Both the position numbers and the translations under genes were made by a program. Under the pieces are notes generated by a model. The model saw only the letters and a list, made by a program, of their open reading frames with translations, was not told the origin of the DNA and ran no database searches. Shown here in pieces: positions 1 to 64,000 of a DNA stretch of 64,000 bases; positions within the stretch are counted from its first letter, which is position 1, and each line of letters opens with the position of its first letter. This stretch comes from Candidatus Zixiibacteriota bacterium (GTDB lineage: Bacteria > Zixibacteria > MSB-5A5 > GN15 > FEB-12), in assembly GCA_019038695.1 (NCBI GenBank), contig JAHOYZ010000010.1:62001-126000 (forward strand), read 5' to 3'.

Positions 1-2
1 TC

Positions 3-3000
3 AACATTCTTGATCCCACAGGTGATATTGACCCAACCGACATTCATGGTCATGGAACGCACTGTGCAGGTCTTGTTGCATCAAACGCCGATGGGGTGGG
101 CATAGTAGGCGTGGCACCCTGGGTAGAGTTGATGCCGGTAAAGATACGTCCCAACGGTACCAGTGCGGTAGGGGCGGCAGGTATCCTCTACGCCGTCAAT
201 GCCGGTGCCAAGATTATCAACGTGAGTTGGGGAACACCATTTGAATCTGTCGTGCTCAAGGATGCTATCGATTTTGCCCGGCGTAATGGAGTTCTGGTCT
301 GTATCGCTCCCGGCAACACCGGTGACAACACCAGGTTCTATCCGGCCGCGTTCGATTCCACATTCGTGGTCGGAGCCGGGAATTCCGATGGACTTATGAC
401 CGATTTCTCAACCTACGGTGCGCATATTGATCTCATTGCCCCGGGGCAGGATATCCTATCTCTCAGGGCGGCAGATACTGACATGTATGGACCTTACCCA
501 GGGCTGGAGCCGGATGTACGAATCATTGCCGATCATTATTACCTTGCGGACGGTACTTCGATGGCGACTCCGATTGTTGCCGGAGCGGCCGCGTTGCTGC
601 TGTCGGTACGACCTGATCTTTCCCTTGAAGAACTTCAGGATGCTCTTTTACACGGCGCTACTGATCTTCTGGACCCGCTCAGTACGGGGGAGTTTCTTCC
701 CGGTCCGGATACCATTTGCGGTTATGGATACCTTAATATCGATGCTTCCCTCGCGTTGCTGGAAGATGGAAGTGTATTCATCGTGGAGCCAATCCATCGT
801 AATCGGTATGAAAGTAACATTCCAATCAAGATAGCCTCTGTGGCTGGCTACTCCGGTGGTTGGAGCCTCGAATATGCATGGGGACTCAACCCGGAGGACT
901 GGATATGGCTTGCCTCGGGTGCGTCTGTACCTTCTGATTCGCTCGCCTGCATTTTTGATGCCACAAACAGTTCCGGATTCCTGAGTTTCAGGTTGACTGA
1001 CGACAATGGTTCAATATCGAGCGTTACTATTGTCTACGTTCGATCAAATCATCTTGAGATAACTTCTCCCATCAATGGGGAGGAGCTTTTCTATAGCATT
1101 CCTATCTATGGTTCTGTCTACGGACCGGATTTCGATTCGGTAATTTTCTCCTACCGTGACGGTTTAGGGAGTTTGGAGTGGTTGGGAACATCAACTGGAG
1201 AATTTTTTGATTCCTTGATGTTCGACTGGTCAGTGTCCGGGTCTGATACTGGCCATTTCGTGATTTATGTGGACGGGTTTTTTGGTGAACAAAGAGAGAT
1301 TGACTCGGTTGCCATACACGTAAGTTCGGCGTTTGCTCTGGGCTGGCCGCAACACACCGGTGGGCGAGGAGGAATGACACCAGTCTGTGCCGATCTCAAT
1401 CACGACGGCGTGAACGAGGTGATTGTCCCGACAACAGCCGGACTCGCCATGTACCGTGGTGACAATGGTCAGGTGATTGATGGTTTCCCCATTCTACCGA
1501 ATAAGGACATGCGGTGCGTACCGGCCATTTATGATGTGGATGGTGACGGATGGGATGAAATCATTGCTACCAATACAGACGGTATTCACATCATTCACTG
1601 GGATGGCACACCGATAATCGATGATGTCTTGCTGGAGTGTTACACGGGACTGATTGCCTATGAATATGCCTACCCCAACCCTACTATCGGTCGCCTGCGT
1701 GTGGATGCGGAGCAGGGTGCCACGCCCGATTCAGCTATTCTTATTCTCAACAAGCTGGGTCAGGTTTTGGCCTATCGGTTTGATGGCGAGCCTTATTTCT
1801 TTGGGTTGGAAGGTCTTTTTGCCCAGTTCAGTGATCGCATCTCATTTTCCTATGGGATCGGCGGCGGGACTTCACCCTTTGTGGCTGCCACCAATCTGGA
1901 TGATGACGAATGGTTTGAAGTAATCGCGTCCTACAGTTCTCCATATCCGTATACGGGTTTGGGTGTGTTCGGTGGCGCTGACGGTCAACCAGTCTATGGT
2001 GATGATAACCCTACTGTGTTGAGTATCCCCAGCGTGTATGGGACTGTACTGACTGATCTCGACGAGGATAATCTTCCTGAGATTGTAGTGGCTGGCTGGG
2101 AGTTCGGAATGTCCCGAATCTGGGCTCTGACGCGCGGTGTCGATAACCTGCCGGGCTGGCCGGTGGATCTACCGAGTGTAGTGGGCTGGATCGGCTCTTA
2201 TCCCATAGCTGCGGATCTTGATCTGGATGGTTCTCCGGAGATACTCGTTACCTTCTTTGAATTTGATATTGCCTCGCTCTTTATCTTCCGCGCTGATGGT
2301 ACACCATATGTCTCTCGCGATGGGCGACCGGTCGGTGAAGCCTTTTCCGCGCCGATGACTTTTGGTACGCCAGGAGTGGCGAACCTTCTTGGCGACACCT
2401 ACCCTGAGATCATCTTCCGGTCCGGCTATATCCTGCCAGGTACCGGTCCGGAGCAACTCCATATTCTTGATCACAATGCTGTCCCGATTCCCGGTTGGCC
2501 CAGAGTTACACCGGCCCGTTCCAGCAATGTCGTTTCATCGCGTTACGCACCTCTGGTGGACGATATTGACGGAGATGGTTTGGTTGAACTGGCGCTACTG
2601 AGTGATGGCCATGAATTGCTGGTCTGGAATTTCGAGGCTTCTATCGATGACGGTAGCAATACTTTCCGATTCCTGGGCGACAATCTTAACAGCGGCCAGA
2701 TGGGTTCAGTAAGGGTTTCCACTGACATAGATGATGGCGTAGCCGTTCTGCCAAGAAGAGTATCGCTTCGTCAGAACTACCCAAACCCATTCAACCCAAA
2801 GACCAGGATCGTCTTCTCTGTCCCCACTCGTCGGTATGTCAAACTGACTGTGTACAATATTCTTGGCCAGGAAGTACAAACACTTATGGACGGGGAAGTG
2901 AATGCCGGTTCCCATGAGGTCGATTTCATAGGTTCTGATTACGCCACTGGTGTGTACTTGTACCGATTGGAAGCGGGGAAGAACATAATTAACCGAAAAA

Positions 3001-3017
3001 TGCTCCTGATAAAATGA
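3..3017 (+). CDS. Secreted subtilisin-like serine protease (S8) with FG-GAP-like repeats and T9SS C-terminal domain, 5' partial
   Basis: The gene enters from the left edge; the frame is open from base 3, so the signal peptide and catalytic Asp lie outside. HGHGTHCAGL (catalytic His codon about 51-53) and GTSMATPIVAG (Ser codon 558-560) define a subtilase of peptidase family S8. After the protease come beta-sandwich-like segments and at least six calcium-loop repeats of FG-GAP/VCBS type (for example DVDGDGWDEI, DLDEDNLPEI, DIDGDGLVEL), expected to build a propeller. The last ~85 residues are a T9SS type A sorting domain (YPNPFNPKT, GVYLYRL, KMLLIK), so the protein should cross the outer membrane by T9SS and be anchored or released. 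It overlaps the next gene by ATGA, so the two are probably cotranslated. Family and export route are clear; the substrate is unknown. Confidence 0.9.
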   Translation, partial: NILDPTGDIDPTDIHGHGTHCAGLVASNADGVGIVGVAPWVELMPVKIRPNGTSAVGAAGILYAVNAGAKIINVSWGTPFESVVLKDAIDFARRNGVLVCIAPGNTGDNTRFYPAAFDSTFVVGAGNSDGLMTDFSTYGAHIDLIAPGQDILSLRAADTDMYGPYPGLEPDVRIIADHYYLADGTSMATPIVAGAAALLLSVRPDLSLEELQDALLHGATDLLDPLSTGEFLPGPDTICGYGYLNIDASLALLEDGSVFIVEPIHRNRYESNIPIKIASVAGYSGGWSLEYAWGLNPEDWIWLASGASVPSDSLACIFDATNSSGFLSFRLTDDNGSISSVTIVYVRSNHLEITSPINGEELFYSIPIYGSVYGPDFDSVIFSYRDGLGSLEWLGTSTGEFFDSLMFDWSVSGSDTGHFVIYVDGFFGEQREIDSVAIHVSSAFALGWPQHTGGRGGMTPVCADLNHDGVNEVIVPTTAGLAMYRGDNGQVIDGFPILPNKDMRCVPAIYDVDGDGWDEIIATNTDGIHIIHWDGTPIIDDVLLECYTGLIAYEYAYPNPTIGRLRVDAEQGATPDSAILILNKLGQVLAYRFDGEPYFFGLEGLFAQFSDRISFSYGIGGGTSPFVAATNLDDDEWFEVIASYSSPYPYTGLGVFGGADGQPVYGDDNPTVLSIPSVYGTVLTDLDEDNLPEIVVAGWEFGMSRIWALTRGVDNLPGWPVDLPSVVGWIGSYPIAADLDLDGSPEILVTFFEFDIASLFIFRADGTPYVSRDGRPVGEAFSAPMTFGTPGVANLLGDTYPEIIFRSGYILPGTGPEQLHILDHNAVPIPGWPRVTPARSSNVVSSRYAPLVDDIDGDGLVELALLSDGHELLVWNFEASIDDGSNTFRFLGDNLNSGQMGSVRVSTDIDDGVAVLPRRVSLRQNYPNPFNPKTRIVFSVPTRRYVKLTVYNILGQEVQTLMDGEVNAGSHEVDFIGSDYATGVYLYRLEAGKNIINRKMLLIK

Positions 3018-5158
3018 AATGTATCCGTATCATATTTCTGTTATTGAGTTGCCTGATTACGGCCTCTCAGGGTTTTGCGCAGGCTGAGCTAGACGGCCCC
3101 CTTTATCGAATGCTCTGGAACAAGATGAAGGCTGTGCGAGTCATCGACGACCACTTTGCAGTGGGAATTTCTGACGATGCCGTAATCGTTGCGGAGTTGG
3201 TGGATTCCCTGCGAGCCTTTGAAGTAATCCGGGTTGCCCCGGTTGATTTCTTGCCGACCGATCTGAAAGAATTTGATACCTTGTTGATAGTGCGTGCCGA
3301 GGACAATCGTCTCAGTGCCTACCGGATTGCCAGTCTTCCCGACCTGGAGTGTCTCTGGACGGTGGATCCGGGTATCGTATTTGCCGACTTCACCTTTCAT
3401 GAAAAATCACTCTACTTCTCTTCCTGGTACGATGGGCTGTGGCGGTTCACATTGGATGCAGACAACCGGGCCCAGTTTGTGGACTCCAGTATGGTTGGTA
3501 TTCTGATGACCGACCTTGCGATAGACAACGATACATTGTATGCCCTTGACGAATACAATGGCATAGCTCGCTACGCTCTTGACGGGTACGATTTCGGACA
3601 GTTCCTCGACTACCTGTATGTATCTTTCGAAGCCTCAGGATTTGTGCGGCTGGATTCGATTTTCCTGATTACCCAGAAAACTGGTGGTGTTGTGACCGGT
3701 TCCTTTGGTCGACAGGGTCTGGGTATTATTGATACCTTGGCGGATGTCGGTAATCCCCGGCAGATATATCTAACCGCAGACGAATTGGTGTTTGTAGAGG
3801 ACCGTTTTGTCCGAGTGCTTAATCGGTCAACTCTGGAAGTGACGAACATTACCGAGATCAAAATCGGTGGGTTCACCGGTGATATGTTCATCTGGAAGGG
3901 AAGGGAGCATTTGATTCTTCCCCGGGACGAGCGAGGACTAATCGCCTTTGACTTGCTCAATCCGTATCTTCCTCGGTCTATGCTGTATCGTTCGGGACCG
4001 GTGGAGGATATACTAGTAGTTGATGGACGGCTCATCACCGGCGGGGGAGCGAATCCTATAGATGTGTTTTCCTTTGATGTCGATCTGACGCCACAGTTGA
4101 ATTATACTATGTACGAAGATCTGACCAATGTCCAGGCTCTGCAGAACAATGGTGATACTCTGATCGCCTATCTCGCTGACTCCAACAAGATTGTGTTCAT
4201 TGTTCAGTCTCTTGATCCGGACTCGTTTTTCATTGAGCGTTCTTTCTATCTGGATGATACCCTGGCTGGTGAGTTGCTATGGCTCGATCACAAGCTCGAT
4301 AGCGTTAATGTAATCATGACCGTTGGCAGGTCCCGCATCCAGACCTACACTATCTCAGATTCAACTATTATTACTGCTATGGAGCCGTGGCATTTCGAGG
4401 GTCGCATCACATCTATACTGGTTCACAGCAATATATTGTTTGTAGCCACCTCCAGGAATCAACTCTCAACCCACCTGATTACACCCGATTTTGAGCTGGA
4501 GCAATTATCGATAGAGAACCTCACCGGACCGGCCTACGAAATGATTTGGACGGACAACCGTCTGCTGGTTCCGGTTTATTATGACCTCGCCATCTATGAT
4601 ATGACTGATCCTCGCAAGCCCGAAGTTGATACCGTAATCAATCTTCCACTGACCGTCCTGGCTTCGGACAGAACCGAAGAGACTCTCTGTATGGTTGGTC
4701 CTGAGGGGATAGGTGTTATGGATATGACCGGCGATTACCCCGAGCTTATAGCTTTCGGTGGGGAAGGGGGCACTATGATTGATGTTGACGGTGACCTCCT
4801 GGTGGCATCTGATGGCGGTTCCATCAATATTTACAACATCGCCCATACAGATCAGCCGAATGAGCCGCCGATACTGCCAACCAGCTTTGTGACCGAACAG
4901 AACTACCCTAATCCGTTCAACACCGGAACTACTATCCAGTATTGTCTATTCACGCGGTCACACGTAGAGATTGACGTCTTCAATGTTCTGGGGCAGCGAG
5001 TGCGAACATTGGTGAATGCGGACCAATCTGCTAACTCATATGAAATCACTTGGGATGGTACCAACAACAGACATCAGTCTGTCGCCAGCGGTGTATATTT
5101 CTACCGCGTCCGGGCCGGGGATTTTGTGGCTACCCGCAAGATGCTGCTGTTGAAGTGA
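3014..5158 (+). CDS. Exported propeller-like protein with T9SS C-terminal sorting domain
   Basis: 714 residues. An N-terminal signal peptide (hydrophobic core IIFLLLSCLITA, likely cut after GFAQA) is followed by ~600 residues of repeated beta-rich segments, including units such as LAIYDMTDPRKPEVD and INIYNIAHTDQPNEP that resemble LVIVD-type propeller blades. The C-terminus has a full T9SS type A domain: YPNPFNTGTTIQY, VFNVLGQRVRTL, GVYFYRVRAG, KMLLLK. No catalytic motif is visible. The start overlaps the protease stop (ATGA), so they form one operon; the protein may be a binding partner or a second surface component exported with the protease (inference). Specific function is not recognised. 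Confidence 0.85.
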   Translation: MKCIRIIFLLLSCLITASQGFAQAELDGPLYRMLWNKMKAVRVIDDHFAVGISDDAVIVAELVDSLRAFEVIRVAPVDFLPTDLKEFDTLLIVRAEDNRLSAYRIASLPDLECLWTVDPGIVFADFTFHEKSLYFSSWYDGLWRFTLDADNRAQFVDSSMVGILMTDLAIDNDTLYALDEYNGIARYALDGYDFGQFLDYLYVSFEASGFVRLDSIFLITQKTGGVVTGSFGRQGLGIIDTLADVGNPRQIYLTADELVFVEDRFVRVLNRSTLEVTNITEIKIGGFTGDMFIWKGREHLILPRDERGLIAFDLLNPYLPRSMLYRSGPVEDILVVDGRLITGGGANPIDVFSFDVDLTPQLNYTMYEDLTNVQALQNNGDTLIAYLADSNKIVFIVQSLDPDSFFIERSFYLDDTLAGELLWLDHKLDSVNVIMTVGRSRIQTYTISDSTIITAMEPWHFEGRITSILVHSNILFVATSRNQLSTHLITPDFELEQLSIENLTGPAYEMIWTDNRLLVPVYYDLAIYDMTDPRKPEVDTVINLPLTVLASDRTEETLCMVGPEGIGVMDMTGDYPELIAFGGEGGTMIDVDGDLLVASDGGSINIYNIAHTDQPNEPPILPTSFVTEQNYPNPFNTGTTIQYCLFTRSHVEIDVFNVLGQRVRTLVNADQSANSYEITWDGTNNRHQSVASGVYFYRVRAGDFVATRKMLLLK

Positions 5159-5179
5159 TGAGGTCGTAGATTTTAAACG

Positions 5180-6292
5180 CTAATGCTGGTCGTCGATCTC
5201 CAGATCACGTAGATCAACTTCGTAATACTCGTCTGATCGCAGGACCGAGTCTGACGAATCTGAATGAACGGGACGCGCACTCGGGAAGCCATTTGCGGTG
5301 GTAGCATATCCACTCACCCAACCGTAACTACTGGGGAAAAAGACTGCTGTGAGTTGGTGATCCCATGACTGGGCTACGGCTGGTGGCGAGTTCATGGCGC
5401 GACCCTCCAGCCTAAACTCATATGTGCCGGCTTCCCGGTAGTACGTCCGTGTGACGTAGATTGGGAAGTAATTAGTTCCCGTATTGACATATCCACTCAG
5501 CCCAGCCTGTGTATAAAATGGATATTGCGACACGCCCCCCTGGCTCTCGTCGATCTGAATACGGGCGCTGTTGGTACCGGTTGTACCACTGAGCATGAGG
5601 TAGCACTTGCCGTAGAGAATGATGTAACCGTCGGCGGGTGTCGTGATTTCAATGTCTACCAGATCAGCCATCTCACCGGTTGACAGATCGACTTGACTGG
5701 AATTGGAGTATCCGGCGATGCCTGGCTCGTCGAGAATCTCAGATGAGTTCACCGATGACGGCGGTAAAATCACGGCCGAATCTCCCTGAAGACCTCCGTG
5801 AAGGATGATCCCCGGGTTGCCTTCAAAGTCAAAAAGATATAACGCCCCGCCGGAATCGACAACCGCCTGTAGAACAACCAGACCGGAGTCATCTGAAGCC
5901 CGTAATCCTTCAGCTACTATCGAGCGCGGGACCGATGTTAGCCGCGTTCTGGGCGTGATGGTCTGGCTCTCAATTGACAGCTCCAGATATAAAGGGTCAT
6001 GGTCGGTAATCACAGAAGCCAATAGAGGCGTGATCGATCCCAGTAAATGCACGAACAGCCCGGACGTAGTCGCAACGGTGGCTGTCTCCTGCCACACAAG
6101 ATCGCCTCCGGTGAAATCAGTATGTAGAGAGAACCCCACGCTGTGGGAGCCGTCGGTCACAGGTGTCCCGGTTGGCCACGTAAGCCGACCCTGATAGGAA
6201 ATGAGTGTCTCGCCTGCCATTGCTGATGATGAACAGCACAGAACAATGAGCAAAAGAATGTTTATTAGATATGTGACGCGATGCAGAAACAT
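5180..6292 (-). CDS. Exported protein with N-terminal YQGRL-type domain, function unknown
   Basis: 370 residues with a signal peptide (INILLLIVLCCSSSAMA, cleavage before GETLISYQGRL). The ATG has AAGGA five bases upstream. The N-terminal ~110 residues (ISYQGRLTWPTGTPVTDG, GLFVHLLGS, YLELSIE) match a module I recall at the start of many exported FCB-group proteins of unknown role. The C-terminal half is beta-rich and contains LSTGEMADLVDIEITTPADGY and a Tyr-rich stretch, with the look of a structural or jelly-roll fold. It lacks a T9SS tail. It is convergent with the upstream T9SS operon (22-bp gap) and separate from folE. No enzymatic residues are recognised; an extracellular structural or adhesive role is only a guess. 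Confidence 0.75.
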   Translation of the reverse strand: MFLHRVTYLINILLLIVLCCSSSAMAGETLISYQGRLTWPTGTPVTDGSHSVGFSLHTDFTGGDLVWQETATVATTSGLFVHLLGSITPLLASVITDHDPLYLELSIESQTITPRTRLTSVPRSIVAEGLRASDDSGLVVLQAVVDSGGALYLFDFEGNPGIILHGGLQGDSAVILPPSSVNSSEILDEPGIAGYSNSSQVDLSTGEMADLVDIEITTPADGYIILYGKCYLMLSGTTGTNSARIQIDESQGGVSQYPFYTQAGLSGYVNTGTNYFPIYVTRTYYREAGTYEFRLEGRAMNSPPAVAQSWDHQLTAVFFPSSYGWVSGYATTANGFPSARPVHSDSSDSVLRSDEYYEVDLRDLEIDDQH

Positions 6293-6307
6293 GGTGTCCT
6301 TGTTTGC

Positions 6308-6357
6308 GATACCGGCTCAGATCCCACAGCAAGCTGATGGGCCACCCAGCCGGTATC
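6308..6357. repeat. Palindromic intergenic element containing a 24-nt sequence repeated at 53313-53336
   Basis: GATACCGGCT (6308-6317) and AGCCGGTATC (6348-6357) are perfect 10-bp inverted arms. Between them CCCACAGC and GCTGATGGG form a smaller stem around AA. Bases 6326-6349 occur again, identical over 24 nt, at 53313-53336. This looks like a dispersed short palindromic repeat rather than a terminator, since no T-run follows on either strand. The rest of the 6293-6557 gap shows nothing further apart from another possible pairing, CCCAGCCG (6345-6352) with CGGCTGGG (6389-6396). Confidence 0.55.
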
Positions 6358-6557
6358 TGGTTGGGTACTCTGGTAATATCGGTAATAACGGCTGGGAACA
6401 CAACTGGTGATGCGGAGTTGACAAACCGAGTAGGCCGAAGTCCTATTCAATATCGATATACTCAATATCCGTTGTTGATGACTCTGGTTAAGATGGGATT
6501 TCTGTTTCCACAGCGACATCGTCGCGCAGGAATAACAACCAGGAGGTGCTTGACCCC

Positions 6558-7124
6558 TTACACACCTCTGCCCATAAGCGAGAGGGCTTCGTAGCGTGTG
6601 GCAGTTTTGCGCAACATACCACGCACCGCCGAGGTCACTATCCTACTGCCGGGTTTTTTGATTCCCCGCATGGTCAAACACAAGTGTTCAGCTTCAACAA
6701 CGACGAGAACACCTTTAGGGTCGAGTGCCTTGAGCATGGCATCGGCGATCTCGGAGGTCATTCGTTCCTGTACCTGCAAACGATGCGAAAGAATGTCGAT
6801 AACGTTGACCATATTGGAGAACCCTGCCACTTTGTCGTTCTGCGGAATATAGGCAATATGCACCTTGCCAAAAAACGGCAGCAGGTGATGCTCGCATAAC
6901 GAATAGAACGAGATGTCTTTGAGGATGATCATCTCGTCCTTGTTGCTGGTAGTGTATTTGCGTAGTTCGGCGGCGGGGTCGGAAGCATAGCCGGAAAGCA
7001 CTTCCTCAAAATACTCCGCTATCCGTTCGGGGGTACGTGTCAACCCTTCGCGATTGAGGTCTTCGCCGATCCCTTCCAGGATCAGTCGGGCTCCCTCTCT
7101 AATCTTTGCCTGATCGAAACCCAC
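6558..7124 (-). CDS. folE: GTP cyclohydrolase I
   Basis: 188 residues, usual size for FolE. The enzyme converts GTP to 7,8-dihydroneopterin triphosphate, the first step of tetrahydrofolate (and, in some bacteria, queuosine) synthesis, in the cytoplasm as a homodecamer. Seen: EGLTRTPERIAEY near residue 30, the zinc ligands in SLCEHHLLPFFGKVHIAYIP (about residues 73-92) and the second Cys in EHLCLTMRG (about 146), RLQVQERMT, and the GIKKPGSRIVTSAVRG C-terminal block. The start is GTG (7122-7124), three bases after the ftsH stop, so it is the last gene of the tilS-hpt-ftsH-folE run and probably translationally coupled. A folate gene in this position echoes folate genes downstream of ftsH in other bacteria; folP lies separately near 47.5 kb. 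Confidence 0.96.
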   Translation of the reverse strand: MGFDQAKIREGARLILEGIGEDLNREGLTRTPERIAEYFEEVLSGYASDPAAELRKYTTSNKDEMIILKDISFYSLCEHHLLPFFGKVHIAYIPQNDKVAGFSNMVNVIDILSHRLQVQERMTSEIADAMLKALDPKGVLVVVEAEHLCLTMRGIKKPGSRIVTSAVRGMLRKTATRYEALSLMGRGV

Positions 7125-7127
7125 AGC

Positions 7128-9083
7128 TCATGCCTCCGGAGTCGGAGTCGGGGTTGGCGGCTCTACTGTCTCAAGATCTCCGGGTGAGCGACCGATGATC
7201 TTGTCGACCTCTTCACTGTCGATGGTTTCCTTCTCGAGCAACGCCTCAGCCAGTTTATGAAGGCTGTCGAGATTGGTCGAGAGAATCTCCCGCGCTCTCT
7301 CTTCGGCCAACTCAATCACGGCCCGCACTTCACTGTCGATTAACTCAGCCGTTGCGTCGGAGTAATCTTTTGGTCGGGACATCTCTCGACCGAGGAAAAC
7401 GTGTTCTTCGGTTCTTCCCAGCGTAACCGGTCCAAGTTTGTCCGACATGCCCCAGTTGCAGACCATTTTCCTGGCCAGTTTGGTAGCGCGCTCCAGATCG
7501 TTACCCGCGCCGGTATCCAATTGATCAAAAACGATCACTTCGGCCACACGTCCGCCCATCAGAACGGTCAGGGTAGCTTCGAGATAATCCTTGGCATGCG
7601 TATGCTTCTCATCAATAGGAAGCGACTGGGTGATACCGAGAGCCATCCCGCGTGGGATAATCGACACCTTGTATATCGGATCAGCTTTGGGCTGGAACTT
7701 AGCTACGAGTGTATGCCCGGCTTCATGATAAGCAATGATCTTTTTTTCTTCCTCGGTAATGACCAGCGATTTCCTGGTCGCACCCATCATAACTTTGTCC
7801 TTGGCCTCTTCGAAATCGGACATGGTCACCGACTCGTGATCCCAGCGTGCCGCCAGCAAGGCGGCTTCATTGACGAGATTGGCAAGGTCAGCCCCCGACA
7901 TGCCGGGTGTTCCCCGGGCGACCGCAGAGAGGTCCACGTCGTCAGCCTTCTTGATCTTAAGGGCATGTACTTCGAGTATTCCAAGGCGTCCTTTGATATC
8001 AGGATGGGGTACTACGATCTGACGGTCAAAACGTCCCGGACGCAACAGTGCTGGATCGAGCACATCGGGTCGGTTGGTAGCGGCCAGCAGGATAACACCT
8101 TCGTTGGATTCAAAGCCATCCATCTCGACCAGCAATTGATTCAGGGTCTGTTCGCGTTCATCATGCCCACCACCGAGTCCGGCACCGCGATGACGCCCAA
8201 CCGCGTCGATTTCATCAATAAAGATAATGCACGGGGCGTTCTTTTTCCCCTGCTCAAACAGGTCCCGTACTCGACTGGCACCTACGCCGACAAACATCTC
8301 GACAAAATCCGAACCAGACATAGAGAAAAACGGTACGTCCGCTTCTCCTGCGACGGCTCGCGCCAGCAAAGTTTTTCCGATTCCTGGTGCGCCCAGCAAG
8401 AGTGCTCCTTTGGGGATTTTTCCGCCCAGCTTCTGGAACTTGCCGGGCTCCTTGAGAAATTCGATGATCTCTCCCAGCTCCTCCTTGGCTTCATCAGCCC
8501 CGGCTACATCGTCAAAGGTAACCTTGGGGCGTTCATCCGTTACCAACTTGGCCTTGCTCTTGCCAAAGGAAAACAATCCCTTGGGACCGCCTCCACCCTG
8601 CATCTGGCGAATGAAGAACAGCCAGATGAAAACCAGGATTATCCAGGGCGCAGCAGCCAGAATATAGCCCAAAAAGGCGCTATCAGCATCGGCGATGATC
8701 CTGACGTTCTGTGCCTCAAGTCGCTTCACCAGTTCATAATTGAAATCTGGGAATGGTATCCGGGTGCGGAACTTGGAAAAAGTCGCACCGCCGGTGCTTG
8801 ATTCGAACGAACGAGCTTCCTTGAGAGTCCCTTCGATCTCCTGATCTCTGAAAGCGACTTCTTCCAAATTTGTCTGGTCGATCTGAACTACGAACTCCGA
8901 ATAGGTAATCTGAGCCCGTTCCTGGTTGAGACCGTTGACGTAGGTCCAGCCAACGACTACAATAAGTGCCAGAGCCACCCAGAATAGAAGCGAGCGTCCC
9001 TGACCCTTGAGTCCACCAGGTTCGCGATCACCGCGATCCTGCCCTGGCGGGCGAGAGCTTTTCTTTTTATAAAACCTGGACAC
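7128..9083 (-). CDS. ftsH: ATP-dependent zinc metalloprotease FtsH
   Basis: 651 residues. A membrane-anchored hexameric AAA+ protease that extracts and degrades damaged membrane proteins and short-lived regulators. Domains: basic cytoplasmic tail, TM1 (about 31-49), periplasmic region, TM2 (about 136-158), AAA domain with Walker A GAPGIGKT (231-238; the usual form is GPPGTGKT), Walker B IIFIDE (about 286-291), second region of homology [20 protein letters not shown], and peptidase zinc motif HEAGH (453-457). The C-terminus ends in a Pro-Thr-rich tail ([10 protein letters not shown]). The start is GTG. It sits between hpt (90-bp gap) and folE (3 bp). All catalytic elements are present; only the Walker A loop is slightly unusual. 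Confidence 0.97.
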
Positions 9084-9173
9084 TAATACTCCACATCAGC
9101 TTGAATGTTGTTCCGCCAGTATTATACACTGTATCGGCCCATCTATTCAAAAACTATTTCCGGGCCATCCTAA

Positions 9174-9725
9174 TTACTTCTCTACTACTCGTCCAATGAA
9201 CGGGAGGTTGCGATATTTCTGAGCATTGTCAAGACCGAATCCTATAACGAACTCGTTTCCTATCGAGAATCCTTTGTATCTAATATCAAGCTTGAACCGA
9301 TGGCTTCCGGGCTTGTCAATCAATGTAACCACTTCCACCGATTCTGGACCCTCATCACCAATCTTGCTGAGAAGCGATGAAACTGTACGACCAGAATCGA
9401 CTACACCTTCTACGATCAGCACATGACGACCCTTAATAGGAGTTCTAATGCTGTTGTCGAAATATAATTCCTGGTCCTGTTCGGTTCCATTTCGATACGA
9501 CGCCGCCGACAGGAAGTCCACTTCGAGCGGAAGATTGATTTCACGCATAAGATCGGAGAGGAAAACGAAACAGCCTTTGAGAACCCCCACTAACAGAGGT
9601 ACCTTGCCGGCGTAGTCCCTGGTGATCTCTTCACCGAGTTCGACGATTCGTCTGGCGATAACCGCCTGATCCAGCAGCAACTCAAACGGTTGCAGGTTCG
9701 TTTTCTTTTCTCCTGGTGCGTTCAA
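9174..9725 (-). CDS. hpt: Hypoxanthine phosphoribosyltransferase
   Basis: 183 residues. Purine salvage enzyme that joins hypoxanthine or guanine to PRPP. Seen: the flap-side SAASYRNGT segment, PRPP-binding VLIVEGVVDSGRT (about residues 101-113), and the base-binding region VVTLIDKPGSHR with FVIGFGLDNAQKYRNLPFIG. In most family members the PRPP motif carries two adjacent acids (VED-I/V-I/V-D-S/T-G); here the second acid is Gly. The proposed start is TTG (9723-9725), supported by AAAGG about 9 bases upstream; it lies inside the tilS end (44-bp overlap). A later start is possible because the first ~10 residues are not conserved. It belongs to the tilS-hpt-ftsH arrangement known from Bacillus and many other phyla. 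Confidence 0.93.
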   Translation of the reverse strand: MNAPGEKKTNLQPFELLLDQAVIARRIVELGEEITRDYAGKVPLLVGVLKGCFVFLSDLMREINLPLEVDFLSAASYRNGTEQDQELYFDNSIRTPIKGRHVLIVEGVVDSGRTVSSLLSKIGDEGPESVEVVTLIDKPGSHRFKLDIRYKGFSIGNEFVIGFGLDNAQKYRNLPFIGRVVEK

Positions 9726-11079
9726 CTTTGATAACCTTTCTGCTACTCTTATCCAGCTTTACCCGGTCGGCGATTTCGTAACCAACCAGCCATATAATTC
9801 CACGTTGGTCGCACACAACCGGGATTTCATCTCGATAAACACGGTGCAGTTTCCGGTCGCCCAGATAAGCATTGACGGTCTTGCTACCCTTCATCCCGAG
9901 AGGACTAAAACGATCCCCTGCTCGCGAACGACGAACGATCAGTGGCGGTGTCACCTTGTCCGCATCCAGGGCAACATTTCCGGAACACCTGGCCCACTGC
10001 ATATCGGTGGGTTTGTATGTCGTCTCGCGGTATGCAAAACTCAGTTGCAACCCGGGCAGACTGACTTTTCGGCCACGTTCAAGTTGTCGCTCATCAGTAC
10101 CAGATTCCCGACCGTGCAAAACCATCCGATCTCCGACAAGAACGGCCTGAATTTTCTTGGGCAGCGAGATCGCTTTCTGCCGTCGAAGACAAGCAGTATC
10201 CAATCTTTCCACGGCCCCTTTATCAGGATAAGTTCCAGCCGTGGAAACGGCTACCAGGCAACGCCTTAACAAACGACGCCTTAACCACTTATCATAATCA
10301 CAGAAAATATCAAGAGCAAGCTCTATTTTCCCCCCGGGAGAGAATGATATGCACTTCTTCACTGCACGCTCGACAAAGATACTCAGGAACTCCTCTTCCA
10401 ATGCCAATGTTTCGGCCAGGTTCAGCAGAGAGGTCTCCACGCGAGGGCTGATCTGTTTTCGAATTGAGGGGAGCAACGAATGTCGGATGAAATTGCGCCG
10501 GATTGACATGTCTTCATTGGTTTCGTCGGTACAGTATTTGAGAGCGTTCTGATCGATGTATGACATTATCTGCAAGCGTGTTACATTCAGGAGCGGACGA
10601 ACAATTCTGCCCCGACGAATAGGCATACCCATTAGACCGGTACGACCGCTTCCCCGCAGGATTCTAAATAGAATAGTCTCCGCCTGGTCATCGGCATGAT
10701 GCCCCACGGCAATCTTGTCGTAGCCATCATCTTCGGCAATACGATCAAAGGCGCCATAACGAAAAATCCGCGCTGTCTCCTCGATTCCTTTTCTGTTTTC
10801 ACGAGCCAGAGTTGGTATGTCTTCCGTTACGACAGTAAAGTCAATCTCCAGTTCGCTGCATAGAGACCGGCAGAACTCTTCCTCGGCTGCGGCAGGTTCG
10901 ATCCTGATCTGGTGATTGACATAGACAGCCCCAAGCTGTATCCCGAGTGTAGGCTTTAACTGGTGCAGGACATGGAGCAACGCTACCGAGTCCGGACCTC
11001 CGGACAATGCTACGAGAACAGCATCCCCCTCAACGATCAGGTTGTCTTCGGCCAGAGTCTGTGTGACAATATCAATCAT
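9682..11079 (-). CDS. tilS: tRNA(Ile)-lysidine synthetase
   Basis: 465 residues. TilS uses ATP and lysine to convert C34 of the CAU anticodon of tRNA-Ile2 to lysidine, changing both amino acid identity and codon reading. Seen: the N-type ATP pyrophosphatase P-loop SGGPDS (26-31), a second conserved block (VGHHADDQAETILFRILRGSG, about residues 125-145 with one more residue each side), GLMGMP, and the RPLLNVTR segment. The C-terminal region fits the TilS C domain (RSRAGDRFSPLGMKGSKTV). ATG start at 11077-11079. First gene of the tilS-hpt-ftsH-folE run; hpt starts inside its last codons. Essential in most bacteria. Confidence 0.95.
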   Translation of the reverse strand: MIDIVTQTLAEDNLIVEGDAVLVALSGGPDSVALLHVLHQLKPTLGIQLGAVYVNHQIRIEPAAAEEEFCRSLCSELEIDFTVVTEDIPTLARENRKGIEETARIFRYGAFDRIAEDDGYDKIAVGHHADDQAETILFRILRGSGRTGLMGMPIRRGRIVRPLLNVTRLQIMSYIDQNALKYCTDETNEDMSIRRNFIRHSLLPSIRKQISPRVETSLLNLAETLALEEEFLSIFVERAVKKCISFSPGGKIELALDIFCDYDKWLRRRLLRRCLVAVSTAGTYPDKGAVERLDTACLRRQKAISLPKKIQAVLVGDRMVLHGRESGTDERQLERGRKVSLPGLQLSFAYRETTYKPTDMQWARCSGNVALDADKVTPPLIVRRSRAGDRFSPLGMKGSKTVNAYLGDRKLHRVYRDEIPVVCDQRGIIWLVGYEIADRVKLDKSSRKVIKVERTRRKENEPATV

Positions 11080-11152
11080 GGGCCAACAATATAACTGGAA
11101 CCAGGGAAAGAACGAGTCAAAAAAACACCAACCGGAGTACCGTCACTTCTCA

Positions 11153-12169
11153 TCAGCCGAAGTCCTTGCTGAGTTTCTCCAAACCATTTCTGGAGCCGAC
11201 CAGGACCAGTACGTCACCATCTTCCAGAATTGTATTTGGCTCAGGGGCAATAGTGACACGAGCGTTGTGTTTTTTCATACCGATAATATTGACACCATAG
11301 TCCCTTTTGAGCCCGGATTCCACCAGTGTTTTGCCGTTGAGTCCCGAATCTTTCGGAATAACAACCTCTTCGATAGATAGCCCACCTTCACCGAGAGAAG
11401 TCATGTGCATAAAATCGACGACATTGGGACGCACCGAAGCCATAGCCATGCGCTGTCCACCGAGTACATGGGGGGAAACCACGTGATTGGCACCGGCCCG
11501 GACAAGCTTTTTCTCACCATCATCGAAATCAGCGCGGGCAATAATGTTCAGATCAGGATTCATGTGACGGGCCGTCAAAGTCAGATAAACGTTCTGGGCT
11601 TCATCCGGCAAAGTAGAAATCAAGGTTCTGGCGGAATCAATACCAGCCTCGCGCAGGATATCGTCGTCGGTCGCCGTGCCTTTAATATGAAGTATTCCTT
11701 CGTTTTGAAGATGCTCCAGAGCTTCATCGTCGATTTCGATGACGACAAATTTTTCCTTGCGACGTTTGAACTCAGCCGCTACCTGGCGACCCACTCGACC
11801 GTATCCGGCAAGAATGAAATGGCCGGAGATTCTACGCAATCCTTTCTGCATTCTTCTCCTTCCTAACATTGTTCGCAGCTGCGAGTGAAGAACCATCTGA
11901 CCGATTACCGAGGCCAGAAAAGCTCCTGTACCCATACCAACCAGAATCAACACGATGACAAACGCCCGTCCCAGAGGATGCAAAGGCGTAACTTCTTTGA
12001 AACCTACAGTTGACAGGGTTATGACCGTCATATAGAGAGCGTCGAGCGCACCCATGTTCTCCAGCAACATAAAGCCCAGTGTACCAGCGGTTACCAGCAC
12101 GACAAAAGCCACGAGTGCGGCCACCAGTTTCCGGGTCGGTCCCATTGATTCCTGTACATGACTAGACAT
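11153..12169 (-). CDS. Two-TM potassium channel with RCK (TrkA-N/TrkA-C) domains
   Basis: 338 residues. TM1 (about 14-36), a pore helix with filter TVGFKEV (54-60; a bacterial variant of TVGYGD), and TM2 (about 68-92) form an Ion_trans_2 pore. A cytoplasmic RCK-N Rossmann domain follows (FILAGYGRVGRQ, 118-129; acidic VIEIDDEAL after strand 2), then a TrkA-C domain (about 255-338). This MthK-like plan gives a tetrameric potassium channel gated by ligand at the RCK ring. TrkA-C domains of related proteins can bind c-di-AMP, and a diadenylate cyclase gene lies at 46.3 kb, so a link is possible but not shown. It lies 73 bp upstream of tilS on the same strand. Confidence 0.9.
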   Translation of the reverse strand: MSSHVQESMGPTRKLVAALVAFVVLVTAGTLGFMLLENMGALDALYMTVITLSTVGFKEVTPLHPLGRAFVIVLILVGMGTGAFLASVIGQMVLHSQLRTMLGRRRMQKGLRRISGHFILAGYGRVGRQVAAEFKRRKEKFVVIEIDDEALEHLQNEGILHIKGTATDDDILREAGIDSARTLISTLPDEAQNVYLTLTARHMNPDLNIIARADFDDGEKKLVRAGANHVVSPHVLGGQRMAMASVRPNVVDFMHMTSLGEGGLSIEEVVIPKDSGLNGKTLVESGLKRDYGVNIIGMKKHNARVTIAPEPNTILEDGDVLVLVGSRNGLEKLSKDFG

Positions 12170-12279
12170 AACCTATGAAAAGTTAGGTCACGGCAGAGGA
12201 TTATTCCACAAAAAAGACCGCTGCACTGACACAAATTCATATCCTCGTTTCTCAGACCTGCTATTATGCTTGACCAGAG

Positions 12280-12720
12280 GTGGCTTATGTCTTACCGATA
12301 TCCTACATGGCTACCGATCTCATTCCAAAGACCTTCCTGCGTAGATTTGTGTTGTATCACCTGCCGGCGTTGCTCTATGCTCTGGGTATAATAGCACTGT
12401 CATCCATTCCGAATTTAGCAACACCGCAGATTCGTATCATTGCCGTTGATAAGGTAGCACATTTTTTGGAATACGCCATTTTTGCGTTTTTGATTTTCAG
12501 ATCAGTATCAAATCTGAGTAGGCGTCCACGCCTGCGGTGGATTGTGCTCTTGTCTGCACTTTTCCTGTGTATTTTTGCACTCCTGGATGAAATCTATCAG
12601 CAATATATCCCCGGACGGCATATGGATGTGCTGGATTTTGTTACAGATGTAGGTGGAGCTTTGATCGTTCTGACCATAATGGGAAGACGGTATCAGCAGG
12701 CTCAAAAGCGCTCTGAATAG
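12280..12720 (+). CDS. VanZ-like membrane protein
   Basis: 146 residues with about four membrane segments. Conserved VanZ-family signatures are visible: DKVAHFLEYAIFAFL (about 62-76), LLDEIYQQYIPGRHMDVLDFVTD (about residues 107-129, of which DEIYQ and PGR are the hallmark) and a final TM. VanZ-like proteins are linked to teicoplanin resistance in enterococci, but most homologues have no known function. The proposed GTG start is directly behind AGAGG, which is too close for an ideal ribosome binding site; ATG at 12307 is an alternative and would remove nine residues. The gene stands alone, divergent from the potassium-channel gene. Confidence 0.75.
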   Translation: MAYVLPISYMATDLIPKTFLRRFVLYHLPALLYALGIIALSSIPNLATPQIRIIAVDKVAHFLEYAIFAFLIFRSVSNLSRRPRLRWIVLLSALFLCIFALLDEIYQQYIPGRHMDVLDFVTDVGGALIVLTIMGRRYQQAQKRSE

Positions 12721-12763
12721 CGCCTTCTTCGCCTTTTGTAATAGACCAAACGCGGGATTTGCC

Positions 12764-12791
12764 TTGACTTCTAAGCCTATGTCTTTATATT
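12764..12791 (+). promoter_or_regulatory. Sigma-70-like promoter of the candidate RNA
   Basis: TTGACT (12764-12769), a 16-bp spacer and TATATT (12786-12791) form the best promoter match in this gap, predicting a start near 12798. The next gene begins 460 bp further on, too far for an ordinary leader. Confidence 0.5.
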
Positions 12792-12797
12792 AATAAC

Positions 12798-13141
12798 GGT
12801 CTGTAAAACTCGCCTTTCCAGGCGGAAAATGGAAGATTCAGAATACCCCTTTTTGTTCCAACATTTGGGTTGAGTATAGATTAATGATCCGTAAGAAATG
12901 TGCTGTCGGGTTTAATTTCCGGGCAACACAATTGCTGAAGTTGGTTTAGAAATATCAAAGGACAGTTACCGTACGCTGGATGGACGAATCTCCGAGCCAG
13001 CTTCCATACCCGTAGCATAGTGTTAAGGGGCTGAAGTTGGCATATTGGGTTTTGTCTGGCATGGAGCTAAGGGCAAGACAAGCTTCTGCGGTATGGGAAA
13101 TGAAACCGGTGGAAAGACAATTCCGCAGGTTGGAATTTTTT
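12798..13141 (+). ncRNA. Candidate structured non-coding RNA, family not recognised
   Basis: The 537-bp gap between the VanZ-like gene and the giant surface-protein gene has no credible protein but has promoter, folded core and terminator in order. Pairings seen: CCAGCTTC (12997-13004) with GAAGTTGG (13033-13040); CCATACC (13004-13010) with GGTATGG (13090-13096); TTGTCT with AGACAA around 13053-13079. GCTGAAGTTGG occurs twice (12934-12944 and 13030-13040), so the CCAGCTTC strand could switch partners. The 3' end has an AATTCC/GGAATT hairpin with T-run. It lacks the signatures I know for tmRNA, RNase P RNA, SRP RNA, cobalamin or c-di-GMP riboswitches. It could also be a long leader of the downstream gene. 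Confidence 0.4.
13119..13141 (+). terminator. Rho-independent terminator of the candidate RNA
   Basis: AATTCC (13119-13124), a 7-nt loop and GGAATT (13132-13137) form a short stem running into a T-tract ending at 13141. The stem is AT-rich, so strength is uncertain. Confidence 0.4.
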
Positions 13142-13257
13142 AGAGGGCAAGTTTTTTGCATTGGCTCTGAAGATGTGATGTAGCCAAGATTATGGTAAAC
13201 AATATGAATAAGATGTATGACTCGAAACTCTAAACAAAACTAATTGGAGAGCAAAAC

Positions 13258-16200
13258 ATGAAATTGAGAATCATCCTGTCGATGTTGGTCATTCTCGCTT
13301 TCGGTGCCGTAGGAGCGCAGGCGGGTGATGATCCGAACTTGCCGGATACTGTTGCCTTTGTGGCTTCGGTCGTTCCGGGGGCTGGCTCGGATCAATTGCA
13401 GATGGATATTTATGGTTTCTCAGATGAAACCCTCATGGGCTTTACTATGGGCATCATCTGGGACAACCCTAAGATCCAGATGGACAGCGCCAAGGCGACA
13501 TCACTAATAACCGACGCTTTTGCGATTGGCCCATTCTTTTACGAAGAAGGTAGTCTTGCCACCACGAATACAAATCAGCGCTTCCAGCTGGGTGGTACAG
13601 CCATGATGTCCTACATCGCGGCCGATGCCGGTGGACGCCGACTTTGGGCCAGCTATTACTTCACGGCCACTGACTGGACAGAAAGTGATTGTGTCACGTT
13701 TGACACTTTGAAATACGGCTCGGGCACAGAATTCATGTTTGTGGACCCGGGTCCTCCGCAGAACCAGTTTGTACCCCGCTTTGAGGGTATTCTGGAAGTG
13801 GGAACCTGTGTTGAAGAGAACCTACCTCCGGTTGTCGATGGTATTCCCGATCAGACCATCACCGAAGGTTCGACCTTTGCCACGATCAGCCTTGATAATT
13901 ATGTGGCCGACCCCGACAACACTGATGATGAGATGACCTGGACCTATTCGGGTAACACTGATCTGACGGTTGTCATCACTGATCGTGTTGCGACTATCAC
14001 GACGCCGGGTGCCGAATGGAGCGGAGCCGAGACGATTACGTTTAAGGCTGCCGATCCTGACGGTTTGTTTGACGACGATGCAGCGATCTTTGAAGTCACC
14101 GCTGTGAACGATGCTCCGGTCGTTACAGACATTCCCGATCAAACAATCGCCGAGGGCGGTAGCTTTGCTACAATTACTCTCGATGATTTCGTCTCTGATG
14201 CGGATAACACCGATGAACAGATGATCTGGACCTTCTCAGGTAACACTGATCTGACAGTTGTTATTACTGATCGTGTCGCAACTATCACGACACCGGGTAC
14301 TGAATGGAGTGGAGCTGAGACGATTACGTTTAAGGCTGCCGATCCAGACGGTTTGTTTGACGACGATGCAGCGATCTTTGAAGTCACCGCTGTGAACGAT
14401 GCTCCGGTCGTTACAGACATTCCCGATCAGACCATCGATGAGGGTGGTAGCTTTGAAACAATTACTCTCGATGATTTCGTCTCTGACATAGATAATACCG
14501 ATGAGCAGATGACCTGGACCTTCTCAGGTAACACTGATCTGACAGTTGTCATTACTGATCGTGTTGCGACTATCAGCACGCCAGCCAGTGACTGGAGCGG
14601 AGCCGAGACAATTACGTTTAAGGCTGCCGATCCTGACGGTTTGTTTGACGAAAATGCGGCGATCTTTACCGTCACACCCGCAGATGAGAATCCCCCGGTC
14701 ATCACTGATATTCCTGATCAGACCATCGCTGAGGGCGGTAGCTTTGCTACAATTACTCTCGATGATTTCGTCTCTGATGCGGATAACACCGATGAACAGA
14801 TGATCTGGACCTTCTCAGGTAACACTGATCTGACGGTTGTCATCACTGATCGTGTTGCGACTATCACGACACCGGGTGCCGAATGGAATGGAGCCGAGAC
14901 TATTACGTTTAAGGCTGCCGATCCAGACGGTTTGTTTGACGAAAATGCGGCGATCTTTGAAGTTACCGCTGTGAACGACGCTCCGGTAGTTACGGACATT
15001 GAAGATCAGACTATCGCCGAGGGTGGTAGTTTCGCGACTATTACTCTTGATGATTTTGTGTCTGACGTAGATAATACTGATGAGCAGATGACCTGGACCT
15101 ATTCGGGTAACACTGATCTGACAGTTGACATCACCGACCGTGTCGCGACTATCACGACACCGGATGCCGAATGGAGTGGAGCCGAGACTATTACATTTAA
15201 GGCTGCCGATCCGGACGGTTTGTTTGACGAAAATGCGGCGATCTTTGAAGTCACCGCTGTTAATGACGCTCCGGTAATAGCTGATATTCCCGATCAGACC
15301 ATCGCCGAGGGTGGTAGCTTTGCTACAATTACTCTCGATGATTTCGTCTCTGATGCGGATAACACCGATGAGCAGATGACCTGGACCTATTCAGGCAACA
15401 CTGATTTGACAGTTGTTATTACTGATCGCGTTGCGACTATCACCACACCAGCCAGCGACTGGAACGGAGCCGAGACTATTACGTTTAAGGCCGCCGATCC
15501 TGACGGTTTGTTTGACGAAAATGCGGCGATCTTTACCGTCTCTTCCGTCAACATTGCACCAGTATTGGCTGAGATTGGTGCGCAGAGCGGACCAGAAAAC
15601 GCCGAGCTTAGCTTTGGTATTAGTGCCACTGATCCTGACGGAACTACTCCGACGCTGGACACAGCGGATGTACCTGCCGGTGCATCGTTTGTGGACAACG
15701 GTGGTGGTACTGGTACTTTCACGTGGACGCCGACCTACGATGATGCTGATGTTTACTACGTGACCTTCATCGCCTTTGACGGTGAGCTGGCCGACTCCGA
15801 AGTAGTTGAGATTACTGTTATCAATACAAACCGTCTACCAGTCGTAGATGCGGTATCTGACACTACTATTGACGAATGTGGCGAGCTTGTATTGACTTTT
15901 GTAGCTACCGATCCTGATGGTGATGATCTCACCTTCGTTGTTGATCCTCTGGCAGCCAATATGACATTTGATGATGCTACCAATACGTTCACATTTGATC
16001 CCGACACCACCCAGGCTGGAGTCTACAATCTGGTTCTGACAGTTAGCGATGGCATGGACCCCGTTGAGGAACCATTCGTTATTACCGTCGAAGACTGTAT
16101 CATACTCTCAGAAGATACTTTTGTGTTTGAAACTGAGCCAGGTTCGAGTACCGGTAGTGCCACCCTTCAGGTGGAATCTTCCGGCGACCCCTTCTGTTTC

Positions 16201-18591
16201 ACAGTAGTCGAAGATCCAGATGTGGAGTGGCTCGAGTTTTCCCCAGAGGGTGTTATTTGTGTACCTCCTTTGGCAGAAATCGTTATCTCCTATGACGTAA
16301 CTGATATGCCTTCTGGAACATATGTAGCCAACTGCTCAATCGTTCCGGTTGACCCCGCAAAGGGTGCTGCTTTCGAACCGGTAGCGTTCACCGTTACTGT
16401 TATTGTTCCTACAGCAGACTTTATCACAATTGCCGGTGTTGGGGGAGTCCCCGGCAGTGAAGTAGTTGTACCAGTAACCTTCACAAACAACTCCTGTGAC
16501 TTGGCAGGGATCTATGCGAATCTGGCGTGGACCTCTGAATACTTGTCCCTGGTTATGGTCACCTGGGAAGACTCTCGTGTAGAGCACTTCTCAATGAAAG
16601 AAGCTGCGATCAACCCGATTGCACAGACCGTGTTGTTAGCTGCTGGCGATGAATCTGAACTGATCGGTACGGGAACCGGCAATTTTGTCAATCTGCACTT
16701 CAAATTGGCATCAGATATTCCAGCTGGTACTTATAACATTGGCTTCTTGCCAAAATCTGCCTTCCTTCTGGATTGTGGTGATGGATTCATTGATGGTTGG
16801 CCGGAAGAAACTGCGGGCCATATCGTTGTTGGCGACAATCCCAACTTTGTGTGTGGATATGTTACCGATACCCTCGGTATCCCGATTCCAGGTGCAACTG
16901 TTGATCTCTATGGTGAGTTCCCGATCGGCCCAGTCGATATGACCACCATGTCCAGTGAAACCGGAGCATTTTCCTTCTCGGATATTATGCCCATTCCGTT
17001 TGATCTGTGGGCTTACCATGAAGGTTATTATCCGACTCTGGTTGAGAATGTGAACTATGGTGATATCGGTATAATGATTGAGCTTACTCCGGTCGAGCCC
17101 ATTATCGAACATCACGAGTTTGTCTTCTTCTACTGTGGTGAGAATCTCTACTTCGACGAATTACTTCCAGTAGGATCAGTTATTGGTGCCTATGATTCAA
17201 ATAACGTCCTTTGCGGTACCTGGTTCGTCAGTGAGCTTGGCGCTTACGGCGCCATGCCGGTTTACGGCGATTTGACAGATACCGAAGAAGACGAAGGAGC
17301 CGATCCCGGAGAAATAATTCGTTTCTTCATCAACAACGAATATTGGGCTCAAACTGATGTTGAAGCTATCTGGCAAGATCCCCTTGAAAGCTGGCAGGTC
17401 TGCCTGTCGGTTGGTGAAATAACCAAGACCTGTGACTTGTTAGAAGGCTGGAATCTCGTAAGCTGGTCGGTTGACCATGAAGATGACTACATCCTCGATG
17501 CACTGTCATCGCTTGGTGACACTCTTCTAATAGTAGTCGGATTCGAACAGGGTGGTCTCATCTACGATGCGGCTCTGCCTCAGTTCTCGACACTTTGGTA
17601 TGTCGATCATCTCAGCGGCTACTGGATTAAGGTTTCCGAGAATGTTACGCTTGAAATGACAGGCGTCACCGTGTCACCAGCTACTCCTATTGAGGTGACG
17701 GCCGGTTGGAACCTTGTCTCGTACTTGCCGGATTATGCAATGCCGGTAGAGATAGCAGTTTCTTCGTTAGACGGCAACCTGATTGTCCTTTTTGGTCAAG
17801 ATGGTGCGTATATTCCTGGTGACCTTGGGAATATGGCCGAGCTGGCTCCCTGCAACGGTTACTGGGTGAAGGTTGCCTTTGATGATGAGTTGATTTACGA
17901 GGCAAGTGGTCCTATGACTGCTCCGCAGCAGCGTCGCGAACTGGGTACGCTGGCAACAGCAGCAGCGATATCTGATGTGGTTGCATCCAACCGCTGGATG
18001 AACGCTTATGCTTCGAATCTGACTCTTGACGGTCAGACTGTTCTGAGTGGTGCCATAATTACGGCCCACGCTCAGGATGGCCATATGGTCGGTAGCTTCA
18101 CAATGGAAGAGGATGGTTTGTTTGGCTTCATGCCAGTCTACGGTGACATTAGCTCGACTGAAGAGGTCGAAGGTATTCGCAACGGCGAAACTTTCTACCT
18201 GGCCATCGACGGTGTTGAGACGGCTGAAGCCTTTGCTTTCAGTAGTGGTATTGGCGATCGTGTAGAGATCACCAATCTGTCCACTGGTAAGTCTACGGAT
18301 AACAACCTGCCGACGGTTTATGGTCTCTCGCAGAACTATCCGAACCCGTTCAACCCGACCACTAATATCGCCTTTACTCTGCCGAATAGCGGTACAGCCC
18401 GTATCGAGGTCTTCAATATCCTCGGTGAGTTGGTTGCTACGCCGTTTGACGGAATGGCGACGGCTGGTGAGAACAGAATCGAATGGGACGGTCAGAATTC
18501 CAGAGGAAAAACTGTCTCATCGGGTATTTACTTCTACCGTCTAACTGCCGATAACTACAGCGAGACGAAGAAAATGACCCTCCTGAAATAG
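13258..18591 (+). CDS. Giant T9SS-secreted surface protein with six cadherin-like repeats
   Basis: 1777 residues; ATG behind TTGGAGAGC. Order: signal peptide (1-22); a cohesin-like beta domain (about 25-180); six 96-97-residue repeats (191-767), each from PVVTDIPDQTIAEG to AAIFEVTAVNDA, like the cadherin-like/Ig-like repeats of bacterial adhesins with Asp-rich, probably calcium-binding loops; Ig-like domains with IDATDPDG-type motifs (ATDPDGTTP, ATDPDGDDL); a second cohesin-like domain (about 1055-1190); a carboxypeptidase-regulatory-like fold (about 1200-1285); two copies of a domain ending in MPVYGD (about 1333 and 1625) flanking two GWNLVS modules (about 1397 and 1482); and a T9SS type A tail (about 1688-1777: YPNPFNPTT, SGIYFYRL, KMTLLK). 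Likely a cell-surface or matrix adhesin; ligand unknown. The next gene shares the MPVYGD domain and the same tail. Confidence 0.9.
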   Translation: MKLRIILSMLVILAFGAVGAQAGDDPNLPDTVAFVASVVPGAGSDQLQMDIYGFSDETLMGFTMGIIWDNPKIQMDSAKATSLITDAFAIGPFFYEEGSLATTNTNQRFQLGGTAMMSYIAADAGGRRLWASYYFTATDWTESDCVTFDTLKYGSGTEFMFVDPGPPQNQFVPRFEGILEVGTCVEENLPPVVDGIPDQTITEGSTFATISLDNYVADPDNTDDEMTWTYSGNTDLTVVITDRVATITTPGAEWSGAETITFKAADPDGLFDDDAAIFEVTAVNDAPVVTDIPDQTIAEGGSFATITLDDFVSDADNTDEQMIWTFSGNTDLTVVITDRVATITTPGTEWSGAETITFKAADPDGLFDDDAAIFEVTAVNDAPVVTDIPDQTIDEGGSFETITLDDFVSDIDNTDEQMTWTFSGNTDLTVVITDRVATISTPASDWSGAETITFKAADPDGLFDENAAIFTVTPADENPPVITDIPDQTIAEGGSFATITLDDFVSDADNTDEQMIWTFSGNTDLTVVITDRVATITTPGAEWNGAETITFKAADPDGLFDENAAIFEVTAVNDAPVVTDIEDQTIAEGGSFATITLDDFVSDVDNTDEQMTWTYSGNTDLTVDITDRVATITTPDAEWSGAETITFKAADPDGLFDENAAIFEVTAVNDAPVIADIPDQTIAEGGSFATITLDDFVSDADNTDEQMTWTYSGNTDLTVVITDRVATITTPASDWNGAETITFKAADPDGLFDENAAIFTVSSVNIAPVLAEIGAQSGPENAELSFGISATDPDGTTPTLDTADVPAGASFVDNGGGTGTFTWTPTYDDADVYYVTFIAFDGELADSEVVEITVINTNRLPVVDAVSDTTIDECGELVLTFVATDPDGDDLTFVVDPLAANMTFDDATNTFTFDPDTTQAGVYNLVLTVSDGMDPVEEPFVITVEDCIILSEDTFVFETEPGSSTGSATLQVESSGDPFCFTVVEDPDVEWLEFSPEGVICVPPLAEIVISYDVTDMPSGTYVANCSIVPVDPAKGAAFEPVAFTVTVIVPTADFITIAGVGGVPGSEVVVPVTFTNNSCDLAGIYANLAWTSEYLSLVMVTWEDSRVEHFSMKEAAINPIAQTVLLAAGDESELIGTGTGNFVNLHFKLASDIPAGTYNIGFLPKSAFLLDCGDGFIDGWPEETAGHIVVGDNPNFVCGYVTDTLGIPIPGATVDLYGEFPIGPVDMTTMSSETGAFSFSDIMPIPFDLWAYHEGYYPTLVENVNYGDIGIMIELTPVEPIIEHHEFVFFYCGENLYFDELLPVGSVIGAYDSNNVLCGTWFVSELGAYGAMPVYGDLTDTEEDEGADPGEIIRFFINNEYWAQTDVEAIWQDPLESWQVCLSVGEITKTCDLLEGWNLVSWSVDHEDDYILDALSSLGDTLLIVVGFEQGGLIYDAALPQFSTLWYVDHLSGYWIKVSENVTLEMTGVTVSPATPIEVTAGWNLVSYLPDYAMPVEIAVSSLDGNLIVLFGQDGAYIPGDLGNMAELAPCNGYWVKVAFDDELIYEASGPMTAPQQRRELGTLATAAAISDVVASNRWMNAYASNLTLDGQTVLSGAIITAHAQDGHMVGSFTMEEDGLFGFMPVYGDISSTEEVEGIRNGETFYLAIDGVETAEAFAFSSGIGDRVEITNLSTGKSTDNNLPTVYGLSQNYPNPFNPTTNIAFTLPNSGTARIEVFNILGELVATPFDGMATAGENRIEWDGQNSRGKTVSSGIYFYRLTADNYSETKKMTLLK
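13828..15558 (+). repeat. Six tandem 288/291-bp coding repeats
   Basis: Units start at 13828, 14116, 14404, 14695, 14983 and 15271; five are 288 bp and the third is 291 bp. They encode the cadherin-like repeats and stay very similar at DNA level, including long identical blocks such as GATCGTGTTGCGACTATCA. Units 2 and 4 are the most alike. Similarity at synonymous sites suggests recent duplication or ongoing gene conversion. Confidence 0.95.
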
Positions 18592-18619
18592 GGTCACTTA
18601 GAATACACTGTAGTCTAAC

Positions 18620-18649
18620 GTCCGGCCGGTCATAAACGACCGGCCGGAC
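18620..18649 (+). other. Strong intercistronic hairpin
   Basis: GTCCGGCCGGTC (18620-18631) and GACCGGCCGGAC (18638-18649) form a perfect 12-bp GC-rich stem with a 6-nt loop between the two T9SS genes, just before the AGGTGG ribosome binding site of the second. No T-run follows, so it may protect or process the mRNA, or mark a dispersed repeat, rather than terminate. Confidence 0.6.
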
Positions 18650-18667
18650 CAGGTAGGTGGATACATT

Positions 18668-19744
18668 GTGAAAAAGAACACGACATTTCTGTTGGTAATG
18701 AGTGCCCTGTTACTCGGCTTGGTGGCTTCCACACAAGCAGAAGTTTCTCCTACACACCTGTTCCATTGGTTTAGAGGAGATGTTCTTCTTAATGGACAGC
18801 TAGCTCCCGTTGGAACCATCGTCGACGCATACGACCCCGATTTGGTTCACTGTGGCACATACACAGTTGGAGTAGACAACTTCGTAGTTCCGGATTCGGC
18901 CGGGGTCTACGGATGGATGCTCGTATATGGCGATGACGCCACAGAACCGGGAGACCAGGGTGCCGAAACTGGTGATCTTATTTCTTTCCGGGTTATGAAT
19001 CGCCCGGCCACAATTGACCCCGTCTTCAATAGCTGGGCCGACATGGAATTTGATACTACTAACCTGTCCGCGACGTCGACGATTGGCCTTGAAATTGTTG
19101 ATCCGGCCGATCATGCTTCGGCCTCACCCTGTGACGGGGGAGGTTGCGATACGGTTCGATTCATGGTCGGAGTAGAAAACATCGGTAATGGAACAGATTT
19201 CTATGGTATTAATGTCACTTCCGCAAAAGACTGGGAGATCATCCCCTTTGACACCATTATCTTTGTTGGTACCGATTCGGTTGCGTATGTCTACAACCAG
19301 CCCGCACAGACGGCCTATGTCTTCTTTGATGTAGTGGTTCCGAACTGGCCGGGGGATGAGCCGGACACACTGTCATACGAAGTGTTCTCTCGGCTCGATG
19401 AAACCGTCACTGACAATAGTTCTGTTACGCTGACAATTGCCGTCTCTGGTGTTGGTGATGATCCGTTTGGATCCCTGCCTGAGAGGTTTAGCCTTGCGCA
19501 GAACTATCCTAACCCGTTCAATCCGACCACGACAATTGCTTTCAATCTGTCTTCACTGACTACTGTCCGCCTTGAGGTTTATGACATCCTCGGACGACAG
19601 ATAAGTGAGTTTGATTTTGGGGCTCTTTCCGCCGGTGACCACGATTATGAGTACGATGCTTCGTCTCTCTCCAGCGGTATCTATTTCTATCGTCTGGTTA
19701 CCGAGCTTGGCACCCAGACCCGTAAGATGGTTCTGGCCAAGTAG
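18668..19744 (+). CDS. Secreted protein with MPVYGD-type domain and T9SS C-terminal domain
   Basis: 358 residues; GTG start preceded by AGGTGG. A signal peptide (LLVMSALLLGLVAS, cut near TQA-EV) leads to one copy (about 30-125) of the domain also found twice in the preceding giant protein: VGTIVDAYDPD, a CGTYTV Cys, GVYGWMLVYGDD, an acidic EPGDQGAETGD turn and ISFRVMNRPA. A beta-rich middle follows with SASPCDGGGCDTV, then the T9SS type A tail (YPNPFNPTTTIAF, GIYFYRLVT, KMVLAK). It probably forms an operon with the upstream gene and may be a smaller surface partner using the same module. No enzymatic motif is seen. Confidence 0.85.
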   Translation: MKKNTTFLLVMSALLLGLVASTQAEVSPTHLFHWFRGDVLLNGQLAPVGTIVDAYDPDLVHCGTYTVGVDNFVVPDSAGVYGWMLVYGDDATEPGDQGAETGDLISFRVMNRPATIDPVFNSWADMEFDTTNLSATSTIGLEIVDPADHASASPCDGGGCDTVRFMVGVENIGNGTDFYGINVTSAKDWEIIPFDTIIFVGTDSVAYVYNQPAQTAYVFFDVVVPNWPGDEPDTLSYEVFSRLDETVTDNSSVTLTIAVSGVGDDPFGSLPERFSLAQNYPNPFNPTTTIAFNLSSLTTVRLEVYDILGRQISEFDFGALSAGDHDYEYDASSLSSGIYFYRLVTELGTQTRKMVLAK

Positions 19745-19764
19745 CGACATTCCCCAATAGATAG

Positions 19765-19793
19765 AAAACCCCGGCTTATGCCGGGGTTTTTTT
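19765..19793 (+). terminator. Rho-independent terminator of the T9SS operon
   Basis: ACCCCGGC, loop TTAT, GCCGGGGT and a run of seven Ts, 20 bp after the stop of the T9SS gene. A textbook intrinsic terminator. Confidence 0.92.
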
Positions 19794-19906
19794 GTTGTTT
19801 TGGATTGATCCTTCCTCGATTATGGCATTAGGTCTGCCGGGACTATGCGTCAGACCTTTTGATCTTGGAGACTTGCATCGTAGACCATACTTGAGAAGGA
19901 ATCGCC

Positions 19907-20917
19907 GTGCCGTTGCGTTACAAGGTTGAAGGCAAGACAGATGTCGGGATCGTACGACCCGGCAATGAAGATTATCTTCACCTCGACCCGGCCAATGATG
20001 TCTTTGCAGTCTGCGACGGAATGGGTGGCCACCAGGCTGGTGAGGTAGCCTCTATGACCGCCTCGCTGACCCTCCAGGTGTTACATACCAGTTTCCGAGA
20101 AGAACTGTTGCGCGAGGAGTCGCTGAAACTTGGTCGAAAACTACCGACGTCGGGTGATTTGCTGGTGCGCTCGGTTCGACTGGCCAACCGTAATATCTAT
20201 CTGAAAGCATTAGCCGATACTACCCTCTCCGGGATGGGCACCACTGTTGTCGCAATGGCTCTTGAAGGCGACATGATGTCTATTGCTCACGTCGGTGATA
20301 GTCGTGGCTATCGACTTGATCAAAGGACACTGATGCCGCTCACAAGTGATCATTCCTGGGTCCATGAGATTCAGGAAAGCCAGAAGTTGTCCCGCGAAGA
20401 AGCCGAGGCGGTGGTCGGTAAGAATGTGATAACGCGGGCGCTCGGTGTACGAGAGACGGTCGAAGTCGACTATCGCTTAATAAGGATTCGAGCTGGCGAT
20501 ATTTACATAATGTGCTCGGATGGACTGTGTGGGTTTGCCGATGATGATGAGATTTTCGATGTTGCCAATCGGTCCCGGACGGATATCAAGACGATGGTCG
20601 ACAACTTGGTGCAGATGGCCAACGATCGCGGTGGGGCGGACAATGTAACCGTTATAGCGCTTCAAATCGAGGAAGTTCCGACCGGTGATCTGCCAGAGAT
20701 TGAGGTTTTCACCCAAAGCGCAGAAACTGAAGCAGAACTGGCCGCAGAAGATGAGTGGGTCAATACCATCACCGAGGTCGAACGGAAACAGACATCGGAA
20801 GGCAGCGATGACAAGTCATCCAAATCGGGTGGAAGCAAGCTGTTTCTGACGTTGATATTCGTTGTCTTCGTAGCGGTGGCGTTCGGTATTATCTACTTCA
20901 CCGATTTCCAGAAGTGA
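19907..20917 (+). CDS. PP2C-family serine/threonine phosphatase with C-terminal membrane anchor
   Basis: 336 residues; GTG start with AAGGA eight bases upstream. The metal-dependent phosphatase (PPM/PP2C) core has all classic motifs: VGIVRPGNEDY (about 13-23), VCDGMGGHQAGEVAS (35-49), GMGTTVVA, HVGDSRGYRL, SDGLCGFADDDEI and GGADNVTVIAL, with the Asp residues that bind Mn/Mg. It resembles Stp/PrpC, which reverse Hanks-type kinase phosphorylation. Here ~85 extra residues follow: an acidic/Ser-rich linker and a C-terminal TM helix (LFLTLIFVVFVAVAFGII), putting the catalytic domain on the cytoplasmic face. A kinase-like gene lies about 5 kb downstream but seems inactive, so the partner kinase is probably elsewhere. 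Confidence 0.93.
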   Translation: MPLRYKVEGKTDVGIVRPGNEDYLHLDPANDVFAVCDGMGGHQAGEVASMTASLTLQVLHTSFREELLREESLKLGRKLPTSGDLLVRSVRLANRNIYLKALADTTLSGMGTTVVAMALEGDMMSIAHVGDSRGYRLDQRTLMPLTSDHSWVHEIQESQKLSREEAEAVVGKNVITRALGVRETVEVDYRLIRIRAGDIYIMCSDGLCGFADDDEIFDVANRSRTDIKTMVDNLVQMANDRGGADNVTVIALQIEEVPTGDLPEIEVFTQSAETEAELAAEDEWVNTITEVERKQTSEGSDDKSSKSGGSKLFLTLIFVVFVAVAFGIIYFTDFQK

Positions 20918-20985
20918 GAGTTCTCGATCCGCCAACTGGGGGAGTTCTTCTATCAGTAGTAGGGGAGGGTTGAGCCAAAAATGGC

Positions 20986-21014
20986 TTGACTTTATCGGGG
21001 GTGAAGCTTAATTG
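20986..21014 (+). promoter_or_regulatory. Possible promoter of tRNA-Arg
   Basis: TTGACT (20986-20991) followed after 17 bp by TAATTG (21009-21014), placing the transcript start a few bases before the tRNA. The -10 match is weak. Confidence 0.35.
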
Positions 21015-21028
21015 CTGATCTGATATAT

Positions 21029-21102
21029 GCGCCCATAGCTCAATTGGATAGAGCGTCTGATTACGGATCAGAAGGTTGGGGGTTCGACTCCTCCTGGGCG
21101 TA
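21029..21102 (+). tRNA. tRNA-Arg (anticodon ACG)
   Basis: 74-nt cloverleaf: acceptor GCGCCCA/TGGGCGT (first pair G-U), D-loop AGCTCAATTGGATAGAGC, anticodon stem TCTGA/TCAGA with loop TTACGGA (anticodon 21063-21065), T-arm GGGGGTTCGACTCCTCC. CCA is not encoded. The A34 is expected to be edited to inosine by TadA to read CGU/CGC/CGA. Confidence 0.95.
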
Positions 21103-21233
21103 TTTTTCTACCGTAGTTCCAGTTCATTTTACAACATCAATAACCACCGCATCGATTGACTGATTGTCATAAATGAACTATTATGTATAAGAATAATTTA
21201 CTACTGTACAACCTGTGGATAGGATTCGGATTT

Positions 21234-21932
21234 ATGTTCACGAAGCACAATGTGATAATAAGATTGTTGACAGCAGTTCTTTTGTGTGCTCTTCTCGTGT
21301 TGGCCGGATGCGAGACCGAAGATGCATCCGACACCGGAACTGGCGATGATAACGGTGGCGGCGGCGGTGGAAATGGTAACGGTATTGACTACGACAATCC
21401 GCCCGATATCAGTTACGTTGCGGGACAACAGATGACCCTGGATCATGTTGATGGTTTGTTGGATGATACCAGTATCGTGACCGGGGAGCCGATCACTTTT
21501 CACATTCGACTCAACAACAACACCGGCTCGGCGCTTACCGGACTGACCAACGGTTTCGTGGTGTATTCTTTTGAAAATGCTGCGCGGTGGGATACGGCAT
21601 ACGGCATGTTCACATCAAACGTCACCGCTTCCATGTTTGATGGTGGGCGATTCATTCCCCCTCAGTTTATTGGAGACGGTGCAAATGTTGACACAATTGC
21701 GTTTGGTGGATACAATATCCAGGGAACGGGAATACCAGCCGGATTTGATGACATTGCCTTCACGATTCAGATTGGGCCGATTGATGCCGCCTATCACGGC
21801 AGGTGGATCTGTCTTGATTCAAGTTACTACCCCCCCGGCGGACCGTGGCTGTGGCCATTTGATGGCGGCTCTGTAAATCCCGACTGGGACGGTGCTCGCT
21901 GGTTCAGAATTGTTGATACAACATCCAATTGA
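21234..21932 (+). CDS. Lipoprotein with Gly-rich linker, function unknown
   Basis: 232 residues from ATG 21234, which has AGGA about nine bases upstream; an upstream in-frame ATG at 21183 would add 17 residues and lacks a clear ribosome binding site. Lipobox LVLAGC, then an Asp/Gly linker (DTGTGDDNGGGGGGNGNG) that frees the domain from the membrane. The rest is beta-rich with GEPITFHIRLNNNTGSALTG, a block typical of Ig-like folds in this group (EPITFxIRLxNxTG), and Trp-rich ends (GPWLWPFDGG, DGARWFRIVD). No enzyme motif. It stands alone after tRNA-Arg. Confidence 0.75.
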   Translation: MFTKHNVIIRLLTAVLLCALLVLAGCETEDASDTGTGDDNGGGGGGNGNGIDYDNPPDISYVAGQQMTLDHVDGLLDDTSIVTGEPITFHIRLNNNTGSALTGLTNGFVVYSFENAARWDTAYGMFTSNVTASMFDGGRFIPPQFIGDGANVDTIAFGGYNIQGTGIPAGFDDIAFTIQIGPIDAAYHGRWICLDSSYYPPGGPWLWPFDGGSVNPDWDGARWFRIVDTTSN

Positions 21933-21955
21933 CCCGCTACACATCTGACGTAAAG

Positions 21956-21990
21956 TAAAAAAAGCGCGGCAAACATCTCGTTTGCCGCGC
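21956..21990 (-). terminator. Rho-independent terminator of the DUF4412-like gene
   Basis: On the minus strand GCGCGGCAAAC, a 5-nt loop and GTTTGCCGCGC are followed by seven Ts. It lies 22 bp beyond the stop of the gene at 22012-22758; it may also slow transcription coming from the lipoprotein gene. Confidence 0.9.
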
Positions 21991-22011
21991 ACATAGATCA
22001 CTACCAACTAG

Positions 22012-22758
22012 CTACTTTCCACCCATACCCATCTTCATTTCAATTTTCTTGTATCCTTCAGGAATATCAAAAATACCAGCCGGAGCATCGGCTTCCTTGT
22101 ATTCGAGAAGCTCCATCGTGGTTTTGATCTTGGTGCCCATCACCTCGATATGTCCCTCGTTAAAAACCGGCACACCTTTGATTTTCTTCATTTCGTTGAT
22201 CATATCCTCAAAACCGGGCAACGGAGCCATCATACACTGATTGGAGAGGTTCAGAAGTTCGACGTCGATCTTGATGTCCTCGGTGGTATAGGTGTCCATC
22301 AAGGTCTTCATCATGGTCATATCCATTTCGACAACGTATTTCTTTGCATTCCAGTCTTTGATCTTTTTAACCTCATCAGTCGGTGTTACGATCGTTTTAA
22401 TCGAACCCATCATACCAGCTACTTCATCGGTGGTTTTCTTATCCATTTTCTCGGTGGCAGTCTCGAATATCTCGGTCAGATCAATCGGCATTTCGGAATA
22501 TGTCTTGGCGACGTGATCAACTAAATATGCCTTACCTTGATCGACCCGTCCAATGAAAACTCCTCCATCCGAGCTCTTGGAGTAGATCATGCCTTTGGCA
22601 ATCCATGTTTCCGAGGTATCATAGCGGGCTGGTTGGGACTGTCCCATCATCTCCATGCCGTCCATGAAGGTTGCCTGCTTCAAGTAGCTATCCGCCATGA
22701 CGGATCCGGCCACCAACAGTAGCATTGCTACCAAGCTAACAACTAATGTCTTTTTCAT
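22012..22758 (-). CDS. Exported DUF4412-like protein
   Basis: 248 residues; ATG with GGAGG eight bases upstream. A signal peptide (LVVSLVAMLLLVAGSVMA) precedes a domain that tracks a small-molecule or lipid-binding fold of LolA/DUF4412 type: METW-like TSETWIAKGMIYSK, a KAYLVDHVAKTYSEMP strand, IKDWNAKKYVVEMDM, and the C-terminal FDIPEGYKKIEM. Met is very frequent (MMGQ, MTMMKTLM, MKMGMGGK). The DUF4412 label is from memory of the pattern and is moderately sure. Function is not established. It has its own terminator and lies downstream of the CsgG/OmpA gene on the same strand. Confidence 0.7.
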   Translation of the reverse strand: MKKTLVVSLVAMLLLVAGSVMADSYLKQATFMDGMEMMGQSQPARYDTSETWIAKGMIYSKSSDGGVFIGRVDQGKAYLVDHVAKTYSEMPIDLTEIFETATEKMDKKTTDEVAGMMGSIKTIVTPTDEVKKIKDWNAKKYVVEMDMTMMKTLMDTYTTEDIKIDVELLNLSNQCMMAPLPGFEDMINEMKKIKGVPVFNEGHIEVMGTKIKTTMELLEYKEADAPAGIFDIPEGYKKIEMKMGMGGK

Positions 22759-22807
22759 CCTCTAATCCTCCTATCGCTGACAGTTATTGTTTTTCACTCC
22801 ACAGCAC

Positions 22808-22830
22808 GGCAGGAGCTCAGAGCTCCTGCC
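22808..22830. repeat. Perfect palindromic intergenic element (GGCAGGAGCTC arms)
   Basis: GGCAGGAGCTC (22808-22818) and GAGCTCCTGCC (22820-22830) are separated by one base. There is no T-run on the minus strand. Related GCAGGAGC/GCTCC motifs occur at 31733-31750 and in the 62170-62200 gap, suggesting a dispersed family. Confidence 0.6.
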
Positions 22831-22841
22831 CTACCCAGTGC

Positions 22842-24638
22842 TTATAGTTTTACCAGTTCTACGCGCCGGTTGTTGGCTTTGCCTTCGGAAGTGTCGTTAG
22901 TGCCTATCGGCTTCGACTCTCCCCAGCCTTTGGATTCCAATTGGCCGGCGCCGATACTAAACTTGGAAACTAGGTAATCCAGGACCGCCTTGGCGCGGTT
23001 CTGCGAAAGCGTAACGTTGTGTTCTTCGCTGCCGTCGCTGTCGGTATGCCCTTCGATGGAAAGTCGCAGACCGGGATCATCCTCAAAAAGTCGTCCGATA
23101 TTTTTCAGCGTCTTGAAAGACTCTCCCTTGATGACATGAGAGCCGGGATCAAAGAGAATCCCATGCGTCACAATCTTGCCGTCCTCGTCAAGTTGTTCGC
23201 GCATGCTCTTGCCACCCTCGGCAAACCGGAATCCACGGAACAGGGTCGGGTTTGCAGCATCACTGTAAGGGCGGTGATAAAGGCTAAACCCAACCGCACC
23301 AAAATCGTCGATCTTCGGAACGTTGGCAACCCTCTCTTGATCGATATAGCATTTAATCGATCGATTGGTGGCCATGATCCGCATGGTGTGAATACCCTTG
23401 GTCAGGGGGGTCCTCAAGGTCTTGGAAGCCAATTGGTCGCCCTTGAGAGAGAGCCAGGTGCTGGTAGAACCGGTAATGCCCAGTTCACCGACCGTACTCC
23501 CCTTGGCGTCCACCCATCGGATGTAGAAATAGTTGCCGGAGTGTTCTTTGCCGTTGTTATAGAATTCCATCTCGACCGTATACTTCTCTGGTAAAGGACC
23601 ATCCGGCATTTTGGGGCGAATAGTACCGTTATCAGTGGCCATGATCCAGAATTCCTTGCCCAACCGCACTACCTCGTACACACCATTTTTAAGATTCCAT
23701 CGATACGGAAACTCGCCTTCTTCCTCATCTTTCATATCATCATAGAAAATAACCTTATTGCCCGGGACAAAGTCATACTTGGTGTACAGAGTCATGTCCT
23801 CTACAGCCGGAGCCGAGGGAGTGGTCGATGCTTGAGCAGGTGTTTCTCCGCCTTGTGATGACGGCGCTGCTTGCTGGGTTCCGCCACCCGACGGAGTATC
23901 TCCATACTGCGTAGTATACTGGCCCTGTCCGGTATAGCGATAATACTCCTGGGGGATTTCCTTTGAAATCTCCTCGACAGCTTTGGCCAATACGGCGCGC
24001 ACAGCTTTTTCCATCGGTTCGTTGGAATACACCCCCAGATCGCCGATCATCCTAAGACCGTCCACACGTCCGCCCCCAGCCATATTGGTCTTCCACTTGT
24101 CGGACTTGCCTTCCAATGCCATCGCTTTCAGATAGCGTCTGGTGCGGATATCGATAATCTTGAGATCAATCTGTATCTTGGCAGTACTTTTTTTAACACC
24201 AATCTTGCCGAATGCCTTCTTGGTGATACCACCCAAGCCTCCACCGCCGCCACTGGCCTTGGGTTCAAATGCTGTTATGGCGCCGGTGATCAAGATATCG
24301 GCACCTTCCATCAGGCCTTTGTCGGCACCACGTCCCTCCTCAGTATACTCAGATTGCCCCAACTCGATCTCGTCAATAAGTTCCCCGACCTCCTCCTGGT
24401 TGGCTAGCACAATAAAGCGACCGGTATTGGTCAGTGCAGTACCCAACATCTCTTCGATTGAGGCCGCAATATTCCTAGAACATCGGCTGGCCTTGGATTT
24501 GATATTGCCAACAGTAATGCGTGCTTTACTCCCCTGGTAGGTCAAATTGTCCTTAGCGTCGGCTACGGCCGAACCGGCCAGCAGAGCTGCTGCCAGTAAC
24601 ACACATAGCACTACAGTGGCAGAGGTTGACTTACGCAT
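22842..24638 (-). CDS. CsgG-like/OmpA fusion envelope protein with LamG-like middle
   Basis: 598 residues from ATG 24638, which has GGAGGAGG upstream; a longer frame to 24692 has no such site. Signal peptide to about residue 27; CsgG-like domain (about 35-240) with ARITVGNIKSKA, EEMLGTALTNTGRFIVLAN, GADILITGAITAFEP and IDLKIIDIRTRRYL, as in curli-secretion pore proteins and their lipoprotein relatives; a Gln/Pro/Gly linker (about 245-285); a concanavalin-like beta domain (about 300-455) with YTVEMEFYNNG and CYIDQERVANVP; and an OmpA C-terminal peptidoglycan-binding domain (about 470-598) with IEGHTDSDGSEEHN, LSQNRAKAVLDYL and the final RVELVKL. Probably periplasmic and bound to peptidoglycan. 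The CsgG part lacks a lipobox, so a secretion pore is not assured. Confidence 0.85.
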   Translation of the reverse strand: MRKSTSATVVLCVLLAAALLAGSAVADAKDNLTYQGSKARITVGNIKSKASRCSRNIAASIEEMLGTALTNTGRFIVLANQEEVGELIDEIELGQSEYTEEGRGADKGLMEGADILITGAITAFEPKASGGGGGLGGITKKAFGKIGVKKSTAKIQIDLKIIDIRTRRYLKAMALEGKSDKWKTNMAGGGRVDGLRMIGDLGVYSNEPMEKAVRAVLAKAVEEISKEIPQEYYRYTGQGQYTTQYGDTPSGGGTQQAAPSSQGGETPAQASTTPSAPAVEDMTLYTKYDFVPGNKVIFYDDMKDEEEGEFPYRWNLKNGVYEVVRLGKEFWIMATDNGTIRPKMPDGPLPEKYTVEMEFYNNGKEHSGNYFYIRWVDAKGSTVGELGITGSTSTWLSLKGDQLASKTLRTPLTKGIHTMRIMATNRSIKCYIDQERVANVPKIDDFGAVGFSLYHRPYSDAANPTLFRGFRFAEGGKSMREQLDEDGKIVTHGILFDPGSHVIKGESFKTLKNIGRLFEDDPGLRLSIEGHTDSDGSEEHNVTLSQNRAKAVLDYLVSKFSIGAGQLESKGWGESKPIGTNDTSEGKANNRRVELVKL

Positions 24639-24832
24639 AATGATTCCTCCTCCTGATCTATTGGTACTTGTCAATTTGGCTTGAAACGACACATACCCAT
24701 GACATTAAACAAAACAACCGTATGGTCCCGCTGTCAAGGAAAAGGTAGCAACAGTGACTACGACGAGGTTTATTCATGTACGATCAGTGCTCAACATGAG
24801 TGTATGGGTTGATCTCGCATCAGCAAGATCGA

Positions 24833-25288
24833 TTAGGGATCATATCCGATGGTAGATACAAACCTTTCCCAGCTCTGCCCTTTGATATAGTTCCTTATGA
24901 TGTCAACCAGAGGACTTGGCTGAAAATTCACTCGATCCAATTGACCAATCGGTTGCCAGTAGAATCCAACCTGTTGTTCGTACGAGGTCGGGTTATTTCC
25001 CACACTCAGGTCTGGGAGGTCGGCCTTGAAAACCAGATTCAATTCATGATAATGGCGCATGCCATAATTGAAGGTATGTTCAACGGCAGCAATGAATTCC
25101 CCTATAGTGGAGTGAGTATGAAGTTCTTCCATCAGTTCGCGCTGTAATGCGTCGCGGGCGCTTTCGTTGTGCTCTATGTGCCCGCCGGGAAGAAAAGCAT
25201 GGCTCTCATTGTGAGCCTGACACAGCAGTATCTGCCCGTTAGACACAACTACGGCACGACTGATAAGAACGAACACCGTCTCTGGCAT
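24833..25288 (-). CDS. NUDIX hydrolase
   Basis: 151 residues from ATG 25288, chosen because GGAG lies six bases before it; an in-frame ATG at 25300 adds four residues. NUDIX enzymes hydrolyse nucleoside diphosphates linked to another group. The Nudix box reads G-x5-E-x7-RE-L-x-EE-x-H-T (GGHIEHNESARDALQRELME and onward), with His where the consensus has Gly near the end; all metal-binding Glu residues are kept. Substrate cannot be told from sequence; the fold around FLPGGHIE resembles ADP-ribose and 8-oxo-dGTP hydrolases. Stands alone, divergent from the kinase-like gene. Confidence 0.9.
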   Translation of the reverse strand: MPETVFVLISRAVVVSNGQILLCQAHNESHAFLPGGHIEHNESARDALQRELMEELHTHSTIGEFIAAVEHTFNYGMRHYHELNLVFKADLPDLSVGNNPTSYEQQVGFYWQPIGQLDRVNFQPSPLVDIIRNYIKGQSWERFVSTIGYDP

Positions 25289-25474
25289 ACCAATCTCCAT
25301 ATTGCTCTGTCATTAGAAATGCAAGGGTTCCGTCAGAACAGTCTTACTTTCGTTCCCAAGATATGCCTAAACCGCTGCCAGACCAGGATTTTATAATGCG
25401 AAGCGAGCAAGGTTAACCACAATGCAACAAATATCACACTCAAGTTTCGGTTGCCGGTGTCCGTTAACATCAGT

Positions 25475-26425
25475 ATGGACCAACAGTCGCCACTGCAAAT
25501 ACTTCAGTACGCTTTGACGGAAAAACTGGGGGAGAGAAGCGTTGGTGAAGTATATCAGGCATGGGATACGGCTCTGGAGCGAGTAGTTGCTTTGAGACTG
25601 ATCCCGGCCGAATTGAATCGCGATCGCCTGTTTCGCGCCCAGTGTCTCTCAACTCTTCGGGGACTGGCTAATATTTCCCACCCCAATCTGTGTGGTATGT
25701 ATGGGGCAACCGAAGCAGGTGGCAAACTGGTAGTAGTACTCGATTATGTTCCAGGTCGTAACCTCAAGAGTCTTATTGCATCCGGCCCACTCGACAATGC
25801 CGCCTTCCTGAAAATAGCCGTGGCTATGATTCGTGGTTTAGTCTATGCTCACGAGCATGGTATCGTTCATGGGAACATTAGACCATCGAATGTAGTTGCT
25901 ACCAAAGATGGCATCATCAAATTGATGGATTTCGGACTATCTCTGCATGCCGTCAGCTCGGACGAGATATCTGCCAGCGCAGATCTGGATGCCATCAGAT
26001 ATCGTTCCCCCGAGCATATTGTCGATCAGGATTTAACCCCCATGTCGGACCTCTTCTCGATCGGAGCTATCTTCTGGGAACTTCTTACCGGTCAGATGCT
26101 GTTTTCTGGCAATTCAGCTCGCGCAATTGAGGATGCCATCCTGCGTACCCAACCCGATTTTAATCAATTACGTTCGGAATTCAATCTCCCCGGTGATACC
26201 GTCCTGCTGCTTGAGAAATTGTTGGCCAAAATACCGGAGGACCGGTTCCTGAGCACCAGACAACTTCTGGTAACTCTGGAGGAAATGCAATCCTTTGACG
26301 AAGGATACGCTACTCGGGAGTTTTTCCAGGTCCGCCCCTCGACACCTCGTCAGTACCTGGTGCTTTCGGTCTTGGCCGCTCTAATGATTGTTCTCTGGTT
26401 GGTGGTTACGACCGGGCACAAGTAG
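25475..26425 (+). CDS. Hanks-type protein kinase-like protein, probable pseudokinase, C-terminal TM
   Basis: 316 residues from ATG 25475; a TTG at 25451 would add eight residues, and neither has a good ribosome binding site. The whole kinase fold is recognisable: glycine loop LGERSVGEVY, HPNLCGMYG, DYVPGRNLKSLI, DFG (MDFGLSL), the SPE version of APE (RYRSPEHI), and SDLFSIGAIFWELLTG. But VAIK is VALR (Lys to Arg), the alpha-C Glu position shows no Glu, and HRDxKPxN is HGNIRPSN, so the catalytic Asp is Asn. These changes predict loss of phosphotransfer. A single C-terminal TM (YLVLSVLAALMIVLWLVV) anchors it with the fold inside the cell and almost nothing outside. Likely a scaffold or allosteric partner. 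Confidence 0.85.
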   Translation: MDQQSPLQILQYALTEKLGERSVGEVYQAWDTALERVVALRLIPAELNRDRLFRAQCLSTLRGLANISHPNLCGMYGATEAGGKLVVVLDYVPGRNLKSLIASGPLDNAAFLKIAVAMIRGLVYAHEHGIVHGNIRPSNVVATKDGIIKLMDFGLSLHAVSSDEISASADLDAIRYRSPEHIVDQDLTPMSDLFSIGAIFWELLTGQMLFSGNSARAIEDAILRTQPDFNQLRSEFNLPGDTVLLLEKLLAKIPEDRFLSTRQLLVTLEEMQSFDEGYATREFFQVRPSTPRQYLVLSVLAALMIVLWLVVTTGHK

Positions 26426-26443
26426 TCGTACTACTCAGTCCCG

Positions 26444-27697
26444 TCAGAAATCAGCAAATGTCACCGGCTTGCGATGCACCGAAAACAACCTGTCAATTGC
26501 ATCGAGTTGTGAATTATCAGAGATCGTAGCCAACGAGTACTGGATCAGGCTACGGAAGTTCACTGCTCCCATTATTAGCGAACTGAAGTCTGCCACACTG
26601 AGGGCAATATCCACTTGTGAGGATCCAGTCTTGTCAAACCGCGCCCGACCATCTTCGAAAACAATATTATAACGATCGTCATTTTCGGGGAGAAATGTAT
26701 CTGACAGATCAAACCCGATTGTTTGGTTGTCACCATCAAAGTGTCGGTCTGTCAGTGCCTCAAACAGGTGCGGCAGACTCAGTACACGATACATGATCCC
26801 CACCCCACTTCTATGGCACTCGTGGTGCACTGGGGGGATCATCCGTCCCGAGCGGTTGCGAGGGTTAGTAGGCAAGAAATGGAAATCATCATCGTAGCTG
26901 TCTATGATGACCCGGTTAATCTGATCCAACTGCGAGTGCAGAAAAGTCATCAATTCCAGAAGAGCTTCCGGCGTTTCGTAGATCATATGCAGGACGTGAA
27001 TATGATTGTCTACGAAGTTCTCAGGATTGCCACGCTCAAACTGAAACATCAAATAACCATCGATCCGGCCATCATGTTCACAGCCCAAGTACTTCCATTT
27101 CTTGTTGCGTTCAAACTCAATCTCACGACCGATCAGTGTTTCTTCGATCATGCCTGTTGTCCGCGTCACCAAGCGGTTATGACAATCATTAATTGCGGGG
27201 ATATCCTCGGGACCGAGGAATCGCACATGTTCACACGACGGACCAGTGGGGAGATGCTTAGGCTTGACTGCATATTGATGAATCTTTGAACTGTATCCGG
27301 CTCCCATGCGACGATAGAAATCCGGTCGAAACGGCCACAGTAAGGCCATTGGTGCACCCCTGTCGCGGTAGTGGCGAAAGAAGAACAACATCAGATCCTT
27401 GGCCACATGCTGCTTCTTATGAAGGAGATCAACGGCCAGTGAACCACCCCCTCCGGCCAACACCATCCTGCCGAAAAGATTCATCGAGTAGTCGTACAAC
27501 TTCAGACCACCCAACAGCTGTTCGTCACGGTAGTATCCGTAGAGTGACACACGGTCATCACGAGAAGAGCGATCAAATCGCTCCCGCAGCTTCTTCCTTT
27601 CCTCGGCGGTCTTGACATCAAAGACCGGATATGCCATTACCATGATATCGAGGAATCGGCCCCAGTCACTCTCGGGAATCACTCTAATGTCTGTCAT
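26444..27697 (-). CDS. Eis-like GNAT acetyltransferase with sterol-carrier-like C-terminal domain
   Basis: 417 residues from ATG 27697 (AGGTGA five to six bases before; an upstream in-frame GTG lies inside that site). The plan fits the Eis family: N-terminal GNAT domain with the acetyl-CoA loop around VLAGGGGSLAVDLLHKKQHV (about 82-101) and RDRGAPMALLWPFRPDFYRR with GAGY; a second, degenerate GNAT-like domain (about 150-290); and an SCP2-like C-terminal domain with RFDKTGSSQVDIALSVADFS. The family acetylates amines, including aminoglycosides in mycobacteria, but other members act on unknown substrates. The C-terminus ends in F, the family's usual carboxylate near the active site. Convergent with the kinase-like gene (18 bp). 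Confidence 0.87.
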   Translation of the reverse strand: MTDIRVIPESDWGRFLDIMVMAYPVFDVKTAEERKKLRERFDRSSRDDRVSLYGYYRDEQLLGGLKLYDYSMNLFGRMVLAGGGGSLAVDLLHKKQHVAKDLMLFFFRHYRDRGAPMALLWPFRPDFYRRMGAGYSSKIHQYAVKPKHLPTGPSCEHVRFLGPEDIPAINDCHNRLVTRTTGMIEETLIGREIEFERNKKWKYLGCEHDGRIDGYLMFQFERGNPENFVDNHIHVLHMIYETPEALLELMTFLHSQLDQINRVIIDSYDDDFHFLPTNPRNRSGRMIPPVHHECHRSGVGIMYRVLSLPHLFEALTDRHFDGDNQTIGFDLSDTFLPENDDRYNIVFEDGRARFDKTGSSQVDIALSVADFSSLIMGAVNFRSLIQYSLATISDNSQLDAIDRLFSVHRKPVTFADF

Positions 27698-27750
27698 AGT
27701 AATCACCTGTTAGATGGGGTTCTATGATGTTGGGGAGGTGGAGCATAATT

Positions 27751-28149
27751 CTATTGGCTAAGAATCCGAAAATGCCAGCGAATGGTGTCATCGGGGCGGG
27801 TCAGGAATCGATCACAGGCTACCTGCCCCATATCGCCGTTCACTGAGTACATCCAATAAACATCGTTGCCATTTTCGATAGAGTCAATCGCCACCACAAA
27901 AGCACCCATAGCTGATGATTTCATCTCCACCGAGTGGCTGTTCATGAGGACATCAAGCACAGATTTTGACTCGATTCCCACCAATGTGATCACCAGGCTG
28001 TCAACTTGATCGACAGTATTAATCGAATCGGCGACGACTGGTTTCGATGAATCGTCCTCCACTTTCCTGATGCAGCCCGACGGAACAATAAGACAAATGG
28101 CCAGCATTAGGCCTACTAGGACAGCAAGATATCTGCGATACAGGATCAT
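27751..28149 (-). CDS. DUF4430 lipoprotein
   Basis: 132 residues from ATG 28149, with GGAG eight bases upstream; a longer frame starts at 28179 without one. Lipoprotein signal with lipobox PSGC (LAICLIVPSGC). The C-terminal ~90 residues match DUF4430 (a transcobalamin C-terminal-like beta domain): VLDVLMNSHSVEMKSS, GAFVVAIDSIENG, WMYSVNGDMG, then DTIRWHFRIL. DUF4430 proteins are often cell-surface parts of cobalamin-linked or adhesion systems, but no such neighbours are seen here. Follows the Eis-like gene in the opposite reading order, 54 bp upstream of its start region. Confidence 0.75.
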   Translation of the reverse strand: MILYRRYLAVLVGLMLAICLIVPSGCIRKVEDDSSKPVVADSINTVDQVDSLVITLVGIESKSVLDVLMNSHSVEMKSSAMGAFVVAIDSIENGNDVYWMYSVNGDMGQVACDRFLTRPDDTIRWHFRILSQ

Positions 28150-28539
28150 TGGTCTATCTCCACAATGTGTTTCAGTCACGCCAATAAATCACGCCCAGCA
28201 ACATCACACAAGATTTCATTTTGCGTGCTTTTCACGATTGAGACCTTCTTTCTCCTTTTATATAGTGGGAATACTATGCGGACAGGTAGTTTCCAGGATT
28301 GTATCGGACGGGAAAGATGAAGATTGTCCAATCCCGGAGTCTTTATCCTCCTGTCGAGTGTATCATCCAGAAAGCTCGGAATAGTCTCACTAACCATGTG
28401 GACCATCATGTTCAACTCTCGGCAATTTAGATTGTGCCGCCCTCAGTCTCAGCCTATATTGGGCCGAATTGAAACGGCCACAAGATGATTCCGTGATCCC
28501 GGTCGTTCCGTTGGTTGGAAAGCAGATAAGGAGATTCTG
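28150..28539. other. Intergenic stretch with no gene seen
   Basis: 390 bp between two divergent lipoprotein genes, so promoters for both should lie here. I find no convincing protein, RNA or strong palindrome; only a weak ATAGT/ACTAT pairing near 28262-28277 and the AAGGAG site before 28540. Confidence 0.5.
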
Positions 28540-30327
28540 ATGTTTCGCATAGGCACCGTTGTTCTGTCGATACTAATGTTGATGTTGGTGAGCCTTCTCG
28601 TGGGTTGTGGCGATGATAATGGAACTGGTACAGATACTGTGTTGCCGGGAGACAACTGGTCCATCCGCTCCACCGGTACCGCCGAATATCTTTTTGCGGT
28701 TGAACGCTTTGATTCTTTGCTGGTAGCGGTAGCTGGAGGAGGTGTTATTCTTGTGTCGGAGACCGGCGAACAATGGACCCCTCAGATGAGCAACCTTGAG
28801 ACCGATCTGTATGGCGTTACCAGCTCAGATGAGCGACTTGTTGCCGTTGGCGACGAAGGGGAGATCATTGTGTCTGAGGACGGCTGGCATTGGCGCAAGG
28901 TCGACTCAACCGTCACGAGTAACTGGCTCTATGATGTTGCCTGGTCGGGAAGTGGATTCGTAGCCGTGGGCAAAAGCGGCACGATTGTTACATCGGAGGA
29001 TGGATTGACATGGGAACCGAATGATTCCCTGGTTACAACTTCCAATCTTTATCATGTCAGTTGGTGCGAGACCGATACGATATTTGTAGCGACCGGGATC
29101 GGTACACTTCTGGAATCAGCCGATGGGCTCGAATGGGAGGTGATCTCAAATCGACCGGCGATCGTAATGTATGACTATGTCAGAACGGACAGTCTTGAAG
29201 TCGTTGTAGGTCAGGATGGCACCATAATGACGTTTGGCCCTGATGACGACGCCTGGCAGACCAGGGTCAGGTTGGGACGGTCTTACTTTTTCGGCATTGC
29301 CTGGTCAGGAAACAAATTTGTAGTCGTGAGCGAGAATGGTATAATCCTTCAGTCAGTTGACGCGATCTCCTGGTCCTATGCGTACACTAATGATTCTGAT
29401 CATTTGAGAGATGTCTACTGGGATGAGAACCAATTTGTGGCGGTGGGGATGACAGGAACGATTTTCACCTCCCCGGATGGAATCATGTGGACTTCGCGAG
29501 CCACTGGTCCGGATGGTACGCTTGCTGACGTTGTTTGGGCAGATTCTCTTTATGTGGCGGTTGGCGAAGCGGGAACAATAGTAAGGTCGGAAGATGCTGT
29601 CGTCTGGTCTCGCTGGAATTCGAACACGACTGACAGCCTGATTGGTGTCACCGGCAATGGAAATCTATTCGTGGCTGTAGGTGTCCAGGGAACGGTTGTA
29701 ACATCGACCGATGCTCTTGTGTGGTCGGAACGCATTTCCGGGGTCAACGAGCAACTCGAAGCGGTGGCAGTGTCGCCCAACCGATTTGTCGCTGTTGGCG
29801 ATGGGGGACGCATTATTTTGTCCAATGATGGTATCACATGGAGTACTATTTCGCCGGTGATCGACAAGCGATTGCTGGATGTTGTCTGGAACGGAAACCG
29901 ATTCATTGCGGTCGGTGAGGATGGCACTGTTCTAACATCGTACAATGATGAAGAAGACTGGACACAGCAAAATGTCGGCGTGACAAAGGATATCAACGCC
30001 GTTGCCTGGTCAGGTTCCGAAGCAGTGGCAGTCGGTGACGGTGGCACAGTCTTGCTCTCAGGCAATGGTTTGACTTGGGAATCAATTGGGATCAACCCCA
30101 ACTATAATCTGAGATCAATTACGGCTGTTGATTCACGATGGGTGGCCGTGGGTTCCGACACTACTGGTGGTATCGCATACGCGTTGATTATCTCATCTGA
30201 TGATGCCATAACATGGGAAGTTCAGGTATCGGCTTCAGCCGACGTCCCGCTACTCAACAGCGTAACTTACGGAAGAGATACATTGGTTGTGGTCGGTGAG
30301 GGCGGCGCAATACTTACCTCCCCGTAA
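28540..30327 (+). CDS. Lipoprotein beta-propeller of YCF48/BNR-like repeats
   Basis: 595 residues; ATG with AAGGAG six bases upstream. Lipobox LLVGC with a short Gly/Thr linker. The mature protein is made of about a dozen 41-43-residue blades of one pattern: a Leu-Tyr/Asp-Val-x-W-S-G start, FVAVGxxGTI, then VTSEDGxxW. Examples: LYDVAWSGSGFVAVGKSGTI, FFGIAWSGNKFVVVSENGII, INAVAWSGSEAVAVGDGGTV. This resembles the Ycf48/photosynthesis-system-II-assembly-like and BNR/sialidase-type propellers, but no sialidase catalytic residues are visible. Probably a surface-binding scaffold tethered to the outer membrane. Stands alone upstream of the DUF418 gene, 48 bp apart, and may be cotranscribed with it. 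Confidence 0.85.
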   Translation: MFRIGTVVLSILMLMLVSLLVGCGDDNGTGTDTVLPGDNWSIRSTGTAEYLFAVERFDSLLVAVAGGGVILVSETGEQWTPQMSNLETDLYGVTSSDERLVAVGDEGEIIVSEDGWHWRKVDSTVTSNWLYDVAWSGSGFVAVGKSGTIVTSEDGLTWEPNDSLVTTSNLYHVSWCETDTIFVATGIGTLLESADGLEWEVISNRPAIVMYDYVRTDSLEVVVGQDGTIMTFGPDDDAWQTRVRLGRSYFFGIAWSGNKFVVVSENGIILQSVDAISWSYAYTNDSDHLRDVYWDENQFVAVGMTGTIFTSPDGIMWTSRATGPDGTLADVVWADSLYVAVGEAGTIVRSEDAVVWSRWNSNTTDSLIGVTGNGNLFVAVGVQGTVVTSTDALVWSERISGVNEQLEAVAVSPNRFVAVGDGGRIILSNDGITWSTISPVIDKRLLDVVWNGNRFIAVGEDGTVLTSYNDEEDWTQQNVGVTKDINAVAWSGSEAVAVGDGGTVLLSGNGLTWESIGINPNYNLRSITAVDSRWVAVGSDTTGGIAYALIISSDDAITWEVQVSASADVPLLNSVTYGRDTLVVVGEGGAILTSP

Positions 30328-30375
30328 GGGAACATAAACGCGCCGGAATAACGGTCCTGGTTGTGAGGAGGTAAC

Positions 30376-31731
30376 ATGGTCGCCGAAAGCTCTGATTCTA
30401 CTAACAATAGCAATGCTCCACAAACCACTGTTACGAGGAAATCCTCTTTGTCTCAACCGGTAACGGTCGGGGAACGTATTAACTCTATTGATGTCCTGCG
30501 CGGGGTGGCAGTGTTGGGCATTCTGGCTATAAACATCGAGTTCTTCGCTTTGCCGGGTGCCATCATCTTCAATCCCTCTGTCGCTGGAGGTTTCGCCGGG
30601 ATCAACTTACTGACCTGGGAATTCGGCACCCTGTTATTCTTTGAGAAGATGATGGCTATTTTCTCAATGCTGTTCGGCGCCGGATTAATACTCATGTACC
30701 ATCGGGCAGAGGCTTCCGGTCGGGCGTTTGGGGGCGTTTATTACCGGCGTCTGATGTGGCTGCTAATAATCAGTCTCGCGCATGGTTATCTTCTCTGGTA
30801 TGGCGACATTCTTTTTCCCTATGCTATCTGCGGGTTGGTCATTTATCTGTTGCGACGGCGCTCGGCCAGGCTGTTGATTATACTTGGCGTATGCATTCTG
30901 AGTCTTGGTATTCTGACTCAAGTGGGGGCAGGAGTCATGTTAGGCAATCTTGGTGACGCAGTGATTGAGATAGAAACCGCCAGAGAGAACGGAGAGACAT
31001 TGACACCCGAGCAGGAGGGCTGGGTTGAGGTCTGGGCGGCGATGAACCAATCCTTCAACCCCTCGCCAGAGGAAATAGCCACCGATATCGAAGCCTACCA
31101 GAGCGGATTCTTGAAGATTCTTACCCATCGTGCCCCGTTTACTCTCATGATGCAGACCCAGGCATTGATATTTATGATATTCTGGCGAGTGGCCGGACTT
31201 ATGCTGTTAGGGATGGGATTGATGAAGCTGGGTGTGTTTTCGGCGCAGCGATCGCTGTCCTTCTACACGATTTGTATTGTCCTGGGGTATGGGATTGGTT
31301 TACCCCTCGTGGGTTACGGAATGGGTTCTCTCATTGAGCACAATTTCGATTTCATTTACCGCTTCATGATTGGCAACCATTTCAACTATGTGGGCAGCAT
31401 CATGGTCGCTCTGGCGCACGTTGGGGTAGTGATGATTCTCTGCAAGAAAGGCTGGCTGACCGGTCTTACTCGCCGTCTGGCCGCTGTCGGTCGTATGGCA
31501 CTGTCAAATTACCTAACTCATACAATAATTTGCACGACGATATTCTACGGTTACGGCCTGGGGCTGTTTGGCCAGATTGAGCGTTTCGGTTTGTTCGGAT
31601 TCGTAGTTGCTATCTGGATTCTACAATTGGTGGTCAGTCCAATCTGGCTGAAGCATTTTCTCTTCGGACCGGCTGAGTGGGTTTGGCGTTCGTTGACCTA
31701 CTGGCAACGCCAACCGATGAAGGTGGAGTAG
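30376..31731 (+). CDS. DUF418 family integral membrane protein
   Basis: 451 residues; ATG with GGAGG upstream. Polytopic, about ten TM segments. The family hallmarks are present: RINSIDVLRGVAVLGILAIN near residue 35, FFEKMMAIFSMLFGAG, GYLLWYGDILFPYAI, and the C-terminal DUF418 domain with GRMALSNYLTHTI, FGPAEWVWRSLTYW. DUF418 proteins are predicted membrane proteins (YeiB-like), distantly like acyltransferases, with no settled function. The first ~35 residues are Ser/Thr/Asn-rich and probably cytoplasmic. Confidence 0.88.
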   Translation: MVAESSDSTNNSNAPQTTVTRKSSLSQPVTVGERINSIDVLRGVAVLGILAINIEFFALPGAIIFNPSVAGGFAGINLLTWEFGTLLFFEKMMAIFSMLFGAGLILMYHRAEASGRAFGGVYYRRLMWLLIISLAHGYLLWYGDILFPYAICGLVIYLLRRRSARLLIILGVCILSLGILTQVGAGVMLGNLGDAVIEIETARENGETLTPEQEGWVEVWAAMNQSFNPSPEEIATDIEAYQSGFLKILTHRAPFTLMMQTQALIFMIFWRVAGLMLLGMGLMKLGVFSAQRSLSFYTICIVLGYGIGLPLVGYGMGSLIEHNFDFIYRFMIGNHFNYVGSIMVALAHVGVVMILCKKGWLTGLTRRLAAVGRMALSNYLTHTIICTTIFYGYGLGLFGQIERFGLFGFVVAIWILQLVVSPIWLKHFLFGPAEWVWRSLTYWQRQPMKVE

Positions 31732-31755
31732 GGCAGGAGCCCCGTGCTCCCTCTA
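31731..31755. repeat. Short inverted-repeat element with GCAGGAGC motif
   Basis: GGGCAGGAGC-CCC-GTGCTCCCTC right at the stop of the DUF418 gene. The core GGAGC/GCTCC pairs over 5 bp. It resembles 22808-22830 and the ACCCTGTGCTCCTACC stretch near 62169-62184; likely a decayed copy of a dispersed element. Confidence 0.4.
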
Positions 31756-31799
31756 GCGACATAGACAGTCGGACGAAACTTCTACGTGGGCAATTTTCC

Positions 31800-33077
31800 T
31801 CAGCTGGCTTTTTTCTTGCCTGTGTGCTTCGTAACTTTGGCTTTGGCACCTTCAGTGATTGTCTCGGCGGTGATTGTCACATTGGACACCTGGTCCATGG
31901 TGGGAGCCTCATACATAATATCCAGCATGGCCCTTTCGAGAATCGACCGCAACGCCCGTGCGCCTGTCTTCCGTTCCTCGGCGATATTGACTGCCGCCTG
32001 GAGCGCCTCCGGTTCGAAGGTCAGCTCAACCCCGTCCATACTCAGTAGCTTGGAGTACTGCTTGGTGAGCGCGTTTTTCGGCTCAGTAAGAATACTCAGC
32101 AATGCTTCCTTGTCCAGAGGGCGCAAAGCGGCTGTCACCGGCAGACGCCCAACCATCTCAGGAATAAGACCATAGCTTATCAGGTCGGGCGGAGTGACAT
32201 TATCAAAAATATCCGGGGCATCTTTATCAACGAAACTCTTCTCGGCATCGAAACCAACCTGCTTCTTGCCAATACGGCGGGCAATAGTCTGGCCCAGGCC
32301 ATCGAAGGCTCCGCCACAGATAAACAGAATGTTACTCGTATCAATCGGCACAAACGACTGCTCGGGATGTTTGCGCCCTCCCTTGGGAGGGATATTGGCT
32401 ACCGTACCTTCGAGAATCTTGAGCAACCCCTGTTGTACACCTTCCCCTGAGACATCACGGGTAATGGAGGGGTTTGCATCGCGCCGTGAAATCTTGTCGA
32501 TCTCGTCCACATAAATTATCCCGCGTTCGGTCTTCTGCTGATTGCAGTTGGCGGCCTGGTAGAGTCGCACGAGAATATTTTCCACGTCTTCCCCGACATA
32601 TCCAGCTTCGGTCAGAACAGTCGCGTCGGCAATCGTAAATGGCACCTTGAGGAATTTTGCCAGAGTCCTTGCCATCAGCGTCTTGCCGGTACCGGTGGGG
32701 CCGATCAGGAGAATGTTGGATTTTTCGAGATCAACATCGTCCTCCTTATGCAATTCCGGTGAAGAAGGACGTTTGGACAGGGCGTTGATGCGCTTGTAGT
32801 GATTGTACACGGCGACCGCGACAGTCTTCTTGGCAAATTCCTGACCGATCACGTATTGATCAAGATGATTCTTAATCTCAGTTGGGGGAGGTATTGCCGG
32901 GATCTCACCGGGGGAACCATCATCGGGTGTGGACTGGAGCAAGTCGTTACACAGCTCCACACACTCGTCGCAAATATACGATTCGTAACCGGAAAAGAGT
33001 CGCTTGATTTCACTCGCCGGCTTGCCGCAGAATGAACAGCGCTGCGGACGACGAGACTTATTTGATTCCTTGGGCAT
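31800..33077 (-). CDS. clpX: ATP-dependent Clp protease ATP-binding subunit ClpX
   Basis: 425 residues from ATG 33077 (AGGAG nine bases upstream); a longer frame to 33122 lacks support. ClpX is the hexameric AAA+ unfoldase that feeds tagged proteins to ClpP. Seen: N-terminal zinc-binding C4 domain (Cys 14, 17, 36, 39: CSFCGK ... CDEC), Walker A GPTGTGKT (126-133), Walker [11 protein letters not shown], the GYVGEDVE pore loop, sensor-2 [10 protein letters not shown], and the IGF-like ClpP-docking loop around IGKKQVGFD. It follows clpP by 77 bp in the tig-clpP-clpX order. The C-terminus is Lys-rich. Confidence 0.97.
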
Positions 33078-33154
33078 GAGGCCTTCTCCTGACCGTCCGA
33101 TGGTGCAGGTTGCCGGCAACAATTAGCGGGCAATATTGACCCACCAATCGGACG

Positions 33155-33772
33155 TTACTTCTTCTCCGCGTGTTTGAACTCGTACACTTTATCGATCAGT
33201 CCGTACTCTTTTGCTTCATCGGCGGACATGAAGAAATTGCGATCGGTGTCTTTTTCGATTCTTTCCTGGGGCTGGCCCGTGTGTTCCACCAAAAGCTCGT
33301 TGAGGCGTTTCTTGGTCTTGGTGAACTCTTCGGTCATTATGACGATATCGGAGACCTGTCCCTGTGTACCGGCCATCGGCTGATGGATCATGACTCGGCT
33401 ATTAGGCAGACCGGCACGTTTTCCCTTGGTTCCGGCCGACAGCAGAAATGCGCCCATCGAAGCGGCAATGCCCATACAAGTCGTAGCGATGTCAGGCTTG
33501 ACAAACTTCATTGTGTCATAGATAGCCATTCCGGCTGTAACCGAACCGCCCGGAGAATTGATGTAGATATAGACATCTTTTTCGGGGTCCTCAGCTTCCA
33601 GAAACAGTAGTTGGGCAATGACCAAATTGGCCACGTTATCGTCGATAGGGGTGCCTATGAAAATTATGCGGTCCTTGAGCAGTCGGGAGAAAATATCGTA
33701 GGCTCGTTCTCCGCGCCCGCTCTGCTCGACCACCATTGGCACGAGATGATTGGCAAAAATCTTGTCATCCAT
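33155..33772 (-). CDS. clpP: ATP-dependent Clp protease proteolytic subunit ClpP
   Basis: 205 residues. Serine peptidase that forms a tetradecameric chamber with ClpX. Catalytic triad in context: Ser in [16 protein letters not shown] (about 99), His in [11 protein letters not shown] (about 124) and Asp in [13 protein letters not shown] (about 173). The N-terminal [22 protein letters not shown] shows the usual propeptide/gate region, so the first ~15 residues are probably removed. Start ATG at 33770-33772; tig ends 27 bp upstream, giving the operon tig-clpP-clpX. Confidence 0.97.
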
Positions 33773-33799
33773 GGGTTTTCTTACTCATCTGAATTTTGT

Positions 33800-35080
33800 T
33801 CAACTGTCCTTGTTCTGGTCGGCTGGATCGACCTTAACGACCTCAGCTTTGCTTTTCAGCAGGTCTATGACTTTTTCCTCCATCAGTGTATCGCGAATCG
33901 ATTCTGCTTTGCCGGTCTTCTGGAGAACATCCTTGGCCTTCTCCTCTGTCATATGGTACTGTTCGGCAAAGCCCTTTATGACCTTTTCGGTATCCGAAGG
34001 CAAAACTTCAATGCTTTCTCGATGAGCAATTTCATTGAACAACATGTTCCAGCGTAAAGTGTTCACCGCTACACCCTGATAGGCGTTGCGTATCTCCGCT
34101 TCATCCAGATCAGGATTCTTCTGGCGGACATCCTCCACCATTGCTCCAAGATACTCGTTGATCAGCCCGAGGGGAATTGGGACCTCGTTCTTCTGGCAGA
34201 GTTGACGAATGATCTCACCCTTCTGGTGACGCCGTAATTCGTTCTCTTTCTGGCGGCCGATGTCTTCTCGAATTTTCATGCGCAATTCGAGAGCTGTCTC
34301 GGCTGCGCCTGTCGTTTTGGCCAGAGCATCGTCAAACTCGGGCAGGAGCTGTTCCTGTACTGCCCCTATTTTGACCTGGTACTTGATCTGCGCCCCGGCG
34401 AATTTCTTGTCAGGGTAGTCTTCATCGTAGTTGACTTCGATTTCCTTTTCATCGCCGGCTTTCATTCCAGGGATCTGCTCCTTGAACTCTTTGACCGTCT
34501 GGGGACTCGACAGGTCAATTACTGAGCCGGGGAAACCATCTTCCTGGAGGATCATCTTGGGATCAAAGATCTTTGTCAGATCAGCAGTTACGACATCCCC
34601 ATCCTTGGCCGGGCGTTCGACATCACGATAGTCAGCATAGGATTTGCGAACCTGCTCAACGGCACCATCGACCTCTTCATCGGTGATCTCGAAATCGACG
34701 GTTGTAACTTTCAAACCGTCTGTATCAATGTTCTCGATTTCAGGATAAACTTCAATCCTTGCCTTGTAGTTCATGCCCCCTTCGTCGGTGTAGTTGAGTT
34801 CAGTAATAGAAGGCGTAGTTGCGACACGCAGGTCCTTGTCGCGCAGGGCATCCGGAAAAGTGGCCTTGATGACCTGATCGGCCACGTCTTCTTTGACCTT
34901 ATCGCCGAAGTCCGATTTTATACGGCTCATCGGAACCTTGCCTTTGCGGTAGCCGTCGATCCTGGCCTCTTTGCGTACTTCGGCAAATTGAGCCTCGAGT
35001 TTCTCATTGACCAGTTCGGGCTCGACTTCGATTAGAACCTCGTGGACGAGTTCTTCAACTTTCTTGATTTCTACTTTCAC
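33800..35080 (-). CDS. tig: Trigger factor
   Basis: 426 residues; GTG start with AGAGG six bases upstream. Ribosome-bound chaperone that shields nascent chains at the exit tunnel. The N-terminal ribosome-binding signature is clear as IDGYRKGKVPMSRI (usual GFRKGKVP). The central FKBP-like PPIase domain is present (about 155-245: DGDVVTADL, KEIEVNYDEDYPDKKFAG), followed by a helical C-terminal arm (KENELRRHQKGEIIRQLCQ, EVPIPLGLINEYL). First gene of the tig-clpP-clpX operon, about 105 bp downstream of tRNA-Leu. Confidence 0.95.
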   Translation of the reverse strand: MKVEIKKVEELVHEVLIEVEPELVNEKLEAQFAEVRKEARIDGYRKGKVPMSRIKSDFGDKVKEDVADQVIKATFPDALRDKDLRVATTPSITELNYTDEGGMNYKARIEVYPEIENIDTDGLKVTTVDFEITDEEVDGAVEQVRKSYADYRDVERPAKDGDVVTADLTKIFDPKMILQEDGFPGSVIDLSSPQTVKEFKEQIPGMKAGDEKEIEVNYDEDYPDKKFAGAQIKYQVKIGAVQEQLLPEFDDALAKTTGAAETALELRMKIREDIGRQKENELRRHQKGEIIRQLCQKNEVPIPLGLINEYLGAMVEDVRQKNPDLDEAEIRNAYQGVAVNTLRWNMLFNEIAHRESIEVLPSDTEKVIKGFAEQYHMTEEKAKDVLQKTGKAESIRDTLMEEKVIDLLKSKAEVVKVDPADQNKDS

Positions 35081-35185
35081 TCTCTACCTCTTTTGGCAAT
35101 GATCGCCATCTTCTGAAATAACCCAGCCACCAAATTCTGATGGCAAATATGCTGGCCAGATCGAGTCGATCCAGCCAATATTATT

Positions 35186-35270
<85 letters not shown>

Positions 35271-35573
35271 CCGCAGGAAGTTACAGCTATACCGGACAAA
35301 ATGCAAAGGACTTTTTCGCTCTACCGGTCCCTCAAACCCCGCTACTATCCAGCGAGTTACTGGTATCGCTGTGTGGTCGAAAAGGGGTGTCCAAATAGAG
35401 TTTGGTATCAAACTTCAGTGTCTAAGGTTAACATCATAAGGAATCTCCGTCCTACATTGACGGTCGGGGACATAACCCGATGGCGACTTTTACTGATGGA
35501 TTAGATTAGGCACTGAAGTCAACACTGAAGATGTAGACGACTGTCAAATCAAGTATTGTTTAGTACAGCTCGG
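35271..35573. other. Intergenic stretch with no gene seen
   Basis: 303 bp between tRNA-Leu and the end of the TolC-like gene. No credible protein, terminator or repeat was found. On the minus strand TTGCAT, 17 bp, TAACTT just before the tRNA is a weak promoter candidate. Confidence 0.4.
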
Positions 35574-36884
35574 TTAATCAATCTCCAGCGAACCGATGAG
35601 TTGTTCTATCTCCAGGCGGGAAATGCGTGCCTGATAGCGAGCAGTAATCAAAGAAGTTTGCGCTTTCGTCAAACTTAACTGGGCATCTCGAAACTCAAGC
35701 GAATTAACAATCCCCTGTTCCTGACGTTCTTTTTGCAAATCAAGATTCTGTTGAGCAGTTTCAGCGTTCTGTGCCTCTAGAGTAATGACTTCCATCCTCT
35801 GGTGATATGTGTCGAAAGTTTCACAAACGAGTCCGATCAGACGATTCCTGGCGTCACGCAGAACCAACGCCTGGTTGACGGCTTCAATCTTTGCATTTTG
35901 CAGCTCTATCCTGTTGCGCCTTCCGTTAAACAGATTTAGAGATAGCGACAGACCAACAGTGGTACTAGTGGTTTGAGTACCGACATCGAGACCCGGATTC
36001 AGCCCTGCCGTGCTGTTGGCAGTTTCGTCGGAGTAGCCGTAGTTTGCATACGCAGACAAGTTTGGCAGGAATGATGAACTTGCTTTTTGTACATCACGAC
36101 CGGTGATTTTCTCGCTCAGCTCGGCTGCCTTTAGACTGCTATTATGTTCCAACGCCAAGTCGTGTACTTGCGTATAGTCCAGCGACAATTCTGGTATGAG
36201 GATCTCATTACTAACAGAATATGATGTGGCCGGGTCTTGCCCAAGAAGAACGTTAAGCTGTTGGCGAGCGATATTCACCAGTAACTGTTGGCTGAGAAGA
36301 GTCGACTGATCAGAATTGAAAGCCACCTGAGCGTGGAGGAAGTCGGTTGAGGAAGAGCCGCCGAGTTCATTTCGTATACGTTCCCGTCTCAGGCGTGCCT
36401 CCGAGAGGTCACGTGTATCACTAGCCACCTGCAGCAGCCGTTCCTGCTGAACCAGGTTGAAATAGGCTCTGGAGATGTTTACAATCGAACCCTCAATCTG
36501 ATTTCTGGCCTGGTACTCACCCATCCGGGCCAACTCGTTGAACTTTTTGCGATCGACAAACATCCTGAAGCCGTCAAAAAGTGTCCAGCGAAGAGACAAT
36601 TCGGCGGTTAAGTTTTCTTTCTCAGATTCAGCACTGGAAGGTGGCAGGTCTATCTCCAAATCGCCGTTGGTCAACCTATAGCCACCGGACGCATCTACTG
36701 TCGGCAGGAAGCCAGCCAACCCCAGCCCCTTGTTGTTGTCTGCCATTTGCGCCTGGTTGCGCGCTACTTTAATGTTATAACTATTTTTCAAGCCCAGGGC
36801 TATTGCCTCCTCCAGCGTCATCATTGGTTCAGCGCTGAGAGAGACTGCCAACAGTACAGCCGGGAGTAACAGTAGTCTAAACAT
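35574..36884 (-). CDS. TolC-family outer-membrane efflux channel
   Basis: 436 residues from ATG 36884, which has AAGGA about eight bases upstream; frames starting up to 36917 exist but overlap the pump gene more. Signal peptide MFRLLLLPAVLLAVSLSAEP. Two tandem outer-membrane-efflux-protein (OEP) repeats with long alpha-helical hairpins: LEEAIALGLKNSYNIKVARN, SIVNISRAYFNLVQQERLL, ARLRRERIRNELGG, and in the second half ARNRLIGLVCETFDTYHQR. A TolC-like trimer forms the exit duct of the tripartite pump encoded just upstream. The ATG overlaps the pump stop by 8 bp (ATGTTTAG), so translation is coupled. Substrate unknown. Confidence 0.93.
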   Translation of the reverse strand: MFRLLLLPAVLLAVSLSAEPMMTLEEAIALGLKNSYNIKVARNQAQMADNNKGLGLAGFLPTVDASGGYRLTNGDLEIDLPPSSAESEKENLTAELSLRWTLFDGFRMFVDRKKFNELARMGEYQARNQIEGSIVNISRAYFNLVQQERLLQVASDTRDLSEARLRRERIRNELGGSSSTDFLHAQVAFNSDQSTLLSQQLLVNIARQQLNVLLGQDPATSYSVSNEILIPELSLDYTQVHDLALEHNSSLKAAELSEKITGRDVQKASSSFLPNLSAYANYGYSDETANSTAGLNPGLDVGTQTTSTTVGLSLSLNLFNGRRNRIELQNAKIEAVNQALVLRDARNRLIGLVCETFDTYHQRMEVITLEAQNAETAQQNLDLQKERQEQGIVNSLEFRDAQLSLTKAQTSLITARYQARISRLEIEQLIGSLEID

Positions 36885-39800
36885 GGCCAACATCCTTAAC
36901 TTGGATAGGACTATCAATCATTATGGCTAACTCCTTCACTGCCGGTTCAACCGATTCTGCCGTCACTGGTCCACCCGATAATATACCGGCAAACCTTACC
37001 CTGATACTGTTGAAAGCCAAAAATGTTGCTGGCAGAACAATCAACAAAATCAAAGTGCCAAACACTAACCCGTAGGCAACCGCCGCCGCCATCGGTATCA
37101 GGAACTGTGCCTGTTTACTTGTCTCCATAATAAGGGGCGCCATCCCCAGAGAAGTCGTAAGAGTTGTCAGCAGAATTGGCCTCAAACGGGCGATTCCCGA
37201 ATTGAACACCGCCTCCTTGACTTTCTGACCTTCACGAAGGAAGCGATTGATCTGGTCAACAAATACAATACTATCGTTGATGATAATCCCGGCTAAAGCC
37301 ATCATCCCGGTCGCAGACAGCATGCTTATTTGCAATCCCTGGATTCCATGTCCCCAAATTGCACCCAGAACGCCTATGGGGATTAGCGAGAAAATGATGC
37401 CAGCCTGAGCATATGAGCGGAACACCAGGACTATCAGGATAAACATACTAAGGAAAGCCACTGAGAAGGCGTTCCGCATGGAAGTCATCATTTTTTTCTG
37501 TTCCCGTGACTGTCCTTCAAACAGGGCAGTAACTCCATGTACCTGGCTTAGCACACGAGGTAGAACTTCCTCTTCAATCTCGGCCAGAATCGGCGGCAAA
37601 TCATCTTTGACGTTTGCCTGGTTAGCTTCAACCTTGATCTCGCGTTTCCGATTCAGATGGTTTATCTGTGTAAGGCCACGCTCAATCGTGTACTCAGCCA
37701 GTTCGCTAAAGGGGTACTCAGTTCCATTGGGAGTGCGGATACGCATCTGATCCAGAATCCCAAGGGCTGCCCGATCCTCAGGGCTGTAACGCACCCACAC
37801 CTTTATCTCATCCCGACCACGTTGAATTCGCTGAATTTCCTGTCCGAAGAATCCCTGACGTACCTGCCCGACAACTTCCTGCAACGTCAGCCCCAAAGCA
37901 TGAGCGCGGGGCTTCAAAGCAATGTCGATTTCCCGACGACCTCTCTGATCACTATCGGTGACATCCTTCAACGACGTGAAGTCCTCCAGTTCGGTCTTAA
38001 GCAACGAAGCGGCCTTGGCCAGTTGTTCAACATCATTTCCCAGAAGACTTACCGAAACCGCCTTACCGAAATGCCCGCTCTTCCCAAAAGTAATATTCTG
38101 TGCCTCAGGCACCTGCCCCACAGCCTTTTGGATGCGACGAGCTACTTCGAAACTCTCCATCCCTCTCTGTTCGCCATCGAGAAGGCGAAGAAACAGGCGA
38201 CCGGCGTGACTACCAGTTTCCCCAAAATCATTACTGCCGATATCTCGTTTAATAGATACGATAACATCAAGTCCATCATCTCGCTCGTTCTTCAGCTCTT
38301 CATTAACTTCCCAACAGACATCTTCTATTGTCGCCAGAATTGCATCAGTGTCTACCTCCTGCCGTCCGGCCACAAGAGAGATATTGATCGGGAATTCATC
38401 ACCATCAACATTCGGGAAGAAAGTAACCCCGATAAGACCACCGCCCAGCAAACCAACCGTGATCATAACAGCAGCCAATGGCATTACTAACACCATCCAC
38501 TTTCGCCGCAACGCGGCCCTCAGTACCGGAGCATATATTTGATAGGTAAAATGCTTGATGACTTTTTCTATCTTTTCACGAATTGCTGGAATGTTCCTCT
38601 GGGGTTTCAGCCCCCTGGAGTGAGCCAGATGCGACGGTAGGATAAGAAATGCTTCGACCAGCGAAAAAAGAAGCGAGGCGATGACTACCAGGGCTACCTG
38701 CCAGATCATCTCACCCATGTTACCTTCAAGGTAGAACATCCCCATGAAGACAATAATCGTAGTCATGACTGACGTAAAAACCGGCGCAATCACCTCCATC
38801 GTACCATCAATTGCCGCCTGCAGCGCAGGTTTACCACGTTCAAAGTGAGCAAAGACATTCTCTCCGACAACGATGGCATCATCAACTAAAATACCCACCA
38901 CTATGATCATACCCATCAGGCTCATGATGTTGACCGTGATCCCGGCGGCGTTGGCAATAATGAACATCCCTGCGAATGAAAAGGGGATACTTGCTGCCAC
39001 CCAAAACGAGAGTCGCAAATTTAGGAAAAAACCAAGACAGATCATTATCAGGACCAGCCCGATCAACCCATTCTTGACCAGCAACGTGATACGCTGGTTA
39101 AGTGGTATGGTCAAGTCCCGGAGAACCGCGACCTTCACAGTCTCGTGAGTTTCATTGAACCGGTCCACAATCTTATTGGTCCGATCAGCGATTGCCAGAA
39201 TATCCTCATCCTCGGTCTGGTTGATATCAAGTACAACTGTGTACTGGCCGTTGTAATACGACTTGATTGGAACATCCGCCCACTGTTCCCTGACAGTAGC
39301 AACGTCCCTTAAATGAATAACAGTGCCGTCGGGATTACCGCGAACCGGAATATCCAGCAGATCATCGGCATAGTAGTCTCTCCCCCAGGCACGGATAAGT
39401 ATCTCTTCATCGTCACTGTCAATTTTGCCGCTGGAGATATTAACATTGCTCTGACCGACAGCCTGACGGATTTCATCGAACGTCAATTGATAACGACGCA
39501 TGTCCGCTTCGGAGACTTCGATTGAAAACTCGAGCGCCGGAAGACCTGCGAGAGTGACCTGAGAAATCTCATCGGTAGCCAGCAATTCGTCACGCAGTTC
39601 CTCAGCCATGTATTTCAGGTTGTGCCGGTTCGTTTCACCATAGAGTCCAATCGACTGTGATCGAGAACGAAATTTCTGTTCGTAGATAACCGGCTTCTCG
39701 GCATCTGCGGGGAAAGAGTTGATCCGATCAACCGCGTTCTTGATATCGGCCAGAACCTTGTCGATGTCCGACCCCAGAACCAACTCCACAGTAACAACAC

Positions 39801-40068
39801 CCGAATTTTCCCGCGAAACAGACGTAACCCGTTCTACTCCCTGCAGACCGTCGAGATTCTCTTCTATCTTGAGGATTACTCCCTCTTCAACTTCTTCCGG
39901 GGCAGCGCCTGGATAGACAACCTCAACACTTATGACTTTGGGTTGACTTTCCGGAAAGAAGGAAAAGCGCATCTGTGATAGCGCCAACGCCCCGTACAAC
40001 AGAACGCCGGACATGAGAACGGTCACCCAGATGGGATACCGTATTAGGTAGGCAACCACTCTCTGCAT
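36877..40068 (-). CDS. RND efflux pump, inner-membrane transporter (AcrB/HAE1 family)
   Basis: 1063 residues, the usual length. Proton-driven pump of the inner membrane. Twelve TM segments with two large periplasmic loops; family blocks are visible: FFPESQPKVISVEVVYPGAA near residue 37, VGILVDDAIVVGEN in the TM4 region (with the Asp pair that relays protons), VMTTIIVFMGMFYLEGN, and in the second half GIIINDSIVFVDQINR and LTTLTTSLGMAPL. The periplasmic loops look full-length. Middle gene of adaptor-pump-TolC; start and adaptor stop share one base (TGATG). It resembles the hydrophobe/amphiphile exporters rather than heavy-metal pumps; specificity is not predictable. Confidence 0.95.
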   Translation of the reverse strand: MQRVVAYLIRYPIWVTVLMSGVLLYGALALSQMRFSFFPESQPKVISVEVVYPGAAPEEVEEGVILKIEENLDGLQGVERVTSVSRENSGVVTVELVLGSDIDKVLADIKNAVDRINSFPADAEKPVIYEQKFRSRSQSIGLYGETNRHNLKYMAEELRDELLATDEISQVTLAGLPALEFSIEVSEADMRRYQLTFDEIRQAVGQSNVNISSGKIDSDDEEILIRAWGRDYYADDLLDIPVRGNPDGTVIHLRDVATVREQWADVPIKSYYNGQYTVVLDINQTEDEDILAIADRTNKIVDRFNETHETVKVAVLRDLTIPLNQRITLLVKNGLIGLVLIMICLGFFLNLRLSFWVAASIPFSFAGMFIIANAAGITVNIMSLMGMIIVVGILVDDAIVVGENVFAHFERGKPALQAAIDGTMEVIAPVFTSVMTTIIVFMGMFYLEGNMGEMIWQVALVVIASLLFSLVEAFLILPSHLAHSRGLKPQRNIPAIREKIEKVIKHFTYQIYAPVLRAALRRKWMVLVMPLAAVMITVGLLGGGLIGVTFFPNVDGDEFPINISLVAGRQEVDTDAILATIEDVCWEVNEELKNERDDGLDVIVSIKRDIGSNDFGETGSHAGRLFLRLLDGEQRGMESFEVARRIQKAVGQVPEAQNITFGKSGHFGKAVSVSLLGNDVEQLAKAASLLKTELEDFTSLKDVTDSDQRGRREIDIALKPRAHALGLTLQEVVGQVRQGFFGQEIQRIQRGRDEIKVWVRYSPEDRAALGILDQMRIRTPNGTEYPFSELAEYTIERGLTQINHLNRKREIKVEANQANVKDDLPPILAEIEEEVLPRVLSQVHGVTALFEGQSREQKKMMTSMRNAFSVAFLSMFILIVLVFRSYAQAGIIFSLIPIGVLGAIWGHGIQGLQISMLSATGMMALAGIIINDSIVFVDQINRFLREGQKVKEAVFNSGIARLRPILLTTLTTSLGMAPLIMETSKQAQFLIPMAAAVAYGLVFGTLILLIVLPATFLAFNSIRVRFAGILSGGPVTAESVEPAVKELAIMIDSPIQVKDVGHV

Positions 40069-41213
40069 CAGTGTCCCCGATTTTCATTTGACATTGTGCG
40101 CGGACGGGCCGGCATTCCCGGAGCTACTCCCTGCATAATTTCCACTACCAGCGTGTCATCGTTCTTGACGCCATTATCAATGATGACCCGGTCGGGTTCC
40201 CGGCGGACAATCGTAATAGGGCTGCGTTCCAACTTACCATCGGCAATCAGATAAACATACCTGTCTTCATATATCGCTCTGGGCGGGACAGCATAGGCAT
40301 TGTCGATGCTATGACCAGGGATACGCGCCTCAAGGAAAGTCCCATTCAACAATGCGGTTCCCGGTCCATTGTTCATAGATACAAATACTTGTACAGTCTG
40401 TGAGCGGGTGTCAATGTCACTTCCTGTCCGTGTAATGCTCCCAGTCCATTGACCCGGGATCTCGGTTGAAGTGAACGTAATCAATTGCTGTCGATCAATC
40501 CATTGGATGTCCTTAGCTTCCACCGGCATCGCTATTTCCATCTGCTCAAGGTTGATGATCTCCCCCAGCAGGGTACCGATTCGAACCGAAGAGCCAACCC
40601 GCAAGTTGGCCGATACGATTGAGCCGTCAAAAGGAGCGTAGAAATAGTGCTTGTCGAGCAGAATCTCCAGATTGCGAACAGAGAAGTACAACTTGTGGAC
40701 ATTGAACCTGGATAGAAACAGTTTAACCTTCGGATTGCTTGTCTCCGGAAGAGGCGCAATCTTCTTGTTGAACTGACAAGAATTGAAGTAATCCTGCCAT
40801 ACTTGATATTCGTCTGGAAAATCAACTTTGATCTCAGGAAGAACTGTAGCCAAGGCCGTCATTAAGTCACTTAACATACTATTCAAATTGAGGTGAGCCT
40901 GGCGATCATCGATTTCCACCAGCAAATCACCCTTTGAAAAGGACTGGGCCGGCTTGAAAGGAACTGTCCCCGGCTGAAGGGTACCGGCAACCTCAGCATG
41001 AAGCAACACTGGTTGAGAACTGGTAACCCTTCCGTAGGTAATAATCCTGGTCTGAACGGGTTGTAACTGGACAATCACGGTTTCGACCATCTTCGTTCGA
41101 ATCTCCGGTGACCGCTTGGGCGTTCCTGACTTCAGGCTTAGCAATGCCCACATACCCAAAAAACCGGCCACAAGTATCAGTAGTGACAACGTTATCCTGG
41201 CTGGTAGTTTCAT
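40068..41213 (-). CDS. RND efflux periplasmic adaptor (HlyD/MFP family)
   Basis: 381 residues; ATG with AAAGGA five bases upstream. N-terminal membrane anchor (LSLLILVAGFLGMWALL) and a periplasmic adaptor. The lipoyl half-motifs are GRVTSSQPVLLHAEVAGTL and HYFYAPFDGSIVSANLRVGS; the beta-barrel and membrane-proximal domains follow (QVFVSMNNGPGTALLNGTFLEA). Instead of a long coiled-coil hairpin there is a segment with FPDEYQVWQDYF and LSRFNVHKLYFSVRNLEILL, a subfamily version I recall from Bacteroidetes-type adaptors. First gene of the adaptor-RND-TolC operon; no regulator gene is adjacent. Confidence 0.9.
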   Translation of the reverse strand: MKLPARITLSLLILVAGFLGMWALLSLKSGTPKRSPEIRTKMVETVIVQLQPVQTRIITYGRVTSSQPVLLHAEVAGTLQPGTVPFKPAQSFSKGDLLVEIDDRQAHLNLNSMLSDLMTALATVLPEIKVDFPDEYQVWQDYFNSCQFNKKIAPLPETSNPKVKLFLSRFNVHKLYFSVRNLEILLDKHYFYAPFDGSIVSANLRVGSSVRIGTLLGEIINLEQMEIAMPVEAKDIQWIDRQQLITFTSTEIPGQWTGSITRTGSDIDTRSQTVQVFVSMNNGPGTALLNGTFLEARIPGHSIDNAYAVPPRAIYEDRYVYLIADGKLERSPITIVRREPDRVIIDNGVKNDDTLVVEIMQGVAPGMPARPRTMSNENRGH

Positions 41214-41473
41214 AAGTTTCCTTTCAGTAACCGTAAACGCGCTACAACTCTACTATTACCACTGACTGCTGTCAATCAATGGATCGCAGAATACTCAGTT
41301 TATAGCGCCACAAACTCCAAGACTAATTGTTCAGGACAGTCTCATTCAAAACAGTATCATGTACAACTATTCAAGAGGAGATAAGTTCCTTCGAACCTTC
41401 TTCAGCACCTCTGCAAGGGGAAGCATATGTCTACAGCACCGCCTTTCCCCGGATTCGAGGATCCCATCCTTTT

Positions 41474-41986
41474 TTAGCTCGCTTCATCATCGGAAGAACG
41501 GTCAGTCGGTGACGAAAAGTGCATTTGCACTATGACCCATCGGGCATTGCGCTTCTCAAGTACACCAGTCCAACGAACATCCTCCCAATTGGCGGTTTGA
41601 CCTTGCCATTCGTTGTAGTCATCCAGACGGGCATGATACCAGGCCACATCACCAGACCGAGAGAGATTCACATGGAGGTCCTTGATTTCATAACTGACTG
41701 CCTTGAATTCCTCTGCCATGAAAAATGACTCTGTTAGATTGACAAAGGCTTGACGGCCATGGATCGTGCCATCATCTCGAGGACAGAAGTAGAACAACTC
41801 CTTGTCATCGGCAAAACAACCAAATAGCAATTCCTTGTCCTTATTCGCCGCCCAGCCGATACTGGAATGGATGACGGTTTGAATCTGCTCAATTTCGGCA
41901 TTAACATTAGACTGCTGATTCATATTTGTACATCCTCCTGCGATGATTATTGAAAACACGACTGTAAATAACCACTGTTTCCTCAT
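41474..41986 (-). CDS. Lipoprotein of the NTF2-like/SnoaL-3 type
   Basis: 170 residues; ATG with AGGA five bases upstream. Lipoprotein signal (FTVVFSIIIAGGC). The mature part has the cone-shaped NTF2-like plan: helix EIEQIQTVIHSSIGWAANKD, ELLFGCFADDKELFYFCP, GRQAFVNLTESFF, and strands DVAWYHARLDDY, WTGVLEKRNARWVIVQMHFS. This is the DUF4440/SnoaL-3 pattern of ketosteroid-isomerase-like proteins, whose roles vary and are mostly unknown. It lies 33 bp downstream of the aldehyde dehydrogenase gene on the same strand, so cotranscription is possible. Confidence 0.82.
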   Translation of the reverse strand: MRKQWLFTVVFSIIIAGGCTNMNQQSNVNAEIEQIQTVIHSSIGWAANKDKELLFGCFADDKELFYFCPRDDGTIHGRQAFVNLTESFFMAEEFKAVSYEIKDLHVNLSRSGDVAWYHARLDDYNEWQGQTANWEDVRWTGVLEKRNARWVIVQMHFSSPTDRSSDDEAS

Positions 41987-42019
41987 AGTTCCTCATCACC
42001 TATCGTTCTTAGAGTGCAA

Positions 42020-43378
42020 TCAGGCAATCCAGATCGTCTTGATATTGACAAACTCCTTGATTCCGTAGTGTGATAGTTCCCGACCATAACCTGATGTCTT
42101 GATACCACCAAACGGCAGTCGCGGGTCTGATTTGGACATTCCGTTGACAAACACCGCGCCAGCCTCAATCCGCCGAGCGACAGACTCGGCCCGGTGGAGA
42201 TCTCGCGACCAGACACTCGATGACAAACCGAACGGGGAATCATTGGCAACACGAATCGCCTCATCGGTGTCCTTGACGCTAATGACCGCCGAGACAGGTC
42301 CAAACGTCTCCTCGCTATAGACGGCCATCCCCGGCCTAACGTTGGTCAACACTGTCGGCAGGTAATAAGCACCGGGAAGATCGGCGCGTTTGCCGCCACA
42401 CAGCAGGCGCGCACCAGCTTTAATTGACCGCTGCACCTGATCATCAAGTTCTTCCAGTAAATCCATCCGAGCCAACGGTCCAACCTGGGTAGTTGGGTCC
42501 AGTGGGTCACCGATTTTCATGGATGACAGTATTTCTGCCTGCCGCGATGCAAACTCCTCAACCAGTGACTCAACTACGATAAACCGTTTGGCCGCTATAC
42601 AGCTCTGCCCCTGGTTAATCATCCTCGCCGTTGCCGAAGTCGTCACACACGTGTCAAGATCGGCATCTTCAAGCACTACAAATGGATCCGATCCACCCAG
42701 TTCCAGTACAGACTTTTTGATCATCCGTCCGGCAGTAGATGCAACTTGTTGCCCGGCTGGTTCGCTGCCGGTAAGAGTGACAGCTTTGACGAGTTGGTTC
42801 GTGATGACCGCCTCAACCATTCGAGCAGGAATGAGAAGCGTTCTGAATAAATTCTTCGGGAAACCAGCCTCACGGAATATTTCTTCAATCGCCAACGCGC
42901 AACCGGGCACATTCGAGGCGTGCTTGAGAACTCCCGCGTTGCCGGCCATCAGGGCTGGAGCGGCAAACCGCATCACTTGCCAGAAGGGGAAATTCCACGG
43001 CATCACCGCCAGCACAATCCCAAGCGGCTCAAAAGCTACCAAACTGCGGCTGGCGTCTGATTCGATCTCTTCATCGGCCAGGAAACGCTCAGCATTGTCG
43101 GCATAGAAATCACAAACCCAGGCACACTTGTCGACCTCAGCCAAAGCCTCGGTGATCGTCTTGCCCATTTCCAGAGTCATTATCTCGGCGTACTTGTTTC
43201 TGTTCTCGCGCTGGACCTCAGCAGCCAGATGCATCAATTGACTGCGGTGCGAGAACGATGTTTCTCGCCAAGTGTGAAAATCTTCGTCAGTATCGGAAAT
43301 GATCTGCTTGATTTCCTCGGGGCTGTGCTCCTGATATTCTTTGATTAGTTCGCCGGTAGCAGGGTTGATTGCTTTCAT
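42020..43378 (-). CDS. NAD(P)-dependent aldehyde dehydrogenase, succinate-semialdehyde type
   Basis: 452 residues from ATG 43378 (GAGG five bases upstream; a longer frame reaches 43480 without support). Oxidises an aldehyde to the acid. Seen: N-terminal substrate-binding region MKAINPATGELIKEY, WNFPFWQ (129-135), Glu in LELGGSDPF (226), catalytic Cys260 in NQGQSCIAAKR, and EETFGPV. The short N-terminus and the INPATGE/LPFGGIKTSGYGREL blocks match the succinate-semialdehyde dehydrogenase (GabD/Sad) subgroup; the substrate is likely but not proved. No GABA transaminase gene is nearby. Confidence 0.9.
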   Translation of the reverse strand: MKAINPATGELIKEYQEHSPEEIKQIISDTDEDFHTWRETSFSHRSQLMHLAAEVQRENRNKYAEIMTLEMGKTITEALAEVDKCAWVCDFYADNAERFLADEEIESDASRSLVAFEPLGIVLAVMPWNFPFWQVMRFAAPALMAGNAGVLKHASNVPGCALAIEEIFREAGFPKNLFRTLLIPARMVEAVITNQLVKAVTLTGSEPAGQQVASTAGRMIKKSVLELGGSDPFVVLEDADLDTCVTTSATARMINQGQSCIAAKRFIVVESLVEEFASRQAEILSSMKIGDPLDPTTQVGPLARMDLLEELDDQVQRSIKAGARLLCGGKRADLPGAYYLPTVLTNVRPGMAVYSEETFGPVSAVISVKDTDEAIRVANDSPFGLSSSVWSRDLHRAESVARRIEAGAVFVNGMSKSDPRLPFGGIKTSGYGRELSHYGIKEFVNIKTIWIA

Positions 43379-43608
43379 CTTGTCCTCATTCTGAAGGAGC
43401 CTCGAATCGCTACACACGTCGTGGTTCTCGGTAGTATGGTAGTATTGATAAGCCAGTCTCGTCAAGGACCAACAGGTCAAACTGGCTCAGTTTCTCCTCA
43501 ATATTCACAGGCCTTTAGTGCTGCCCACGAGAAGAACCTTGACACCATCCCTTTAGCCGGGTTTTTTAATAACTGTCTTTGAAACGATTCTCGATGGTGA
43601 GGTATGTT

Positions 43609-44331
43609 GTGAAATCACAGTCCCTTGTTCTCCTCTGTTCATTGGTTATTGTATCTTTGGGTTGTATGCTTTCCTGTTCGGATGATCCCACCGGCCCGGG
43701 GGAGGTTGCAATTGATTTCCCGAACGAGATTGGGTGGCACTGGAAGTATGAACTCAATCGAGTGAAGGAATTCGATACCACCATCGTTGACGTGAATATT
43801 GTTCTTGATACAACGGGTGCGAACGGCAAGCCGGCTACCATGTGGGTACTTGATTATCACGGGGTGCTGGATACAATAGTCTACCAGATTGGCGACAGTG
43901 TCTACACCTTCATTGGCATTCTGCCTCCCAATGATACGTGCCTCGTGAGCATCAATGGTGATTCGGTCGTTATTGTCAACCGCGGCTTCTTTGATTTCGA
44001 ACGCATCATATATAAGTATCCGTTTGAAATCCCCATGCAATGGAGGTGGACCGACAGCTGGGGACGAACCGATCACGTGAGCGAGGTGATCTCAGTTGGT
44101 CCGGTGGAAGTGGGAGAGAAAGCGTTCCCGAACGCCGTTCGGATCGAAAGCATCTTCTATCCTTCCATGATCATCAACTGGAGCTATATCCGCACATCTG
44201 TTTGGCTGGTACCGGATGTGGGGATGGTGCAAGCTATTGAAAACAAAATCAAATATGACAATGCTACGCAGACCGAATCGTATGTCGAGATCAACGTGTG
44301 GAAGTTGATGGAGTACAAAGCTCCAGACTAA
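43609..44331 (+). CDS. Probable lipoprotein of unknown function
   Basis: 240 residues from GTG 43609, which has GAGG six bases upstream; frames from TTG 43579 or ATG 43594 would add 10 or 5 residues. The signal region (QSLVLLCSLVIVSLGCMLSC) contains two candidate lipid-attachment Cys residues; neither lipobox is ideal. A SDDPTGPGE linker, common after the Cys in this genome type, follows. The domain is beta-rich with aromatic pairs (GWHWKYELN, MQWRWTDSWG, VWLVPDVGMVQ). I recognise no family. Stands alone, convergent with lepA. Confidence 0.7.
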   Translation: MKSQSLVLLCSLVIVSLGCMLSCSDDPTGPGEVAIDFPNEIGWHWKYELNRVKEFDTTIVDVNIVLDTTGANGKPATMWVLDYHGVLDTIVYQIGDSVYTFIGILPPNDTCLVSINGDSVVIVNRGFFDFERIIYKYPFEIPMQWRWTDSWGRTDHVSEVISVGPVEVGEKAFPNAVRIESIFYPSMIINWSYIRTSVWLVPDVGMVQAIENKIKYDNATQTESYVEINVWKLMEYKAPD

Positions 44332-44349
44332 CCGCAGGGATATTCGATG

Positions 44350-44375
44350 TCATGCTTCGACTCCGCTCGGCATGA
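44350..44375. repeat. Inverted-repeat element between convergent genes
   Basis: TCATGC (44350-44355) and GCATGA (44370-44375) enclose TTCGACTCCGCTCG. The arrangement resembles TTCGACTCCGCTC-type intergenic elements that I recall as widely dispersed in bacterial genomes. No T-run, so not a strong terminator for either gene. Confidence 0.4.
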
Positions 44376-44399
44376 TAAAACTGAACGCGGTCTTACTCC

Positions 44400-46202
44400 T
44401 CATCGTTCGATCTTGAGGGCGGCCAGGAAGGCTTCCTGGGGGATCTCCACTTTGCCGAACTGTTTCATGCGCTTTTTGCCCTCTTTTTGCTTTTCGAGGA
44501 GCTTACGTTTGCGCGTGATGTCACCACCGTAGCATCGGGCCGTGACATTTTTTCGCAACGGCTTGACGGTGGCACGGCTGACAATCCGGCTACCGATAGA
44601 TGCCTGAATGATAACCTCGTACATCTGGCGCGGGATGAGCTGACGCAGTTTTTCGTTAAGTTCCCGCCCCCAGCGATAAGCCTTCTCGCGATGGATTATT
44701 ACTGACAAAGCATCAATTGGATCACCGTTGACCAGAATATCAAGCTTGACCAAGTCCGACCGGCGATAGAAAGGCAGATCATAATCAAACGACGCATAAC
44801 CGCGACTGACAGATTTCAGCCGGTCGTAGAAATCGAAAATTATTTCCGACAGGGGAAAGACATAGGTGAGGCTCGCCCGAGTAGGTGAAAGATATTCCGT
44901 AGTCTTATATTCACCGCGACGTTCCGTGGCCAGTCGCATTATGGGGCCGATGTAATCCGCGGGAACAATTATCTGTGAATCAACAAACGGCTCTTCGATC
45001 TTTTCCATTTCCTGCGGGGACGGCATCAGTGCCGGGTTGTCAACTTTCAGCATGTTTCCATCGGTCGTATGGACGTGATATTCAACATTCGGGACCGTAT
45101 TGATAATCGTCTGTCCGTATTCACGGGATAATCGTTCGGTAATGATTTCCATGTGCAGCAATCCGAGAAACCCGACCCGGAACCCAAACCCCAGAGCTGT
45201 CGAAGACTCCGGGGTAAACACCAGCGAGGAATCATTGAGCTTGAGTTTATCCAATGCCTCACGAAGCTGAGAGAAATCCTCGGCGATGGCCGGATACAGC
45301 CCGGAGAAAACCATTGGCTTAACATCAACAAATCCGCCAAGCGGTTCGTTGGCCGGCCGATCGACGATAGTAATGGTATCCCCAATTTTGGTGTCAGTCA
45401 CTTGTTTGATAGAGGCGAAAAGATAACCTACATCACCGGCCGAAATCATCTCTTGAGGAAACAAGCCCAGTTGCAGGAACCCGGTTTCATCGACCTCGTA
45501 AGTCTTGCTGGTTGACATAAACCGAACGCGATCACCCTGACGCAACGTTCCATTGATAATCCTTACCAGCGGCATAGCTCCCCGGTAGCTGTCATAGACA
45601 GAATCAAAGACCATCGCTTGCAGCGGCGCCTCCGGGTCTCCCTTGGGCGGAGGAATAACCCTCACAATAGTCTCAAGCAGTTCATCAACACCGGTTCCCA
45701 TCTTGGCTGAACAACGAAGCACGGAATCTGGAGTACAGCCCAGTAAATCCACCAGTTCAGCAACCACCTTGTCAGGCTGAGCATTGGGTAAATCGATCTT
45801 GTTGACCACCGGAAGAATTTCCAGATCGTTATCCATCGCCAGGTACAGATTCGACAGAGTTTGCGCCTCGATTCCCTGGGAAGCATCAACAACCAGAATA
45901 GCCCCCTCGCAGGCAGCCAGTGACCGGCTCACTTCGTAGGTAAAATCGACATGGCCGGGCGTATCAATCAGGTTGAAGCGGTAGACCTTGTCGTCTGCAG
46001 AATGGTATTCCAGACGGATAGCGTGCGCTTTGATTGTGATCCCACGTTCCCGTTCCAGGTCCATCGAGTCCAATACCTGGTTCCGCATCTGGCGTTTGGA
46101 AAGAGTCTCGGTAGCCTTAAGAAGCCCATCCGCCAGCGTGGATTTGCCATGATCAATGTGGGCGATAATCGAGAAGTTTCGGATTGTATTCAGGTCGTGC
46201 AT
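44400..46202 (-). CDS. lepA: Elongation factor 4 (LepA)
   Basis: 600 residues, full length. Ribosome-associated GTPase that aids translation initiation and back-translocation under stress. Seen: G1 [15 protein letters not shown] (about 14-28), G2/switch region [15 protein letters not shown]3 DTPGHVDF, G4 NKIDLP, domain III/V blocks [15 protein letters not shown] and the LepA-specific C-terminal domain with [20 protein letters not shown] and [12 protein letters not shown] start; no clear ribosome binding site. It lies 110 bp downstream of cdaA on the same strand, in the row folP-cdaA-lepA. Confidence 0.97.
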
Positions 46203-46312
46203 AGGAAGTTGCTCGCGCCACCGTCCATAGAGTTTTTGTCAGCCATTCTTCGGACCGTGAACATACGTCCCCGATACGGATTAGTCAAGATGATCGCCCC
46301 GGTCTTGCAGGA

Positions 46313-47074
46313 TTAGCGGGCAAGATACTTAGCCAGCCGGTCCCGGAATTCTGCTTTCTTGATGTCGGTCTCCAGTGCTCCCTCATGGGCGATAGAGATA
46401 CCGGCGGTCTCTTCTGATACGACAACCACGACCGCGTCTGAGACCTCAGAGACGCCAATAGCCGCCTTGTGCCTCATCCCATATAGTTTGCGGAAGCGTG
46501 GATTGGTAGTCAACGGTAGAGAAGCTGCCGCCGCAGTGACAAACTCGCCCGAAACGATCACAGCGCCATCGTGTAAGGGTGTATAGGGAGTGAAAAGCGT
46601 AACCAACAGTTCGAAGGACAACTCCGAGTTGAGCCCCTTGCCAGTCTCCGCAAAGTTCCGCAACCCCGTACGACGCTCAATGACAATCAACCCTCCATAG
46701 CGCAACTCCGAAAGTCTGAGTACGGCACGAGAAACCTCCTCGACTGTGTGTCGTCGTTCGAGCATAACAAACCGCCGCAGGAGGCGATTCTGTCCAAGTT
46801 GAGCCAATACCCCACGAAGTTCCGGTTGAAAGACAATCACCAGCACGATCAGGCCGAACGTAGCCAGGTTGGAGAACAACCAGGTGACCCCTTCCAGTTG
46901 GAACCAGTAGGCAATAAAGGCCACGCCGAAGATCAACCCCAGCCCGATGATGATCTGCGCCGAGCGAGTACCTTTTACCAGCTTGAAGGCCTGATATATG
47001 ATAAACGATACCAGCAAGACATCGAAAACGTCCTTCAGACCAAACTTGATAAACTCGTAACTGAATACCGTCAT
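46313..47074 (-). CDS. cdaA: Membrane diadenylate cyclase CdaA
   Basis: 253 residues. Makes the second messenger c-di-AMP from two ATP, which controls potassium and osmolyte balance and cell-wall homeostasis. Three N-terminal TM segments (about 14-30, 40-57, 65-84) are followed by the DisA-N/DAC domain with the metal-binding PLHDGAVIV (the DGA motif) and MRHKAAIGVSE (usual RHRAAIG). Its start overlaps the folP stop by ATGA. The folP-cdaA pairing is common in Gram-negative phyla. No cdaR or glmM is adjacent. A possible target, the RCK-type channel, lies at 11-12 kb. Confidence 0.95.
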   Translation of the reverse strand: MTVFSYEFIKFGLKDVFDVLLVSFIIYQAFKLVKGTRSAQIIIGLGLIFGVAFIAYWFQLEGVTWLFSNLATFGLIVLVIVFQPELRGVLAQLGQNRLLRRFVMLERRHTVEEVSRAVLRLSELRYGGLIVIERRTGLRNFAETGKGLNSELSFELLVTLFTPYTPLHDGAVIVSGEFVTAAAASLPLTTNPRFRKLYGMRHKAAIGVSEVSDAVVVVVSEETAGISIAHEGALETDIKKAEFRDRLAKYLAR

Positions 47075-47967
47075 ACTGTCTCTCTTACTGCCTGCGTCAC
47101 TTTCAGCGCCTCAACCGTGAGAGCGACATCGTGAACGCGAACTATTGCAGCCCCATTGATCACGGCCGTTACAGCCGCCGCGATGGAGCCGCCTGTCCGC
47201 TTATCGGCGGTTTTGTCGCTGGGATGCAACATGCCGATGAATGACTTGCGAGAGGCCCCAATCAGGATTGGCAATCTAAACGAAGTGAACCGCCGTACCC
47301 CGGCCAATATATCAATATTGTCGGACAACCGTTTGCCAAAGCCAATACCCGGGTCCAGAATCAATCGTGACTTGTTAATTCCAGCGTTATGACAAGACTC
47401 GATCCGTTCCTCAAAAAAAGCCGCGATTTCCTCGACGCAATTCAGATACGAAGGAGCCTGTTGCATATCAAGAGGCGTTCCCAACATATGCATAAGAATG
47501 ACCGGTCCACTCGCTTTGGCGAGTATAGCCGCCATGTCCGGATCGAATCGCAGAGCGGAGATGTCGTTGACCATGACTGCCCCCGCCTCAAGCGCTGCTT
47601 TGGCTGTCTGGGATTTGTAGGTGTCGATGGAAATCGGTATTTGCGACCGTTTGTGGATCGCCTCGATTACCGGTATCACCCGTTGCAATTCCTCATCAAG
47701 AGACACCGGCTCGGCACCCGGACGGCTCGATTCACCACCAATATCAATAATGTCTGCCCCTTCATCTTCCATTCGACAAGCAGCAGCCACAGCTTCGTCC
47801 TCAGAAGAAAAACGCCCGCCATCGGAAAAAGAATCCGGAGTAACGTTGAGAATCCCCATCACCAGAGGCCGTGACAGCCCAAGTTGCCGACCGTCGGCCA
47901 GACGTAATACCGGCTTGATTTCTTCCGATCCGGTCAGATGGTGTTTAGCAATAGTCATCAATTGCAT
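47071..47967 (-). CDS. folP: Dihydropteroate synthase
   Basis: 298 residues. Condenses 6-hydroxymethyl-dihydropterin pyrophosphate with p-aminobenzoate; target of sulfonamides. TIM-barrel blocks: MGILNVTPDSFSDGG (about 37-51), DIIDIGGESSRPGA (about 73-86), PISIDTYKS, VNDISALR, LDPGIGFGK and the final strand GAAIVRVHDV with the phosphate-binding Arg-His pair. The start could be the ATG at 47967 or the one three codons later; neither has a clear ribosome binding site. First gene of folP-cdaA, with ATGA overlap; folE of the same pathway is at 6.6 kb. Confidence 0.96.
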   Translation of the reverse strand: MQLMTIAKHHLTGSEEIKPVLRLADGRQLGLSRPLVMGILNVTPDSFSDGGRFSSEDEAVAAACRMEDEGADIIDIGGESSRPGAEPVSLDEELQRVIPVIEAIHKRSQIPISIDTYKSQTAKAALEAGAVMVNDISALRFDPDMAAILAKASGPVILMHMLGTPLDMQQAPSYLNCVEEIAAFFEERIESCHNAGINKSRLILDPGIGFGKRLSDNIDILAGVRRFTSFRLPILIGASRKSFIGMLHPSDKTADKRTGGSIAAAVTAVINGAAIVRVHDVALTVEALKVTQAVRETV

Positions 47968-48150
47968 AATAGTGAGCGTATCTCACCAAATCAAGAGGGA
48001 ATTGACCCACCCCTGGGTTGGGAACAAACATGGACTTATTATGTTGTTTATTAAGTATAAGATTAATACCATCTGCGGACTGTGATTACTGGTGATTCGG
48101 TGTAAGGGAAATCCCCGGTTGGTTCGATATTATGTAGATAGGAGTGTATT

Positions 48151-49071
48151 ATGATATTCGACAATATTGCTGAGGCTGTAGGCAGAACACCTTTGATCCG
48201 CCTCAATCGATTGACCTCCGACCGGGACGCCACCGTGTATGTCAAAATGGAGAGTTTCAATCCGGGTGGATCAGTGAAGGACCGGATAGCAGTAGCCATG
48301 ATTGATGCCGCCGAAAAGGCTGGCAAGCTCGGTCCCGGAATTAAAATTGTAGAACCAACTTCGGGTAATACCGGTATCGGAATCGCCATGGTGGCTGCGA
48401 CGCGTGGTTATCAATGTGTTTTCACAATGCCGGAGACGATGAGTCTCGAACGCCGGTCGCTCCTGAGAATGTATGGCGCCGAGTTGGTCCTCACGCCCGG
48501 TCCCGAGGGGATGAAGGGAGCCATTGCCAAAGCCGAGGAACTCGGCGCCAAGGACGGCTACTTCCAGTTACAGCAGTTCTCAAACCCTGCCAATCCGAAG
48601 ATTCATCGACTGACTACCGGGGTGGAAATTATCGAGGATCTCGGCGATATCCCTTTGCACGCCTTTGTCGCCGGAGTGGGCACTGGAGGAACAATCAGCG
48701 GTGCAGGGCGCGCTGTTAAGGATAAATATGATTGCCGGGTTTTTGCCATCGAGCCGGATCAGTCTCCTGTGCTTTCCGGCGGCGATCCGGGACCACATCC
48801 GATCCAGGGTATCGGAGCTGGATTTGTTCCTGACAACTACGACAAATCGGTAGTGGATGAAGTAATTCGGGTCAAGAACGAGATTGCTTTTATGACCGCT
48901 CGTGATCTGGCTAAGAAAGAAGGACTCCTGGTAGGTATATCATCCGGGGCCATTATCTGGGCTGCACTTCAGGTGGCGCGTGATCTTGGACCGGGGAAAA
49001 CAGTAGTAACGATTGCCTGCGACACTGGCGAACGCTATCTTTCGACAGTCCTGTTCGCCGAGGAAACGTAA
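48151..49071 (+). CDS. cysK: Cysteine synthase (O-acetylserine sulfhydrylase)
   Basis: 306 residues; ATG with AGGAG upstream. PLP enzyme that makes cysteine from O-acetylserine and sulfide. Seen: the PLP-Lys in [11 protein letters not shown] (Lys43), phosphate loop [11 protein letters not shown] (about 172-182), substrate loop TSGNTG (70-75), and SSGAI near the end. Residues [11 protein letters not shown] and [10 protein letters not shown] match the CysK subgroup rather than cystathionine beta-synthase. The next gene is serine acetyltransferase (cysE), giving both final steps of cysteine synthesis; CysK and CysE often form a complex through the CysE C-terminus. Confidence 0.96.
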
Positions 49072-49101
49072 ACCACCAGAGCTGAGGATTTGCTGAGAAT
49101 A

Positions 49102-49716
49102 ATGCTACCCATCATTGAGGACATCAAAGCGACGTTTCGCAATGATCCGGCCTGCAAGAACATTGAGTTCCTGCTCTATCCCGGGTTTCACGCGATATTT
49201 GTACATCGGTTTATTCATATCTTGTACCGACTGCATATACCCTTCATCCCCCGGCTGCTCTCTCAAATCGGTCGGTTCCTGACCGGTCTTGAAATCCATC
49301 CGGGAGCTTCGATTGGTTCCGGTTTCTTTGTCGATCACGGAGCCGGTGTCGTAATTGGTGAGACGACTATCATCGGGAAGAACTGCGTCCTCTTTCATAA
49401 TGTGACTCTTGGCGGGACCGGTAAGCACACGGACAAGCGCCACCCCACGCTCGGAGACAACGTTTTCATCGGTACCGCCGCCACTTTGCTGGGGCCAATC
49501 ACGGTGGGTCATAATGTCAAGATCGGAGCCAATAGTTTCATCGTGATGTGTGATGTGCCGTCAAATTCAACCGTAGCAGGAACACCGGCCCGAATCATTA
49601 AGAAGAATGGCACCCGTTGTGATGAGCCTCTGCCACGCACCGTCGAAACTCCGGGAAACGGAGTTGCTCCAAAGGGCGATAAATCCAATAGCGACGTATC
49701 ATCCAAGTCTTTGTAG
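49102..49716 (+). CDS. cysE: Serine O-acetyltransferase
   Basis: 204 residues from ATG 49102; a GAGG at 49084-49087 lies 14 bases before it, so CTG 49093 or TTG 49090 cannot be excluded. CysE acetylates serine with acetyl-CoA. It is the short SAT type: a small helical N-terminus, then left-handed beta-helix hexapeptide repeats with the catalytic segment IHPGASIGSGFFVDHGAGVVIGETTI (about residues 69-94), VLFHNVTLGGTG, GDNVFIGTAATLLGPI, and VAGTPARII. The C-terminal tail after PARIIKK is extended (about 30 residues, Ser/Lys/Asp-rich) and does not end in the classic -Ile that docks into CysK. 30 bp after cysK. Confidence 0.94.
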   Translation: MLPIIEDIKATFRNDPACKNIEFLLYPGFHAIFVHRFIHILYRLHIPFIPRLLSQIGRFLTGLEIHPGASIGSGFFVDHGAGVVIGETTIIGKNCVLFHNVTLGGTGKHTDKRHPTLGDNVFIGTAATLLGPITVGHNVKIGANSFIVMCDVPSNSTVAGTPARIIKKNGTRCDEPLPRTVETPGNGVAPKGDKSNSDVSSKSL

Positions 49717-49717
49717 T

Positions 49718-49752
49718 TCAGGACCCTTGTGGTCCTGACATTTGCGTCAGGA
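49718..49752. other. Two overlapping, mutually exclusive hairpins after cysE
   Basis: TCAGGACC (49718-49725) pairs with GGTCCTGA (49731-49738), while TCCTGAC (49733-49739) pairs with GTCAGGA (49746-49752). The two stems share bases and cannot form together. No T-run; perhaps a terminator-like or dispersed-repeat remnant between convergent genes. Confidence 0.5.
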
Positions 49753-49771
49753 GGGCAAGCCTTATGATCTA

Positions 49772-50734
49772 CTACGGCACCCGTTCTACATTGAGAATCT
49801 GACCGGGGCCGGCGTCGAACAACCAACGCACTTCGCCATCCTTGAAATCATAATAGACAAGTTGCATGACAGGGGCCTTTCTTCCTGACCGGCCCGCCAT
49901 ATTGCCGATGATGAATACGTCATCCCCCAAGGAGTAGATAGTTCTCTCGAACTTCAAATTAACTTCAATCCAGGCACGAACGCGAAGTTGGTCGTCGAGG
50001 AGTTTCAGTTTCCGCTCCGGCTTATCATACACCATTATCTCTGGACTGTTCAGAGGAATGATCGGACGATCGCCATGAGGGATTGTATCTATCGCGCTGG
50101 ATGCGATATTGAACCTCAGTACCGACTCACCATTCCGGTAGTATGCATTTTTGCCTTTGTAGTCTAAGGAAAACTCCCCGAGGCAGTTCCCGGAACGATT
50201 GTCATCGCATGAATCGACGAAGATAAGAGTGTCGTTCATCTCGTCAAGAATGCAGATGGCAATCATGTGGTCTTGAGTGCTACTCATACCTATAACATAC
50301 ATGAGAGCAGTCAGTCCTTTGGGAGGATAGCACGAATGCGTATATGGGCTAACCGAGTATGAATCGAAGCCGAACTTCTCGACGAGATCCTGGTCCCACC
50401 CGTGTAGCTTAAGCAGCTCCCTAAGGATCGAATTGTCAGTATTCTTGAGCGAGAGCTTCCGCTTGCCAGGGTTGCCATAAATGTCTGGCTCTTTATCGCA
50501 ACCGCAGAACATAGTTCTCCGCTCATCCCAGTAATCCCTCTCGATGGTGTACGAAGAGCCATTCCATGTATCGAAAACTTCAACGACATCTCCTTGATCA
50601 CCAAACCCAGTCTTGTTTTCCAAGTATTCAATCCTCAGTCGTGGGTCTTCGCCTGCGCAAACCTCGGACCAGATGGCACAGCACAGCATACATAGTACTG
50701 CGAGCAAGATGAACCCGACATATCCGTTCTTCAC
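49772..50734 (-). CDS. Exported protein of unknown function
   Basis: 320 residues from GTG 50734, which has GGAGGTGA four to five bases upstream; the longer frame to 50767 is less likely. Signal sequence NGYVGFILLAVLCMLCCAIWSEVCAG, cut or lipid-modified near the Cys residues. The rest is beta-rich with Cys in TMFCGCDKEPD and SCYPPKG and Asp/Gly-rich turns (DTLIFVDSCDDNRSGNC), perhaps a propeller-like fold. No family recognised and no catalytic signature. It stands between cysE (convergent) and the alanine symporter gene. Confidence 0.7.
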   Translation of the reverse strand: MKNGYVGFILLAVLCMLCCAIWSEVCAGEDPRLRIEYLENKTGFGDQGDVVEVFDTWNGSSYTIERDYWDERRTMFCGCDKEPDIYGNPGKRKLSLKNTDNSILRELLKLHGWDQDLVEKFGFDSYSVSPYTHSCYPPKGLTALMYVIGMSSTQDHMIAICILDEMNDTLIFVDSCDDNRSGNCLGEFSLDYKGKNAYYRNGESVLRFNIASSAIDTIPHGDRPIIPLNSPEIMVYDKPERKLKLLDDQLRVRAWIEVNLKFERTIYSLGDDVFIIGNMAGRSGRKAPVMQLVYYDFKDGEVRWLFDAGPGQILNVERVP

Positions 50735-50758
50735 AAAATCACCTCCGAAATTAGCCCA

Positions 50759-50790
50759 GTAGGGCAATCCGCCCAGGCGGACTGACCTAC
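50759..50790. repeat. Near-perfect 15-bp inverted repeat (CCGCC/GGCGG core)
   Basis: GTAGGGCAATCCGCC (50759-50773) and GGCGGACTGACCTAC (50776-50790) pair at 13 of 15 positions around CA. It lies just beyond the symporter stop on the minus strand but has no T-run. Probably one of the dispersed palindromes of this genome; unrelated in sequence to 22808-22830. Confidence 0.55.
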
Positions 50791-50801
50791 AAGCTACGAC
50801 G

Positions 50802-52151
50802 CTACAGACCCATTCGCTGATAGTAGTCTTTCACAGCCGCTACGACTTTTCCCGACAGAAGCAACGCTCCGGTTAGAGTTGGAATAGCCATCAGGGCAAA
50901 GCAGGTGTCAATGATATTGACGACAGTATCCTGTCCCAGCCAGGCCGCCAGGGGCAGGCTCAAAAGGTAGACGTAGACATAGTAGCCGCCAACCTTGATC
51001 CCAAAAAGATACCGGGCGCATTTGAGACTGTAGTAAGAATAGGAGATCATCGTCGACACCGAAAACAACACGACGATCAGCGTCAGTAGATACCGACCGA
51101 ATGGTCCCATAGCCGCTGTGAAAGCATTCACCGTCACAACCACCGCTTCACCGGAACTGCCGAGTTCCCCACTTAATACGCCCGAACTCAGGATCACCAA
51201 TGCTGTGAGTGTACACACCAGGTTGGTATCGAGGAACGGCCCCAGCATGGCGATCAATCCCTCGCGCACAGGTTCTTTGGTTTTGGCCGCACCATGCGCC
51301 ATCGGGGCGGTACCAACACCCGCTTCATTAGAAAACGCCGCTCTTCTGATCCCGGTTTTCATTACTTCGGCAAAGGCCACTCCCGCTCCGCCGCCGAGCA
51401 ACGCCTCACCTCCGAAAGCACTCTTGAAGATGGAGGCAAAGATATCCGGCACAGCCGAGGCGTTTGCCAGTACGATGAATATCGCCGATCCAATGTATAA
51501 CAGAAACATGGCAGGAACCACTTTGGCGGCAACTACGCCTACCCGTTTGATGCCACCCAGAATGACGATCCCGACCAGAATCATGCAGACTACACCCGTG
51601 CCAACGCGATCCCAGCCGTAGTCGGCATGGAGCAAACCTGAGAGTTGGTTGACTTGAAAAAGTGAGAGGCAGCCGATCATGCCGCAGATAGCGAACAGTA
51701 TGGCCAGCGGTTTGAAGTACTTCCCCAATCCAACCTCGAGGTAGTACATCGGCCCGCCCTGATCGACGCCGTTCTCATCTTTTTTTCGGTACATCGTAGC
51801 CAGGGTGCAGGTGAAGAACTTTGTAGACATACCCACCAGACCGGCAATCCACATCCAGAATATAGCGCCCGGTCCGCCTACGGAAATTGCAATCGCCACT
51901 CCGGCAATATTCCCCATACCAATAGTGGCCGACAGGGCCGAACTCAACGCCTGAAAATGACTGATTTCGCCGGGGTCATCTTCCCTGTCATACTTGCCGC
52001 GTAGAATATTAAAGGCGTGTCTGAGACCGCGAAAAGGGAGAAAACGGCAAGCCGCAGTGAAATAGATCCCCGCTCCTACGAGCAACACTACCAACGGCAA
52101 TCCCCACGCAATGTCTACCGCGGTGGACCAAAAGCTCTCAAACTGTTCCAA
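50802..52151 (-). CDS. Sodium:alanine symporter (AGCS family)
   Basis: 449 residues; TTG start with AAAGGAT five to six bases upstream. Inner-membrane Na+-coupled uptake of alanine or glycine. About 11 TM segments with LeuT-like fold; family markers: LSSALSATIGMGNIAGVAIA (about 67-86) with the unwound helix GMGN, GGPGAIFWMWIAGLVGMSTKF, DQGGPMYYLEVGLGK, and FSNEAGVGTAPMAHGAAKT (about 280-298). The C-terminus is short. Stands alone, convergent with nothing: its neighbours are an exported protein downstream and a divergent DMT exporter. Confidence 0.93.
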   Translation of the reverse strand: MEQFESFWSTAVDIAWGLPLVVLLVGAGIYFTAACRFLPFRGLRHAFNILRGKYDREDDPGEISHFQALSSALSATIGMGNIAGVAIAISVGGPGAIFWMWIAGLVGMSTKFFTCTLATMYRKKDENGVDQGGPMYYLEVGLGKYFKPLAILFAICGMIGCLSLFQVNQLSGLLHADYGWDRVGTGVVCMILVGIVILGGIKRVGVVAAKVVPAMFLLYIGSAIFIVLANASAVPDIFASIFKSAFGGEALLGGGAGVAFAEVMKTGIRRAAFSNEAGVGTAPMAHGAAKTKEPVREGLIAMLGPFLDTNLVCTLTALVILSSGVLSGELGSSGEAVVVTVNAFTAAMGPFGRYLLTLIVVLFSVSTMISYSYYSLKCARYLFGIKVGGYYVYVYLLSLPLAAWLGQDTVVNIIDTCFALMAIPTLTGALLLSGKVVAAVKDYYQRMGL

Positions 52152-52393
52152 ATGTATCCTTTGAAGTTGGGAGGGTAGTCCTCCTGGAGCATTCTTGGTT
52201 ATAGTCTTTCTAATAAGCCAGAGATGACAACGCTTGGCAAGGTTTTAGCGAGTACATTCGAGAGCATACTTGAGAAGAACTCTCAAATGTAGTACCTTCC
52301 GGTTCATTAATCCTCTGCTCCCTTTGCGTAATTGTCTTTGGGATCGAGACATATTTAACGAAGGCCAGGAGCCTCGGTTGTGATGGACGAGCT

Positions 52394-53290
52394 ATGACTG
52401 GATTTGAAAATTACATTGGCGAAGCCTGTGCACTATCAGCCGCCATAGTATGGGCGTTGGCTGTCATTTTCTTTCGTAGAAGTGGCGAAGCAGTCCACCC
52501 GATCGGCCTGAATATCTTTAAAAACATTCTGGCCATGATCCTGCTTGTCCCAACCGCATGGCTCTTTGGTGAAACACTTCTGCGGCCGACCCCAGTTGAA
52601 GATTACCTGTTGCTTCTGCTAAGCGGTGCACTCGGGATTGGTATTGCTGATACTTTGTTTTTCAAAAGTCTCAACATATTGGGTGCAGGAATGTCGGCTA
52701 TCGTAGACCTGCTCTACAGCCCGGTAATTATCGGCCTGTCAATCCTGTGGTTGGGGGATCAGTTGAACTTCTGGCAGGTGGTCGGGGTGCTCATGATTCT
52801 CTCAGCCGTATCGGCCGCGGTGGGCGAACGAAAAAACAACCAGGTCGATCGGCGGCAAATGCTAATGGGTGTCCTGTGGGGTGCGCTGGCAATGCTTTCT
52901 ATGGGGGTTGGAATCGTCATGGTCAAGCCGCTCCTGAACGTCTCACCGTTAATATGGGCCACCGAAGTTCGGCTCATCGGCGGAATGGCGGTTCTTGCCG
53001 TTGTGTTGATGTTTCATCCCTCACGCCGAGCTATCGTTACCTCTATCGGGACGCGCCACAGATGGGGATACATGGTGACCGGATCGATCCTGGGTGCTTA
53101 TGTCTCGATGATTCTCTGGCTGGCGGGAATGAAATTCACCCAGACCTCCATTGCCGCGGCACTCAATCAGACCACGAACATTTTCATATTCATCTTTGCC
53201 GCCTTGATTCTGAAAGAGCGCGTAACGCTTATAAAATCAATCGCAATTGTTGCCGGTGTGATCGGAGCGCTGTTGGTTACGTTCGGCTGA
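52394..53290 (+). CDS. EamA/DMT-family transporter
   Basis: 298 residues. Ten TM helices in two EamA repeats of the drug/metabolite transporter superfamily: first repeat ALSAAIVWALAVIFFRRSGE with GIADTLFFKSLNILGA, second LWGALAMLSMGVGIVMVKPLL with GAYVSMILWLAGMKFTQTS and the closing IFAALILKERV. Such proteins export amino acids or metabolites; substrate unknown. The start has only a weak GAGC upstream. It is convergent with the TPP-controlled TonB receptor gene, 63 bp apart. No shared regulation can be inferred. Confidence 0.9.
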   Translation: MTGFENYIGEACALSAAIVWALAVIFFRRSGEAVHPIGLNIFKNILAMILLVPTAWLFGETLLRPTPVEDYLLLLLSGALGIGIADTLFFKSLNILGAGMSAIVDLLYSPVIIGLSILWLGDQLNFWQVVGVLMILSAVSAAVGERKNNQVDRRQMLMGVLWGALAMLSMGVGIVMVKPLLNVSPLIWATEVRLIGGMAVLAVVLMFHPSRRAIVTSIGTRHRWGYMVTGSILGAYVSMILWLAGMKFTQTSIAAALNQTTNIFIFIFAALILKERVTLIKSIAIVAGVIGALLVTFG

Positions 53291-53312
53291 ATGAACAAAA
53301 TCTATAGAACCA

Positions 53313-53336
53313 ACAGCAAGCTGATGGGCCACCCAG
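53313..53336. repeat. 24-nt sequence identical to 6326-6349
   Basis: Same 24 bases as the core of the palindromic element at 6308-6357, here between convergent eamA and the TonB receptor gene. The outer 10-bp arms of the first copy are not conserved, but GGCGACGCC follows at 53342-53350. Fits a dispersed short repeat. Confidence 0.6.
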
Positions 53337-53353
53337 AAAACAGGCGACGCCTG

Positions 53354-55861
53354 CTAAAACATCTCCAGCTTCACCTGCGCATAGAACGACCGTTCCGGAG
53401 CCACAAAATACGCCGCCCAGCCTTCCATTGTAGGTTGCGATTGGCCGACATCGCGCGTAGCCCAGTTCTCGGCATAGGAAGCAATAGCTTCGTATTTCTT
53501 GTCAAACATGTTATCAACTCTGCCGGAAAACGTGAGCCGTCCCAGATCAAGAAATTCGACCACAGTCGCAGAGATCGACAGCGATGCCACGAAGGTTGGA
53601 TCAATAGACAACTCCTGACTGTTCCACAGGTCGGCATACTGGCGTCCGATCAATTGTCCGTGCCATGTTAACCGCAACCAATCGTGCTGGAAATCGGCCG
53701 TAACGTTGCCCAGGTACTCCGGGAAATTGGGCAACTTGCGATTCTTGTAGTTCACTACCCACATTTCGGTGATGGTCGGTTCAGAGTCAACATCGACTTC
53801 TATAGTGTCGGGGTAATCCTTGATGCGGTTTCGATTGTACGAGAAGTTACCGCTGATAGTAAATTCGTCCATCGGTTTGACAGCACCCGCTAGCTCTATA
53901 CCCGAATGATAAGAACCATTAATGTTGATCGTCGCTTCACGGCCTTCGTGATTGCCGGCATACTGGACGATCTCATTTTGGAAATCCATGAAGAATAGAT
54001 TGACGCCAAACGAACAACGCTCTTTCTGGAAGTGTCCGCCAAGCTCGAAATCGTAAACTCGTTCCGGATCGGCAACGGGATCACCAAACTTGTAGATAGT
54101 ATTCGCGGACGTTCCCATCGAGTCGAGCACTTCCAGCGAGGGAAACTTACCGGGATCATTGGCATCATAGATATCGTCATCGGTCGGTGTCCGCGATGCA
54201 ACGGCGGCATTCGCATACAAGCTAGCTTGATGGTTTAGCTGATAGGTCAGACCAATTCGTGGCGAGAAGAACAACCAGTCCACATCAAACGAATGTCCCA
54301 CGAACTGACCAATCTTATCCTGATCAAGAGAATACCGGTCATACCTGATCTGGGCCGTTAACTGAGCAGCGAGCCGATCAGTCAGCCGGTAATACTCTTG
54401 CGCGAAGAACGACGCTACTTGCTTATCAGCCGCATGGCGGTAGTATGTATGCTGCGGGACAATAGCACTGGTGACCTGCTCCGCCCAAACAACCTGACCC
54501 CAATGTTCCGAATTGAACAAGTAGAATGATCCGCCCAGCGAATGCGTTCCGCGTTCGTGTTCGATATCCAGACGTGGATTCCAGCCGTACTGACTTTTTC
54601 CTACCCACTTCTGAAGCACTATGTCGCCGTACTCCACACCACCGGTAACGGACGCATCAATGTTGTACTCTGCATACTCGCGCCACAGCTTGAGTTGTTC
54701 ATAGTAGCCGTTGCCACGAATGTAATACAGGGTGTTGGTCAGAGTAATGGCGTCGCTAATCTCATACCGGTTGTGCAGTTGGTAGTGCGGCTGGTTGAAA
54801 TTGTCGGTGTAGTTGTTGTAGGTCAAGTCATCCCAACCAGCGATACCGAAGTTCGCTCGTCGGTCCTCCTCGAGTGTTTCACGTCCTGCACCATAATAAG
54901 CCAGGTGCGCGCGAACCGGACCGCCGTAGAAATGCAGCTCGGTGGTCATCCTCGGATCCAACCGTGCCACCGAGAAGTAGTAGGACCAGCCCCTATACCA
55001 ACTGTTGTGCCGATAACCGCCTGTTTTCTGTTTGGAGAACCGCCCCCCAAACAACCAGCGACCATCAACAAGACCAGATGAGTACTCAAGGCTCTGTTTG
55101 TAAATATCGCTGACCGATTTCCCTCCAGAAGTGTATTCTCCATAGCCAGCCGTCATTGTTACTTTACGTTCACGATTAAAACCGGTCGTAACAATATTGA
55201 TTGCTCCGCCAAAGGAGGCGTCACCGTACAATGAGTTCCCGACCCCACGCTGAACCTGAACATCAGTGATATTGGCTGCCAAGTCCGGCAGATCAAAGAA
55301 ATACGTCGCGTGGTCTTCCGGATCGTTAAGCGGGACACCATTGATGTAAGTGGCAATGCGTTTGTCGTCAAAGCCACGTATCCTTATTGATGAATACCCC
55401 AGCGAAGACCCCGCCTCGGAATATGTGTAGAGGTTAGGAGTCATCTTCAGAAGCAGAGGGAATTCCCCAACTGTATAGTCGCGGTCGATTTCTTCCTCGG
55501 TCAGGTTTTCAAAAGCAATCGGTGTTATCCCGACTGTTGCCCGATCGGCCGTCACTATGATTGAGTCCTGTCGGTAATACTTCCTTTCCAGAACGACTGT
55601 GGCCGGGACTTCGCCAGCTTTGAACTGGCGCGACTGATAACCCACCGACGAAAACGTCACATGCTCTATCATTGGTTCCACTGCCAGCTCGAAAGCTCCC
55701 TCGGAGTCGGTGATTGTGCCAACACTTGGCACATTGGTGGAGACAGAAACCCTTGCCAGAGGATCGCCATCGGAATTGGTGACTTGCCCTGAGATAGTTT
55801 CTGCGGCGACGGGTGAGGTCAGTACGCCGAGCATTAGTAAAAGAAGAAGCTTGCTTCTCAT
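53354..55861 (-). CDS. TonB-dependent outer-membrane receptor, probably for thiamine or a precursor
   Basis: 835 residues; ATG with GAGG seven bases upstream. Signal peptide to about residue 20; a carboxypeptidase-regulatory-like N-terminal domain (about 22-95: ISGQVTNSDGDPLARVSV, YQSRQFKAGEVPATVVLERK); TonB-box-like DSIIVTADRA; plug (about 110-225: GYSSIRIRGFDDKRIATYIN, GVGNSLYGDASFGGAINIVT); 22-strand barrel ending in Phe. A TPP riboswitch precedes the gene, so expression should fall when thiamine pyrophosphate is high. TPP-linked TonB receptors have been predicted in the Bacteroidetes group for thiamine uptake; the ligand is inferred from the riboswitch, not from the receptor sequence. Confidence 0.9.
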   Translation of the reverse strand: MRSKLLLLLMLGVLTSPVAAETISGQVTNSDGDPLARVSVSTNVPSVGTITDSEGAFELAVEPMIEHVTFSSVGYQSRQFKAGEVPATVVLERKYYRQDSIIVTADRATVGITPIAFENLTEEEIDRDYTVGEFPLLLKMTPNLYTYSEAGSSLGYSSIRIRGFDDKRIATYINGVPLNDPEDHATYFFDLPDLAANITDVQVQRGVGNSLYGDASFGGAINIVTTGFNRERKVTMTAGYGEYTSGGKSVSDIYKQSLEYSSGLVDGRWLFGGRFSKQKTGGYRHNSWYRGWSYYFSVARLDPRMTTELHFYGGPVRAHLAYYGAGRETLEEDRRANFGIAGWDDLTYNNYTDNFNQPHYQLHNRYEISDAITLTNTLYYIRGNGYYEQLKLWREYAEYNIDASVTGGVEYGDIVLQKWVGKSQYGWNPRLDIEHERGTHSLGGSFYLFNSEHWGQVVWAEQVTSAIVPQHTYYRHAADKQVASFFAQEYYRLTDRLAAQLTAQIRYDRYSLDQDKIGQFVGHSFDVDWLFFSPRIGLTYQLNHQASLYANAAVASRTPTDDDIYDANDPGKFPSLEVLDSMGTSANTIYKFGDPVADPERVYDFELGGHFQKERCSFGVNLFFMDFQNEIVQYAGNHEGREATININGSYHSGIELAGAVKPMDEFTISGNFSYNRNRIKDYPDTIEVDVDSEPTITEMWVVNYKNRKLPNFPEYLGNVTADFQHDWLRLTWHGQLIGRQYADLWNSQELSIDPTFVASLSISATVVEFLDLGRLTFSGRVDNMFDKKYEAIASYAENWATRDVGQSQPTMEGWAAYFVAPERSFYAQVKLEMF

Positions 55862-55874
55862 GACAGTAACCTCG

Positions 55875-55937
55875 CGTTAAACATTAACGTTTCAGCAAGA
55901 TTCCGTCCTGAATCGAAAGGCGTGTCGATTTCGACAC
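55875..55937 (-). promoter_or_regulatory. Probable expression platform between TPP aptamer and receptor start
   Basis: Two stems lie between the aptamer and the ATG: GTGTCGA/TCGACAC (55922-55937) and CGTTAA/TTAACG (55875-55889). The second abuts the GAGG ribosome binding site (55869-55872). No T-run follows either, which points to translational rather than transcriptional control. Confidence 0.4.
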
Positions 55938-55954
55938 TGGGATGCGGTCAACAT

Positions 55955-56037
55955 CGCCGTTTCCCTACGCCGGTATTACCCGGATCAGGTCGAGGGGGTA
56001 TGTTCTCAGGCCGTGGCTTTGGGCCACCCCCAACGGA
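55955..56037 (-). promoter_or_regulatory. TPP riboswitch (THI element)
   Basis: On the minus strand the thi-box parts come in order: GGGGTGGCCC, then GCCTGAGA (complement 56003-56010), ACCCCCTCGACCTGATC, GGGTAATACC and GGCGTAGGGAAACGG. P1 closes as CCGTT/AACGG. These are the conserved segments of the thiamine pyrophosphate aptamer. It starts about 175 bases before the TonB receptor start codon. Confidence 0.95.
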
Positions 56038-56146
56038 ACGTCTATTTCAGGTGGGAATATCGCGAAAGATATGAAGGAAGGCAAGGGGTTTTGTGGATCA
56101 CAGTTCAACACGGAGCGAAAGAGCAATCGGTCATTGGACTCGCAGA

Positions 56147-56180
56147 AAATAAAAACCGCCGCTGCGTATAGCAGCGACGG
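56147..56180 (-). terminator. Rho-independent terminator of the gene at 56233-56817
   Basis: On the minus strand CCGTCGCTGC, loop TATAC, GCAGCGGCGG, then TTTTTATTTT. It closes the upstream gene before the riboswitch-led unit begins. Confidence 0.88.
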
Positions 56181-56232
56181 TATCGCACACGGGTGTCACA
56201 CAAGGAAGTACACCAATGGAGAGTGGTTGCTG

Positions 56233-56817
56233 TCACTCTCCGGGAAGATTATCCTGAGCATCGCTGGTTTCCTCGGCCAGTTTAGGCCGTTCCAGATCAA
56301 GCTCACGACGCAGCAATTCCTGGTAGTCACCGAAAAGACGGAGTTTGTTGCTAAACGCCGTTGAGCGTGATATCGTCCCGGCAATACGCTGCTTGGCCTT
56401 GATGAGGGAGCGAGTTTTCTGAAGATTGGTTGGGTTTATAGGAACCTCCATGCTCGACTGGTGTATGCCATCAATTTCCAGGGGATGGCTTAGCCGCTCC
56501 TGGTTCGAATGAACAGATTTTTCTTCACACTCATCAAGGTACTTATATGAACGCCCAAGATCGGACATAATTATGGACATCAATTCCTGCTCCCGCTGAA
56601 AAACCAAATCCCGGCGTCCCTTCAGAGTGGCATCGTGCCAGAGATCGACAAAGTGAGTCAGTTTGACTATTGTAGCGGCTGAAGGTCGGACATCCTGCCA
56701 ATCCTGATTAATTTGCTCCAGATCGTTCCGGTCTTTATCTGACTTGTCATTCGCCAGGCCACCAGTTGCAGCCAGTAAAACCACACTGCCTATGATTACT
56801 GCCATTTTCCAACTCAT
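56233..56817 (-). CDS. Small exported helical protein of unknown function
   Basis: 194 residues from ATG 56817 (AAGGAG five to seven bases upstream; a longer frame starts at 56850). Signal peptide MSWKMAVIIGSVVLLAATGGLA. The mature part is charged and mostly helical (DRNDLEQINQDWQDV, QREQELMSIIMSDLGRSYKY, FGDYQELLRRELDLERPK), suggesting coiled coils. No family recognised. It has its own terminator and stands between the TPP-controlled receptor gene and the TPR gene, all on the minus strand. Confidence 0.7.
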   Translation of the reverse strand: MSWKMAVIIGSVVLLAATGGLANDKSDKDRNDLEQINQDWQDVRPSAATIVKLTHFVDLWHDATLKGRRDLVFQREQELMSIIMSDLGRSYKYLDECEEKSVHSNQERLSHPLEIDGIHQSSMEVPINPTNLQKTRSLIKAKQRIAGTISRSTAFSNKLRLFGDYQELLRRELDLERPKLAEETSDAQDNLPGE

Positions 56818-57050
56818 GCCGTCTCCTTTCGAAACGTCTATTACTGACATCTATCAGATCAATATGCGTGCCGATAGGTGATATCCCGCCGGTAGGGGCG
56901 ATGACGGAGCCCGGCAGGGTGTGTCGTGATAATGAATATGGGGGAGCCAGAGATACTATGGGGATTTTCCCCTAGTAAATTTCAATCGAACTCGATAATG
57001 AAAGGGGGATGAATCAGTCCTCGGCTGTAGCTTTCTGCTGAAGCCTATGA

Positions 57051-58034
57051 CTATTCGTTGCTTTGATCCCGGGTGGCTTTACGCTTGGCCTGTTCCTGGC
57101 TGATGATCTTGAGCATTTGAAAACCAAGAGCGGAGTCAACGGCCATCAATCCAGACAGTACGGTGTCGGCCTGGGGCGTCATCTGCGACAACGAATATGA
57201 AGCACCCAGTCCCATCCATGCCGGATAGTAGGTCGAGTCGGTTTCGATAGTACGACGGAATTGCTCAATTGCCTCAATGTACCGACCGGTCGCAAAATAG
57301 ACCAATCCCAGAGACTGTAGCAAAGATGTGTGTTTAGGCGCCAGGGTGATCCCCTTCTTGAACCAGGATTCGGCTTCAACTGGTTTGCGCAACATATTCT
57401 TGACCGTACCCAAATGATAGAACAACTCGACCACATTGCCGCCATTCTCCGCAGAGTGTTCGAAGTAAAACTCAGCACTGTCGAGATTTGCAGTGGCGGC
57501 AAAGCAGGTTCCCAAGTGATAGGAAACTATCGGATTGTCCGGCGACAAAGCGAATGCCCTGTGCAGCACCGACATAGCCGTGTTCATTTGATTGGCGCTT
57601 GCGTATTCCTGTCCCAGATTGGTTAGATGGAGAACATTGTTCGAATCAAGCGCGACTGCTTTTTCGTAGTACTTGATCGCTTCAATGGAATTGCCTTCTC
57701 CACTATAGAGAGCACCCAGATTGTTAGCTACCGATGAAGCCGTCGAGTCCATCTCAAGTGCTCGCAAATACCAGTTTCGGGCCTGGTCTCTCATACCCAT
57801 TGATGCGCAGGCCACGCCGGAATTCTTGGTAGCCTCAAAGTTATCGGGGTCCAATCGTAACACATGGGTGTAGGCGTCGAGGGCACGACGGTACAACTTG
57901 TTATTGAGAGCAACACCCGCTTTCTGGGTGTACACCTTCACGGAATCAACCGCCGTCACCGAACTGGTAGTTATGGCAAGGGCAATCGCTACAGTCAATA
58001 CAATCTTCAGTAACATATTTCTCATATCGGTCAT
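57051..58034 (-). CDS. Periplasmic TPR-repeat protein
   Basis: 327 residues. A signal peptide (LKIVLTVAIALAITTSSVTA) precedes about seven tetratricopeptide repeats of 34 residues, e.g. RRALDAYTHVLRLDPDNFEA, NLGALYSGEGNSIEAIKYYEKAV, GLVYFATGRYIEAIEQFRRTI. The TPR superhelix is a protein-binding scaffold. No other domain is seen. The start may be either of two ATGs nine bases apart; neither has a good ribosome binding site. The C-terminal tail is Lys/Arg-rich. Confidence 0.85.
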   Translation of the reverse strand: MTDMRNMLLKIVLTVAIALAITTSSVTAVDSVKVYTQKAGVALNNKLYRRALDAYTHVLRLDPDNFEATKNSGVACASMGMRDQARNWYLRALEMDSTASSVANNLGALYSGEGNSIEAIKYYEKAVALDSNNVLHLTNLGQEYASANQMNTAMSVLHRAFALSPDNPIVSYHLGTCFAATANLDSAEFYFEHSAENGGNVVELFYHLGTVKNMLRKPVEAESWFKKGITLAPKHTSLLQSLGLVYFATGRYIEAIEQFRRTIETDSTYYPAWMGLGASYSLSQMTPQADTVLSGLMAVDSALGFQMLKIISQEQAKRKATRDQSNE

Positions 58035-58094
58035 ACAATTTCGAAGATAACGAGTTCCAGGGATTAGGGGAAGGGGAAAGATAGGTTAGCCCTC

Positions 58095-58130
58095 ATACAA
58101 AACGGGCAGCCATCCAATGATGGCTACCCG
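58095..58130 (-). terminator. Rho-independent terminator of the blaI-M56 operon
   Basis: On the minus strand CGGGTAGCCATC, loop ATTG, GATGGCTGCCCG, then TTTTGT. 33 bp beyond the M56 gene stop. Confidence 0.88.
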
Positions 58131-58162
58131 CTCCAAGATTAGATAGGCTTGCTAGTATTCCT

Positions 58163-61100
58163 CTACCGGTCGCTCCTTGAGCGGTCGGAGCGGCGGTAGA
58201 GCTTGGAATACAACTGGTCTATTTCGTAGTCGGACTCCATCGTCTCAACAACGTCAACAAAGGCATTCTCAAGTTCATCATCTCCCCGACAGTACCGTAC
58301 CAGCATTATGAGTACCTCACTTTTTTCATAATCAGAATCGAGCAGTTCGATTGCTGGGAGTACTTCAAAAACCAACTCACGATCAATATCGCTCTCCTCG
58401 ATCAGCTCAACCAGTACCCGTTTGGTCTCGTAGTCGGAGTCCAGAGTCTCTGCCGCCGTAAGGTAAGCCTGCCGTATGTTTTTGTTCTCAGCGGCACATT
58501 CGGCCAATCCGACAAGCACTTCGGCTTTTTCATAGTCGGAATCCATCTTGACCGCCAACGATAAGAGCAATTCGATTGATTCCTCTGATAGTTTCCTCTT
58601 GTTTCCCAACGCCGATATGACTCGGCGGGTCTCGTAGTCGCTGTCCAGATCGGTGACAGCTTCTATGTAGGCTGTACGCGTTTTGGACTCGCCATCGGAG
58701 TAGCGTGCCATCTCAATAAGCAACTCCGCTTTCTCGTAATCGGAGTCCATACCGCCTGCGATCTCAAGAATCATCACGAGCACATCGGCAGATACATCTT
58801 TGCTCACGCTCATCTCCGACAGAACCCGGCGTGTCTCGTAGTCACTGTCCAATGTTGCGACGGCGTCAACGTAGTCATCCATCAGATTAGGATTGGTATT
58901 GACGACATCGACAATACCGATCAATAGTTCTGCTTTCTCATAGTCGGAATCCAGTGTGCGTGCAGCTTGACGAAACACGAGTGCGAAATCATCCTCACTT
59001 AAATCATCAACATTCAGCAGGATGGTGAAGTATCGGCTTTGAGTGAAGTCGCTGTCGATCTCCTTGATTTCATCGAGAACAGCGTTAATGCCACCCTTGG
59101 CATAGATTCTACCAACCCGTTTCTCTGCTCCGATACCGCTGACACGGATAGCCTCGATCAATACTTCGCCGAACCACTCACGAGCATCGTCATCCCAGTC
59201 GCGCGCCTTGCCGTTTTCGTAGTAGTCATAATGAAGCTCACCATTTCGGTCGGGTTCAATCTCTACTAAGCGCTTTGTGCGACCACGCTTTTCGAGAAGG
59301 TTGAAGTAGCCACGTTTGGATATTGCGGTGATATCACGGTCGCTGTCTGCAAACTCAATCTCGCCCCGTTTTTCCACTTCGTAGCGATGGCCCCTTTCGC
59401 CCCATTTGATGACTGTCTTGCCATTGCTGTCAATCCACAAATTGGTACCCGTTGAGAAATCGCCGAGCAGATTCCCGGCCCAATTGACAATACCGTGAAG
59501 AAAGCCATCTGACTCATCGTCGTAGTCTGATATCCTATAGGAATAGGATGAAGAAGGAAAATCATCGTCGTCGATTTCGATCACTCGATAACTGCCCCCA
59601 TTACCGAACATGATCAACGGAGTTTCCGGTATCTCGGGGATTTCCGGTATTTCTGGCATTGCGGGAAGGCTCGGTATGGATGGTATAGCTGGTATGCGCG
59701 GAATATCGACAATAGAGTAATCATCGTCGCCGTCATATGAATAGGTGTAGGCCGATCTGGCCCTCCGGTAACTATCCAGGTCTCTGCTTCTTGATAATCG
59801 TGGAGTGTAGATCAGGTCCATCGGTCCCATTTTCTTGAACACCCTCGACATCCATCTACTTGCTTTCCTGTCGAACTCCTGTGAGGTTCCATTTTCGAAG
59901 AACGTGTACTTCGGTTTGCCACCCCTACCGCGTGTTATGTCCAGTTCGCGCCAGATAGATCCGTGCTTTTCCCTGAGAGCAAGGTAGGCATCCTTGTAAA
60001 CGCGGCGAACATCTTTGTTATCGGAACTGAATTTGATCTCGCCCTGACTGACTACCCAGAGATCCCCCCTACCGTCACACCAGACAATGTAGGGTTCTTC
60101 ATCGTCGTCCGAGGGATGAATTATCCCGGAGATACAAGTGGAAAACAGGTCGCGATTCCAATCAAGAACGCGATCACGAGCGGTCTCTTGTTCAGATTCG
60201 GATGCTGCTCGTAGTGTAGATTCGGCTTCATCTGCCAATGAGCTACTTTGTGAGATTTCGGAGATACCCTCGTCGGATGCAACATCAGTATCATCGACAT
60301 CTTCGCTGGAAGTCTGCTCAACGGCATCGTCACCCGGCATCATAGAGGCAATCGAACTGACTGTATCCTGTAGTTCACTATAGGTAACAGCATCGAGTGG
60401 GACTACAATCGCGGGGGCCACACGCACAGCCACAATCAGCATTGCGGCCACAAGAGTCGTCACGGCCAGAAAACGTGAGCCTGACATACGGATCTGTCGT
60501 GCTGTCCTGACGCCCAGCAAACGGTCAAAACGCTGGAATATCTGTTTGCGTGAGGTAAGCACCCCCGGCACCAAAGTCATGGCCGGCGTTGTTGACAGTT
60601 GCGCTACGCGAGCCAGACACTGGGCATACTCCTTTGGCTGTCCGGTCCGCGCGACAACCCGATCATCACAGGCTACCTCGCGTTCGAGATCAAGGCGGCG
60701 CCCGATCCAGTAAACAGCCGGATTGAAGAAAGCCAGTGCCTCTATCACGCGTTGGAACAGTTTTGTCCAGTCGTCCCACCGCTCAAGATGAGCCAACTCG
60801 TGCAGTATGATCGACTCCATGTCCGCCTCGGTCATTTCACCCACCAGACGAGCGGGAATCAGAACGGTTGGTCTGCCAAGACCAGCTGCCATAGGAGAGT
60901 CGACCTCAGATGAAAGGAACACTCTCACCGGACGTCTTGTCCGGACCGATTGCAGCGCTCGTTCGACCCGGGTCAGCCCGGAGATATCCAGAGGTACTGC
61001 TCGACTTTTAACTGCTATCATAAGGCGACAGGCGAGAGCCAGACGCACCAGCAATACGAGCACAATACAAATCCACAAAGACGCCAGAGAAATTGGCAAC

Positions 61101-61552
61101 AGGCGAACCAATGTCGCCAGATAGTGACTGTAGTCACTGTCCGTTGCAGCAAACGATTCGTTGCGTGGCGTTATAGCATGACTCTGGTTCGGGGTTGATC
61201 CAACCGCACCCTTCAATCGAATCGGTGTTTCGGTTGTAGTGGGAATACTGCGACTCGTTGTTGCGGATATCCCTTCCACTGAGGACGCAATCGGCATGGC
61301 CTGTGCCTCTGGTTCAGGGGATGACACCCGGTAGCCACTCGGTCCGGTGGCAAGTAGCGGCAACATGACCACCATCGCCAACACGGACCACCATATCGCG
61401 TATCCGGTTGAGGCGTTGGTTCGTTTGGCGTAGCGCCAGACAAGCCACACGACTGCAGTCAGAAGGACACCCAGCCATAGTCCATTGAGAACCATCTGCA
61501 CGCCATCCAGAGATGCGCTACTTAGAATATTGAACACACTTTCCATTGTCAT
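58163..61552 (-). CDS. BlaR1-like M56 metalloprotease sensor with nine 34-residue SDYE repeats
   Basis: 1129 residues; starts 4 bp after the BlaI stop. TM1 (about 20-40), TM2 (52-70), TM3 (146-172), then a cytoplasmic M56 zinc protease domain with HELAH (251-255) and downstream Glu291 (REVACDD), and TM4 (361-385). In BlaR1/MecR1 a beta-lactam-binding domain follows TM4; it is absent here. Instead come an acidic linker, a beta domain (about 486-585), a Pro-Ile tract (616-645, PEIPEIPEIP), a second copy of the beta domain (about 704-815), and nine repeats of 34 residues centred on DSDYE (833-1129), probably helical, outside the cytoplasmic membrane. Expected role: sense an envelope signal and cleave or inactivate the BlaI-like repressor. 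The signal is unknown. Confidence 0.9.
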   Translation of the reverse strand: MTMESVFNILSSASLDGVQMVLNGLWLGVLLTAVVWLVWRYAKRTNASTGYAIWWSVLAMVVMLPLLATGPSGYRVSSPEPEAQAMPIASSVEGISATTSRSIPTTTETPIRLKGAVGSTPNQSHAITPRNESFAATDSDYSHYLATLVRLLPISLASLWICIVLVLLVRLALACRLMIAVKSRAVPLDISGLTRVERALQSVRTRRPVRVFLSSEVDSPMAAGLGRPTVLIPARLVGEMTEADMESIILHELAHLERWDDWTKLFQRVIEALAFFNPAVYWIGRRLDLEREVACDDRVVARTGQPKEYAQCLARVAQLSTTPAMTLVPGVLTSRKQIFQRFDRLLGVRTARQIRMSGSRFLAVTTLVAAMLIVAVRVAPAIVVPLDAVTYSELQDTVSSIASMMPGDDAVEQTSSEDVDDTDVASDEGISEISQSSSLADEAESTLRAASESEQETARDRVLDWNRDLFSTCISGIIHPSDDDEEPYIVWCDGRGDLWVVSQGEIKFSSDNKDVRRVYKDAYLALREKHGSIWRELDITRGRGGKPKYTFFENGTSQEFDRKASRWMSRVFKKMGPMDLIYTPRLSRSRDLDSYRRARSAYTYSYDGDDDYSIVDIPRIPAIPSIPSLPAMPEIPEIPEIPETPLIMFGNGGSYRVIEIDDDDFPSSSYSYRISDYDDESDGFLHGIVNWAGNLLGDFSTGTNLWIDSNGKTVIKWGERGHRYEVEKRGEIEFADSDRDITAISKRGYFNLLEKRGRTKRLVEIEPDRNGELHYDYYENGKARDWDDDAREWFGEVLIEAIRVSGIGAEKRVGRIYAKGGINAVLDEIKEIDSDFTQSRYFTILLNVDDLSEDDFALVFRQAARTLDSDYEKAELLIGIVDVVNTNPNLMDDYVDAVATLDSDYETRRVLSEMSVSKDVSADVLVMILEIAGGMDSDYEKAELLIEMARYSDGESKTRTAYIEAVTDLDSDYETRRVISALGNKRKLSEESIELLLSLAVKMDSDYEKAEVLVGLAECAAENKNIRQAYLTAAETLDSDYETKRVLVELIEESDIDRELVFEVLPAIELLDSDYEKSEVLIMLVRYCRGDDELENAFVDVVETMESDYEIDQLYSKLYRRSDRSRSDR
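58166..59059 (-). repeat. Array of nine 34-residue LDSDYE repeats (coding)
   Basis: Core positions Leu/Met-Asp-Ser-Asp-Tyr-Glu at residues 867, 901, 935, 969, 1003, 1037, 1071 and 1105 of the M56 protein, always 34 apart, with a first variant (IDSDF) at 832, 35 before. After the core, EKAELL and ETRRVL versions alternate, giving a 68-residue superrepeat. Confidence 0.93.
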
Positions 61553-61556
61553 ATCC

Positions 61557-61934
61557 TCACTCGCGGTTATCTATCATCTGTTTAAGGCGATCAAGTTCAG
61601 GCTGGTCCAACTCTTCATGTTCCAGAATACTGAGCATCAGCGCTTCCGGCGAGTTGTTGAAAAACCCTTTGACCATATGCCGGACGGCGTTTTGACAAGC
61701 CTGATTTCGAGATACAATCGGACGGAAGACATGCGCCCGACCATCTTTCTCGTGGCGTAAGTATCCCTTTTTCTCAAGGATGCGCAGGGTAGTCAGGACA
61801 GTGTTATAGGCCAATTCATTGCTGCTGGGCAGCGAGGCCAGAACTTCGCTTACAGTAGCCCGGTCCTTCTCCCAGACCACTTTCATCAGGCGTAGCTCGG
61901 CCTCGGTCAGTGTGGGGTTTTTCTTTCTTGCCAT
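61557..61934 (-). CDS. BlaI/MecI/CopY-family transcriptional repressor
   Basis: 125 residues; AAGG lies about eight bases before the ATG. Winged-helix DNA-binding domain (LTEAELRLMKVVWEKDRATV, NTVLTTLRILEKKGYLRHEKDGRAHVFRPIV) and a C-terminal dimerisation helix. The cleavable region of BlaI is not conserved well enough to point to a cut site. Followed 4 bp later by the M56 sensor, as in blaI-blaR1. It should repress its own operon at the palindrome at 62010-62027. Confidence 0.95.
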   Translation of the reverse strand: MARKKNPTLTEAELRLMKVVWEKDRATVSEVLASLPSSNELAYNTVLTTLRILEKKGYLRHEKDGRAHVFRPIVSRNQACQNAVRHMVKGFFNNSPEALMLSILEHEELDQPELDRLKQMIDNRE

Positions 61935-61982
61935 ATTGTTTACCTTGTTTCAACTCTTAAAGAATTAGGACTTCATATCTTC

Positions 61983-62027
61983 TATATACGCAGGTTCTGG
62001 AAAAAGTTCAAACTAATTAATTAGTTT
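61983..62027 (-). promoter_or_regulatory. Promoter and palindromic operator of the blaI-M56 operon
   Basis: Minus strand: -35 TTGAAC (62011-62006), 17-bp spacer, -10 TATATA (61988-61983). The perfect 18-bp palindrome AAACTAATTAATTAGTTT (62010-62027) overlaps the -35 by two bases, the right place for repression by a BlaI dimer. It differs from the TACA-TGTA operators of Staphylococcus. Confidence 0.65.
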
Positions 62028-62080
62028 TTCGTGATTTTTTGGGGTGAAGGTTATGTAATCGTCATGTCCAAGAGTCTGTC

Positions 62081-62159
62081 ACCCCTGTGAAAACAGGGGT
62101 CCAGTATTGTAGCTTCGTATATGTGCGCAGGGTGCCATGCTCAAACTTGTTTGGGCATG
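62081..62159. other. Two hairpins in the gap upstream of the blaI operon and after the methyltransferase
   Basis: ACCCCTGT/ACAGGGGT closes a GAAA tetraloop (62081-62100), and CATGCTCAAAC pairs with GTTTGGGCATG around TT (62136-62159, one G-U type mismatch). Neither is followed by a T-run on either strand. The rest of the 61935-62263 gap holds the blaI promoter and an ACCCTGTGCTCC stretch near 62169. Confidence 0.5.
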
Positions 62160-62263
62160 ATTATTCTTGTAAGGCAAGAACCCTGTGCTCCTACCACAGT
62201 TGCGTAGATCGAAATCTGTCTTCAGTTTCGACAATCTTGCTTCCTGTTTCCAGTGGAATCGAA

Positions 62264-63226
62264 CTAACTAGTAGAAGCGCCTCGTTGCCCTATACGGTTG
62301 CGAGATGCTTGGGTGATCACCGGATGTGGCACATCAGGGATTCGGAGATCATCACTGAAGAACATGATTTCCTTGCCTGAATAGCGAGCCTGTGCACTGT
62401 AGCTCAGATTGTAGCACAGCTTGCGTCTGTTCTCATACAAGGATGCAATTTCCGGCACTGAATCATAGGACACTACCCAAGGCTGGCAAATACTACCTTG
62501 GATTGCCGAAGCCAGACTTTCATGATCGCTGGGCACAAAGTGGTTCTGATACAATTCACTGCCTTTGGCGTAATAGGGTGGGTCCAAGTAGACCAGCGTC
62601 TGCTTGGGTAGCTTTGGCAACTCTTGTCCAATGAAGTCTCTTGCGTCAAGACGATATACTGAAATCCTACTTCTGTATCTTGCTATTCGCTGAATTCGAC
62701 TGATCAAGTCTCCCTTGTTGAACCGTGCGTCAAGCTTCCACTTCCCCGTCTGGTTTTTTCCGCCTATCACACCTCCGCCTATGATCCCCGATCTGTTCGT
62801 GCGGTTTAGGTAGAACGTGGCAAAACCGAGTTCAAGTGGGCGGTATTGATCAGGATCAGAGTGAATAGCTTTTTGTCGGTGCCATTGAGACATCGAAATT
62901 CTAGTATCGTTGATCAAGCGACATAGGTCATCCGTGTTATTAAGCACAGATATCCAAAAGGAGTGAATGGCCCTATCAAGATCATTAATATGCACATGTC
63001 TGACGTACTCGCCAAGTAGCATTGACCAGGCTACGCCTGCTCCTCCTGCAAAGACCTCAACATAGTGACCATCCTGCAAGTTGTTCTCGGTAACGACCAT
63101 TCTCAGGTACTTAGCCAGCATTCCTTTTCCGCCCGGATACCGCAGCGGGCTGATGAAAGCGTGGTTTTGGGGTGCTACTGCAGCCAATTGTTTAAGCCCA
63201 GATATTCTCGAAGAACGGCTGAACAT
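62264..63226 (-). CDS. D12-class N6-adenine DNA methyltransferase
   Basis: 320 residues. Motifs in Dam/M.DpnII order: motif X PLRYPGGKG (about 27-35), motif I EVFAGGAGVAWS (about 58-69), motif IV LDPPYY, and VSYDSVPE after it. The insertion between I and IV (FYLNRTNRSGIIGGGVIGG) is the target-recognition region. Transfers a methyl group from S-adenosylmethionine to adenine in a specific DNA site. The ATG at 63226 lies inside the end of the next upstream gene (35-bp overlap), so coupling is likely; a TTG just after that gene's stop is an alternative start. No restriction enzyme is recognisable in the window. Could be a solitary methyltransferase or half of a defence system. Confidence 0.92.
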   Translation of the reverse strand: MFSRSSRISGLKQLAAVAPQNHAFISPLRYPGGKGMLAKYLRMVVTENNLQDGHYVEVFAGGAGVAWSMLLGEYVRHVHINDLDRAIHSFWISVLNNTDDLCRLINDTRISMSQWHRQKAIHSDPDQYRPLELGFATFYLNRTNRSGIIGGGVIGGKNQTGKWKLDARFNKGDLISRIQRIARYRSRISVYRLDARDFIGQELPKLPKQTLVYLDPPYYAKGSELYQNHFVPSDHESLASAIQGSICQPWVVSYDSVPEIASLYENRRKLCYNLSYSAQARYSGKEIMFFSDDLRIPDVPHPVITQASRNRIGQRGASTS

Positions 63227-63998
63227 TGTCCCAGTCTCTCATGAGATTATCCGAAGAAGGATTATAGTCTGGGTTGTGAACATATGCGTGCCAAGTGTCT
63301 ATTGAAAATACCTCACCTTTGGTATTGGCCAGCGTGCGAATGCCATGCAACTCGTTCCTGCCACATGTTCCCTTCTTTTCCAAGAAATCCGCCACTCGTT
63401 TGACCTTCTGCCTCAGCGTCAACTCTCGTGGAGGCGATTTCTTTGTGTCCTTCCAAGGGATACTGTTAGCTCTTCTGAACTCCTCCAGACTCATTTCGAG
63501 GAAAACCCGCAATAGCACAGAGCCTGAGTTCTCAAAATCCTTCGTCAAGGGTAGGCGCTTCATCTCGTCGAAAATCCTCGCAATTCGCTTGTGTCCGATA
63601 CTCAGTTTCAGAGATTTCGGAACCAGCGTCTTTCGATTTCTTGCCGCATTCACCTTTGACTTCCTCTTGACCTTGGTTGGGGGAAACTGTTTGGTGATGT
63701 CGGTAGGGGTGATCTTCTTGCCCGCCTGCGGCAGTTTCCTGGCTGCAACAGCGTTTGCATAGTCAATCCGCTGATCTTTCGAGTCAAGCTGAGTGACCTT
63801 GATATGCCTATGTGCAATGTCGCTTACGACAATTGCCAAACGCCCCATTGTAGCGGAGGAGTCACCTGACAGGAAAATCAGTTGTCCCTTCACTACGTCG
63901 ATACCAAGAGTGCGTCTCGCCTCAGGCGTTTTGAGCAACCTTTGAAGGTTAGTGACCGCCATCTTCTCCAACCTGTCCAGTGTCTCATCGTGAAGCAA
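63192..63998 (-). CDS. C-terminal part of a larger protein, 5' partial, possibly ParB-N-type defence-linked
   Basis: At least 268 residues; the frame stays open to the window edge, so the true start is outside (the TTG at 63998 need not be the start). Strongly basic middle (KVKRKSKVNAARNRKTLVPK). The C-terminal block with SGSVLLRVFLEMSLEEF, a conserved WHAYVHNPDY and WDNVQPFFENIW recalls, from memory, the C-terminus of proteins whose N-terminus is a ParB/Srx nuclease-like domain (there SVLLRVFLELS and QYVHN...WDELQPF). That link is tentative. It overlaps the methyltransferase start by 35 bp, pointing to one operon. No catalytic residues are visible in the part present. Confidence 0.65.
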   Translation of the reverse strand: MLHDETLDRLEKMAVTNLQRLLKTPEARRTLGIDVVKGQLIFLSGDSSATMGRLAIVVSDIAHRHIKVTQLDSKDQRIDYANAVAARKLPQAGKKITPTDITKQFPPTKVKRKSKVNAARNRKTLVPKSLKLSIGHKRIARIFDEMKRLPLTKDFENSGSVLLRVFLEMSLEEFRRANSIPWKDTKKSPPRELTLRQKVKRVADFLEKKGTCGRNELHGIRTLANTKGEVFSIDTWHAYVHNPDYNPSSDNLMRDWDNVQPFFENIWA

Positions 63999-64000
63999 GT

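Follow-up and report, generated by a model that had tools for sequence, protein, structure and literature searches.

A candidate lineage-restricted 5' leader element of giant exported protein genes in Candidatus Zixiibacteriota

Downstream of a VanZ-like gene in a Candidatus Zixiibacteriota genome, we identified what is probably a new lineage-restricted cis element in the 5' untranslated region of the mRNA for a giant exported protein; promoter and element together extend from position 12764 to about 12880 of the window (the whole stretch of 64,000 nucleotides that was analysed). Comparison among relatives shows a conserved promoter, a conserved motif at a near-fixed distance from it, linkage to the giant gene, and a leader that is otherwise variable; action as RNA rather than DNA, and the step affected (stability or elongation), are inferred. 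A first-pass annotation of the same DNA had proposed a stand-alone structured RNA spanning 12764-13141, with its own promoter, a terminator and a switch-like choice between alternative pairings. Judged from the comparison, the constrained part is instead about 12764-12880, or roughly the first 115 nt counted from the -35 box, and the boundaries are corrected accordingly. Features of the locus are collected in Table 1.

Table 1. Features of the vanZ-giant gene locus, in window coordinates
Feature	Position	Strand	Remarks
VanZ-like gene, conserved upstream neighbour	12280-12720	+	Pfam PF04892, E 1.5e-11
Sigma70-type promoter, TTGACT-16-TATATT	12764-12791	+	in 28 relatives, same site lies 17-64 nt past the stop codon of vanZ
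Inferred untranslated 5' leader, giant protein mRNA	12798-13257	+	start site inferred from promoter; relatives' leaders about 250-430 nt, ending at SD and ATG
Small hairpin, CGCCT-TTCC-AGGCG	12811-12824	+	fold; corresponds to the variable hairpin in the core of the leader
Conserved motif, divergent copy TTTTTGTTCCAACATTTGGGTTG (consensus TTTTTGGTCTAACAnnnCTGGnTTG)	12850-12872	+	score matrix and profile
Two copies of GCTGAAGTTGG, with CCAGCTTC (12997-13004) between them	12934-13040	+	copies at 12934-12944 and 13030-13040; region unconserved in relatives
Weak AATTCC/GGAATT hairpin with T-run, claimed terminator	13119-13141	+	-4.6 kcal/mol; not conserved
Giant exported protein, gene served by the leader	13258-18591	+	1777 aa; Ig/cadherin-like repeats, type IX secretion tail

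A direct DNA similarity search with the gap between the two genes recovered no homologue in 60 related genomes, and the leaders of relatives were found through synteny, after protein searches. These searches showed the gene order, vanZ and then a giant exported protein, to be kept in the family and beyond it, across the taxonomic order, and the arrangement of vanZ, promoter, long leader and giant, often T9SS-tailed, exported protein is conserved in Candidatus Zixiibacteriota. In the window, the protein encoded downstream carries a Por_Secre_tail together with its Ig/cadherin-like repeats, bearing out the earlier placement of the stretch upstream of a giant T9SS gene. Three small ORFs lie in the gap between vanZ and the giant gene, none of them with a Pfam match that would indicate a missed gene. 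Four loci of a neighbouring family (L078, L079, L080 and L081) also possess the vanZ-giant gene arrangement, with a short leader lacking GGTCTAAC, and two genera of that family have a conserved stretch of their own in the leader, ATGTCTTAA..AAATACATGCAGGGATGC.

With the gaps set side by side, the promoter was found at a similar distance after vanZ, followed some 65 nt further on by TTTTTGGTCTAACAnnnCTGG; in the core of the leader, GGTCTAACAnnnCTGG comes after a variable hairpin and a T-rich linker. The window promoter matches the consensus at 10 of 12 positions and is the sole promoter-like site found in 12.6-13.4 kb, where shuffled sequence yields 1.3 such sites by chance; we take it as real because the same position is conserved in relatives, and in this respect the earlier annotation was right. 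The pattern TTGAC-N16-19-TATATT-N55-84-GGTCTRAC occurs in 31 of the 54 genomes of the family (reversed control, 0), with at least one extra, chance-like match that lacks the leader's gene after it (in G023) and another among the three matches of G020. A sequence profile built from 34 copies, the window copy among them, detects the leader in about 42 of the 54 genomes at E<0.001, mostly as one copy per genome. Profile matches outside the training set occupy the same place behind vanZ in G024 (E 9.7e-16), G031 and G003, the first carrying CGGTCTAGCATAACTGGCTTG and the other two GGTCTTTCG. The motif is absent from a few family genomes in which the giant gene is present (G013, G035 and G017), and no strong profile match was found outside the family across 132 genomes of the phylum. 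Genomes that match and have this locus belong to Candidatus Zixiibacteriota; the scattered pattern matches in other phyla, which we take to be chance, have no giant exported protein downstream in an ORF scan.

Conservation is concentrated at the 5' end of the leader. Linker and motif are 75-88% identical within genera, as against 21-48% for the remainder of the untranslated region. Among divergent copies, L224 (G032), L226 (G031) and L228 (G003) keep TTGGTCT while the rest of the motif has changed (GGTCTTAC, GGTCTTTCG), and these variants suggest that GGTCT may form its innermost core. In the window itself, GTTCCAACATTTGGG at 12855-12869 ranks second of 127,942 positions, exactly at the expected place, when scored with a matrix from which the window sequence was left out. 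A divergent member of the class is therefore present here; the profile finds it at E 3.5e-6 in its own genome, the window being part of the training set. In this copy, two motif bases that rank among the most conserved are changed (GTTCC for GGTCT), and this, together with a hairpin segment that folds no better than shuffled sequence (z +0.31), means that the window copy may be weakened.

In canonical copies with visible downstream DNA, and in the second copies, the element is always placed ahead of a member of one gene family and oriented like it. Wherever a canonical copy has enough DNA downstream to tell, a large exported protein follows about 180-370 nt past the core. In one genus, second copies reside behind unrelated genes and are still upstream of a paralogous giant exported protein (L140, L141 and L145); a 45-nt stretch around the motif was observed to be nearly identical among these copies. 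Conversely, the element is missing from G030, in which a PP2C gene directly follows vanZ. From this distribution, the leader follows the downstream gene and not the vanZ locus, so that the link to the giant T9SS gene proposed in the first-pass annotation holds. On these grounds we describe it not as a separate RNA but as an untranslated leader constrained at its 5' end, and its co-transcription with the giant gene is predicted.

Support for structure in this leader is modest. The segment from start site to motif, which contains the hairpin, folds on average better than shuffled sequence in the 34 leaders (mean z -1.01 with t -5.3, compared with -0.14 and -0.35 in controls), and in the window the originally proposed segment as a whole has only a slight folding advantage over shuffled sequence (z -1.06 to -1.29). 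The covariance test called for earlier gave a divided result. RNAalifold returned zero pairs and no consensus structure from the 34-sequence family alignment, either because evolution of the hairpin is too rapid for alignment or because the hairpin is unconstrained; a large structured RNA is thus not supported, and what support there is concerns a small hairpin. At closer range, a subgroup alignment contains a two-part hairpin with compensatory changes in 2 of 8 pairs, and three sequences of one genus have compensatory changes in 5 of 8 hairpin pairs (reached in 3 of 500 shuffles), the structure having been picked on the same sequences in which the changes were counted.

Based on these features, transcription would start near 12798 and continue into the giant gene at 13258. 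The first 90 nt or so of the RNA would present a small hairpin, a U-rich linker and a mostly unpaired motif (GGUCUAACAnnnCUGG; GUUCCAACAUUUGGG in the window). This 5' end most likely constitutes an RNA element with long-range action on a very long mRNA, whether by receiving a protein or an elongating complex or by stabilising the 5' end, and a surface-protein transcript of 4-5 kb might thereby be kept intact and expressed. Direct control of ribosome access is unlikely because the element is far, and at a varying distance, from the start codon. RfaH/LoaP-type loading is argued against because no second NusG-family protein was found, none of the 61 genomes having more than one NusG match. This leaves an element at the 5' end that would protect the long mRNA or aid elongation through a general or some other factor.

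One form of this leader, in which hairpin, U-rich linker and motif load a processivity complex that promotes elongation by antitermination, is possible, and we hold it only tentatively. By analogy, its layout of promoter, hairpin, U-run and conserved box is the same as in the rrn leaders of the same family; it is also 5'-proximal in the leader of a gene of great length, at a variable distance from the start codon. Against it, the single NusG per genome leaves no factor of the RfaH/LoaP type, no Rfam family of any kind matches, and the rrn leaders use a classical TTCTTTGA boxA, to which the motif bears no significant resemblance (p 0.13 ungapped, 0.99 gapped). In the Zixibacteria rRNA leaders inspected upstream of 16S (L194-L209), a hairpin and classical boxA (GTTCTTTGACAACT) were observed about 170-200 nt before the 16S gene. 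When the motif was compared with 12 16S genes for possible pairing with the rRNA, no complementary stretch of at least 7 nt turned up. It would be a bolder conjecture, and one to which we assign little weight, that the hairpin and GGUCUAACAnnnCUGG represent a new RNA class acting on RNA polymerase or on mRNA fate, alone or with a general factor, as a boxA- and RfaH-independent elongation element for giant surface-protein genes in Zixibacteria.

Conservation resides mainly in linear sequence, with no covariation across the family, as would be expected if a transcription factor recognised an operator or pause site in the DNA beyond the promoter. We regard such a site as unlikely, given that the distance between promoter and motif shows no helical phasing (Rayleigh p 0.79), that the motif is non-palindromic and of fixed strand, and that the intervening hairpin has some structural support. 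The lack of phasing, together with a motif that is always downstream of the promoter in the transcribed sense, favours action of the element as RNA rather than DNA, short of proof.

A conserved leader ahead of one gene family might also function as an attenuator, a riboswitch or a leader peptide controlling the giant gene, which we consider improbable: neither a conserved terminator nor a fixed distance to the start codon was found, no Rfam riboswitch matches at the leader, and no upstream ORF is conserved in any of the three frames. More generally, Rfam searches of the window gap and of the loci of 20 relatives gave nothing above the gathering threshold, in agreement with the earlier statement that no known RNA class is present; the leader is new to Rfam, lineage-specific leaders being themselves a known kind. 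Elsewhere in the window, a TPP riboswitch (RF00059, 71.7 bits) was detected at 55945-56041 on the reverse strand. 6S RNA was also considered and set aside, there being no RF00013 match in 13 Zixibacteria genomes; the 6S RNA of the group is either missing or unrecognised by Rfam.

Improbable, too, is the stand-alone regulatory RNA, running from the promoter at 12764 to 13141 and switching between alternative pairings. It can draw on its own promoter, on the weak hairpin with T-run, and on the 11-nt direct repeat with its complementary segment. The repeat is indeed there, at 12934 and 13030, and is unusual without being extreme, as 44 of 2000 shuffles and 20 of 337 window tiles of the same size have one. 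Comparison of the same gap in relatives, as the first-pass annotation had advised, showed that promoter and motif are conserved while the 12.9-13.14 kb part, containing the repeat, the CCAGCTTC switch and the terminator, is not. A switch built on GCTGAAGTTGG/CCAGCTTC pairing is not upheld, since that part diverges freely among relatives; nor is a terminator at 13141, the hairpin being weak, rejected by a terminator scan, and devoid of a counterpart at a fixed place in the relatives' leaders that were scanned. Since no terminator is conserved and the giant gene has no promoter in the scanned region other than that at 12764, a distinct transcript that stops at 13141 is likewise disfavoured, and the element travels with the downstream gene.

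Read as a 5' leader of the giant gene, the element provides, for a phylum without cultured members, a conserved and well-delimited cis-regulatory leader not represented in Rfam, with a sharp consensus and natural variants and tied to the giant exported protein of the family. Were control of elongation or stability to prove true, it would show how very long surface-protein genes can be expressed without RfaH-type factors. A literature search on Zixibacteria noncoding RNA returned only general papers, none of them mentioning Zixibacteria, and one on S-layer leaders found nothing.

Three known systems invite comparison. Abundant surface-protein mRNAs of the ompA and S-layer slpA type have long stabilising 5' leaders, and share with the Zixibacteria leader a strong promoter, a long untranslated leader, a hairpin close to the 5' end and a large cell-surface protein gene; here, in contrast, the main constrained part is the GGUCUAACAnnnCUGG motif, and a stabilising role is suggested by analogy. 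The ops/RfaH and LoaP leaders likewise have one short conserved site, here about 65 nt into the leader, ahead of a long gene whose product is destined for the surface, yet none of the 61 genomes possesses a second NusG-family protein, and the motif is one that we take to be unlike the ops sequence. Finally, the hairpin-boxA leaders of rrn operons follow the same order of promoter, hairpin, U-rich segment and conserved single-stranded box, differing in that the present motif is without the TTCTTTGA core used in the rrn leaders of the same genomes.
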